From Actinomycetota bacterium (lineage in GTDB: Bacteria; Actinomycetota; UBA4738; HRBIN12): a stretch of DNA of 38,762 nt. Below are positions 1 through 38,762 of this stretch, in pieces (the first letter of the stretch is position 1; every line of letters begins with the position of its first letter). The position numbers and the translations under genes are program-made. The notes under the pieces are model-generated. The model had not been told where the DNA came from and did no database searches. It worked only from the letters and a program-made list of their open reading frames with translations. The DNA lies in NCBI GenBank assembly GCA_005885035.1, contig VAXZ01000115.1, positions 1-38,762 on the forward strand. Reading direction: 5' to 3'.

Positions 1-257
1 AGGCGACCGGTGTCCAAGGTGAAGACGCGGACGTCCGGGTTGATGCGCCACGCCATGTCCATCAAGGCCAAGCCGTCGATGCCGCCCGCGGCACTGATCG
101 CGATCCGAGGGTGGAAGGTGCCCAGTGCCCAGGCGAGCAGCTCCTCGGCGCGCGCCCCTTCGAAGCGGTCGGCAGCGTCACGGACCCAGCCGGCCTCCTC
201 GCCGAGGAAGGGAACGGCGGGCTCGTGGATAGGTTGGATCGGGTCGGTGTCTGCCAT
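1..257 (-). CDS. cysH: Phosphoadenylyl/adenylyl-sulfate reductase, N-terminal part (cut by window edge)
   Basis: Not in the ORF track because it runs off the window; I translated it from the reverse strand. Starting at the ATG at 257 it gives about 85 residues. The block RIAISAAGGIDGLALMDMAW followed by INPDVRVFTLDTGRL matches the PP-loop nucleotide-binding start and the FTLDTGRL motif of the PAPS/APS reductase family. These enzymes reduce activated sulfate to sulfite in assimilatory sulfur metabolism. The typical SFG(A/S)ED of the PP-loop reads SAAGGID here, so the loop is slightly divergent. Whether it prefers APS or PAPS depends on the C-terminal cysteines, which lie outside the window. 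It is preceded by a long leader with a Cys-rich short ORF and a hairpin. Confidence 0.85.
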   Translation of the reverse strand, partial: MADTDPIQPIHEPAVPFLGEEAGWVRDAADRFEGARAEELLAWALGTFHPRIAISAAGGIDGLALMDMAWRINPDVRVFTLDTGR

Positions 258-294
258 GGGTCGTCCCTCGAACGCCTGGACGTCGGAGCCGGAC

Positions 295-324
295 AAGAGA
301 AAGGCCGCCTGCGCGGCGGCCCTT
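295..324 (-). terminator. Terminator-like attenuator hairpin in the cysH leader
   Basis: On the reverse strand AAGGGCCGCC-GCGC-AGGCGGCCTT folds into a GC-rich stem of about 9-10 bp with one G-T pair, followed by the T-rich run TCTCTT. It sits between the Cys-rich uORF stop (347) and the cysH start (257), where an attenuator would be. A competing pairing is possible. GCCGCTGCGC inside the uORF (377-368) can pair with the GCGCAGGCGGC of the loop and 3-prime arm, with one bulge, which would break the terminator. Confidence 0.5.
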
Positions 325-346
325 GAGGTCGATTGCGAGCGAGGAG

Positions 347-451
347 CTACCGCACGGGGTGGCCGGCGCGCAGCGGCGCCGTCGCGGTACAACAGCACAG
401 GCGACTGGGGATCATGGCCCCGACCTGGCCGACCGTTCGTGTGCGGATCAT
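347..451 (-). CDS. Cys-triplet leader peptide upstream of cysH (putative attenuator uORF)
   Basis: This short ORF of 34 codons lies in the cysH leader and is too short for the ORF track. It begins at the ATG at 451, with an in-frame ATG at 415 that would give 22 residues. The core reads PSRLCCCTATAPL, with TGC TGT TGT at 397-389, and it stops with TAG at 347. A purine-rich GAGGGAG lies about 12 nt upstream of the first ATG. Poly-cysteine short ORFs are known in mycobacteria as cysteine-responsive attenuators of sulfur-assimilation operons. The position here fits that role: after a promoter, 22 nt before a terminator-like hairpin, and before cysH. The first ATG is 30 nt from the predicted transcript start, so this uORF would not be leaderless. 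The function is inferred. Confidence 0.6.
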   Translation of the reverse strand: MIRTRTVGQVGAMIPSRLCCCTATAPLRAGHPVR

Positions 452-473
452 CGCGGAACGTGGCTCCCTCGAA

Positions 474-487
474 GTTGCAGGTGCAAC
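474..487. promoter_or_regulatory. 14-bp palindrome overlapping the predicted cysH transcript start
   Basis: GTTGCAGGTGCAAC has perfect 6-bp arms around a 2-bp centre and lies directly after the predicted -10 box, across the expected +1. That is a typical repressor operator position. The regulator is unknown. It could alternatively be a small RNA stem at the 5-prime end of the leader. Confidence 0.35.
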
Positions 488-516
488 AGGCTACCGACGG
501 CTCCCGAACCCGTCAA
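488..516 (-). promoter_or_regulatory. Promoter of the cysH leader transcript
   Basis: On the reverse strand TTGACG (516-511) is separated by exactly 17 nt from TAGCCT (493-488). The -35 box matches the vegetative consensus in 5 of 6 bases, and the -10 box keeps the key T1, A2 and T6. It lies just downstream of the cyclase stop codon, so cysH has its own transcript with about 225 nt of leader. Confidence 0.55.
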
Positions 517-523
517 GGGAAGA

Positions 524-2185
524 TCACACCCCGGGAGGGGCGAATGAACCCACCCAGAGGGCGCCGTCGGCGAACTCGAGGGACTGCACTGTTGACGAGA
601 TGGGGATCGTCTGGATCGCGAGGTTCGCGTTCGGGTTGACTTCGGTGACGGTTCCGTTCCCATGGTTCGCCACCCAGACGGATCCGCCTCCGATCGCGAC
701 GGCGGTAGGCTCCTGACCGACGCTGACGTCTTGGATCCCGGAGGGATGGTGAGGAGCGATCCGGAGCAGCTGGTCGTCCTGACCATCACTCACCCACACG
801 GATCCCGCTCCCACGGCGATGCTGGTCGGATCGCCCTGCAGGGGGATCGGGGGCTCGGCGCGATCCGTGCCGGGGTCGATCGCGGTTAACGTCCCGCCGA
901 ACCGATCGACAACCCACAAGGAGCCTTCCCCGTAGGCGAGGAGATCGATGGTGACGCCTGCGCCGAGTCGGATCGTGTCGATCGGACGGCCGGTGGACGG
1001 ATCGACCCGGTAGATCGTGCCGGAGGATCCGTTCGCGAGCCAAACGCTCCCCGCCCCCCACGAGACGGGAGCGTTGAACGATAGGAACTCGCCTCCTGGC
1101 CGCGTGACACTAGGGTCCACGATCGTCGCCTTTGCCGACAGGCCTGTCGTAGCGTCGATGCGCTCGAGGCCGAGTCCCTCGGGCACGAGGACCGAGACCC
1201 ACACCGCGTGGGCGGAAGCAGCCATGCACGTCGCGGGAGAAAGGCACGCCCCGGGGGCGGGAATCTCTTTCGCGACCTGGGGCTCGGCGTATCCAGGATT
1301 GATCTGGAACACGCCGCCGCTTTCGAACGCGGTCGTCTCGGTCAAGGCCCAGATGGAACCTCCCGCAGACACGATCGGCCCGGCGCTGATCCGTTGGAGA
1401 TACACGGGCTGCACCTGGTCGACGGTTGTCGTTGGGTTGACCTTGAACAGTGTCGCGTAGCCGTTCGCTTGGGACGTTTGGGGCGACGGTGGACCGTTCG
1501 TTCGGCCCGACGAAGCCTCGCGCGCGATCGCGACCACCGCGACGGTGATCGCGATGACGCCAGCGATGAGGCCGACGAGGAGCGTCCGAGCTCGTGTTCT
1601 TCCGGTGGGCCGATCCGAGCTCGAACGCGTCCGGCGTTCGACGGCCTCAACCCGGTCAAGCGGCGGTCCGAGAGCCACCCCTTCCACCGCGTCGAGCGCG
1701 AAGAGACGCCACGAGCCCGGGATGCCTTTGAGCTCGTAGGTTCCCCGTTCATGGAAGTCGAGGCCGGAGCCGGAGACAAGGTCGACGATCGTCTGGGTCA
1801 CCAGCACCTCTCCCGGTGCAGCCAGGCTCGAGACGCGGGCCGCGGTGTGCACGGCGATCCCGCCCGCTCCGCCGGCAGACAGCTCCGTCTCCCCGAAGTG
1901 GAGTCCCGCCCGCACCTCGAGGCCGATCGACCGCGTCGCAGGCAAGATCGCTGCCGCGCATCGGACTGCGTCCTGGGGGATGCGGAACCGCGCGAAGAAC
2001 GAATCGCCGGCCGTGTCTATCTCGTGGCCACCGAAACGGCGGAGCTCTCGGCGGATCAGGTCGTGGTGGGCGGCTTGGAGCTCGCGCCATCGACGGTCAC
2101 CGACCTCCACGGCGATCTCCGTGGAGCCCACGATGTCGGTGAAGAGCAACGCTGCGAGGTTCCGGCCCGCAGCACGCCGCGACAT
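524..2185 (-). CDS. Membrane-anchored class III cyclase-like protein with extracellular beta-propeller
   Basis: The protein has 553 residues from the ATG at 2185, which sits one transcript-start distance after a -10-like box. The ORF track uses a GTG at 2272 that would overlap the upstream gene. Residues 10-165 form a class III nucleotide cyclase domain, with LLFTDIVGST (Asp17) and AGDSFF (Asp61) as the two metal aspartates. Residues 201-222 form one transmembrane helix. The C-terminal part has several GxGSVWVxD / IDPxTG blades of a Vgb/NHL-type propeller, predicted to lie outside the cell. The usual substrate-specifying Lys is Asp57 (EIDTAGD), and the usual transition-state Asn is His113 (AVHTAARV). 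cAMP or cGMP synthesis is therefore doubtful. The domain order suggests an outer ligand sensor acting on a cytoplasmic cyclase-like domain. Confidence 0.85.
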   Translation of the reverse strand: MSRRAAGRNLAALLFTDIVGSTEIAVEVGDRRWRELQAAHHDLIRRELRRFGGHEIDTAGDSFFARFRIPQDAVRCAAAILPATRSIGLEVRAGLHFGETELSAGGAGGIAVHTAARVSSLAAPGEVLVTQTIVDLVSGSGLDFHERGTYELKGIPGSWRLFALDAVEGVALGPPLDRVEAVERRTRSSSDRPTGRTRARTLLVGLIAGVIAITVAVVAIAREASSGRTNGPPSPQTSQANGYATLFKVNPTTTVDQVQPVYLQRISAGPIVSAGGSIWALTETTAFESGGVFQINPGYAEPQVAKEIPAPGACLSPATCMAASAHAVWVSVLVPEGLGLERIDATTGLSAKATIVDPSVTRPGGEFLSFNAPVSWGAGSVWLANGSSGTIYRVDPSTGRPIDTIRLGAGVTIDLLAYGEGSLWVVDRFGGTLTAIDPGTDRAEPPIPLQGDPTSIAVGAGSVWVSDGQDDQLLRIAPHHPSGIQDVSVGQEPTAVAIGGGSVWVANHGNGTVTEVNPNANLAIQTIPISSTVQSLEFADGALWVGSFAPPGV

Positions 2186-2191
2186 AGCCAG

Positions 2192-2220
2192 ATTGTCCGC
2201 GGTCTCGCTCGAGCGAACAA
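2192..2220 (-). promoter_or_regulatory. Leaderless-type promoter of the cyclase gene
   Basis: TTGTTC (2220-2215), a 17-nt spacer and GACAAT (2197-2192) precede the ATG at 2185 by 6 nt. This places +1 on the ATG itself. It is the main reason for choosing this start over the GTG at 2272. Confidence 0.45.
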
Positions 2221-2249
2221 GGCGCCCCGCCGCCAGTGGGGACGGGCTG

Positions 2250-3095
2250 TCACAAGGAGGCGACGCGGCCACGCTCTTCGGGAGTCAACCCGCGGAGCGG
2301 CAACCGGACGTCGGCGTGAGCCAGCACACCTTCGTTCAGGAGCACCTGTTTCGCGACCGCGGGCAACGACAGGTCGCGGAGGGCTTCGCGAAGGGCTTTG
2401 ACGCGAGCATCGGCGGCGTCGGTCTTCCGGTGCACCAGCTCGGCGGTGACCTCGGGCCACGCCGACGCCAGACCGGACACCGCCCCGACCGCTCCCGCGG
2501 CGAGCCCTTCCAACACGAGCGGCTCGAAGCCGATGAAGACGTCCAGACCGTCCAACAGGTAAGGCTTCACCGCTTCGAACGGCGTGTCCGACACCTTCAG
2601 CCCCGCCAGGTTCGGCACCTCGTCGCGCAGCCGTTCGATCACGGGGATCGGGACCGGGTAGCCGCTCCGCCCGACGAACTCGTAGATGTAGAACGGCAGC
2701 GGGTCACACGCGACGGCGGCGTTCCGGAAGTGATCGAACAGCTCCCTTTCGTCCAGCGGGAAGTACGGGGGAGCGATCACGGCGACGGCGTCGGCTCCGG
2801 CCTCCCGCGCGTGCGACGCGAGCGCGACCGTATCCGCGGTCGTCTGCGCGCCGGCGTGGACCGCGACCGCGAAACCGGACGGGCGCGACTCCAGACAGAG
2901 CTCCGTCATCCGGCGCCGCTCCGGCACCGAGAGCAGCACGCCCTCGCCCGTGGTGCCGCACGTGAGGACCCCGTCCATGCCGCCCTCGGCGAGGAAGCGG
3001 ACCAACGGAGCCACGCTGGCCTCATCCAGGGAGCGGCCGCCGTCACGCAGCGGCGTGACGGTGGCCGCGATCGCACCGTGGAGCTTCCCGAGCAT
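2250..3095 (-). CDS. Dihydrodipicolinate synthase/N-acetylneuraminate lyase family aldolase
   Basis: A complete 281-residue TIM-barrel aldolase of the DapA/NanA superfamily. The pyruvate-binding loop CGTTGEG lies at residues 46-52. The general-acid Tyr is probably Tyr138 in YIYEFVGRSG, and the Schiff-base Lys is Lys167 in AGLKVSD. The Tyr region differs from the YNVPxRT of true DapA, so I would not call it lysine biosynthesis. Sugar-acid aldolases and dehydratases such as KDG or 2-keto-acid lyases share this fold. It starts 17 nt after the aceA stop on the same strand and also has its own -10-like box, TACCCT, 6 nt before the ATG. The pairing with isocitrate lyase suggests a role in C2/C3 keto-acid turnover, but this is only inferred. 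Confidence 0.88.
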   Translation of the reverse strand: MLGKLHGAIAATVTPLRDGGRSLDEASVAPLVRFLAEGGMDGVLTCGTTGEGVLLSVPERRRMTELCLESRPSGFAVAVHAGAQTTADTVALASHAREAGADAVAVIAPPYFPLDERELFDHFRNAAVACDPLPFYIYEFVGRSGYPVPIPVIERLRDEVPNLAGLKVSDTPFEAVKPYLLDGLDVFIGFEPLVLEGLAAGAVGAVSGLASAWPEVTAELVHRKTDAADARVKALREALRDLSLPAVAKQVLLNEGVLAHADVRLPLRGLTPEERGRVASL

Positions 3096-3101
3096 CCGCT
3101 C

Positions 3102-3107
3102 AGGGTA
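3102..3107 (-). promoter_or_regulatory. -10-like box before the DapA-family gene
   Basis: TACCCT lies 6 nt before the ATG at 3095, in the short gap after aceA. It fits a leaderless transcript. No clear -35 box is visible. Confidence 0.3.
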
Positions 3108-3112
3108 CGTGG

Positions 3113-4396
3113 TCAGAACTGGCCGGTTTCGGTCGAGCCGTCGAGCGCGAGGGTCGAGGACTGCCCCTGGCTGATCGTCTTCGACACGAGATCGAACCAG
3201 CCCGTGCCGACCTCCCGTTGATGCTTGACCGCCGTGTAGCCGGCTGATTCGAGTGCGAACTCACGCTCCTGAAGACGCACGTAAGCCGTCATGCCCTCGT
3301 CGGCGAACCCCTTCGCCAGTTCGAACATGCTCGCGTTGAGGGCGTGGAAGCCCGCGAGCGTGATGAACTGGAACCGGTAGCCCAGGGCGCCGAGCTCCTT
3401 CTGGAAGGCGGCGACCTGCTGGTCATCCAGCCGCCGCTTCCAGTTGAACGACGGGGAGCAGTTGTACGCGAGGAGCTTCCCGGGGAACTCTGCGTGGACG
3501 CCCTCGGCGAACGCCCGTGCATCGTCGAGGTCCGGTGTGGCGGTCTCGCACCAGAGCATGTCCGCGTAGGGCGCGTACGCCCGCGCGCGGGCGATCGCGG
3601 CGTCCAGCCCGCCGTGAACGCGGAAGAACCCCTCCTCGGTCCGCTGTCCGTCGAGGAACGTCCGGTCCCGCTCGTCGATGTCGGACGTGAGCAGGCTCGC
3701 GCTGAGCGCGTCGGTCCGCGCCATCAGCACGGTCGGAGCGTCCAGGACGTCCGCGGCCAGGCGAGCCGCGACGAGCGTCCGGATGAACTGGCCGGTGGGG
3801 ACGAGCACCTTTCCCCCCAGGTGTCCGCACTTCTTCTCGGACGAGAGCTGATCCTCGAAGTGCACCCCCGCCGCGCCGGCTTCGATCATCGCGGTCATCA
3901 GCTCGAACGCGTTGAGGGGGCCGCCGAAGCCGGCCTCGGCATCCGCCACGATCGGGAGGCAGAACTCTGCCTCATCCCCTTCGGCCCAGGCGACCTGGTC
4001 GGCGCGACGAAGGGCGTTGTTCAGACGACGGACGACCGTGGGGACCGAGCTCACGGGGTAGAGCGACTGGTCGGGATAGGTGTGCTGCGCCGTGTTCGCG
4101 TCGGCGGCTACCTGCCAGCCGGACAGGTAGATCGCGCGGAGACCCGCCCGCGCGCACTCCACCGCCTGGCCACCCGTGAGGCAACCGAGCGCTGGCACGT
4201 AGTCGTCGGCGTTCACGAGCCGCCACAGCGCGGCGGCCGAGGTCTCCGCGATGACGTGACGCTCCCGGATCCTTCCCCGGAGCCGGACCACGTCCTCGGC
4301 GGTGTAGGGGCGGGTGATCCCGCGCCAGCGCTCCTCGTTCCGCCACCGGGCTCGCAGCTCGTCGGCTTCGCCGCGGATCCGCTCGGTGATCGTCAT
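3113..4396 (-). CDS. aceA: Isocitrate lyase
   Basis: The protein has 427 residues, the usual length for the short bacterial form. The active-site block KKCGHLGGK is at residues 188-196 with the catalytic Cys190. Also visible are [10 protein letters not shown] near residue 92, where glyoxylate and Mg bind, and the [12 protein letters not shown] metal-binding segment near 148-159. The enzyme splits isocitrate into succinate and glyoxylate in the glyoxylate shunt, allowing growth on acetate or fatty acids. Malate synthase is not in this window. The start is the ATG at 4396, with GGAAGG and GGAG purine tracts upstream. The gene has a leader of about 160 nt with a TetR-type palindrome near its beginning, pointing to repression by a fatty-acid or acyl-CoA regulator. 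Confidence 0.95.
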
Positions 4397-4417
4397 CGGT
4401 CTCCAGCCTTCCCTTGG

Positions 4418-4437
4418 GCGCCGGTCGCTTCCGGCGC
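4418..4437 (-). promoter_or_regulatory. Small hairpin in the aceA leader
   Basis: GCGCCGG and CCGGCGC form a 7-bp stem around a 6-nt loop, about 22 nt upstream of the aceA start codon. It lies between the larger hairpin and the ribosome-binding region. It may shape the leader; no function can be read from the sequence. Confidence 0.25.
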
Positions 4438-4456
4438 ATCCCTGCGGGATAACGAA

Positions 4457-4479
4457 ACCTCCCGGGGTGGCCGGGAGGT
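4457..4479 (-). terminator. Terminator-like hairpin in the aceA leader
   Basis: ACCTCCCGG and CCGGGAGGT make a perfect 9-bp stem with a 5-nt loop. On the reverse strand it is followed by TTCGTT, a weak T-tract. It lies between the predicted promoter and aceA. It could end read-through from the decayed his locus or attenuate aceA. Confidence 0.35.
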
Positions 4480-4532
4480 CGGGTGCGCACGACGGCCCCG
4501 TGGGCCGCGGCGCGGGTCAGCTGGCTACGTTC

Positions 4533-4548
4533 TTGAACGGTCGTTCAA
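4533..4548. promoter_or_regulatory. TetR-type operator palindrome upstream of aceA
   Basis: TTGAACGGTCGTTCAA has perfect 7-bp arms with a 2-bp centre. The AACG-nn-CGTT core is typical of operators bound by TetR-family repressors of acyl-CoA and fatty-acid genes, such as PaaR- or FadR-type. It lies a few bases downstream of the predicted +1 of aceA, where a bound repressor would block transcription. The matching regulator gene is not in this window. Confidence 0.45.
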
Positions 4549-4559
4549 TCATCGACCTC

Positions 4560-4589
4560 ATCCTGCCAGACGCCGATGGTTCGGGTCAA
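4560..4589 (-). promoter_or_regulatory. Candidate aceA promoter
   Basis: TTGACC (4589-4584) and CAGGAT (4565-4560) are separated by 18 nt. The -35 box is good and the -10 box weak, keeping A2, A5 and T6. It lies after the hisG remnant and before the palindrome at 4533-4548. Confidence 0.35.
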
Positions 4590-4611
4590 CCGGTGTGGCG
4601 CAGCTGGGGGA

Positions 4612-4724
4612 TCAGGCGATGATCTTCGAGATCGAAAGCTCCAGGATGTCGGTGGCGCCGGCGGTCTTCAGCTCCGGGAGCAGCGGTTGACGCCTCGCTT
4701 GTCGACCACCGTCTCGAGTCCATC
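4612..4724 (-). pseudogene. hisG: Remnant of hisG (C-terminal end of ATP phosphoribosyltransferase), frameshifted
   Basis: The region after hisA encodes LLPELKTAGATDILELSISK at 4683 and downstream, ending IIA and TGA at 4612. This looks like the last residues of the HisG C-terminal domain (typically IPxLKxAGAxxILxxPIxKI). Directly upstream, but in another frame, is DGLETVVDKRGVN, the matching preceding segment. The two halves join if one base is restored near 4684. Only about 37 codons of a protein of 200-300 residues remain. The rest of hisG, and any hisF or hisI that once lay before it, is missing. The short length of the match keeps confidence moderate. Confidence 0.6.
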
Positions 4725-4762
4725 GCCGCTCGCTTCGCCGGATCCGTTCCGCGAGCCGGCGT

Positions 4763-5464
4763 CTATCCCCGGATGACCTGCGACAGCTTGAGGGTCTTCT
4801 CGTAGAGCGCCTTGCCGGTGACCGCCGCCTCGCAGCCGGCATCGCGCAAGGCCCAGATGTCGTCGGCGGATCGCACGCCGCCGCTCGCGATGATGGGTCG
4901 GTCGGTCAGACCGAGCACCTGTCGGTACAGACGCAGGTCGGGACCGTCGAGCGTCCCGTCCCGCGCGATCGCCGTGACGAGGTAACGGGGCGTGCCCGCG
5001 TCGTTGAGCGCCGGGATCACCTCTTCGACGGGGGGACCTTCCTCACGCCAGCCCTTCACCATGGCGTGACCGCCGCGCACGTCCACGGCCACCAGGATCC
5101 GCTCGGCGAACTCCTCGACGGCCCGGGCGACGAAGCCGGGGTCGAGCGCCGCGGAGGTGCCGAGGATGGCCCGGCCGGCCCCGATCTCGAGCACCGCGGC
5201 GACGTCCTCGAGGGTGCGGACGCCCCCGCCGACCTGGACGGGGAGCACCACCGAACGGCAGATGTCGCGGATCGTGTCGCGGTTGGCGCCCTCGTCGAGC
5301 GCGGCGTCCAGGTCGACCACGTGGAGTCGACGTGCACCTTCCTCTTGGAAGCGCACCGCCACCTCCACGGGATCGTCGTCGTACGCGGTCTCCTCGTTGG
5401 GGTCGCCGCGCAGCAGCCGCACCGCCCTCCCGGCTCGGACGTCGATCGCGGGGATCACGATCAT
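4763..5464 (-). CDS. hisA: ProFAR isomerase (HisA, possibly PriA-type)
   Basis: A complete 233-residue (beta/alpha)8 isomerase. It starts MIVIPAIDVRAG with the catalytic Asp8, carries LVAVDVRGG with the second catalytic Asp, and has VTAIARDGTLDGPDL and the phosphate-binding IIASGGVRS. HisA converts ProFAR to PRFAR, the fourth step of histidine synthesis. In many actinobacteria the same protein (PriA) also replaces TrpF in tryptophan synthesis, and the TAIARDGTLDGPD segment would permit that. A second job in tryptophan synthesis could explain why hisA survives intact inside a damaged his operon. Its ATG overlaps the stop of the hisC remnant (ATGA), so the translational coupling of the ancestral operon is kept. 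Confidence 0.92.
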   Translation of the reverse strand: MIVIPAIDVRAGRAVRLLRGDPNEETAYDDDPVEVAVRFQEEGARRLHVVDLDAALDEGANRDTIRDICRSVVLPVQVGGGVRTLEDVAAVLEIGAGRAILGTSAALDPGFVARAVEEFAERILVAVDVRGGHAMVKGWREEGPPVEEVIPALNDAGTPRYLVTAIARDGTLDGPDLRLYRQVLGLTDRPIIASGGVRSADDIWALRDAGCEAAVTGKALYEKTLKLSQVIRG

Positions 5465-5562
5465 GCTGCCCGGACCCCCTCGAGGAAGCGCTCGGACCGC
5501 TCGAGCTGCGGTGACACGTACGGCGTCGTGTCGCGGAGCCCCTCGCGAGGCTCGGCGGTCAT
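5461..5562 (-). pseudogene. hisC: 33-codon in-frame remnant of hisC between hisD and hisA
   Basis: A 33-residue ORF fills the space between hisD and hisA and overlaps both by ATGA. Its N-terminal half, EGLRDTTPYVSPQLE, looks like the start of histidinol-phosphate aminotransferase (typically LRxxLRGLxPYxxPQLD). Its C-terminal half, RSERFLEGVRAA, looks like the end of the same protein (typically xNxRFLxALR). More than 300 residues of the PLP-binding core are missing, so it cannot be an aminotransferase. The frame is open across the junction. Other his genes may have been lost in the same event if they once stood here. Assembly collapse is an alternative explanation. The assignment rests on two short segments. 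Confidence 0.6.
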
Positions 5563-6845
5563 CGGTCGCCGGCCTCGTCCGCGCGGGCCTCCATCGCCTT
5601 CGCGTGTCCGACCAATCCCTCGGCCCGGGCGAGCGTCGAGGTGCCGGGACTGAAATGCGCGGTCGCGGCCGGCGACATCCGCATCACCGAGGTGATGGTC
5701 ACGTAATCCGCGGCGCGTAGCCCGCTCGAGAACCGGGCGGTTCCCGCGGTGGGGAGCACGTGGTTGGACGCGAGTCCGTAATCTCCGAAGGGCACGGCCG
5801 ACCACGACCCGAGGAAGATGGCTCCGGCGTTGCGGACGCTCGGGAGGAAGTCCTCGGGCTCACCCAGCAGGAGCAGCAGGTGCTCGGCCGCCACGTCGTT
5901 CACCGCCGCCGCCGCGTGCACCAGGTCGCGCACCAGCACCAGCTTCGTGTGGCGGATCGCGAGGTCGATGATCTCCCGACGACCGACGAGCGCCAGCTCC
6001 TGCTCGAGGGCGGCGTCGACCTTCTCGGCGAGCGCGGCATCCGGCGTGACGAAGAACGTGCGGGCCTCGGGATCGTGCTCCGCCTGCGCGATCAGATCGA
6101 GCGCCGCCATCCGCGGATCGACGTCGCCGTCGGCGACGATCGCGAGCTCCGACGGGCCCGCCAGGCCGTCGATCCCGACGAACCCGGCCACCTGTCGCTT
6201 GGCCTCGGTGACGTAGACGTTGCCCGGACCCACGATGCGGTCGACCGACGGGATCGACTCCGTCCCGTAGGCCATCGCTGCCACGGCCTGCGCGCCGCCG
6301 GTCCTGGCGACGTCGGTCGCTCCGGCTCGCTTCGCCGCGTACAGCACGGCGGCGTGGATCGACCCGTCGCGTTGCGGCGGCGTGCACACGACGATCTCCT
6401 CGACGCCGGCGACGGTCGCCGGGACCACGGTCATCGCGACGGTCGACGGGTACTTCGCCCGGCCGCCCGGCACGTAGCACCCGACCGATGCGAGCGGACG
6501 CACGATCTCACCGAAGCGGATCCCATCGTGTTCGTCCCACCACTCGCGAGGGATCTGCCGGTCGCAGAAACCGCGGAGCCGGTCGATCAACGCGTCGATC
6601 TCGGCGCGCAGCTCGCGCGGTGTCTCTCGTTCGGCGTGCGCGAACTCGCGCTCGGTCACCAGGATCCCGGAACGGGAGAGGTCGGCTCCGTCGAACTGCT
6701 TCGACAGCTCGATCAGCACGTCGTCGCCCTCGACGAAGACGCGTTGGAGGATCTGCCGGACCGTTTCCGTGGTGGCGGGATCGATCTCGAGCTTCGAGGG
6801 CTCGAGCCGCCCGCCCCGCTCACGCAGGTCGAGGAGCTCGAGCAT
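5559..6845 (-). CDS. hisD: Histidinol dehydrogenase
   Basis: The protein has 428 residues from MLELLDLRERGG; the ORF track adds 27 upstream codons that overlap the small upstream gene. It catalyses the last two steps of histidine synthesis, L-histidinol to L-histidine with two NAD+. Visible motifs are GRAKYPSTVAM, VGPGNVYVTEAKRQV, the zinc ligands in AQAEHDPEART, the catalytic Glu-His pair in DVAAEHLLLL, GDYGLASNHVLPT and a late His in LVGHAKAMEARA. All key residues seem present, so this gene looks functional although hisC next to it is gutted. Its ATG overlaps the stop of the upstream small gene by one base (TGATG), so translation is coupled. Confidence 0.94.
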   Translation of the reverse strand: MLELLDLRERGGRLEPSKLEIDPATTETVRQILQRVFVEGDDVLIELSKQFDGADLSRSGILVTEREFAHAERETPRELRAEIDALIDRLRGFCDRQIPREWWDEHDGIRFGEIVRPLASVGCYVPGGRAKYPSTVAMTVVPATVAGVEEIVVCTPPQRDGSIHAAVLYAAKRAGATDVARTGGAQAVAAMAYGTESIPSVDRIVGPGNVYVTEAKRQVAGFVGIDGLAGPSELAIVADGDVDPRMAALDLIAQAEHDPEARTFFVTPDAALAEKVDAALEQELALVGRREIIDLAIRHTKLVLVRDLVHAAAAVNDVAAEHLLLLLGEPEDFLPSVRNAGAIFLGSWSAVPFGDYGLASNHVLPTAGTARFSSGLRAADYVTITSVMRMSPAATAHFSPGTSTLARAEGLVGHAKAMEARADEAGDR

Positions 6846-7000
6846 CAGCGCTCCTCGACGACCTCGGGCTGAGCTGCGGCGCTCGCCGCCTTCGCGAGCC
6901 GGTGATCGCGGGCCCACAAGACCCATCCGCTCGCGCCCACGGCGAGCGCCGCCGCGGCGAACAGGATGAGCGCGAGCAGGAACGTGGCGTCGCGGTCCAT
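6845..7000 (-). CDS. Small single-pass membrane protein coupled to hisD
   Basis: This 51-residue ORF (MDRDATFLLALILFAAAALA...) is hidden inside a longer ORF of the track. It has one strong transmembrane segment, residues 7-29, then a short charged tail RDHRLAKAASAAAQPEVVEER that is probably cytoplasmic. The start is supported by the -10-like box TACCCT 9 nt before the ATG. Its stop shares one base with the hisD start. I do not recognise a family. It could be a small orphan membrane protein that merely provides the promoter and first cistron for hisD, since nothing links it to histidine synthesis. Confidence 0.55.
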   Translation of the reverse strand: MDRDATFLLALILFAAAALAVGASGWVLWARDHRLAKAASAAAQPEVVEER

Positions 7001-7009
7001 GAAGGCGCC

Positions 7010-7015
7010 AGGGTA
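7010..7015 (-). promoter_or_regulatory. -10-like box before the small membrane protein-hisD unit
   Basis: TACCCT lies 9 nt upstream of the ATG at 7000, in the gap after the serine hydrolase gene. It implies a leaderless or very short leader. No good -35 box is seen. Confidence 0.3.
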
Positions 7016-7041
7016 CCGAACGAACGCAACCCCCGACCCGG

Positions 7042-8100
7042 TCAGACGCCGTGGAGCGTCTGGTCGGCGTGGGGCGCGTTCGGATCCAGCGAATCGGCGA
7101 GGATGTGGTCCGCCACCTCGAAGGTGAGCGAGGACACGTCCAGCTCCTGGCTGTTCGCCAGACAGATGAACGTGGCTCGCTGCTCGGGGAAGACCACGAG
7201 CTTCGACTCCCACCCCGGGAAGCTCCCTCCGTGGCTCACGATCGGCTGGCCGCGATGCGTCCGCACGGAGACACCCCACGCGTAGTGGATCGGTCTGCCG
7301 TCAGCCAGTCGGCCCGGCGTGGTCAGGGTCTCCGCGAGCCATCCACCGGTCAGCCGGTCGTCCAGGAGGTTCGCGCTCCATCGGGCGAGGTCGTCGGCCG
7401 TCGTCCAGAGCCCACCCGACCCGACAGCGTGGAACCGAGCCGGCTCGACGTGCAGGCGGCCGTCGGTGGCGCGGAAGTGCCCGCGCGCTGCGCGCGCGGG
7501 CAGTTCCGTTTCCGCATCGCGGAAGAAGGTGTCGTACATCGCGAGCGGCTCGAAGAGCCGCTCGCGTGCGACGTCGGCCAACGGCGCGCCGGAGGCCCGG
7601 GCGATCGCCTCCGCCAGCAGGAGATACCCGTCGCCCGTGTACAGATGGCGCGTTCCCGCCTCCTCGCCCGAGTCGGGGATCGTCCGGATCTCCTCCATGA
7701 GCTCCTCGTTCCCCCACCCCGGGACGCCCGAGGGGTCGATCCCGCCGCTCGGCCGGTAGACGTGTGGCAAGCCCGCGGTGTGGTGGACCAGATGCTGCAG
7801 GTGCACGCGCTCTCCCCACGACGGGAGCCCAGGGACGTACGTGGCGATCGGTCCATGGAGATCGAGCACGCCATCGCGCCACAGAAGTGCGACGCACGCG
7901 GCCACGAACTGCTTCGCGAGCGACCCCACGTAGAAGATCGAGTCACCGCGGAGCGGCCGTCCGGTCGTGATGTTCGCGGTGCCCATCCCGTGGCCGAGCC
8001 AGTCGTGTGGTCCCGGCCCGCGAACCTGGATCATGACTCCGGGTTGCCGTTGGGGAAGCTCGGGAAGGATCCCTGTCTCCTCGATGCCGTCGAAGCGCAT
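7042..8100 (-). CDS. Beta-lactamase-fold serine hydrolase (class C/PBP4* type)
   Basis: The protein has 352 residues from MRFDGIEETG; the ORF track extends it out into thyX. It belongs to the serine beta-lactamase/D-Ala-D-Ala carboxypeptidase-like family. The SxxK motif is in YVGSLAKQ, with Ser60 as nucleophile and Lys63. The second motif reads YTGDGY, so the usual Asn of YxN is Gly. The third is SHGGSFPG (HxG in place of KTG). Also visible are HLVHHTAGLPHV and LARWSANLL, both usual in this family. No signal peptide is seen, so it probably acts in the cytoplasm and may be an esterase or peptidase, not a wall enzyme. It begins 2 nt after the thyX stop and appears to be the last gene of the division operon. 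Confidence 0.87.
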   Translation of the reverse strand: MRFDGIEETGILPELPQRQPGVMIQVRGPGPHDWLGHGMGTANITTGRPLRGDSIFYVGSLAKQFVAACVALLWRDGVLDLHGPIATYVPGLPSWGERVHLQHLVHHTAGLPHVYRPSGGIDPSGVPGWGNEELMEEIRTIPDSGEEAGTRHLYTGDGYLLLAEAIARASGAPLADVARERLFEPLAMYDTFFRDAETELPARAARGHFRATDGRLHVEPARFHAVGSGGLWTTADDLARWSANLLDDRLTGGWLAETLTTPGRLADGRPIHYAWGVSVRTHRGQPIVSHGGSFPGWESKLVVFPEQRATFICLANSQELDVSSLTFEVADHILADSLDPNAPHADQTLHGV

Positions 8101-8102
8101 CG

Positions 8103-9593
8103 CTAGCCGGGCTCGACGGACCCGCGTCTCCGTTCGGTTCGCCGTTCCGCCTCCAGGCGCTCCAGGTCCACGTCGTCGTGGCTCATGAACGTGAACGCTT
8201 CGCCGATCGCCGGGTGCACCGCGGCGATCTCCCGGTGGATCGCCTGCGCGACGCGGCGATACGTCGGATGGCCTTGCGGTTGCGAGCGGAGCTCCGCCAG
8301 GTGCATCGCCTCGCGAGCCGTCATCTGCAGCACGAACCGGATCCGGTACCCCATCGCGACCGCGTACTGGGCGGCGTCCAGCAACCCTCCGGCCGCGATC
8401 TGGTCGTGCGTCTCCTTCGAGCGCTCCATCAGGCGCTCCCATCCGTCGCGGAGGCCGGCAGCGTCGACGTCGACCGGAACCTCGTAGCCGAACGATGGCG
8501 AGAGTCGTTGCCATTCGATCGTGAGGGGGCGGTGGCGCTGCAGATCGCGGAAGGCGCCGTAGTCGCACAGGATGTCGAAGCGATACTGCGTCCGTTCCCA
8601 TGCACGGCCGGGCTTGTGCCGCCGGTTCGTCCGCATGCCGATGCTCGCGGCCAGCACGGCGTCCCGGTCGCCGGGCTGCATGCCACGGACGAACTGGAGG
8701 AGCTGGTCGTCGGGCAGATCGCTCGCGGCGTAGAGCGCCGCGGCGGTTACCTTTAGCTCGCCCTCGGGATCATAGTCAACCAGGTTGACTTCTTCGCGCA
8801 GCTCGGGCTCGACGTCACCGGTGAGCTTCGCCGCAAGCTCCTGCGTGCGCTCGCGGACGTCGCGCCAGTAGCTCGACCAGGCCACGCCCCGATCGTCCAC
8901 ATCGACACGCTTGAGGAACTCGGGGATGACCTTCCGCAGCTCGACCTTCATCAGGTCGCCGTACTCGCGCGCCTCGACGAGCGGGTGCTGCGCCAGACGC
9001 ATCAGCAGTTGCTCGTACGACTGCCCGGTCGCGTAGATCCCGAGGTTCGAGCGCGTCCCGGCCGGGAGGATCAAGCGGAGCGTGTCGCAGGTCTTCGCCA
9101 GGATCGTTTGTCGATAGACGAAGTCAGAGTCACCGGGTTCCTGCGGGAACCGCTCGCGGTACCAGGCATCCAGGGTCTCGTACATCCTCCCGTACGTCGT
9201 GAAGACATCGTCCAGGAGTCCGACGTAGCGCTGCTCGAGTTGGGTGTCGACGATCTCGGGCGGAACCGTCGCGCGCCAGCGTCCATCGGGACGGCTGTCG
9301 TAGCGCATGTACCGCGTCGATTGTTCGAGGTACGCCGCGAGCCTGCCCCACTCCAACGCCTTCGCCAGGAGCTGCGACGACTGCTCGCACGCCAGGTGGA
9401 CGCCCCCGAGCTGCGCCACCGAATCGTCGCCGTACTCCACGAAGACACGGTCGTACAGCTTCTCGGCCCGCGCCGATCCCATCGACGATCCGACGCTCGC
9501 TCCCGCGACGTCCTCGGCGAACTCGTCGAGGAACAGGCGGCGGAGCGACTTCGTGCTTCGTGAGTAGCGAGCGGTCGCGTACCAGGTGCTCAC
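8103..9593 (-). CDS. Long two-domain ThyX-family protein (flavin-dependent thymidylate synthase-like)
   Basis: The protein has 496 residues from a GTG that overlaps the pknB stop (GTGA). It appears to be two ThyX-like halves in tandem, about twice the usual length of roughly 220-250. Classical ThyX has one signature, RHRxxSxNExSxRY. Here it is split. The first half has GRLAAYLEQSTRYMRY, which keeps Glu90, Ser92, Arg94 and Tyr95 but has WGR where RHR is expected. The second half has RHRPLTIEWQRLS at residue 353, which keeps RHR but not the ExSxRY part. ThyX makes dTMP from dUMP with FAD and methylene-tetrahydrofolate. Whether this long form does so is uncertain. Its position behind pknB is unusual. 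It should be named only as a family member. Confidence 0.83.
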   Translation of the reverse strand: MSTWYATARYSRSTKSLRRLFLDEFAEDVAGASVGSSMGSARAEKLYDRVFVEYGDDSVAQLGGVHLACEQSSQLLAKALEWGRLAAYLEQSTRYMRYDSRPDGRWRATVPPEIVDTQLEQRYVGLLDDVFTTYGRMYETLDAWYRERFPQEPGDSDFVYRQTILAKTCDTLRLILPAGTRSNLGIYATGQSYEQLLMRLAQHPLVEAREYGDLMKVELRKVIPEFLKRVDVDDRGVAWSSYWRDVRERTQELAAKLTGDVEPELREEVNLVDYDPEGELKVTAAALYAASDLPDDQLLQFVRGMQPGDRDAVLAASIGMRTNRRHKPGRAWERTQYRFDILCDYGAFRDLQRHRPLTIEWQRLSPSFGYEVPVDVDAAGLRDGWERLMERSKETHDQIAAGGLLDAAQYAVAMGYRIRFVLQMTAREAMHLAELRSQPQGHPTYRRVAQAIHREIAAVHPAIGEAFTFMSHDDVDLERLEAERRTERRRGSVEPG

Positions 9594-11293
9594 GGGACGA
9601 GACTCGCGCTCGGCGATGGGGATGGGGACGGCGACGACGGTTCTCCGGTGGAGAGCCTCACGGTGTCGCCCGGCTTCACTTGCGCCCCCGGCTGCGGGTC
9701 CTGCGCTGCGACCCGATTCAGGTTCGGGCATTGCGGGAGCGGGGGCACCAACGGTCCCGGTTGCACTTTCAACCCGAGGTGGTTCAGCTGGTTCTTCGCC
9801 TGGCTGTACGTCTCGCACGTGTAATCCCCGAGCGTGATGGACGACGGCCCCGACACCAGCGTGACGCCCACCAGCGAGCCGCGATCGACCTTGGTTCCAG
9901 CCGGAGGCGATTGGTCGATCACGGTGTCGACCGGGCACGTATCGCTCGGTGCTCGCTTCTGGGTGCCGAGCGTCAGGTGCATGGCCTCCAAGGTCGCCGT
10001 CGCGGCGTCGAGCGGCAGGCACGACGACGAGATGTCGGGGACCGTGACCTTGGGGAAGGGGGAGGCGACCGTCAGCGTGATCGTGTCTCCGGCGGCGACC
10101 GGCGTCCTCGGGTCCGGGCTCTGGAGCAGAACGGTGCCTTGGGGCTTCGCGCTGTGTCTCGTCGGCGGCGGGTCGACGACCACGAGACCGAGACCCTCCA
10201 GCTGGGACTTCGCCGCCTCGAACGTCTTGCCCGTGACGTCGGGCAGCTGGAACGCCTGCGCGGCGTTCTTGTTGCTGAGGACCTGGGCGAGGAGGTACCC
10301 GCCGGCCGCCAGCAGGGCGAAGACCAACAGACCGATCAGTACCCCCAGCCAGACCTTGCGCGATGAGCCCTCGGGCTCTGGCGGCGGCAGCACCTGGGTC
10401 GGCGCCGGCCGAGCGATCACCTGCGTCGCGTCCACGGCCCCGGCGCCGACGAGGATCGGCGTCGCCTCGACGTCCTGACCCTGCTTGACCCGTTCCAGAT
10501 CCGCCGCCAGCTCCTCCGCGCTCTGGTAGCGGTTGGCAGGGTTCTTCGCCAGGCATTTCATGACCACGGCATCCAGCTTCGGCGGCACGTCGGGGTTGTG
10601 CGCGGACGGGGGGACCGGCGCCTCGTTCACCTGCTTGTACGCGATCGCCACCGGCGTGTCGCCGGTGAACGGGGGCCGCCCCGCGAGCAGCTCGTACAAG
10701 ACGCACCCCAACGAGTAGATGTCCGATCGCGCGTCCACCGCCTGCCCCTGGGCCTGCTCGGGCGAGAGGTAGGTCGGGGTCCCGATCACCGACGAGGTCT
10801 GCGGTGCGGTGACGTCGGTCTGCATCCGCGCGATACCGAAATCCATCACCTTCACGAACCCGTCCCGGGTGACCATCACGTTCCCGGGCTTGATGTCCCG
10901 ATGGACGATCCCCTGCGCGTGCGCCGAGGCGAGTGCCTCGGCGATCTTCCGCGTCAGCTCGACCGCCTGCACCAACGTGGGGCGTCGGCCGCTCGCCAAG
11001 AAATCGGCGAGCGTCCGACCCTCCACGAACTCCATCACGATGTACTGCCGGTCGCCGTCGGATCCGGTGTCGTAGACGCCGACGATCGTGGGTTGGTTCA
11101 GCCGAGCCGCCGCCTGAGCCTCACGCCGGAACCGGGCGACGAACCCCGCGTCACGCGCGAACTGGGGGAGGAGGACCTTGATCGCGACCGTTCGATGGAG
11201 CACCGGGTCGAAGCCGCGGTAGACCTCGGCCATCCCGCCCGCACCGATCCGCGCTTCAACCCGGTAGCGCTCACCCAGCACGGAATCGCTCAC
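9590..11293 (-). CDS. pknB: Ser/Thr protein kinase with three PASTA repeats
   Basis: The protein has 567 residues from the GTG at 11293 (VSDSVLGERYRVEARIG). The track start at 11410 lies inside pbpA. Residues 9-270 are a complete Hanks kinase: glycine loop GAGGMAEV, Lys39 in VAIKV, catalytic loop HRDIKPGN, DFG, and the activation segment with GTPTYLSPEQ. A juxtamembrane linker follows, then one helix (KVWLGVLIGLLVFALLAAGG), three extracellular PASTA repeats and a Ser-Pro tail. PASTA domains bind muropeptides or lipid II, so the kinase couples wall state to growth. Mycobacteria have both pknA and pknB here; only one kinase is present in this operon. It starts 10 nt after the pbpA stop. Confidence 0.95.
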   Translation of the reverse strand: MSDSVLGERYRVEARIGAGGMAEVYRGFDPVLHRTVAIKVLLPQFARDAGFVARFRREAQAAARLNQPTIVGVYDTGSDGDRQYIVMEFVEGRTLADFLASGRRPTLVQAVELTRKIAEALASAHAQGIVHRDIKPGNVMVTRDGFVKVMDFGIARMQTDVTAPQTSSVIGTPTYLSPEQAQGQAVDARSDIYSLGCVLYELLAGRPPFTGDTPVAIAYKQVNEAPVPPSAHNPDVPPKLDAVVMKCLAKNPANRYQSAEELAADLERVKQGQDVEATPILVGAGAVDATQVIARPAPTQVLPPPEPEGSSRKVWLGVLIGLLVFALLAAGGYLLAQVLSNKNAAQAFQLPDVTGKTFEAAKSQLEGLGLVVVDPPPTRHSAKPQGTVLLQSPDPRTPVAAGDTITLTVASPFPKVTVPDISSSCLPLDAATATLEAMHLTLGTQKRAPSDTCPVDTVIDQSPPAGTKVDRGSLVGVTLVSGPSSITLGDYTCETYSQAKNQLNHLGLKVQPGPLVPPLPQCPNLNRVAAQDPQPGAQVKPGDTVRLSTGEPSSPSPSPSPSASLVP

Positions 11294-11303
11294 GCTCGTT
11301 CGT

Positions 11304-12845
11304 TCACCCCTTGAGGTATGCCTGCAGGACCTGTTTGGCGATCGGCGCGGCCACGCGACCGCCGGTCGCCTCGCTCCCGAGGTCCCCGCCGTCCAGCACG
11401 ATAACCGCAACCGCGATGGTCGGCGTCTGGCCCGAGCCGGCCGGTGCGAACGCCGTGAACCAGGCGTTCGGCGGAACGTTGCAGTTGGGGACCGGGCCGC
11501 AGTTCGTCGCCGTCCCGGTCTTGCCGGCCACGATCGTCCCCGGGATCTGCGCCGCAGTTCCGGTCCCGCTCGTGACGACGTTGATCATCATCTGACGCAT
11601 CTGGTCGGCCGTATGGGGAGTGATCGGACGTCCGTACTCCTGTTTGTCGAACAGCTTGATGGTCCGGCCGGCGCTGTCGCGCACCTCCGTCACCAACCTC
11701 GGCGCGTACAGCAGTCCTCCGTTGGCGATCGCGGCTGATTCGAGCGCGAGCTGCAGAGGGTTCTGCTTGTCGTTGTCGAGCCCGACCGCGGACAGGGCCA
11801 CCTTCGGCAGGTTCTCGTTGAAGTACGAGGACTCCGGGAACCGCCCGCTGTTCCACGGAAGGATGAACGGGATCGTCGGCTCCGCGCACGTGACCTGGTT
11901 CGGCGGCAGGATCGGGCAGAACCCGTAGCGATGCGCCTGTGCCGAGAGCCGCTCCGCGCCGAGGTGAAGACCGATCAGCCCGAACGTGACGTTGCACGAT
12001 TGCTCGAACGCTTGCGCCATCGTGACCGTCGTGGTGCCGACGTGGCAGATCTCGTTGCCGAAGTTCTGCAACGTGCTGGATGACTGCGGCAGGTCGAGGA
12101 CGTGGGGGTTCGGCCACGCCTTGTCCGGTCCCCAGCCGTTCTCCAGGGCCGCGGATGCCGTCACCAGCTTGAAGGTCGATCCGGGCAGGTAGAGCTCCTG
12201 GAACGCCTTGGAGACGAGCGGGCGCTGGGGGTCCGAGATCAACGCGTTCCACGCCGAGTTGATCTGCTGGTCGGTCCCCGTCGACAATGGGTTCGGGTCG
12301 TAGCCCGGGTTCGAATACATCGCAAGGACGTCGCCCGACCCTGGGTCGAGCGCGACGACCGCGCCCTGATGGCTCCCGAGCGCGGCGCGGGCGACCCGCT
12401 GCAGGGACGGGACGATCGTCGTGAGGACGGTTCCCCCGACCTTTGGCCGGCCGAGCAGGATGTCGGTGAGGTTCTGCGCCGTGAACTCGGGAGCCGTCCC
12501 GGACAGGTAGGGGTTCATCGCGTCCTCCAGGCCGCTGAGCCCGTAGATCCGCGAGTAGTACCCGGTGAGCTGCCCGTAGAGCTCCCGTCCCGGATACTTC
12601 CGGAGGAACCGATAGACGGAGTTCGGATCGGGGTTCTTGATGCTCTCGGCCAGCACGGTCCGTTCGTCGGCCGCGAGGATCTGGCCGCGCTCCACCGAGT
12701 ACTCCGCGCGTATCTGCCGAGCCGCGTTCGCCGGCTCGTCCGCGATCCGGTTCGCCGCGAAGACCTGGATGTAGGCGACCTGGGCGAACAACAGCGCGAA
12801 CAGCGCGACGAACGCGAACCCAAGCCGCCGGATCTGGCGATCCAT
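11304..12845 (-). CDS. pbpA: Class B penicillin-binding protein (PbpA-type transpeptidase)
   Basis: The protein has 513 residues from MDRQIRRLGFAF. Residues 8-28 form an N-terminal membrane anchor (LGFAFVALFALLFAQVAYIQV). A dimerisation domain follows, then the transpeptidase domain with SxxK in PGSTFKLV (Ser223, Lys226), SxN in EQSCNVTFG and KTG in AGKTGTATN. This is the monofunctional transpeptidase that cross-links peptidoglycan with its SEDS partner RodA. The rodA stop (TAA) is 2 nt before this ATG. The track also lists a longer ORF in another frame (11290-12879), which is a shadow lacking these motifs. The domain order and neighbours match actinobacterial PbpA. Confidence 0.94.
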   Translation of the reverse strand: MDRQIRRLGFAFVALFALLFAQVAYIQVFAANRIADEPANAARQIRAEYSVERGQILAADERTVLAESIKNPDPNSVYRFLRKYPGRELYGQLTGYYSRIYGLSGLEDAMNPYLSGTAPEFTAQNLTDILLGRPKVGGTVLTTIVPSLQRVARAALGSHQGAVVALDPGSGDVLAMYSNPGYDPNPLSTGTDQQINSAWNALISDPQRPLVSKAFQELYLPGSTFKLVTASAALENGWGPDKAWPNPHVLDLPQSSSTLQNFGNEICHVGTTTVTMAQAFEQSCNVTFGLIGLHLGAERLSAQAHRYGFCPILPPNQVTCAEPTIPFILPWNSGRFPESSYFNENLPKVALSAVGLDNDKQNPLQLALESAAIANGGLLYAPRLVTEVRDSAGRTIKLFDKQEYGRPITPHTADQMRQMMINVVTSGTGTAAQIPGTIVAGKTGTATNCGPVPNCNVPPNAWFTAFAPAGSGQTPTIAVAVIVLDGGDLGSEATGGRVAAPIAKQVLQAYLKG

Positions 12846-12847
12846 CG

Positions 12848-14176
12848 TTACGGCCCCTTCCGTTCCCGGTACCACGCACCAGCGGACGCTCGGATCAGCA
12901 GTGCCAGGATCACGAAGGTCGCCACCCGGCTGGTGCCGCCGTAGGACACGAGCGGAAGGGGCACGCCCGTGAGTGGGATCAGCCGCAGCACGCCGGCCGC
13001 GATCGTGAAGACCTGCAAGCCGATCACCGTCGTGAGGCCGACGGCAAGGAGCTTGCCGAACGAGTCCTGGCGTTCCACCCCGATCCGCAGCCCTCGTCCG
13101 ATCAACACGAGATACAGGAGCAGGATGCCGGCAACCCCGAGCATCCCCAGCTCCTCACCGAACGCCGCGAGGATGAAGTCGCTCCCGACGTAGGGGATGA
13201 ACGTCGGCGAACCCAGGCCGAGACCCGTCCCGACCGTGCCGCCCGACGCGAACGCGAACCATCCCTGCGCCAACTGATAGCCGATCCCGTTCACGTTCTT
13301 CGGGTCGAGCGCGTGGAACCAGATCACGACCCGCTCCTGGATGTGCGGGAGCGCCAGCCACCCGATGTAGGCGCCGATCGCGAACAGGACGATCCCCAGC
13401 AGCAGGTACGACGATCGCCCGGTCGCGATCCATACCATCACGACGAACACGCCGAAGAGGAGCAGCGACGCGCCCACGTCGCGTTCGAGCAGCAACACCG
13501 CGAGCGAGGTTCCCCATGCGAGGAGCAGGGGCCCGAGATCTTTCACGCGGGGGAGCCCGAACCGCCCGACGCCGGCCGCCAGCAGCTCGCGGCGTTGCGA
13601 GAGGTAGGACGCGAGGAAGATCACGATCAGGACCCGGCCGAACTCAGCGGGTTGGAACTGCAGGAACCCGAAGTTCACCCACAGACGTGCTCCGTTGATC
13701 TCGTAACCGAGGCCGGGGACGATCGGCAGCAGGAGCAGCACGATGCCGGCCAGCCCGATCGTGTAGGTGAAGGCGTCGAGCTGCCGGATGTCCCGCACGA
13801 CCAGAAGCGTCAGCGCGAAGCAGGCGAGCCCGATCAGCAGCCAGATCGCCTGGTTCTGGGCGATGTCGACGCGGCCACGCTCGTCCATCAAGCGGTAGAG
13901 CATGGCCAGGCCCAAGCCACCGAGGAGCACGGCGACCGGGTAGAGGGCGGGATCGGCGGACCGCGCCGCGTACCGGATCACGAGCCACCCGCCGAGCGAG
14001 GCGCCCGTGAAGACCACGCCGTAGACGGCGAGGTTCCGAGGAACCTCGCCGTGCAGCCCGAGTCCCTGCAGGACGTAGGCCAGGAGCGAGCCCGCAACGG
14101 CGAGGATCAGCAGACCGAAGCCGGTGCGGGCTCGCCGTGTCTGCGCGGCGCCGGCCGGAACCGCGACGGCGCTCAC
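12848..14176 (-). CDS. rodA: SEDS peptidoglycan polymerase (RodA/FtsW family)
   Basis: The protein has 442 residues and about 11-12 hydrophobic helices across its length. SEDS-family hallmarks are INGARLWVNFG, FQPAEFGRVLIVIFLASYL, and the C-terminal IPLTGVPLPLVSYGGTS, where the catalytic-loop and signature residues lie. It polymerises lipid II glycan strands in the cytoplasmic membrane, working with the transpeptidase encoded next. The start is a GTG that overlaps the pstP stop (GTGA). The N-terminal 20 residues are polar with TRRAR, consistent with a cytoplasmic N-terminus. The place between pstP and pbpA makes RodA the best name over FtsW. Confidence 0.94.
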   Translation of the reverse strand: MSAVAVPAGAAQTRRARTGFGLLILAVAGSLLAYVLQGLGLHGEVPRNLAVYGVVFTGASLGGWLVIRYAARSADPALYPVAVLLGGLGLAMLYRLMDERGRVDIAQNQAIWLLIGLACFALTLLVVRDIRQLDAFTYTIGLAGIVLLLLPIVPGLGYEINGARLWVNFGFLQFQPAEFGRVLIVIFLASYLSQRRELLAAGVGRFGLPRVKDLGPLLLAWGTSLAVLLLERDVGASLLLFGVFVVMVWIATGRSSYLLLGIVLFAIGAYIGWLALPHIQERVVIWFHALDPKNVNGIGYQLAQGWFAFASGGTVGTGLGLGSPTFIPYVGSDFILAAFGEELGMLGVAGILLLYLVLIGRGLRIGVERQDSFGKLLAVGLTTVIGLQVFTIAAGVLRLIPLTGVPLPLVSYGGTSRVATFVILALLIRASAGAWYRERKGP

Positions 14177-15324
14177 GCGTGCCCTCCGGTTCCCCCGCGC
14201 GCAGCCTTGCGGACGTCCCGGCGGATCTGCTCAACGCGGGCATCGGCGTCCGCACGGCTGTCGACGTTGATGCCGCTGGCGAGCGACGAATACAGGGGGA
14301 GTGCCTCCGCCGCTGCCGCCGGGATGTCCGTCTCCTCCTCCACGACGTGCGAAAGGTGATAGCCGAACACGTCCGCAGGGATCCCCTGGTAGATCGCCAC
14401 GTGACCGTTGGCGACCCCGACGTACCAGCGCGTGTCGATCAGCACACGGGCCCCGGTGAACGCCGCCCCGAGCGCGACCACCACGATGCCGAGGATGATC
14501 GCGACGCGCCACCAGCGCCGGCGTGCTTCGCGTGTGCGCGCCGGTCCGTCGGCCTCCTGCTCCGCGTGGGTCGTGGCCGCCCTGGGGGGCGCCACGACGG
14601 CCGCACCCTCGTCCGCTCCATCATCCGGCAGGACGTCGAGCACGACCACGGTGATGTTGTCGACGCCGCCGGCATGGTTCGCTGCGGTCACCAGCCGGTC
14701 GGCGGCCTCCTGCGGGGCGCCTTCCGTGGCTCCGAGGATCGCCTGGATCTGTTCCTCGGTGATCATCCCGGTGAGCCCGTCGGAGCACAGGAGGAGTCGG
14801 TCACCGTCGAGGAGCCCGACGTCCTGCTCGTCGAGCGGGACGTCGGGCTCCGTCCCGAGCGCCCGGACCAGCACGTTGCGGTGCGGGTGGACCTCGGCTT
14901 CCGCCGCGGTGATCTCTCCAGCCTTCACCATCCGGTTCACCAACGTGTGATCGTCCGTGAGCTGCCGGAGGGACCCCGCCCGCAACAGGTAGGCGCGGGA
15001 GTCGCCCACGTGCACCAGGTGCGCCAGGTCGCCCCGGATCACCGCGGCCGTGAGCGTGGTTCCCATACCGGCGACGGCCCGGTCGGCTCCCGAGCGTTCG
15101 AAGACCGCTCGGTTCGCCGCCTGGACCTGCTCTGCGAACGGCTCTGCTCCCTTGCGGAACGACTCGGCGATCGTCGTGAGCGCCAGCTGCGAGGCGACCT
15201 CTCCACCGCGATGCCCGCCCATCCCGTCCGCGACGGCGTACAAGGGCGGCTCGATCAGGTAGGCGTCCTCGTTCCCCGAGCGCACCTGCCCGACGTGCGT
15301 CGCGACGCCGGCCTCGATCTTCAC
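14173..15324 (-). CDS. pstP: PP2C-type Ser/Thr protein phosphatase
   Basis: The protein has 383 residues from the GTG at 15324, which overlaps the fhaB stop (GTGA). The track extends it into fhaB. The N-terminal PPM/PP2C domain shows VRSGNEDAYL, VADGMGGHRGG, HVGDSRAYLLR, LLLCSDGLTGMI and GGVDNITVVVLD, which contain the metal-binding aspartates. After an Arg-rich linker comes one transmembrane helix (VAIILGIVVVALGAAFTGARVL) and an extracytoplasmic tail of about 90 residues. PstP removes phosphate from PknB, PbpA and the FHA proteins, balancing the kinase. The domain plan matches mycobacterial PstP. Confidence 0.95.
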   Translation of the reverse strand: MKIEAGVATHVGQVRSGNEDAYLIEPPLYAVADGMGGHRGGEVASQLALTTIAESFRKGAEPFAEQVQAANRAVFERSGADRAVAGMGTTLTAAVIRGDLAHLVHVGDSRAYLLRAGSLRQLTDDHTLVNRMVKAGEITAAEAEVHPHRNVLVRALGTEPDVPLDEQDVGLLDGDRLLLCSDGLTGMITEEQIQAILGATEGAPQEAADRLVTAANHAGGVDNITVVVLDVLPDDGADEGAAVVAPPRAATTHAEQEADGPARTREARRRWWRVAIILGIVVVALGAAFTGARVLIDTRWYVGVANGHVAIYQGIPADVFGYHLSHVVEEETDIPAAAAEALPLYSSLASGINVDSRADADARVEQIRRDVRKAARGGTGGHA

Positions 15325-15800
15325 CGTGCGAGCTCCAGGATCGTCGTCCCTACACGGATCCGGTCGCCGGCCGTGAGCATCGCGGGGGCTGCCAATCGCT
15401 GTTCGTTCACGAAGGTTCCGTTCGTCGAGCCGAGATCCTCCACGTACCACGAGCTGTTCTTCGCGAATATCCTCGCGTGCTCCTGCGACACGTACGTGTC
15501 CTCCAGCCGCAGGTCGCACCCCATCGCTCGGCCGATCACCGTGTTGGCGGCGAGGCGGAGCGTTCGCGGCTTCTCCTTGCCTTCGACGTGCACCAGGACG
15601 TTCGCGGGCACGGGCTGACTCGGCGATCGATCCGAACCCGCGCGCGCGCCGGGACCGGGCATCGGTGCGGCCGGGCTGCGATCCACGTTCAACCCGCGGA
15701 CCACCCACCGCATCGAGCGCCACAGGAACAGGAAGAGCAACGCGAACAGCCCGTACTTGAGGGCCGAGAGCGCGAACGGCTCGACGGCGTCCGCGAGCAC
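15321..15800 (-). CDS. fhaB: Membrane-anchored FHA-domain protein (FhaB/FipA type)
   Basis: The protein has 159 residues. A single N-terminal helix (ALKYGLFALLFLFLWRSM) is followed by a Pro-rich linker and a C-terminal FHA domain with VIGRAMGCDLRLED, VSQEHARIF and LGSTNGTFVN, the loops that bind phospho-threonine. Small FHA proteins at this place in the operon bind phosphorylated PknA/PknB targets and link kinase signalling to septation. The GTG start overlaps the fhaA stop by one base (TAGTG), and its own stop overlaps pstP. The length agrees with mycobacterial FhaB (about 155). Confidence 0.93.
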   Translation of the reverse strand: MLADAVEPFALSALKYGLFALLFLFLWRSMRWVVRGLNVDRSPAAPMPGPGARAGSDRSPSQPVPANVLVHVEGKEKPRTLRLAANTVIGRAMGCDLRLEDTYVSQEHARIFAKNSSWYVEDLGSTNGTFVNEQRLAAPAMLTAGDRIRVGTTILELAR

Positions 15801-16504
15801 TACACCCTCCGGTACTCGATCACCGTGGTGCCGACCGTGATCCGATCGCCGTCGGACAGCGGCCGCGACTGGACCTGCTGTCCGTTCAGCTTGGTCCCGT
15901 TCGTCGATCCGAGATCCGTCAGCGTGGAGCGGCCGTCTTTCGTCCGGATCTGCGCGTGTCGCCGGGACACGCCTTTGTCCTCGATCGTCACGTCGCTCTC
16001 GGGGAGGCGTCCGATCGTCACGATCTCCTTATCCAGCCGGACTCGGTGGACCGAGTCGGCCTCGTGCACCAGCAGCTCGCCGTGGTGCCCGGCTTCGGCG
16101 GCCTCGGCCACGGCCGCGGGAGGGACCTTCTCCTCCCCCTGGACGAGCGACGGCTCGACCTCCAGGTCGCCCTTCCGGAGGTCGTGACCGATGAACAGCT
16201 CGACCTCGGGCGCCCCGACGAGCCCCCATCCGCGCTCCGCGGCGGTCTCCAATACGACCTGCTTCAGCTCGGTGACGAGCGCCGACTCCATCTGTTGGAA
16301 GCGGGGCGCATCATCCTCCGAGAGCGAGATCTCGAAGCGGTTCGGCGCCCACACTTCGTTGATCGCGACCTGCTTGGCATCGTCCATCTCGCGGACCACG
16401 CGCTTGGCGATCTCGACCGGCTGAAGGCCGCTTCGGAACGTCTTGGAGAAGAGGCCTTCGACGAGGCCCCCGAGTCGCCGTTCGAAGTCGCGGAGGTTGG
16501 GCAC
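15800..16504 (-). CDS. fhaA: FhaA-type protein: DUF3662 plus FHA domain
   Basis: The protein has 234 residues. The first 125 match the DUF3662 module that always precedes FHA in FhaA (FERRLGGLVEGLFSKTFRSG, QPVEIAKRVVREMDDAK, APNRFEISLSEDD). The C-terminal FHA domain has TIGRLPESDVTIED, VSRRHAQI and LGSTNGTKLNG. FhaA binds phospho-threonines of PknB targets, including the pseudokinase MviN in mycobacteria, and slows wall synthesis. The linker is much shorter than in M. tuberculosis FhaA (over 500 residues), a common difference in deeper lineages. It is the first gene of the division operon and starts with GTG at 16504. Confidence 0.93.
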   Translation of the reverse strand: MPNLRDFERRLGGLVEGLFSKTFRSGLQPVEIAKRVVREMDDAKQVAINEVWAPNRFEISLSEDDAPRFQQMESALVTELKQVVLETAAERGWGLVGAPEVELFIGHDLRKGDLEVEPSLVQGEEKVPPAAVAEAAEAGHHGELLVHEADSVHRVRLDKEIVTIGRLPESDVTIEDKGVSRRHAQIRTKDGRSTLTDLGSTNGTKLNGQQVQSRPLSDGDRITVGTTVIEYRRV

Positions 16505-16520
16505 GATAGGCGGCGTATGC

Positions 16521-16555
16521 GCGGCGGCCGTTCCGCCGCAACGCCCCCAATCCTA
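16521..16555 (-). promoter_or_regulatory. Candidate start of the division operon: -10 box and leader hairpin before fhaA
   Basis: TAGGAT (16555-16550) is a good -10 box about 45 nt upstream of fhaA. The leader between them contains a 7-bp GCGGCGG/CCGCCGC stem (16539-16521). No convincing -35 box is visible. This is the only gap of any size before the eight-gene run. Confidence 0.3.
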
Positions 16556-16595
16556 CCCTTGGGCTCGTGGCGCCTCGTGACGCCGCGGCGATCCG

Positions 16596-17159
16596 TCAGT
16601 TGTAGACGACGATCGTGCCGGCGACCTTGTCGTGCAGGGTCTGTCGCTGCCGGTCCCAGAGCATCCAGAGGTCGTCCAGCAACGTGATCAGCCCTGCGCC
16701 GGGGACGAACGATCCGAAGCTGACGATCAGCTGCAGGATCGGCCGGAGGAGCGCCTCGCGCCAACCGACGGCATTCCGTTCGGTCGTCCGGACCCTGATC
16801 CCGACCGCCAGCTTCCCGAGCGTCCCTCCGAAGAAGCGCACCAGCAGGGCCTGGTACGCGTACGTCGCGACGGCGACCCCGAGCGCCCAGCCTGCGTACC
16901 GCCCCATGTAGCGGGTCACGTCGACCCGCTGACCCGTGGCGATGGATCGGTCGATCTCGGTCGACATCCTGTTCCACACGGCGGCCAGGAACGGGATCCA
17001 GATCGGGATGAACACGAGCCCATCGATCAAGGTTGCGCCGACCCGTATCCAGAAGCTCGCGTACCGCGGCGCGGGCTGCGGAGGCGGCGGGGTCCAGGTC
17101 GCTTGGGGCGAGGCCGGTAACGGTGCGTCCGGCCGAGGCGGGAGGGGATGCTGATCCAT
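16596..17159 (-). CDS. RDD-family membrane protein
   Basis: The protein has 187 residues. A Pro-rich cytoplasmic N-terminus (MDQHPLPPRPDAPLPASPQA) is followed by the RDD domain. RYASFWIRVGATLIDGLVF contains the Arg and Asp that name the family. Further helices follow (WALGVAVATYAYQALLV), then GGTLGKLAVGIRV, LITLLDDLWMLWD and LHDKVAGTIVV. RDD proteins are small three- to four-helix membrane proteins; some have been linked to sodium/proton antiport, but most have no known role. It is transcribed in the same direction as the division operon, 91 nt upstream of fhaA, and has its own -10-like box TAGCCT 10 nt before the ATG. No specific substrate can be proposed. Confidence 0.88.
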   Translation of the reverse strand: MDQHPLPPRPDAPLPASPQATWTPPPPQPAPRYASFWIRVGATLIDGLVFIPIWIPFLAAVWNRMSTEIDRSIATGQRVDVTRYMGRYAGWALGVAVATYAYQALLVRFFGGTLGKLAVGIRVRTTERNAVGWREALLRPILQLIVSFGSFVPGAGLITLLDDLWMLWDRQRQTLHDKVAGTIVVYN

Positions 17160-17169
17160 GGTTGCGCAC

Positions 17170-17175
17170 AGGCTA
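17170..17175 (-). promoter_or_regulatory. -10-like box before the RDD gene
   Basis: TAGCCT, the same hexamer as the cysH -10 box, is 10 nt before the ATG at 17159. It lies in the short divergent gap shared with tRNA-Leu. Confidence 0.35.
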
Positions 17176-17196
17176 CGGCCGCTCGGTGGCCACTGC

Positions 17197-17202
17197 TACG
17201 AT
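17197..17202 (+). promoter_or_regulatory. -10-like box before tRNA-Leu
   Basis: TACGAT matches the -10 consensus at T1, A2, A5 and T6 and lies 14 nt before the first base of the mature tRNA. No clear -35 box is seen. Confidence 0.35.
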
Positions 17203-17216
17203 TCCCTTTTCCCCAC

Positions 17217-17305
<89 letters not shown>

Positions 17306-17346
17306 CGCTTCCGTGGCGAGACGGTAGCCACGCGCAGCGACTCGAC

Positions 17347-17707
17347 CTAGCTCTTCGCGAACTTCTCCGCGGTCTCGCTGTGGAACTCGAGGGCCGAGTA
17401 GGTGGCTTCCCCCGACCCATGCGTCGTGGCCGGGAAGGATCTCGTAGACGTCGCCGGCACCGATGTCGAACTCGTGGCCTTCGTCCGTGACGACGTGCAA
17501 GCTGCCCGAGACGCAGTAGCCGACGTGGTGGCCTTGACAGGAGTCGGTACCGACGATCGGCTTGAGGTCGGTGGACCAACGCCAGCCTGGTTCGAACGTC
17601 GCCTGAGCGGCGGTTGAGCCGGCCAAACGGACAACATCGACCCTTCCATGTTCGAAGTCTCGGGTCTCGTCGGGTGCCTCGAAACGCTTCGTCGTCGCAT
17701 CGCCCAT
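17347..17707 (-). pseudogene. Cupin-domain protein, interrupted by a one-base frameshift
   Basis: From the ATG at 17707 (MGDATTKRFEAPDETRDF) the frame encodes a single small cupin: FEPGWRWSTDLKPIVGTDSC, HHVGYCVSGSLHVVTDEG and IGAGDVYEILPGHDAWV. It then leaves frame. The natural ending, TYSALEFHSETAEKFAKS and TAG at 17347, is in another frame. The shift maps to a run of five G on the coding strand (17409-17413). With four G the protein reads HDAWVGEATYSALEF and is complete at about 119 residues. The intact protein would be a metal-binding barrel of unknown substrate, since cupins of this type often bind a small ligand. A true frameshift or a homopolymer sequencing error are both possible. AGGAAAGGG lies 10 nt upstream of the start. 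Confidence 0.75.
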
Positions 17708-17844
17708 CTGCGGATCCCTTTCCTCTGGTGGTCGGTCAGTCAACAACCTCTCGGGGCTGAAGGTCAATGCGGCCGATCCATATGTGGGGTCTGACGGGCC
17801 GCCGTCCCCTGATCCACCCATCCGCCGGCGACCCGCAGCCGGGG

Positions 17845-17850
17845 TAAGGT
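17845..17850 (+). promoter_or_regulatory. -10-like box before the ABC exporter genes
   Basis: TAAGGT is 9 nt before the ATG at 17860, at the end of a 152-nt gap after the divergent cupin gene. It fits a near-leaderless transcript. Confidence 0.35.
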
Positions 17851-17859
17851 TCGCGTCAC

Positions 17860-18783
17860 ATGGGGGTGATCGAGCTCCACGGTCTCCGCAAGGAGTACCG
17901 GAGGATCCGCGGCGGGCGGACGGTTGCCGTCGATGGGCTCGACCTGGAGGTCCCCGATGGCGGTGTCTTCGGATTCCTCGGTCCGAACGGTGCCGGCAAG
18001 ACCACCACGATCCGATGCGTGCTGGGGCTGGTTCGGCCGAACGCCGGCAGCCTCATGTTGCTGGGGGCCGACGTGTCGGGCGGCCTCGCCAGCGTGATCG
18101 GCAAGGTTGGCTCGATCGTGGAGCAACCCGCGCTCTTCCCTCGATTCACCGGCCGCCGCAACCTGGAGATCCTGGGACGGATCCACCGCGTCGCGCGAAG
18201 CACCATCGACGACGTGCTCGAACGCGTGCGCCTGTCAGAGCGCGCCGACGACCCCGTGCGCACCTATTCCCTGGGGATGAAGCAGAGACTGGGGATCGCC
18301 GCCGCGTTGTTGAAGGATCCGTCGGTGCTGCTCCTGGATGAACCGGCGAACGGGCTGGACCCGGCGGGGATCGTCGAGGTGCGCGAGCTGATCCGCTCGC
18401 TCGGCGCCGAAGGGCGAACCGTCTTCGTGTCGAGCCACATCCTGTCCGAGGTGCAGCAGACGGCCGATCAGGTCGCGATCATCGCGCGCGGGCGGCTCGT
18501 GAAGGCTGGGCCCGTGAACGAGGTGCTTGCCGCCGGGCGCGCGCGAGGGCTCGTCGTCAGGCTCGCGGATCTTCCGGCCGGTGCGCGTGTCCTGGCGGAC
18601 GCGCAGATCCCCGCCGTCGTCGCGGGAGACACGCTCAGCGTGGAGCTCCCGCCCGACCAGGCGGAGCGGGTGACGCGCGTGCTCGCGGCCAAGGACCTGT
18701 ACGTGTCGGAGCTCCGGCCCCAGGAGGTCGATCTGGAGACCGTCTTCCTGGAGCTGACGAAGGACGAAGGGCTCGGGCCGTGA
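17860..18783 (+). CDS. ABC transporter ATP-binding protein (BcrA/antibiotic-export type)
   Basis: The protein has 307 residues. One nucleotide-binding domain shows Walker A GPNGAGKTTTIR, a Q-loop in VEQPALF, the signature YSLGMKQRLGIA, Walker B VLLLDEPANGLDP, and the switch His in VSSHILSEV. The C-terminal 90 residues form the extension common in ABC-2-type export subunits. It energises the permease encoded next, with which it overlaps by 4 nt (GTGA). Similar pairs export peptides, antibiotics or lipids, and the substrate cannot be read from the sequence. No sensor kinase or resistance gene lies beside it. Confidence 0.93.
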   Translation: MGVIELHGLRKEYRRIRGGRTVAVDGLDLEVPDGGVFGFLGPNGAGKTTTIRCVLGLVRPNAGSLMLLGADVSGGLASVIGKVGSIVEQPALFPRFTGRRNLEILGRIHRVARSTIDDVLERVRLSERADDPVRTYSLGMKQRLGIAAALLKDPSVLLLDEPANGLDPAGIVEVRELIRSLGAEGRTVFVSSHILSEVQQTADQVAIIARGRLVKAGPVNEVLAAGRARGLVVRLADLPAGARVLADAQIPAVVAGDTLSVELPPDQAERVTRVLAAKDLYVSELRPQEVDLETVFLELTKDEGLGP

Positions 18784-19733
18784 TCCACCTGTTCCGGTCG
18801 GAATTCCTACGAGCGCGATCGCGCCGGATCCTCCCCATGATGCTCGTCGGCGGCGTCTTGCTGATCGTCGTGGCGATGGTGATCGCGGGGGCTCACTCGC
18901 ACAAGCCGACCCAGGCGGACATCGATACCGCACAGGCCCGCTTCCAGAAGCAGTTCGCGAGTTGCATGCAGGGTCGGGTCCTCGGACCCGGGGCGCAGCT
19001 TCCTCCCGGTTACACCTCGCTCGACCAGTTCTGCGCCGACGAGGCTGCGCCGAACGTCGACACGGCCCTACAGTTCCGCGATGTCGCGCTCGTGATCGAG
19101 CACACCTCGACGTTCGTCGTCCTGCTCGGCGTCGCCCTCGCGGCTTCGCTCGGAGGCGCCGACTGGTCGGCCGGCACGATGACCACGCTGCTCACGTGGG
19201 AACCACGGCGGATCCGCGTGCTGCTGATCCGCGCGATCGTCGTCGCGCTCGTGGTTGCGCTCGTCACGCTCTTCCTGCAAGGGGTACTGCTGGGAGCGTT
19301 CAGCCTCGCGGTCGCGCTCCGGGGGACCAGTCTCGGGGCTCCACCGGGACTGGTGGGCACCGCCGTGCGGACCGCCCTTCGGGTCTCGACCGTGGCCGCT
19401 GGATTCGGCTTGGTCGCGCTCTCGGTGGCGACGATCGGTCGTTCGACGGTCGCGGCACTCGGCGTCCTCTTCGGCTATCTCGTGCTCTTCGAGGGCGTGA
19501 TCGCTGGGTTCCGTCCGAGCATCCAGGACCGGCTCCTCGTTCGGGCCGGCGGGGTGATCGTGTCCCAACAGCCCATCTACGACCAGAGCCATGAGTCCTT
19601 CTCGTCGCTCGGTCCTCTCAGCTCGCCCCCGGTGTTGCTCGGGCTCACCGAAGCGTGGGTCGTCGCGGCCGCCTACGTGGCGGTGCTGATGGTCGTGGCG
19701 CTCCTCGTGTTCCGTGCGCGCGACGTGAACTGA
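18780..19733 (+). CDS. ABC-2-type transporter permease
   Basis: The protein has 317 residues from a GTG that overlaps the ATPase stop. An N-terminal helix (ILPMMLVGGVLLIVVAMVIAGA) is followed by an extracytoplasmic loop of about 80 residues containing two Cys (ASCMQGR, LDQFCADEA) that could form a disulfide. Five further hydrophobic segments follow, including STFVVLLGVALAASLGG and IVVALVVALVTLFLQGVLLG, with a last helix near the C-terminus. GGADWSAGTMTTLLTWEPRR is the cytoplasmic coupling region usual in ABC-2 export permeases. Together with the upstream ATPase it would form a (2+2) exporter. Confidence 0.88.
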   Translation: MIHLFRSEFLRARSRRILPMMLVGGVLLIVVAMVIAGAHSHKPTQADIDTAQARFQKQFASCMQGRVLGPGAQLPPGYTSLDQFCADEAAPNVDTALQFRDVALVIEHTSTFVVLLGVALAASLGGADWSAGTMTTLLTWEPRRIRVLLIRAIVVALVVALVTLFLQGVLLGAFSLAVALRGTSLGAPPGLVGTAVRTALRVSTVAAGFGLVALSVATIGRSTVAALGVLFGYLVLFEGVIAGFRPSIQDRLLVRAGGVIVSQQPIYDQSHESFSSLGPLSSPPVLLGLTEAWVVAAAYVAVLMVVALLVFRARDVN

Positions 19734-19739
19734 CCGCCG

Positions 19740-19745
19740 TATACT
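19740..19745 (+). promoter_or_regulatory. -10 box before the DUF4446-bactofilin-serS unit
   Basis: TATACT matches 5 of 6 consensus bases. It lies just after the permease stop and 69 nt before the preferred start of the DUF4446 gene. The -35 region is not consensus. Confidence 0.35.
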
Positions 19746-19814
19746 TCGGTCCCTCACGAAACCGCCTCTGACGTGCGGTTCCGCCCCGTCGAGAACATCC
19801 GGAGGCCGATGCGG

Positions 19815-20297
19815 ATGACGCTTTCCGCCCATACGCTGACGCTGGTCGCCCTGATCGCGATCGGGTTGTCGCTGCTGGCGATCGGCTTCGTGGTGTTCGC
19901 CGGCGGGTCGGGAGACCGGGAGCCGGCCAGCGTGTTGACGGGCGACGATGCCGTGGGCGCGCTCCTCGGGAAGATCGAGCGGCTCGAGCAAGCGGTCCGA
20001 GCGCTGAACGGCACCGACCGGCGCCAGCAGTTCCAGATCGAGGGCAGCGTGCGGCGGGTGGCGCTGCTGCGCTACGACGCGTTCGAAGATGTCGGCGGCC
20101 GGCTCTCCTTCTCGTGTGCGATGCTCGACGAGCACGGGACCGGTGTGGTCCTCACGTCCATCAACGGACGACAAGAGACGCGCGTCTATGCCAAACCCGT
20201 CACCGCAGGGACCAGCACGTACAACCTGTCGGCCGAAGAGGAAGAGGCGATCAGGCTGGCGATGACGGAGGATCACGAGGCGGCCGAGGCTCGATGA
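19815..20297 (+). CDS. DUF4446-family membrane-anchored protein
   Basis: The track starts at a GTG (19773). I prefer the ATG at 19815 because GGAGG at 19801 gives a 9-nt spacing. ATG 19809 is the other option. The protein is then 160 residues, with one N-terminal helix (LTLVALIAIGLSLLAIGFVVF), a short coiled-coil-like stretch (LGKIERLEQAVRALN) and the conserved DUF4446 core VRRVALLRYDAFEDVGGRLS, SINGRQETRVYAKPV and the acidic end LSAEEEEAI. DUF4446 is widespread in Gram-positive bacteria and has no defined biochemical role. Here its stop overlaps the start of the bactofilin gene (ATGA), so the two are probably made together. Confidence 0.85.
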   Translation: MTLSAHTLTLVALIAIGLSLLAIGFVVFAGGSGDREPASVLTGDDAVGALLGKIERLEQAVRALNGTDRRQQFQIEGSVRRVALLRYDAFEDVGGRLSFSCAMLDEHGTGVVLTSINGRQETRVYAKPVTAGTSTYNLSAEEEEAIRLAMTEDHEAAEAR

Positions 20298-20803
20298 TCT
20301 GGCGGCGCGACGATGCGGAGCCCGAACAAGCGGAACCACCGCGCGTGCCGGCTCCCCCGGAACGAAAGGACAGGGACATGGCCGAGAACGGCGAGGTCAC
20401 GATCGTCGGAACGGGTGCGCGTCTGGAAGGCAACGTGGTGTCAGCGGGCAACCTGCGGATAGACGGCCAGGTGAAGGGGCAGATCAACGCGGACGGCGAC
20501 GTCGTGCTGTCGCCGCAGTCACAGGTCGAGGCCGACATCCGCTCGCAGAACGTCAGCGTGGCCGGCCGGTTCAAAGGCAACATCCTCGTCAAGGGCAAGG
20601 CGCACCTCGCGCGCGGCGGGCGGATCGACGGGAACATCACGTCGAAGACCCTCGTCGTCGAGGAGGGCGGCATCTTCCACGGGCAGAGCAACATGGACGC
20701 CGGAGCCGGATCGGGCTCGCCGTCGACGCAGGCCTCGCAGCAGTCCGCTGGCGCGGCCGCGAAGGAGGGAGAGGAGAAGAAGCCCGACCAAGTGAAGGTG
20801 TGA
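20294..20803 (+). CDS. Bactofilin (polymer-forming cytoskeletal protein)
   Basis: The protein is 169 residues if started at the ATG overlapping the DUF4446 stop. A second ATG at 20378, behind AAAGGA, gives MAENGEVTIVGTG and 141 residues, and may be the true start. The core is a right-handed beta-helix of repeated short strands typical of bactofilins: GARLEGNVVSAGNLRIDGQV, KGQINADGDVVLS, VEADIRSQNVSVAGRFKGNI, ARGGRIDGNITSKTLVV. The tail is low-complexity and ends in charged KEGEEKKPDQVKV. Bactofilins self-assemble into filaments without nucleotide and scaffold wall or membrane proteins. A membrane-anchored DUF4446 partner encoded in the same unit could tether it, which is inference. Confidence 0.9.
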   Translation: MIWRRDDAEPEQAEPPRVPAPPERKDRDMAENGEVTIVGTGARLEGNVVSAGNLRIDGQVKGQINADGDVVLSPQSQVEADIRSQNVSVAGRFKGNILVKGKAHLARGGRIDGNITSKTLVVEEGGIFHGQSNMDAGAGSGSPSTQASQQSAGAAAKEGEEKKPDQVKV

Positions 20804-20807
20804 CCGC

Positions 20808-22082
20808 ATGCTCGACATCAAGCTGATCCGGGAAGACCCGGAGCCGTTCCGCGAGGCGCTCGCCCGCCGGGGCTTGGCGGAGCGCGTCGATGAGCTGTTG
20901 AAGGCGGACGAGCGGCGGCGGGAGCTGACCCGGCGCGTCGAAGACCTGAGAGCGGAGCAGAACCGTTCGTCGAAGGCGATCGGTGGCGCGCAGGGCGACG
21001 AGAAGCAGCGGTTGATCGCGGAGGTCGCGAAGGTGAGCGCCGAGCTGAAGGAGCTCGATCCGCAGCTCGCCGAAGCGGAGACGGTTCTCACCCTGCTCCT
21101 TGCGGCCACCCCGAACCTCCCACACCCAAGCTCTCCCGACGGCTTCACCGACGAGGATGCCGTCGAGGTCCGGCGCAATCACGACGAGCTCCCCGCATTC
21201 GACTTCGAGCCGAAGGATCATGCCGAGCTCGGCGCGGCCCTCGGCGTGCTGGACGTGGAGCGCGGCGCGCGCACGAGCGGCTCGCGGTTCGTCTACCTGA
21301 TGAGGGACATCGTCTTCGTCCAGTTCGCGCTGATGCGGAGCGCCATGGACGTCCTCACCGACAAGGGCTTCATCCCGGTGATCCCGCCGGTCCTGGTCCG
21401 CGAGGAGGCGATGTACGGGACGGGGTTCCTCCCGACGGACGCCGTGAACATCTACCGAACGGCCGAGGACGATCTGTATCTGATCGGTACCGCCGAGGTG
21501 TCGCTGGCGGCGCTCCACCTGGGCGAGATCCTGGAGGAGGCGGATCTGCCGGCTCGCTACGCGGGGTACTCGACGTGCTTCCGGCGCGAGGCCGGCACCT
21601 ACGGTAAGGACACCGGCGGGATGTTCCGGGTCCACCAGTTCGACAAGGTGGAGATGTTCTCGTTCACCACACCGGAGTCCAGCTGGGACGAGCACGAGTA
21701 CCTCGTGAGCGTCGAGGAGGAGGTTCTCGGCAAGCTCGAGCTCCCGTACCGGGTCGTCAACATCGCCGCGGGCGATCTCGGCGGCGCGGCCGCGAAGAAG
21801 TACGACATCGAGGTGTGGCTCCCCGGTCAGCAGCGCTACCGGGAGCTGACGAGCTGCTCGAACACGACGGACTACCAGGCGCGCCGGATGCAGACCCGAT
21901 TACGCAGGAGCGACGGCACCGTCGAAACGCTGCATACGCTGAACGGAACCGCCACGGCGATCGGACGGACCCTGATCGCGATCATGGAGAACCATCAGCA
22001 GGCCGACGGCTCCGTCGTCATCCCCGAGCATCTGTGGCAGTACCTGCCGGAGCGGGCAAGGCTGCTGACGCCTCGCACGTAG
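20808..22082 (+). CDS. serS: Seryl-tRNA synthetase
   Basis: The protein has 424 residues, the full length for a bacterial SerRS. The first 105 residues form the N-terminal antiparallel coiled-coil arm (ELTRRVEDLRAEQNRSSKAI) that holds the tRNA-Ser variable arm. The class II catalytic core has motif 2 in TCFRREAGTYGKDTGGMFRV, the serine site in the LIGTAEV block, ELTSCSNTTDYQARR, and motif 3 in LNGTATAIGRTLIAIMENHQ. It charges tRNA-Ser with serine. It starts 4 nt after the bactofilin stop, with GAAGGTG as a ribosome-binding site. A tRNA-Ser gene lies 3.2 kb downstream. No T-box leader is visible, so expression probably follows the upstream promoter. Confidence 0.96.
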   Translation: MLDIKLIREDPEPFREALARRGLAERVDELLKADERRRELTRRVEDLRAEQNRSSKAIGGAQGDEKQRLIAEVAKVSAELKELDPQLAEAETVLTLLLAATPNLPHPSSPDGFTDEDAVEVRRNHDELPAFDFEPKDHAELGAALGVLDVERGARTSGSRFVYLMRDIVFVQFALMRSAMDVLTDKGFIPVIPPVLVREEAMYGTGFLPTDAVNIYRTAEDDLYLIGTAEVSLAALHLGEILEEADLPARYAGYSTCFRREAGTYGKDTGGMFRVHQFDKVEMFSFTTPESSWDEHEYLVSVEEEVLGKLELPYRVVNIAAGDLGGAAAKKYDIEVWLPGQQRYRELTSCSNTTDYQARRMQTRLRRSDGTVETLHTLNGTATAIGRTLIAIMENHQQADGSVVIPEHLWQYLPERARLLTPRT

Positions 22083-22103
22083 CGCGGACTGCGTAGGTTG
22101 GTC

Positions 22104-24269
22104 TCAGCCCTGCTGTTCCGCCTGGTCCTCGACCGGAGCACGGACCGGCTCCTCCGGAGCGTGCCGCGACGTCACGTCGATCGTGACCCCGTGCCAGGTC
22201 TCCGGCTCCCATCCTTGCGGCGTCACCCGGCGGCCAACGCTGTGGATCCACCGGACCGAACCATCACGATGGATCACTCGGTACTCGTCGTCCCATACGC
22301 CCGTGCGATCGGATGCCTCGTTCGCTCGTGTTACGCGCTCGCGGTCGTCCGGATGGACGAGCCGAGGGAAGTGGTAGGGCTCCGCAACCAGCTCCTCGGA
22401 CGTGTACCCCACGAGCTCGTACGCCTGCGCACCCATGAAGACGTACCGGGTCCATCCGGAGTCCGGGTCCTGGGTATGGGTCCACGGGATGGCGGGCATC
22501 CCGTCGATCAGATCGCGCAGGATCGCATGCTCGGCGGCGAGCGCGTCCTCGGTCGCCCGGCGGGTCGTCACGTCGAGCATCACGCCCTGGAATCGGATCG
22601 GCCGCCCGATCTGGTCGCGCTCGACGCAGCGGCCTCGATCGTTCAGCCAGACGATCCGGCCGTCCGCGGCGATCATCCGGTAGTCGACGTCCCACGGTTC
22701 CCCACCTTCGGCGTTGGCCCGCGTCTGCGCCACGACCTGGTCGCGATCATCCGGATGCATCAGCTCGAACCATCGTGCGGGCTCGTTCCACGCTTCGCGT
22801 GGCAGCTCGAGGATCTCGGACATCAGCGGTCCCATGTATCGGTGTTCGATCCGCAGCTGCTCTCCGTGGTCGACCTCGAAGGTGTACGGGACCACGGGGC
22901 CGAGCTCGGCGAGCTCGCGGAACCGCTGCTCCGCCTCCGCCGCCTTGCGCTCGGCGTCCAGGCGCGCCGTCAGGTCGATCAGGACCCCTTGGAACAGGAA
23001 CGGCGCGCCCGCCGCGTTGCGAGCGAGCATCGTGGCGCGGTCGAGCACCTGCACGATCCCGCCGTTCTTGTCGAAGTAGCGGTATCGCATCTCGAACGGT
23101 TCACCGGTTCTGCAGCTGTGTTCCCAGCCGTCCTCGACCCGGTCGCGGTCGTGCGGATGCAGTCGGCTCATCCGGATCCGGTCGTCCTGCCATTCGGTCG
23201 TCGTGAAGCCGAGGAGCTCCTCGATCTGCGGGCTCGAGTACGAGTGGTCGCGGCCGTCGTCCGACGCGGCGACCTGTCGCCGATACACGACGGCGGGCAG
23301 GTCCTCGACGAGGTGCCGGAATCGCTCCTCGGCGGACCGCAGCTCCCTTTCGACCCGGCGTCGCTCGTCGATCTCGAGCGTCATGACCTCGTTCGCGTCT
23401 TCCAGCTGCGCGGTCCGGGCCAGCACGCGGAACTCGAGGTCGTCGTTCGAGGTTCGCAGTCCCTCCTCCGCTTCCTTCTGTGCCGTGATGTCCACCATCA
23501 CGCCCTGCCAGTTGAGCGGGCGGCCGTCTTGATCGCGCAGCAGGACTGCCTGGTCACGGACCCAAACCACGCGTCCGTCTGCGGCGATCACCCGGTACTC
23601 CCGCGACCAAGGACCACCCGTGGCGCTGTGCAGATCATGGGCGGCGAGCTCGATCTCGCGGTCGTCTGGGTGTAGCAGCTCCACCCAGATGTCCTGCTGG
23701 TCGAGCCACTCCTCCCGGGTGTAGCCGAACAGGGCCTCGATGTGTGGACTCGCGTAGAGCGTGCGCCGCTGGTCGTCGAGGCCCATCTCGTAGACGACCG
23801 CGGGGATGCCCTCCACGAGTGCCCGGTACCGGGCTTCGCTGGTGGCAAGTTCGCGCTCCGCATGGACACGGTCCGTGATGTCGATGAGCACACCGCGCCA
23901 ATGGAGTCGGTTGCCGTCCGCGTCGCTGATCAGGACGGAATGATCGTGCACCCACACCTCGGTCCCGTCGGGGCGGAGGTGACGGAACTCTCGGTCGAAG
24001 GGGCCTCCCTGTTCCAAGGCCACCTTCCACGCCTCGAGCACGCCGGCCAGGTCGTCGGGATGAACCAGCCGAACCCAGTCCCGGCCGGCCTCGAGGAAGA
24101 ACGCCGGCGGGTATCCGAGGATCGCTTCAACGTTCGGGCTGATGTACAGGGTGTGCGGGAGCCTCTCGTCGGAGTCGATGTAGATCACGGCCGGGAGGTG
24201 GTCCACGATCGACCGCAGGTCCGCTTCAGGGTCGGACCCGTGAGGGATCCAAGAGACGTCGCTGGTCAC
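22104..24269 (-). CDS. Protein of five tandem PAS domains without output domain
   Basis: The protein has 721 residues starting with GTG at 24269, 6 nt after a -10-like box. It contains five PAS/PAC units at roughly 15-135, 145-270, 310-440, 445-570 and 575-705. Each has LVHPDDR or a variant, an EYR(V/M)I-ADGR-WV strand pair, and a closing GV(L/M)xDIT (for example WRGVLIDITDR, WQGVMVDITAQ). A predicted coiled coil (LEFRVLARTAQLEDANEVMT) joins PAS2 and PAS3. The fold is of the PAS_3 type that often binds flavin, haem or small ligands, and no FMN-Cys motif of LOV domains is seen. There is no kinase, GGDEF, EAL, HTH or membrane segment, so it must signal by protein contact. It ends 21 bp from the convergent serS stop. 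Confidence 0.9.
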   Translation of the reverse strand: MTSDVSWIPHGSDPEADLRSIVDHLPAVIYIDSDERLPHTLYISPNVEAILGYPPAFFLEAGRDWVRLVHPDDLAGVLEAWKVALEQGGPFDREFRHLRPDGTEVWVHDHSVLISDADGNRLHWRGVLIDITDRVHAERELATSEARYRALVEGIPAVVYEMGLDDQRRTLYASPHIEALFGYTREEWLDQQDIWVELLHPDDREIELAAHDLHSATGGPWSREYRVIAADGRVVWVRDQAVLLRDQDGRPLNWQGVMVDITAQKEAEEGLRTSNDDLEFRVLARTAQLEDANEVMTLEIDERRRVERELRSAEERFRHLVEDLPAVVYRRQVAASDDGRDHSYSSPQIEELLGFTTTEWQDDRIRMSRLHPHDRDRVEDGWEHSCRTGEPFEMRYRYFDKNGGIVQVLDRATMLARNAAGAPFLFQGVLIDLTARLDAERKAAEAEQRFRELAELGPVVPYTFEVDHGEQLRIEHRYMGPLMSEILELPREAWNEPARWFELMHPDDRDQVVAQTRANAEGGEPWDVDYRMIAADGRIVWLNDRGRCVERDQIGRPIRFQGVMLDVTTRRATEDALAAEHAILRDLIDGMPAIPWTHTQDPDSGWTRYVFMGAQAYELVGYTSEELVAEPYHFPRLVHPDDRERVTRANEASDRTGVWDDEYRVIHRDGSVRWIHSVGRRVTPQGWEPETWHGVTIDVTSRHAPEEPVRAPVEDQAEQQG

Positions 24270-24275
24270 CGCTGC

Positions 24276-24281
24276 AGCGTA
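24276..24281 (-). promoter_or_regulatory. -10-like box before the five-PAS gene
   Basis: TACGCT lies 6 nt before the GTG at 24269, placing +1 on the start codon. Confidence 0.35.
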
Positions 24282-24317
24282 GCGGACTTCCTCCGCCTTT
24301 CGCTCGTTCGCGGGCGA

Positions 24318-25181
24318 CTACGCCTTCGTGTACTTCTGAACGAACGCGAGCGCGATGTCGGCGACCTCTTGCCAGCCGTGGTCGATCGTGAGTGCGTGGC
24401 CACGGCCCGGGACCTTCATGATCTCGGTCACGCCTTCGTTGCGTCTCTGGCGCCTGTAGGACGCGTTCGCGATGGCCCACGGAACCACGTGGTCCTTCTC
24501 GCCGTCCAGGATCAGCATCGGGCCGCGCTTCGGGTTCCTCGTGTTGACCTTCGCCTCGGTCCACGGGTTGAGGTTCGCGGAAGCGGCCTGGAAGAGTGGT
24601 TCACCTGACGTCGGGACCGAGAAGGTCTCGTACAGCTCCTTGGCTTCCTCCTCGCTCACGGCGTTGGCGAACGAGTAGCGGAACTGCTCGTAGGTGAGCG
24701 GCACCGCGCGGTGGTAGTTCGCGGGGTTCTTGAGGACCGGCGAAGCGGACCGCAGCGACGAGATCGGCAACGGGAGCACGCCCCGGAACGGCGCTGGATC
24801 GATCGCCACGGACGCCTTGGCCAAACCGCGACCTGCGAGGATCTGGGCGAGCAACCCGCCGAAGGAGTGGCCGATGATGGCCGGCTTCTTCTTCAGTCCA
24901 CGGATGACGTCTTCGAAGTGATCCGCGACATCACCGACGGACTTGTTTGCGAACACCTCGGGATGTGCCTTGGCCTGGGCGACCGTGTCGGGGTCATCCG
25001 GCCAGCCGGGCGTCAGCGCGGTGTATCCGTTCTTCTCGAAGAGCTCCGCCCACCGATCCCAGCTGCTGGGGAGCAACCACAGTCCGTGAACGAACACGAC
25101 TGGCGTGCTCCCGACCGTGTTCGCACGATCCACCTGCTTCGCCTCGTGCTCGGTGATCGGCGCGTGCTCCTTGTCCTTCAT
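24318..25181 (-). CDS. Alpha/beta-fold hydrolase
   Basis: The protein has 287 residues. The alpha/beta-hydrolase fold is shown by the oxyanion segment VVFVHGLWLLPSSW, the nucleophile elbow IGHSFGG with its Ser, the acid in LDGEKDHVVP and the His in VPGRGHALTID. The lid region is about 80 residues. Lysophospholipase-, esterase- and lactonase-like members share this arrangement; the natural substrate cannot be told. No signal peptide is seen. The start ATG at 25181 has a G-rich GGGGGG element about 6 nt upstream, so unlike several neighbours it looks leadered. It has no close partner gene; tRNA-Ser lies divergently upstream. Confidence 0.9.
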   Translation of the reverse strand: MKDKEHAPITEHEAKQVDRANTVGSTPVVFVHGLWLLPSSWDRWAELFEKNGYTALTPGWPDDPDTVAQAKAHPEVFANKSVGDVADHFEDVIRGLKKKPAIIGHSFGGLLAQILAGRGLAKASVAIDPAPFRGVLPLPISSLRSASPVLKNPANYHRAVPLTYEQFRYSFANAVSEEEAKELYETFSVPTSGEPLFQAASANLNPWTEAKVNTRNPKRGPMLILDGEKDHVVPWAIANASYRRQRRNEGVTEIMKVPGRGHALTIDHGWQEVADIALAFVQKYTKA

Positions 25182-25264
25182 GCTGCACCCCCCGCTGTCG
25201 TCGCGTCGGACCCGCTTCCGGGCGCCACCCTAGGCGGCACCTCGAGATCGGACAAACGCGGCGG

Positions 25265-25270
25265 TACGCT
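25265..25270 (+). promoter_or_regulatory. -10-like box immediately before tRNA-Ser
   Basis: TACGCT lies only 6 nt before the first base of the tRNA acceptor stem. Transcription would begin at or beside mature position 1. No good -35 box is visible. Confidence 0.35.
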
Positions 25271-25276
25271 CCTCGC

Positions 25277-25363
25277 GGGAGGATGGCCGAGCGGACGAAG
25301 GCGACGGTCTTGAAAACCGTTAGCGGGGCAACTCGCTCCAGGGTTCGAATCCCTGTCCTCCCG
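25277..25363 (+). tRNA. tRNA-Ser, anticodon TGA
   Basis: An 87-nt class II tRNA. The acceptor GGGAGGA pairs with TCCTCCC, followed by the Ser-type discriminator G. The anticodon stem ACGGT/ACCGT encloses CTTGAAA with anticodon TGA, reading TCA and, by wobble, other TCN serine codons. A long variable arm (TAGCGGGGCAACTCGCTC) and the T arm CAGGGTTCGAATCCCTG are clear. The 3-prime CCA is not encoded (CAA follows), unlike in tRNA-Leu upstream, so CCA must be added after transcription. Confidence 0.96.
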
Positions 25364-25386
25364 CAAAAGATCTCCGCGTTCGCCCG

Positions 25387-25893
25387 TCATTCATCGGTGA
25401 AGTCCCCGGCAAGCATCTCCATCAGCAAGCCGTCGTGCCATATCCCGTCCGTGCCGCGCTCGTATTCACGCATGACGCCCACTTCGCGGAAGCCCACGCG
25501 TCGATACGCTCGGATCGCTCGTTCGTTATCGACGGCGGGATCGATGGTAAGCCGATGGTGCCCACGTTCCTCGATCAGAAAGCGAGCGAGCGTTCGGACA
25601 GCGTCCGATCCCAGCCCCTGACCGTGACGAGCAGCCGTGATGAATACGTCGATGCCAGCGTGTCTGTACATCGGGTCGTTTTCCTCGTCGAACTGGATAG
25701 CCCCGATGACTTCGTCATCGACGACGATCACCGATGCGTTGTCTGCTTCCACGAACTCTTTGACGACATCATCCTCTGACCAGTGTGACCCCCAGCGTGC
25801 GGCGACCTCCGCCTCCCTGAGGATCGCGAGAAGACTCGGTACGTCTCCGGCTGCACCAGGCCGCAATACAACCTGCTTCCCCTGAAGGACCAC
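25387..25893 (-). CDS. GNAT-family N-acetyltransferase, AAC(6')-like
   Basis: The protein has 168 residues from the GTG at 25893, 6 nt after TATGTT. A GNAT fold is shown by the N-terminal VLRPGAAGDVPSLLAILRE, the beta4 strand AGIDVFI, the acetyl-CoA pyrophosphate loop RHGQGLGSDAVRTLARFL, and the late VDNERAIRAYRRVGFREVGV. The end GIWHDGLLMEMLAGDF resembles the C-terminus of aminoglycoside 6'-N-acetyltransferases of the AAC(6')-Ib type. Related proteins also acetylate ribosomal proteins, peptides or small amines, and chromosomal relatives often give no resistance. The substrate is unknown. Confidence 0.88.
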   Translation of the reverse strand: MVLQGKQVVLRPGAAGDVPSLLAILREAEVAARWGSHWSEDDVVKEFVEADNASVIVVDDEVIGAIQFDEENDPMYRHAGIDVFITAARHGQGLGSDAVRTLARFLIEERGHHRLTIDPAVDNERAIRAYRRVGFREVGVMREYERGTDGIWHDGLLMEMLAGDFTDE

Positions 25894-25899
25894 AGCGGG

Positions 25900-25905
25900 A
25901 ACATA
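25900..25905 (-). promoter_or_regulatory. -10-like box before the GNAT gene
   Basis: TATGTT matches T1, A2, T3 and T6 and lies 6 nt before the GTG at 25893, a leaderless arrangement. Confidence 0.35.
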
Positions 25906-25942
25906 GCCGACACGTCATCCCTGCAGAGGTGACCAAAACTGC

Positions 25943-27796
25943 TTAGGAGCGGGCGGACTTCCCGAGCATGTCGTCGAGCAGTGGCGGCCCACCGGCTTCG
26001 ATCAGCTCGAGCAGATGAGGGTTCTCCACGCCGACCGAGAGTACCCGGGCGGCTTCGGTCGCCGACTCGTCTCCCAAGTCTCGGCGGTAGAGGTATGCGC
26101 GCACGGATAGCTCCCGCATCCCCGACCTCCCTGAGATCGACGCGAGGTCGGTGACCCAACGAGCAGCCGTCGGGTGCTCGGCCGTGACGGCGACCGCACA
26201 AAGCGCGTCCATCACGTACGCGCGGAGCCACAGATGGGTGTCGCGTTGGCGGGCGCATCGCGTCAGTGCGTCGCCGATCGTCTTGACCGCGCCGGCGAGA
26301 TCACCTGAGGCGGCCTCGAGCAGCCCGAGCCCGCGGACGCCGTAGGCCTCCCAACAGGCGTCGTCCACCTGACAGCCGAGCGCGAAGGCGTGCTCGAACG
26401 CTTCCGTCGCGCGGCCGAGGTCACCGCCTCGGACCCAGACCTCGGCGAGGAGCGCCTCGGGGAATGCGGCGAACGTCGTCCACCGCTCTGCCGCGGTCAA
26501 CGCGATCGCGCGCTCCAGCGCCGCCTCGGCAGGCTCGAGCTCGTCCCGCAGGAGGTGCGTACGGCCGAGCATCGCCGTCGACCACGCCTCTTGCTTGGTC
26601 TGGTCAGTCTCGGCGGCGAGCTCGATCGATCGCCGCAACGCCTCCACCGCGAGGTCGTGCGCACCTGCGTCCGCGTATCGGGCTCCGCGCACGGCGTGGA
26701 TCTTGGACAGCTCGACCGGGTCGTCATCCGCAAGGTCCTCCGCCGTGCGGAACCAGGTTCCCGCGCGGACGTAGTCGCCGCGGAGGAGCTCGACGTAGCC
26801 GAGCTCTCGGTTCGCGGATGCGGCGACCGCGCGTTCGCCGCTCGCTTCTGCGGCCGTGATGCTCCGGTGGAGCGCGGCGGCTCCCTCCTCGTCCTTGCCC
26901 TTGGTCGCGTGGACCAGGGCGGCGCCGAGCGAGAGCAGGGCGGCGGCCTCGAGCGCTCGATCGCCGGACGCTCGGCTGCCGGCGACCGCGCTCCGGAGGC
27001 TGTCGACGCCCGCCTGGACCGCGCCGGCGCTCACGGCGGCCTCGCCGGACTCGAGGAGTGCCCGTAACGCCGCTAGCCTTCCGCCCGCGTCCGTGCGCGC
27101 GGCCGGGGCATCCATCCGCGCGGCCTCCGCGAGCTCGGGTCCGGGCTCGACCCCAAGCTCCCGCCGGAAGAGATCGATGGAGGCCGCGAGCTGGCGCTCC
27201 ACCGCGATCGTGTCGCCGCTGCCGGCGAAGGCGCGGATCAGAAGAGCGTGCGCGTCCTCGTCGAGGGGAGCCGCGGCCACCAGACGGGTGGCCAGGTCGA
27301 CCGCCGTCCGAGCGTTCCCCGACGCGAGCGCCCGCAACGCGCCTTCTCTGAGCACGGCCTCACCGAGCCCCGCGAGCCGGCGACGCTCGCCGAGGAGCCA
27401 TGCAGCGAACCCGGGGCTGGCCTCGATCTCGACGCCCTCGAGCAGCTCCCTGCCGAGACCGGGAAGTTCGACGGCCTCGAACGACGTCCCCGCCATCAGC
27501 ACCTGGACGTCAAGAAACGACCCCTCCGGGAGTCGAAGCCGCACGACGCTCCCGCTCCCGACCGTGTCCGGGCCGCCCAAGAGCCTTCGGAGTTCGGAGA
27601 GGTTCCAGCGCAGAGCGCCCGCGGGGTCCTCGGCGTCCGGGAACAGGAAGTCGATCAGCTGCTGCCTGGTCGGCGCCCGGTCGGAGAGCGCCAGATACGC
27701 GAGCAGCGCCCACGCCTTCCTGCCCTTGGGCGCCGCGTAGACCGTTCCGTCACGGACCACCACGGGTGCGCCGAGCAGGTAGGCGGCGACCGACAT
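25943..27796 (-). CDS. SARP/BTAD-family transcriptional activator with TPR-like C-terminus
   Basis: The protein has 617 residues. The N-terminal 95 residues form an OmpR-like winged helix as in SARPs (GRKAWALLAYLALSDRAPTR, GALRWNLSELRRLLGG). Residues 95-245 form the BTAD helical domain (LDEDAHALLIRAFAGSGDTI, LFRRELGVEPGPELAEA). The remainder is a long array of TPR-like helices (ALEAAALLSLGAALVHATKG, AVEALRRSIELAAETDQTKQ). There is no NB-ARC ATPase domain between BTAD and TPR. SARPs activate clustered metabolic genes by binding direct repeats near -35. It is divergent from the flavin oxidoreductase gene with only 74 bp between starts, which makes that gene the likeliest target. GAGAAGG is 8 nt before the ATG. 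Confidence 0.9.
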   Translation of the reverse strand: MSVAAYLLGAPVVVRDGTVYAAPKGRKAWALLAYLALSDRAPTRQQLIDFLFPDAEDPAGALRWNLSELRRLLGGPDTVGSGSVVRLRLPEGSFLDVQVLMAGTSFEAVELPGLGRELLEGVEIEASPGFAAWLLGERRRLAGLGEAVLREGALRALASGNARTAVDLATRLVAAAPLDEDAHALLIRAFAGSGDTIAVERQLAASIDLFRRELGVEPGPELAEAARMDAPAARTDAGGRLAALRALLESGEAAVSAGAVQAGVDSLRSAVAGSRASGDRALEAAALLSLGAALVHATKGKDEEGAAALHRSITAAEASGERAVAASANRELGYVELLRGDYVRAGTWFRTAEDLADDDPVELSKIHAVRGARYADAGAHDLAVEALRRSIELAAETDQTKQEAWSTAMLGRTHLLRDELEPAEAALERAIALTAAERWTTFAAFPEALLAEVWVRGGDLGRATEAFEHAFALGCQVDDACWEAYGVRGLGLLEAASGDLAGAVKTIGDALTRCARQRDTHLWLRAYVMDALCAVAVTAEHPTAARWVTDLASISGRSGMRELSVRAYLYRRDLGDESATEAARVLSVGVENPHLLELIEAGGPPLLDDMLGKSARS

Positions 27797-27870
27797 GCGG
27801 AAACCTTCTCACTCCCGCTCACACGGTGCGGGGCTAGCGTCCGCCCAGCCGACCGAGGAGGACCGCCAAC
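27797..27870. promoter_or_regulatory. Divergent promoter region between the SARP and flavin oxidoreductase genes
   Basis: This 74-bp gap holds a symmetric GCTAGC (27832-27837) that yields -10-like TAGCGT on the plus strand and TAGCCC on the minus strand. Shine-Dalgarno elements sit at each end: GAGGAGG for the oxidoreductase and GAGAAGG for the regulator. The near-symmetric CACACGGTGCGGGG segment lies beside it. No clear 11-bp SARP direct repeats were found by eye. Confidence 0.35.
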
Positions 27871-29241
27871 ATGCCGACCACAACGCTCGACGAGCTCCGC
27901 ACGCAGGTGCGCGGCGATGTGATCGCAACCGACGACGAGGCGTACGAGGAGGCGCGGCACGTCTACAACGCGATGATCGACCGGAGGCCGGCGATGATCG
28001 TCCGGGCCGCGAACGTCGGCGACGTCATCGCTGCCGTGAACCTTGCACGCGAGAGCGGGCTCGACCTCGCCGTCCGCGGGGGAGGGCACAGCGTTCCGGG
28101 CTTCGGCACGTGTGACGGCGGCGTCGTGATCGACCTGTCCCGGATGCGCGGCATCCGGGTGGATCCCGCATCCGCGACGGCTCGCGCCGAGGGCGGGGCG
28201 ACGTGGGGGGACTTCAACGCCGCGACGTATCCGTTCGGATTGGCGACGACCGGAGGGATCATCTCGACGACGGGCGTCGCGGGCCTGACGCTCGGGGGAG
28301 GCATCGGCTACCTGGCACGTGGGTTCGGCCTCTCGTGCGACAACCTCATCTCGGCCGACGTCGTGACGGCCGACGGGCGGTTCCTGGTCGCCAGCGAGCG
28401 CGAGAACGACGATCTCTTCTGGGCGTTGCGAGGCGGGGGTGGGAACTTCGGCGTGGTGACCTCGCTCGAGTTCCAGTTGCATCCGGTGAAGGACATCTAC
28501 GGAGGGCCGATGTTCTTCGAGCTGAGCGAGGTGGAGAACGTCCTGCGCTTCTTCCGCGAGCACATCGCCGACGCGCCCGAGCAGCTCGGCGCGTTCCCCG
28601 CCTTCCAGATCGCGCCGCCGCTCCCCTTCATCCCGGAGGACCGCCACGGCGACACCTTCATCGCGATGGTCGCGTGTTGGGCGGGTCCGCTCGAGGAGGG
28701 CGAAAGGGCGCTGAAGCCCTTCCACGACGTGGCTCCCGTCGTCGCGGAGTTCGTCGGGCCCATGCCGTACCCGGCCCTGAACAGCGCGTTCGATGGTCTG
28801 GTGCCTCCTGGTCTCCAGCACTACTGGAAGGCGAACTTCGTCGAGCAGCTGACGGACGAGGCGATCGCCGCGCACGCGGTGCACGGACCGGAGGTGCCGG
28901 CAGTGAACTCGACCGTGCACATCTATCCGATCAACGGAGCCGCGCACCGCGTGGCGCCCGACGCGACGGCGTTCGCCTACCGGAACGCGAACTTCGCCAC
29001 CGTCATCGCTGGCATGTGGCCCGACGCGAGCCAGAACGAGGCCAACATCGCCTGGGTCCGCAACTACTACGAGGCCACGGCGCCCCACTCGGAGGCGGGC
29101 GGCTACATCAACTTCATGAGCGGCGACGACCAGGACCGGATCAAGGCCAACTACAGGGGGAACTACGACCGGTTGGTGGACGTCAAGCGCCGCTACGACC
29201 CGGGCAACCTGTTCCACCTGAACCAGAACATCAAGCCCTGA
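27871..29241 (+). CDS. FAD-binding oxidoreductase with BBE domain (VAO/PCMH family)
   Basis: The protein has 456 residues. The N-terminal FAD-binding half has LAVRGGGHSVPGFG, whose His73 is the expected 8-alpha covalent flavin attachment site. TTGVAGLTLGGGIGYLARGF and SADVVTADGRFLVAS follow. The C-terminal end YDPGNLFHLNQNI is the berberine-bridge (BBE) motif. The segment that carries the second, cysteinyl flavin link in plant BBE enzymes reads STTGVAG here, so a single covalent link is likely. There is no Tat or Sec signal, so it is probably cytoplasmic. Members oxidise sugars, alkaloid precursors or secondary metabolites; the substrate is unknown. It is divergently transcribed from a SARP regulator. 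Confidence 0.92.
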   Translation: MPTTTLDELRTQVRGDVIATDDEAYEEARHVYNAMIDRRPAMIVRAANVGDVIAAVNLARESGLDLAVRGGGHSVPGFGTCDGGVVIDLSRMRGIRVDPASATARAEGGATWGDFNAATYPFGLATTGGIISTTGVAGLTLGGGIGYLARGFGLSCDNLISADVVTADGRFLVASERENDDLFWALRGGGGNFGVVTSLEFQLHPVKDIYGGPMFFELSEVENVLRFFREHIADAPEQLGAFPAFQIAPPLPFIPEDRHGDTFIAMVACWAGPLEEGERALKPFHDVAPVVAEFVGPMPYPALNSAFDGLVPPGLQHYWKANFVEQLTDEAIAAHAVHGPEVPAVNSTVHIYPINGAAHRVAPDATAFAYRNANFATVIAGMWPDASQNEANIAWVRNYYEATAPHSEAGGYINFMSGDDQDRIKANYRGNYDRLVDVKRRYDPGNLFHLNQNIKP

Positions 29242-29314
29242 ACCGGCATCCGCCCGAACGCCCCGAGCGCCCGACGCGATCCCTCCCGCCCGCGGGGGTC
29301 CCCCGTTCGCCCTG

Positions 29315-29343
29315 TTGAGGGGGCACCGACCGCCACCGATACG
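29315..29343 (+). promoter_or_regulatory. Candidate promoter for the GAF-response regulator genes
   Basis: TTGAGG and GATACG are separated by 17 nt. The -10 box keeps only A2, T3 and A4, so the match is modest. It lies in a 132-bp gap that also contains CGGGGGTCCCCCG, a possible end signal for the oxidoreductase gene. Confidence 0.25.
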
Positions 29344-29373
29344 CACCACAGGAAGCGAGAGGAGCCCCCCGAA

Positions 29374-30264
29374 GTGCGGTTCGATCGCGACAAGGTTCCG
29401 GACGGCGACCGGCTGCGCCGAGAAGCGCGCGTGGCCGGGCTCCGCGAGTTCCGCACGCCGTCGCTCGAGGCGGTCGAACGTCGCCGCAAGCAGCTCTGGC
29501 TCGTGACGACGATCGTGATCGCTTCGGTCGCGGCCGGCGTCATGGTCGTGACGCGGCCGGCCGGTTCGTCGCCCCAGATGCTCTCGGAGCCCCTGCTCCG
29601 TCTGTCGGTGATCGTGCTCGCCGCCGCGTGTTGCGCGTACGCGATCGAGAAGGAGGTCCATCTCGGGCGCGCCACTCGGATGCTGACGGATGAGCGCGTC
29701 CTGACCGCGGCGCTCACGAACCGGCTGCATGAGGTCTCCCTGCTGCTCGATGCCGGGCGCGCCATGAACCAGCTCCTCGAGCTGCCCGAGCTGTTGGAGA
29801 CCGTCCTTCGCAGCGCGTGCGAGCTGCTCGATGCGAACGGCGGCTCGATGATGCTGGTGGAGGCCGACGAGCTCGTGACGCTCTGCGTGCGGGGCCGCGA
29901 AGAGGCGGTCGGCGCTCGGCTGCGGCTCGGCGAAGGTGTGGCCGGCCATGTGGCGCTCCGTCGCGAGCCAGTGCTGATCGAAGGCCACGTCGATCCGAAG
30001 GAGTTCCCCGGGCTCGCCGACCGGGAGCCGTACGTCGAGAGCGCGATGTCGCTGCCGCTCGTGCACCGCGACGAGGTGGTCGGCGTCCTCAACGTCAACG
30101 CGGCCGCGGACTACGCCTTCACCGAATACGACCTGCGCGCGGTCGCCGTGTTCGCCGAACAGGCGGCCGCCGCGATCGCCAACGCCCGCCTCTACGAAGC
30201 GGAGCGTGCCCACGTCGCGGAGCTGATCGAGCTGCGCCACCGGCAGCTGGGAGAGGCCGGATGA
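29374..30264 (+). CDS. Membrane protein with GAF sensor domain
   Basis: The protein has 296 residues from a GTG with GAGAGGAG about 9 nt upstream. The cytoplasmic N-terminus is followed by two transmembrane helices (LWLVTTIVIASVAAGVMVV and LLRLSVIVLAAACCAYAIE) joined by a short outer loop. A helical linker (DERVLTAALTNRLHEVSLLL) follows, then a GAF domain: LLETVLRSACELLDANGGSM, LRLGEGVAGHVALRREPVLI, AMSLPLVHRDEVVGVLNVNA and YDLRAVAVFAEQAAAAIANA. The protein then ends in a short helix. The domain plan resembles the sensor half of a GAF histidine kinase, but no kinase domain follows. Its stop overlaps the response-regulator start (ATGA), so the two likely act together. The ligand is unknown. 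Confidence 0.86.
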   Translation: MRFDRDKVPDGDRLRREARVAGLREFRTPSLEAVERRRKQLWLVTTIVIASVAAGVMVVTRPAGSSPQMLSEPLLRLSVIVLAAACCAYAIEKEVHLGRATRMLTDERVLTAALTNRLHEVSLLLDAGRAMNQLLELPELLETVLRSACELLDANGGSMMLVEADELVTLCVRGREEAVGARLRLGEGVAGHVALRREPVLIEGHVDPKEFPGLADREPYVESAMSLPLVHRDEVVGVLNVNAAADYAFTEYDLRAVAVFAEQAAAAIANARLYEAERAHVAELIELRHRQLGEAG

Positions 30265-30698
30265 TGGCGCCGACGCTGAAGCCGCGCGTGCTGATCGTGG
30301 AAGACGACCCGGATCTCCTGGTCGTCCTTCGTGTGAACCTGACGGCGATGGGCGTCGAGCCGATCCTGGCGGGCGACGGGCGGACCGCGATCTCACGGAT
30401 CCAGTCCGAGCGCCCCGACGCCGTGATCCTCGACGTGATGCTTCCGGGGATCGACGGCTGGTCGGTGCTCGAAGACCTCCACGCGATGGGAGATCCGGTG
30501 CCGATCGTAGTGTGCTCCGCGAAGAAGGACGCCCAGGACATGGAGCGTGCGCGACAGCTGGGCGCGACGGGCTACATCGTGAAACCGTTCGACATCGACC
30601 GGTTGATCGACGCGGTGCTGGAGGCGACCGGACGGAGCCGCACGGTGGAACCCGGACGCGCGACCGAGCTCGGCATCGAACGGCCCGAGCTCGCCTGA
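30261..30698 (+). CDS. Single-domain response regulator
   Basis: The protein has 145 residues from the ATG overlapping the GAF gene stop. A receiver domain occupies residues 8-122: the acidic pair in VLIVEDDPDLL, the phospho-acceptor Asp in AVILDVMLPGIDGW, the switch Ser in VVCSAKKD and the Lys in YIVKPFDIDRL. After it come about 25 residues without an HTH, enzymatic or other known output domain. Such stand-alone receivers pass signals by protein binding. No histidine kinase lies in the window, so its phosphodonor is elsewhere. Confidence 0.93.
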   Translation: MMAPTLKPRVLIVEDDPDLLVVLRVNLTAMGVEPILAGDGRTAISRIQSERPDAVILDVMLPGIDGWSVLEDLHAMGDPVPIVVCSAKKDAQDMERARQLGATGYIVKPFDIDRLIDAVLEATGRSRTVEPGRATELGIERPELA

Positions 30699-30710
30699 CC
30701 GGCGTGCCGC

Positions 30711-30734
30711 GGCTCCCCCGTATCCTGGGGAGCC
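30711..30734 (+). promoter_or_regulatory. Hairpin over the hemE ribosome-binding site, containing a -10-like box
   Basis: GGCTCCCC (30711-30718) and GGGGAGCC (30727-30734) form a perfect 8-bp stem. The 3-prime arm holds GGGGAG, the only Shine-Dalgarno-like sequence before the hemE GTG at 30736. The loop ends in TATCCT (30721-30726), a good -10 box 9 nt before the GTG. Read-through RNA would hide the ribosome-binding site, while RNA started at the internal promoter would be almost leaderless. There is no T-run, so a terminator is less likely. Confidence 0.35.
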
Positions 30735-30735
30735 C

Positions 30736-31773
30736 GTGGCCCTTTCCGCCGAACGATTGCTCTGCGCACTGCGTCGAGAACCTGTCGACCGCACGCCGAT
30801 CTGGTTCATGCGCCAGGCCGGCCGCTACCTCCCCGAGTACCGCGACCTCCGGGGTGATCGCGACATCCTCGAGACGATCCGGATCCCAGACGAGGCCGTC
30901 GAGATCACGCTGCAGCCCCTCCGGCGGATGCCGCTCGACGCTGCGATCCTGTTCAGCGACATCGTGGTGCCGCTCGTCGCGATCGGGATCGCCTTTCGGA
31001 TCGAGGCCGGTCTCGGACCGGTGTTGGACGAGCCGTTCCGATCCCGGGCCGACATCGCGAGGCTCCGTGCGCTGGAGCCCGAGGCCGACGAGCCGTACAC
31101 GCTCGAGGCCGTCCGCGCCCTCGCGGGGGAGCTCCACGTGCCGTTGGTCGGCTTCGCGGGGGCGCCCTTCACCCTCGCGAGCTATCTGGTCGAAGGGGGC
31201 CCGAGCCGGGATCACGCCCGGACGAAGGCGCTGATGTTCGCCGATCCGCCCACGTGGGACGCCCTGATGGGGGCGCTCGTCGACGTGATCGTGCCCCATC
31301 TCCGGGCGCAGGTGGGGGCGGGCGCGAGCGCCCTGCAGGTCTTCGATCCGTGGGTCGGGGCGCTCGCGCCCGCTCCCTACCGCTCCGGCGTCCTGCCGTA
31401 CATGCGCCGATTGTTCGACGAGATCGCCGATCTTCCGGTCCAGGTGATCCATTTCGGTGTGGGAACGTCCGAGCTGCTCGAGCTGATGCGCGATGCCGGC
31501 GGCGACGCGATCGGGATCGATCACCGGATACCGCTGGACCGCGCCTGGGAGCGGCTCGGGCCCTCGATCGCGATCCAAGGCAACCTCGATCCCGCGGTGC
31601 TGTTGGCGCCGTGGGACGTGGTGGAACGCGAGGCGATCGACGTCCTCGAACGCGCCGGTGGTCGCCCGGGCCACGTCTTCAACCTCGGACACGGGGTCCT
31701 GCCGGACACGCCGGTCGAGTCGCTGCAGCGGCTGGTCGACCTCGTGCACGCGCGGACCGAACACGATGGGTGA
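30736..31773 (+). CDS. hemE: Uroporphyrinogen decarboxylase
   Basis: The protein has 345 residues, the normal length for HemE. Motifs are the N-terminal RTPIWFMRQAGRYLPEYR, which binds substrate carboxylates, ILFSDIVVPL with the catalytic Asp, GFAGAPFTLASYLVEGG, and the late VFNLGHGVLPDTP. It removes four acetate carboxyls from uroporphyrinogen III to give coproporphyrinogen III in the cytoplasm. It begins with a GTG in a 37-nt gap after the response regulator and overlaps the next gene by 8 nt (ATGGGTGA). It is the first gene of a three-gene haem unit. Confidence 0.96.
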   Translation: MALSAERLLCALRREPVDRTPIWFMRQAGRYLPEYRDLRGDRDILETIRIPDEAVEITLQPLRRMPLDAAILFSDIVVPLVAIGIAFRIEAGLGPVLDEPFRSRADIARLRALEPEADEPYTLEAVRALAGELHVPLVGFAGAPFTLASYLVEGGPSRDHARTKALMFADPPTWDALMGALVDVIVPHLRAQVGAGASALQVFDPWVGALAPAPYRSGVLPYMRRLFDEIADLPVQVIHFGVGTSELLELMRDAGGDAIGIDHRIPLDRAWERLGPSIAIQGNLDPAVLLAPWDVVEREAIDVLERAGGRPGHVFNLGHGVLPDTPVESLQRLVDLVHARTEHDG

Positions 31774-33160
31774 CGCGCCGACCCGCGTCGCCGTCGTCGG
31801 CGCCGGCGTCACCGGTCTGACGGTCGTCTTCCGGCTGCAGGTGGCGGACCCGTCGATCGATGTCGTCGTGCTGGAGGCGTCGCAGCGTCCCGGCGGGACG
31901 CTGCGAACGGTGGAGGTGGCCGGCATCCCGTTGGATGCCGGCCCCGATTCGTTCCTCGGGCGGAAGCCCTGGGCGACGGAGCTCTGCCACGAGCTCGGGC
32001 TCGAGACGACGAGACCGGCCGCGACCGGCACGTGGCTGTGGACGCATACCGGGCTCGTTCCCTATCCGGTGGGCACGGCGTTCGGGATCCCGGGCGACCT
32101 CGGCGACCTCTTCCACTGGAGTGGCCTCTCCGGTCGCGGCCGTCGTCGCGCGCTCCGCGACCTGGTGATCCGGAAGCGACGCGAGGACGGGGACGAGACG
32201 CTCGGCGGGCTCCTTCGCCGACGGCTCGGGGATGAGGCCACCGACAGGGCGCTGGCTCCGATCCTCTCGGGGTTGTTCGGCGGCGACGTCGACACGCTGT
32301 CGGCCGACGCGACGTTCCCAGAGCTCCACCGGTGGGAACGGGCGCAGGGCTCGCTGATCCGGGGGGCGCAGGCCGCCCTTCGCGACGCGAAGGGCGGCGG
32401 GCCTCGGCCTCCCATGTTCGTGCGGCCCCGGGACGGGGCCGCACGACTCACCGACGAGCTCGCCGGACGAGCGGATGATCGCCTGCGCCTCGGCTCGCGC
32501 GTGGAAGCGATCGCGCGCGAGGACGACCGCTGGGTCCTCCGCACCGCATCCGGTTCCGTCCATGCGGATGCGGTCGTGTTGGCGGTCGGTCCCGCAACGA
32601 CGCGGCGGTTGCTCGAGCCGGTCGCTCGCGACGTGTCCGCCGATCTGGCCGAGATCCCCGTCGTGTCCGTCGGCGTCGTGCTGCTCGTCTACCGGGAGGG
32701 GAGCGCCGAGCAGCTCCCCGGCGGCACCGGCTTCGTCGTCCCGCGTGGCGAAGCCCCGATGGCCGCGTGCGGGCTCGTCTCGGAGACGTGGCCGGAACCG
32801 GCGTTCGGATCGCGTGCCGTCGTTCGATGCACGGTCGGCGGTGCCGGTGAGGAGGACATGCTCGATGCGGACGATGCTGACATCGTCCGCGCGTGCACCA
32901 GCCACCTCGCCGCCCTCCTCCCGTTACCGCAGGAGGCCGACGCCGCCGTCGTGGTCCGCTGGCCCGGCGCGGTGCCGCGCTACCTCCTCGGACACCTCGA
33001 GCGGGTCGCTCGCATCCGCGAACATCTGCCGCCGGGTATCTTCGTGACCGGACAGGCCTACGACGGGATCGACGTCGCCGGATGCGTCCGCGGCGCCACC
33101 GAGGCCGCCGAGGCCGCCCGGCACTTCGTCGATGCGACGCGCAAGGAGCGGACGGCATGA
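31766..33160 (+). CDS. hemY: Coproporphyrinogen/protoporphyrinogen oxidase (HemY/CgoX type)
   Basis: The protein has 464 residues from MGDAPTRVAVVGAGV at 31766; the track begins inside hemE in the same frame. An N-terminal FAD-binding Rossmann motif (VAVVGAGVTGLTVVFRL), the substrate-side SFLGRKPWATELCHELGL, SGLFGGDVDTLSADATFPEL and a C-terminal FAD motif, GIFVTGQAYDGIDVAGCVRG, match HemY. In Gram-positive bacteria with HemQ this enzyme oxidises coproporphyrinogen III to coproporphyrin III with oxygen (CgoX). That is the more likely reaction here because hemQ follows directly (ATGA overlap). It is probably membrane-associated, though no transmembrane helix is visible. Confidence 0.93.
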   Translation: MGDAPTRVAVVGAGVTGLTVVFRLQVADPSIDVVVLEASQRPGGTLRTVEVAGIPLDAGPDSFLGRKPWATELCHELGLETTRPAATGTWLWTHTGLVPYPVGTAFGIPGDLGDLFHWSGLSGRGRRRALRDLVIRKRREDGDETLGGLLRRRLGDEATDRALAPILSGLFGGDVDTLSADATFPELHRWERAQGSLIRGAQAALRDAKGGGPRPPMFVRPRDGAARLTDELAGRADDRLRLGSRVEAIAREDDRWVLRTASGSVHADAVVLAVGPATTRRLLEPVARDVSADLAEIPVVSVGVVLLVYREGSAEQLPGGTGFVVPRGEAPMAACGLVSETWPEPAFGSRAVVRCTVGGAGEEDMLDADDADIVRACTSHLAALLPLPQEADAAVVVRWPGAVPRYLLGHLERVARIREHLPPGIFVTGQAYDGIDVAGCVRGATEAAEAARHFVDATRKERTA

Positions 33161-33834
33161 CCGAGACGATCTACACGCTCTATCCGGTCTTCGCTGCGAC
33201 ACGGGAGCTGCGGGATCGGTTCGCCGACGAGAAGGACCGCGCCCGCGCGGTGAGCGAGCTCGAGGAGCTCTTCAAGCGTTGGGGGGACGACGTCCGGGTG
33301 CGTGGCACCTATTCGACCGTGGGGTTCCGATCCGACGCCAACCTGATGCTCTGGCTGTCGGCCGGCTCCGCCGAGGAGCTTCAGCGTGCCGTCGTCGAGT
33401 TCCGCCGGACCGAGCTGGGTGACGGGTTGACGCTCGCGTGGACGTTCATGGGGGTCGTCAAGCCTGCCGAGTTCGCCCCCGATCACCGACCCGCGTTCGT
33501 CAAGGGGGATCCTCCGCAGACGTACCTGTGCGTGTACCCCTTCGTACGCACGCCTGAGTGGTACCTCCTTCCGAAGGAGGAGCGGGCCGCCCTGCTCCGG
33601 GACCACGGGGCGGCGGGCCGCGAGTTCCCCGAGGTGCTCGGGAACACGACGAACGCCTTCGGGCTGGGCGACTGGGAGTGGATCTTGGCCTTCGAGTCCC
33701 CCACGCTCGACTCGATCGTGGAGGTGATCCGCCGGCTGCGGGAGACGGAAGCTCGGCGTTACGTGAAGGTGGAGGTCCCCTTCATCACCGGGATCCGCAA
33801 GTCCGTCGCGGACGTCATCGACGACCTGGTCTGA
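33157..33834 (+). CDS. hemQ: Coproheme decarboxylase (HemQ/ChdC, chlorite dismutase family)
   Basis: The protein has 225 residues from an ATG overlapping the hemY stop. The chlorite dismutase-like fold shows YTLYPVFAATRELR at the N-terminus, TYSTVGFRSDANLMLWL, and the block YLCVYPFVRTPEWYLLP (residues 123-139) with the Tyr region that drives radical decarboxylation in HemQ. NAFGLGDWEWILAFE and VPFITGIRK follow. The Clade without the chlorite-splitting distal Arg is decarboxylating; the enzyme converts iron coproporphyrin to haem b. With HemE and HemY this defines the coproporphyrin-dependent pathway. The ferrochelatase (hemH/CpfC), which acts between HemY and HemQ, is not in this window. Confidence 0.93.
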   Translation: MTETIYTLYPVFAATRELRDRFADEKDRARAVSELEELFKRWGDDVRVRGTYSTVGFRSDANLMLWLSAGSAEELQRAVVEFRRTELGDGLTLAWTFMGVVKPAEFAPDHRPAFVKGDPPQTYLCVYPFVRTPEWYLLPKEERAALLRDHGAAGREFPEVLGNTTNAFGLGDWEWILAFESPTLDSIVEVIRRLRETEARRYVKVEVPFITGIRKSVADVIDDLV

Positions 33835-33838
33835 GCGC

Positions 33839-34636
33839 TTAGCGCAGCAGCGAGGCGGTGTGATCGGGCACGTACCTGTACAGGTCCTTCGGAGGGCGGA
33901 GGTAGCCGTCGTCGGACTGCCGCGGCGGCAGCTCGATCTTGGGTTCCGGTTTCGGCTCCCACGGGATCCGTGAGAGGAGATGCGCGATGCAGTTGAGTCG
34001 CGCGCGCTTCTTGTCGTCGGCTTCCACGACGAACCATGGCGCCTCGGGGATGTCGGTGTGGACGAACATCTCGTCCTTCGCGCGTGAGTAGTCGACCCAC
34101 CGCGAGCGCGCGTAGAGATCGGTGTCGGAGAGCTTCCACCTCCGCACCGGATCGTCCACGCGCTTGCGGAACCGGCGCTCCTGCTCTTCGTCCGACACGG
34201 AGAACCAGTACTTGATCAGGACGATGCCGTCCTCCACGAGGAGCCGCTCGAAGATCGGGCATTGCCGGAGGAACCGCTGGTACTGCTGCGGGGTGCAGAA
34301 CCCGAGCACGTGCTCGATGCCGGCGCGGTTGTACCAGGACCGGTCGAAGAGGACGGTCTCGCCGCCGGTGGGCAGGTTGGCGATGTAGCGCTGGAAGTAC
34401 CACTCGCCCTGCTCGCGTTCGGTCGGCTTCGGTAGCGCAACGTGCTTCGTGATCCGGGGGTTCAGGTGCTCCGTGATCCTCTTGATCACGCCTCCCTTGC
34501 CGGCGGCGTCCCTTCCCTCGAACACGACGGCGACCCGCGCCTTCGTGTCGTAGATCCACTCCTCCATCTTCACGAGCTCTTCTTGGAGTCGTGCCAGCTC
34601 GCGTTCGTAGATCTTGTTCGGGATCTTCTCGACCAT
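33839..34636 (-). CDS. ppk2: Polyphosphate kinase 2
   Basis: The protein has 265 residues, a single-domain PPK2. Walker A is VVFEGRDAAGKGGVIKRI. FDRSWYNRAGIEHVLGF is the Walker B/lid-region signature, IKYWFSVSDEEQERRF follows, and the lid module has WKLSDTDLYARSRWVDYSRA. PPK2 transfers phosphate between polyphosphate and nucleotides, usually making ATP or GTP from polyphosphate. Which nucleotide it prefers (class I, II or III) cannot be told by eye. It converges with hemQ at a 4-nt gap and starts 11 nt after the HAD gene stop, with TAGACT 8 nt before its ATG. Confidence 0.94.
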   Translation of the reverse strand: MVEKIPNKIYERELARLQEELVKMEEWIYDTKARVAVVFEGRDAAGKGGVIKRITEHLNPRITKHVALPKPTEREQGEWYFQRYIANLPTGGETVLFDRSWYNRAGIEHVLGFCTPQQYQRFLRQCPIFERLLVEDGIVLIKYWFSVSDEEQERRFRKRVDDPVRRWKLSDTDLYARSRWVDYSRAKDEMFVHTDIPEAPWFVVEADDKKRARLNCIAHLLSRIPWEPKPEPKIELPPRQSDDGYLRPPKDLYRYVPDHTASLLR

Positions 34637-34644
34637 GGCAAGCG

Positions 34645-34650
34645 AGTCTA
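34645..34650 (-). promoter_or_regulatory. -10-like box before ppk2
   Basis: TAGACT matches T1, A2, A4 and T6 and lies 8 nt before the ATG at 34636. It overlaps the stop codon of the HAD gene, allowing separate expression of ppk2. Confidence 0.35.
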
Positions 34651-35346
34651 CGCGTGAGAAGGGGGACGCTCTTCTCGGCCTTCGCTAGCCGATCCGAGCA
34701 GTGCCGCGAGATCCGTGATCACACGGTGACCGTTCGTCGATGGGGCGAACCCCTCCGGCGGATGCGCGTCGGGTCGGATGATCAAGCGCGTGTCGATCCC
34801 CAGCGCACGGGCGCCGTCGCAGTAGTCGGCCTGGTCGTCGACGAAGATCGCGTCCGCGGCCTGGCTCCCGACCGCATCGAGCGCGGCCCGATAGATCGCG
34901 GGCTGCGGCTTGCGGGCCCCCACCTCGAACGACAGGATCAGCGCGTCGAACTCCCGCTCCAGGTCGAGCCGGGCGACGACCGGTCGCGTGTTGTTCGAGC
35001 AGTTGCTCACGAGCACCGTTCGCACCCCCTCCGCTCGGAGCGCCCGAACGGTCGGGATCGAGTCCTCGAACAGACGGATACCGGTCGTCATGAACTCGCG
35101 CTCGATCCGGACCAGCTCCCGGATCTGTTCCGCATCGTGGGTGAGGCCGGCGGCCTCCAGCACGGCTCGCGTGTCCTCCTCTTCCGTCGCGAACGCCCCG
35201 ACGCTCCGGTCCGGCCGCGTCTGGTCGAACGCGCGCCCGAGCGTCGTCGGATCCATGTCCACGTGGCTGGCCAGCAGATCCCGCCACAGGTGCCAATCGC
35301 TCGCGACGAGCGTGTCGTAGAGATCGATCAGGACGGCGCGGGGCAT
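34648..35346 (-). CDS. HAD-superfamily hydrolase
   Basis: The protein has 232 residues from MPRAVLIDLYDTLV; the track extends it over the promoter region. HAD motifs are motif I LIDLYDTL with nucleophile Asp8, motif II VLVSNCSNN, Lys in EVGARKPQPAIY, and motif IV IFVDDQADYC with two metal aspartates. At the +2 position of motif I the usual acid is Tyr10, as in L-2-haloacid dehalogenases. Asp11 sits one place later where Gly is usual. This makes a phosphatase role less certain. A mobile helical cap of about 80 residues (C1 type) lies between motifs I and II. The substrate is unknown. The start is set by TATCCT 6 nt upstream. Confidence 0.88.
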   Translation of the reverse strand: MPRAVLIDLYDTLVASDWHLWRDLLASHVDMDPTTLGRAFDQTRPDRSVGAFATEEEDTRAVLEAAGLTHDAEQIRELVRIEREFMTTGIRLFEDSIPTVRALRAEGVRTVLVSNCSNNTRPVVARLDLEREFDALILSFEVGARKPQPAIYRAALDAVGSQAADAIFVDDQADYCDGARALGIDTRLIIRPDAHPPEGFAPSTNGHRVITDLAALLGSASEGREERPPSHA

Positions 35347-35352
35347 GCAGCA

Positions 35353-35358
35353 AGGATA
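35353..35358 (-). promoter_or_regulatory. -10 box before the HAD gene
   Basis: TATCCT is 6 nt before the ATG at 35346, placing +1 on the start codon. It is one half of a divergent promoter pair in a 58-bp gap. Confidence 0.4.
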
Positions 35359-35391
35359 GGGGCGTCCGCGGGGCCCCCGTTCCGCCCTTCG

Positions 35392-35397
35392 TAGACT
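35392..35397 (+). promoter_or_regulatory. -10 box before the AlkZ-like gene
   Basis: TAGACT, the same hexamer as before ppk2, is 7 nt before the ATG at 35405. It faces the HAD promoter. Confidence 0.4.
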
Positions 35398-35404
35398 CGG
35401 CCCG

Positions 35405-36520
35405 ATGGCCCGCGCGGCGACCCTCACCGACGAACAGGTGCGCCGAGCGAGGACCGCTGCACAGCTCCTGCACCGGCCCGGTAGACGCTCCGTGGCCGAC
35501 CTCGTGTCCCATCTGACCGGTGTGCAGGCGCAGGTCCTCTCGGCCGCGAGCCTGGCGCTCCGAGCGCGCCGGGCGGGGCTCGCCGCGGCGGCCGTCGACC
35601 GCGCACGGGTCCGCGACCGCTCGATCGTGCTGTGCTGGGCGATGCGTGGCACGCTCCATCTGATCACTGCCGACGATCACGCGTGGCTGGTGCCGCTCGT
35701 GATCGAGCGACGGATCGCCAACGCCCACCGGCGTCTCCGCCAGGAGGGCGTCGGCGGGGACCAACCGAAGAAGGCGCTCCGAGCGATCGAGCGGATGCTC
35801 GATCGCGAGGGCCCGCTCCGGCGAGCGGAGATCGAGGAGCGGCTCCGGCGCCAGGGGATCCGCACCGAGGGCCAAGCGATCGCCCACCTCGTCTGGCTCG
35901 CTGCCGCAGAGGGCACGATCTGCTATGGGCCCGACCGTGATGGAGAGCGGTGCTTCGTGCTCGTCCGCGACTGGCTCGGGGGAGCGGCGACGGCGATGGA
36001 ACCGGGGTCCGCGCTCCACGAGCTCGTCGTGCGCTACCTGGGCGCGCACGCCCCCGCGGAGCCGGCGGACCTCACGACGTGGTCGGGGATCGCCCTCGCC
36101 GATGCGCGCCGCGGTTGGCGGGACGTCGAGGACCGCCTGGTCGAGGTTCCGACGGAGCGCGGGCCGCGGTGGGCGCTCCGGAGCGCGATCCCGCCGACCC
36201 CGGAGGAGGTGGTCAGGCTGCTACCCGCCTTCGACGAGTACCTGCTCGGGTGGAAGGACCGGAAGCTGATCGCGCCCGCCTCAGGCTGGAAGATGATCCA
36301 GCGCGGCGGAGGCTGGTTGCACCCGGTGGTCCTTCTCGACGGAAGGGCCGTGGGGACATGGACATCGGAGCGCACGGCCGACGGGCTCCGTGTGGACGTG
36401 AGCCCCTTCGGACCGTTGGCTCCTGCGCTCCGTCGCCGCATCGAGGAGGAGGCGCGAGACATCGGCAGGTTCCTGAAGGCCGAGATCAGGACGTCCTACC
36501 CGAAGAGGTCGGCGAGGTAA
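35405..36520 (+). CDS. Winged-helix DNA-binding protein, AlkZ/YcaQ-like (HTH_42)
   Basis: The protein has 371 residues and belongs to the winged-helix (HTH_42) family that includes AlkZ and YcaQ DNA glycosylases. SHLTGVQAQVLSAASLALRA carries a QxQ motif (Gln41, Gln43), which is catalytic in AlkZ enzymes that unhook alkylated bases and interstrand crosslinks. Also seen are VLCWAMRGTLHLITADDHAW, LRRAEIEERLRRQGI (a winged helix) and LLPAFDEYLLGWKDR, all usual for the family. AlkZ homologues often sit in antibiotic clusters as self-resistance genes; here the neighbours are a HAD hydrolase and a helicase, so general DNA repair is more likely. Its end overlaps the convergent helicase gene by 25 nt. 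Confidence 0.86.
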   Translation: MARAATLTDEQVRRARTAAQLLHRPGRRSVADLVSHLTGVQAQVLSAASLALRARRAGLAAAAVDRARVRDRSIVLCWAMRGTLHLITADDHAWLVPLVIERRIANAHRRLRQEGVGGDQPKKALRAIERMLDREGPLRRAEIEERLRRQGIRTEGQAIAHLVWLAAAEGTICYGPDRDGERCFVLVRDWLGGAATAMEPGSALHELVVRYLGAHAPAEPADLTTWSGIALADARRGWRDVEDRLVEVPTERGPRWALRSAIPPTPEEVVRLLPAFDEYLLGWKDRKLIAPASGWKMIQRGGGWLHPVVLLDGRAVGTWTSERTADGLRVDVSPFGPLAPALRRRIEEEARDIGRFLKAEIRTSYPKRSAR

Positions 36521-38409
36521 GCGTCGACCCCGGCAGACCCGGTGACGGGGGCGAGGAGGTCGTCGCGGACGTCGACGACCGGCCCACTCGCATCCAGGTG
36601 GGCGCGTACCTCCTCGGGATCGAGGAACCGCGACACCAGGCCGTACATATGGACGTCGTCGCGGGGCTTCTGCCGACGGTAGTAGCGCTGGGGGTACGAG
36701 ATCGTCAGGGCGTTGCGCGCACGGGTGAGGGCGACGTACAGGAGCCGACGCTCCTCCTCGAGCTCCTCGTCGTCACCGGCCGCCATGTCGCTCGGGATGT
36801 TGCCGTCGGACGCGTGGATCACGTGGACGACGTCCCACTCCAGGCCCTTCGCGGAGTGGATCGTGGACAGGATCAGGTAGTCCTCGTCCAACAGCGGCGC
36901 CCCGGCGAGGTCCGCCGTGGAGGCGGGCGGATCCAGGGTGAGCTCGGCGAGGAACCGGCCCCGTGACTCGTATCCGCGGGCGAGGTGCGTGAGCTGTTCG
37001 AGGTCGGCGGATCGGGAACCCGGCGAGTCGTACTTCCGGGCGATCACGGGCTCGAGGTACGCCCGGAGCCGTTCCAGCTGCGCGGCGGGGGCCATCGAGG
37101 CTTCGTCCCGGCAGCCGTCGAGTGCCGATCGGAGCTCGCGGATCCCATCGCCGGCGCCCTTCGGGACCGCGACCGGCTCCTCGAGGAAGTGGCGCAACGG
37201 CATGGACGGGTCGTCGGATCCGAGGAGACCCAGATCGTTCATCACGTTCCGCGCCGCCGTCGGTCCGATCCCCTCGGGGAGCTGGAGCACGCGGAACCAC
37301 TCCAGGCGATCGGAATGGTGCGCTGCGCGGAAGAGGACGGCCTGTTCCTTCAGCGGCACCCCGCGTTCGCGGTGCTCCAGGACCGATCGGCAGACGGCCT
37401 CGGCCTCGTCGGCATCGTCCACGCATGCGCACAGCGCGGGACGCTCGCCGTCGGTGCGCTCGGTCCAGAGGGACTTGTCGTGACGTTCCGCGGCGAGCGA
37501 GATCACCGCGTTCGACAACCGGAGGATCGCCGTGGTCGAGCGGTAGTTCCGTTCGAGCTTCACGACGGTGGCGCCGGGGAACCGGTCCGGGAAGTCCAGG
37601 ATGTTCCGGACGGTCGCGGCGCGGAACCCGTAGATCGCCTGGGCGTCGTCGCCCACCACCGTTAGGTTGCGGTCCGTCCCGCCGTGTCGCATGGCCGCGA
37701 GGATGTCTGCCTGGATCGCGTTCGTGTCCTGGTACTCATCCACGAGGACGTGGTCGAACAGCTGCGCGAGCTGCGATCCGGCGACCGGTGACGCCGCGAG
37801 CGCCTTCCAGAACAGGAGCAGGTCGTCGTAGTCGAGCGTCTGTTGGGCGCGCTTGCGCTCGACGTACGCGCGGAAGATCAGGCGGATCCCGTCCACGTCG
37901 TCGACGCACCACGGGTACCACCGTTGGACGACGTCGTCGAGCTTGACCCCCGCGTTGACGACGCGCGAATGGATCGCGGCGAGCGTGTCCTTCCGCGGGA
38001 AGCGCCGGCCGCGCGCCGCGAACCCGAGCTCTTCCCGCAGGAGGTTCATCACGTCTGCACCGTCGGCCTGATCGAGGACGGTGAACGCGGGGGACAGGCC
38101 GAGCGCGCGGCCGTTGATCCGCAGGAGCCGGTTCGCGACCGCGTGGAAGGTCCCGCCCCAGACGCGACCCGCGTCGGCGCGCCCGGTCATGCGCTGCGCC
38201 CGGTCGACGAGGTCCTTCGCCGCGCGCCGGCTGTAGGTGAGCAAGAGGATCCGTTCCGGCGGGACCGCGCGCTCGGTGACGAGCCAGGCCACCCGAGCGG
38301 CGAGCGTCGTCGTCTTCCCGGTGCCGGCGCCCGCCACGATCAGCAGTGGCCCGTCGCCGTGCGTCGCTGCCGCCCGCTGTTCCGGGTTCAGCTCACCCGT
38401 GTCGAACAT
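36496..38409 (-). CDS. UvrD/Rep-type ATP-dependent DNA helicase lacking part of domain 2A
   Basis: The protein has 637 residues from MFDTGELNPEQRAAATHGDG; the track adds an upstream extension. Superfamily I motifs are present: Q motif LNPEQRAA, Walker A VAGAGTGKTTT, LLLTYSRRAAKDL, GTFHAVANRLL, DEYQDTN, VVGDDAQAIYGFRAA, LERNYRSTTAIL, STIHSAKGLEWDVV, and EEERRLLYVALTRAR. After VLFRAAHHSDRLE (residue 370) the protein jumps to WFRVLQLPEGIGP. Relatives have about 40 more residues there (an ELTRRNIPF-GGLKF-AHVKDVLALLR-type stretch). That segment belongs to the 2A domain and helps contact DNA. An in-frame deletion or assembly fault near 37300 is likely; helicase activity is in doubt. Confidence 0.92.
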   Translation of the reverse strand: MFDTGELNPEQRAAATHGDGPLLIVAGAGTGKTTTLAARVAWLVTERAVPPERILLLTYSRRAAKDLVDRAQRMTGRADAGRVWGGTFHAVANRLLRINGRALGLSPAFTVLDQADGADVMNLLREELGFAARGRRFPRKDTLAAIHSRVVNAGVKLDDVVQRWYPWCVDDVDGIRLIFRAYVERKRAQQTLDYDDLLLFWKALAASPVAGSQLAQLFDHVLVDEYQDTNAIQADILAAMRHGGTDRNLTVVGDDAQAIYGFRAATVRNILDFPDRFPGATVVKLERNYRSTTAILRLSNAVISLAAERHDKSLWTERTDGERPALCACVDDADEAEAVCRSVLEHRERGVPLKEQAVLFRAAHHSDRLEWFRVLQLPEGIGPTAARNVMNDLGLLGSDDPSMPLRHFLEEPVAVPKGAGDGIRELRSALDGCRDEASMAPAAQLERLRAYLEPVIARKYDSPGSRSADLEQLTHLARGYESRGRFLAELTLDPPASTADLAGAPLLDEDYLILSTIHSAKGLEWDVVHVIHASDGNIPSDMAAGDDEELEEERRLLYVALTRARNALTISYPQRYYRRQKPRDDVHMYGLVSRFLDPEEVRAHLDASGPVVDVRDDLLAPVTGSAGVDAYLADLFG

Positions 38410-38419
38410 GTGTTCGAGG

Positions 38420-38425
38420 AGTATA
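38420..38425 (-). promoter_or_regulatory. -10 box before the helicase gene
   Basis: TATACT, a 5-of-6 match, lies 10 nt before the ATG at 38409, in the 50-bp gap after the GntR-type gene. It supports the start chosen. Confidence 0.4.
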
Positions 38426-38459
38426 GGACCCACGGGGGCGCTGAGGAAGGACCGGTCGG

Positions 38460-38762
38460 TCAGGCGGTGCGGAGGGCGCGGGCGGCCGCCGCCCGGTCGA
38501 ACCCGAGCTGTTCGGCACGCCGAAGGTAGGCGGCGGCCGCCCGCGCCAACGCCTCGTCGGGCGCGGCCGGGCGCTCGGGAAGTACGTCGCCGACGAACGT
38601 CCCCGCCCGGCCGCGCCCGACGATCCAACCTTCGTCCTCGAGCGCGCGGTAGGCACGGGCAACGGTGTTCGGCGACAATCCGAGCTGATCGGCGCAGACC
38701 CGGACCGGGGGGATCCGGTCGCCCGGAAGCAGCGAGCCGCGCCGGATCAGCGACGCGACTTG
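38460..38762 (-). CDS. GntR-family regulator, YtrA-like, N-terminus cut by window edge
   Basis: The last 100 residues of a short GntR-family repressor; the start lies beyond the window. The winged-helix domain reads QVASLIRRGSLLPGDRIPPV, LSPNTVARAYRALEDEGWIV and GRAGTFVGDV, the usual GntR recognition helix and wing. The C-terminal part is only about 45 residues of helix (DEALARAAAAYLRRAEQLGF), which fits the small YtrA subfamily. YtrA-type proteins usually control ABC transporter genes encoded just downstream; here the gene downstream on the same strand is a helicase with its own promoter. Any transporter genes may lie outside the window. Confidence 0.88.
   Translation of the reverse strand, partial: QVASLIRRGSLLPGDRIPPVRVCADQLGLSPNTVARAYRALEDEGWIVGRGRAGTFVGDVLPERPAAPDEALARAAAAYLRRAEQLGFDRAAAARALRTA

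Follow-up and report, generated by a model that had tools for sequence, protein, structure and literature searches.

Cysteine leader peptides and the cysH locus

Mycobacterial upstream open reading frames (uORFs) have been described ahead of cysA2, Rv0485 and nirA (Shell 2015, PMC4633059), and cysteine-responsive attenuation in M. smegmatis is credited to Canestrari 2020 in passages of three later papers (PMC9031893, PMC9094748, PMC13236596), two of which (PMC13236596, PMC9031893) speak there of translational attenuation as the mechanism. Earlier work predicted cys leader peptides for Mycobacterium, Propionibacterium and Bifidobacterium and found no conserved terminator hairpin (Seliverstov 2005, PMC1262725). 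In the classical attenuators, for example the trp and ilv leaders of Corynebacterium and Streptomyces and M. tuberculosis ilvB1 (PMC13236596), a leader peptide with control codons is followed by an intrinsic terminator-like hairpin.

The locus that we describe here lies at the start of a 38,762-nt window (the whole stretch of DNA analysed; contig VAXZ01000115.1 of assembly GCA_005885035.1) from an actinobacterium, and all of its features are on the minus strand. A short open reading frame with three Cys codons stands between a promoter and a biosynthetic gene, cysH, and a terminator-like hairpin follows it, as in the classical attenuators. We read the element as a cysteine-responsive leader-peptide attenuator of cysH and of the sulfite reductase gene behind it, made up of uORF, hairpin, antitermination and a promoter factor, and on the strength of sequence comparison we put the probability of this reading at roughly 0.7. 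With the mycobacterial polycysteine leaderless sORFs (cysA2/Msmeg_5788, nirA, Rv0485) the element shares a short, Cys-rich uORF that comes first in the transcript, its recurrence within one genome (three loci in the source genome) and its place before orthologous or equivalent sulfur genes (the rhodanese CysA2/SseA and sulfite reductase). Unlike those leaderless sORFs, the cysH uORF starts about 30 nt past the predicted start site; further differences are the terminator-like hairpin at cysH, the ATG, GTG or TTG start codons used by the uORFs, a palindrome at the promoter and a peptide core that matches no Ms5788A model. Like the leaders of Seliverstov 2005 (PMC1262725), it lies ahead of cys operons and has a run of Cys codons close to its uORF stop; those leaders resemble our tusA leaders (see below) in having no terminator, whereas our cysI/cysH leaders have a conserved terminator-like hairpin.

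What does the locus look like in detail? The promoter consists of a −35 hexamer TTGACG (511-516), retained in two same-genus genomes and taking the form TTGAC(A/G) in the majority of leadered relatives, and, after a 17-nt spacer, a −10 hexamer TAGCCT (488-493), conserved within the genus, from which the start site is predicted. The uORF (347-451; 34 codons and a stop) encodes MIRTRTVGQVGAMIPSRLCCCTATAPLRAGHPVR; its first 20 codons (392-451) form the conserved core MIRTRxxGxVGAMIPSRLCC (E=1.2e-13 at this locus with core profile A2), and codons 19-21, TGC TGT TGT (389-397), are the predicted ribosome stall site, with Cys19 present at 45 of 45 loci and Cys20 at 36. Beyond the hairpin (300-324), a weak Shine-Dalgarno-like TCGAGG (266-271) precedes the ATG of cysH at 257. 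A sequence-only reading of this DNA had placed the promoter, the 34-codon uORF, the Cys triplet, the hairpin and the cysH start as given here, and a check of the sequence bore out every coordinate.

Only the first 85 codons of cysH (3-257) are present because the contig starts inside the gene, and by Pfam alone the fragment is a weak match (PF01507, E=8.6e-4), as it is to CysH models. Same-genus orthologues are 94-95% identical to it over its 85 residues, and the complete one (in G002) is a clear CysH, whose gene overlaps by 4 nt with that of a sulfite/nitrite reductase behind it. Across the three genomes of the genus, 87-97% of positions are invariant in the −10 box, uORF, Cys codons and hairpin, compared with 0-23% in the DNA upstream of the promoter (further than 80 nt ahead of the uORF start); between roughly the −10 box and a point beyond the hairpin, the leader is conserved at least as well as the start of cysH (about 80% invariant). 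Judged by this conservation within the genus and by the recurrence of the uORF core at 44 other places, the leader is more than a chance arrangement. Single-sequence and generic methods give no signal: the leader folds no more stably than its shuffles (z=0.44), promoter and terminator scans return terminator-like sites at the background rate with no excess over chance, and an Rfam search yields nothing above the gathering score. The one Rfam match, to isrD over 297-347 (29.2 bits against a cut-off of 37), we take as probably due to chance. Just upstream of the promoter, an open reading frame (524-2272, minus strand) encodes an adenylate/guanylate cyclase domain and a repeat-like C-terminal half; the sequence in this position differs in the two other genomes of the genus (G001 and G002).

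A leader-peptide family ahead of sulfur genes

DNA similarity revealed the uORF again in other genera, ahead of their cysI-cysH operon, and elsewhere, and a profile of the 20-residue core recovers 45 copies in 20 of the order's 27 genomes (all at E<=3.3e-8, with the following match at 0.011). Among the 297 phylum genomes profiled, matches are confined to the source order, and the core is absent from the roughly 270 others. The source genome itself carries three copies, before cysH (C147), sseA (C4) and tusA (C35). A DNA pattern scan of GTDB r220 returned 17 stretches, 14 of them from actinobacterial MAGs, one from an unclassified bacterial MAG and two from Rhodobacterales (L101, L105), the last two probably chance matches. 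The genes 3′ of the 45 leaders are cysH or cysI-cysH in 10 cases, a two-domain rhodanese of the SseA/CysA2 type in 15, and TusA followed by a DsrE-like protein in 17. The proposal that a cysteine-codon leader peptide precedes a sulfur-assimilation gene is supported across the family, and a comparison of the relatives finds both the Cys codons and the terminator-like stem conserved, where their absence would have refuted the sequence-only reading. We regard the leader-peptide family, as defined by sequence, as real, conserved and new as a family; its nearly identical core heads three or more kinds of sulfur operon, which makes a built-in cysteine gauge very probable, and these sequence data make a cysteine-sensing role of the leader likely. 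Rarer genes behind the core encode DUF3303 proteins (two cases: L092 in G021 and L160 in G020), which suggests a sulfur link for the DUF3303 family, and a carbonic anhydrase (one case, L147; G026:C79:1614-1670).

The most surprising feature of the family is that the peptide is conserved beyond its Cys codons and is joined to two architectures. Eight residues (Thr4, Arg5, Gly8, Val10, Met13, Pro15, Arg17 and Cys19) are invariant in all 45 cores while synonymous sites vary widely (pS 0.54, pN 0.22; pN/pS 0.41 across all loci, 0.26 for the cysI/H class), and therefore the peptide itself is under purifying selection; since third positions vary while residues stay fixed, the conservation does not stem from recent copying. 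Could the nascent peptide itself be the sensor? In such a scheme MIRTRxxGxVGAMIPSRLCC would pause the ribosome, with cysteine or a sulfur metabolite as the signal instead of Cys-tRNA hunger. Seven of the invariant residues are not cysteine, and codon counting needs none of them; a few members, moreover, among them G007a, G015a, G012a and G016a, have a single Cys codon at positions 19-20. Against these points, Ms5788A-type leaders also have a conserved core even though Cys-tRNA limitation is the account reported for them, and the core matched no arrest-peptide family. We therefore consider an arrest peptide a doubtful explanation that nevertheless deserves a hearing.

Conservation at the peptide level, together with a palindrome at the promoter, would also be expected if the uORF encoded a functional small Cys-rich protein, such as a metal or sulfur carrier, with regulation at the promoter only. 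This we judge very improbable: both the length of the peptides (22-38 aa overall) and their sequence are free past the Cys codons, in nearly every case the peptide stands directly before a sulfur gene, and codon 20 (392-394 at cysH) keeps one synonymous codon, TGT in 35 of 36 cases despite a GC3 of 84%, which a protein would not need. The remaining core Cys codons are nearly all TGC. By sequence, the TGT preference at codon 20 is a nucleotide-level constraint on top of the peptide constraint, for which decoding speed or RNA pairing may be the reason.

How does the family relate to those already catalogued? Ms5788A is an NCBI family named after a mycobacterial uORF. Its models (NF042933, leader_Ms5788A; NF042934, cis_reg_atten) likewise describe a Cys leader peptide with a conserved core upstream of SseA/CysA2 orthologues; that core is RRAVDLCRVxxCLC, different from ours. 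Among 30 other actinomycete loci upstream of SseA, five carry RRAVDLCRVxxCLC-like peptides, and the three of these that were tested match Ms5788A and "putative leader peptide" models. By contrast, 20 members of the present family gave no match to NF042933 or NF042934 at E<=10, and we rejected homology between the cores after a profile comparison (hhalign probability 0.3%). The core being unmatched by the Ms5788A family, the device is apparently of the known kind but built on a new peptide unrelated in sequence; in other words, by sequence and by analogy, the leaders would work like the mycobacterial devices at orthologous genes while standing outside their sequence family. Unlike in the classical attenuators, the peptide is conserved far beyond the control codons. 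Ribosome-sensed cysteine control would thereby extend to an uncultured actinobacterial order, at orthologous genes and through an unrelated peptide, and the family offers a clean case for several questions. Do such peptides evolve independently, why are they conserved beyond the control codons, and how does one sensor become joined to different outputs? Additionally, the core profile finds unannotated leader genes and outlines a regulon with a candidate operator and a candidate regulator.

The hairpin and its proposed mechanism

In the attenuation model that we favour, ribosomes would translate the uORF, and where Cys-tRNA is ample they would reach the stop codon, the hairpin at 300-324 would form and transcription would tend to end before cysH. 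Where Cys-tRNA is scarce, ribosomes would stall at Cys codons 19-21 and leave the uORF end (347-367) free; this possible antiterminator segment, which is weakly complementary to the 5′ arm and loop of the hairpin, would then pair with the 5′ arm, and RNA polymerase would read into cysH. A transcription factor at the promoter would add a further layer. For the stalling on low Cys-tRNA we infer by analogy from the mycobacterial systems.

The hairpin, HP2 (AAGGGCCGCC-gcgca-GGCGGCCTTT), is conserved in nine of ten cysI/cysH leaders and seven of 15 sseA leaders; it is lacking in all 17 tusA leaders. The core GGCCGC/GCGGCC is kept in 16 of 16 hairpin-bearing leaders (one with a G-U pair), and the flanking pairs covary: at positions +1 to +3, with pairs counted from an anchor on the GGCCGC core because an alignment of the hairpins with MAFFT (A4) misplaced some 5′ arms, standard pairs fill 34 of 42 cells where shuffles give 25.1, a count reached by none of 20,000, in a test that is somewhat lenient because the hairpins were picked as best stems. 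In the cysI/cysH leaders and in some of those before sseA, the hairpin lies 22-42 nt past the uORF stop and the 5′ leader is roughly 30 nt long. At cysH, the tail (286-299) starts CTCTTG and is moderately T-rich (five T in 14); those of relatives mostly contain T and end in (G/T)TTCC about 8-10 nt past the stem. The T-tract is poor (4-5 T in 14 nt), a point against the attenuator model. The pattern GGCCGC..GCGGCCnTT occurs in just one further place in the source genome; judged by sequence, the hairpin is not the generic terminator of the lineage. On balance, termination of transcription by the hairpin at 300-324 is probable.

Would the leader switch as the model requires? A fold model of the source genus (three genomes) gives the terminator stem a probability of 0.04 when the ribosome sits at Cys20 and of 0.95 when it stands at the stop codon, and in G010 the values are 0.01 and 0.96; this predicted loss of the stem on stalling and its formation at the stop are what attenuation demands. 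The expectation that the ribosome's position would decide the fold is borne out only in part of the family, however: 12 of the 16 leaders with the hairpin keep the stem in both ribosome states, and shuffles of the source-genus leader lose it under a stalled ribosome 7-13% of the time. An antiterminator is thus predicted in the source genus and G010 only, a further difference from the classical attenuators. The competing pairing proposed in the sequence-only reading, between uORF bases 368-377 and the loop plus 3′ arm, found no backing (Z=−0.21, 14 leaders). Complementarity instead appears between the uORF end (−21 to +9 around the stop) and the 5′ arm plus loop, above dinucleotide shuffles (Z=−2.75, 14 leaders; control segments Z=+0.94 and +0.19); when partners were swapped between the 14 leaders, pairing energies were equal (p=0.78). 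This position-specific complementarity weakly suggests an antiterminator at the uORF end. We also considered a hairpin inside the uORF tail and set it aside, the signal being weak overall (Z=−2.3) and missing at the cysH leader itself.

Several sseA leaders (those of the source genus, for example, are leadered and without a hairpin) and all tusA leaders are hairpin-free, which counts against the attenuator model and speaks for translational attenuation, the mechanism reported in the cited passages on mycobacterial uORFs (PMC13236596, PMC9031893). Here the ribosome stalled at the Cys codons would block an RNA structure that hides the ribosome-binding site, and the hairpin would be structural instead of a terminator. 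The predicted accessibility of the downstream Shine-Dalgarno region hardly shifts between ribosome states in any class, however (means without a ribosome, with a stalled one and with one at the stop: cysI/H 0.30/0.29/0.31, sseA 0.37/0.41/0.38, tusA 0.23/0.24/0.24), and leader-dependent masking of the downstream gene was not seen in these predictions. Translational attenuation is accordingly unlikely in our estimate.

The tusA uORFs are near-leaderless, by start sites inferred from their promoters, and start right after the promoter palindrome or a variant of it with one or two changed bases (with G017 as the exception). The idea that the leadered, hairpin-bearing form might be a separate design from the mycobacterial one stands in so far as this form is conserved in cysI/cysH and about half of the sseA leaders. 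Its peptide is shared, though, by tusA leaders of the same genome, which are near-leaderless and lack the hairpin; thus one sensor peptide would serve two different outputs. What might the tusA output be? In 11 of the 17 leaders the last Cys codon opens a hairpin whose loop often contains the uORF stop, an arrangement matched by at most 6-9% of shuffles, and the uORF-tusA spacer is C-rich and G-poor in 17 of 17 (C 0.46, G 0.24). Both features would suit Rho-dependent attenuation, as once proposed for mycobacterial cys leaders (PMC1262725), with the cysH hairpin as an added intrinsic terminator; the spacers of other leader classes are C-rich too, and we hold the Rho proposal only tentatively, as a possibility with somewhat better prospects than either an arrest peptide or translational attenuation.

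A promoter palindrome and a candidate sulfur regulon

Immediately 3′ of the −10 box lies a palindrome, TTGCACCTGCAA (475-486). Neither this palindrome nor the presence of the same peptide elsewhere in the genome figured in the sequence-only reading. The 2.5-Mb source genome has five copies, three of them at the three leader promoters, and 18 of the order's 27 genomes contain 57 exact copies between them, against two for the reversed control; in most family f1 leaders the palindrome overlaps the predicted start site or promoter. Like the peptide, its Cys codons and the hairpin, it is conserved and tied to sulfur genes. These counts make the palindrome a candidate transcription factor operator of an order-wide sulfur regulon, and a second layer of control, by a transcription factor acting on the same regulon, is likely from the sequence.

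Which factor might this be? One of the two other source-genome copies precedes a FUR-family regulator gene (L170 1277-1969; G000:C110), where TTGCACCTGCAA is accompanied by a near copy, GGCACCTGCAAATCC. The FUR-family protein is a candidate regulator because its own promoter carries the palindrome, and it is possibly the factor that would act at the cysH promoter. FUR-like genes adjoin the palindrome also in G001, G005, G009, G011 and G014. A bolder combination would make the family a new class of nascent-peptide sensor. Cysteine or a sulfur metabolite would then cause ribosomes to arrest on the core through its sequence as such, and the one sensor would feed two outputs in the same genomes, an intrinsic terminator at cysI/cysH and sseA and, at tusA, a near-leaderless form with its hairpin at the Cys codons, under a shared FUR-family operator; we think this improbable, on a par with translational attenuation, and keep to the Cys-tRNA attenuator as our reading.

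The remaining source-genome copy of the palindrome stands, without a leader peptide, before a JAB-adenylyltransferase-ThiS-like operon (L169 1501-2977; G000:C69), which by gene order and domains is of the mec-moeZ-cysO type. Several genera have the palindrome ahead of operons of the mec type and ahead of FUR-family genes, and JAB-like genes lie 3′ of it in seven further genomes, including one (G022) from another family.
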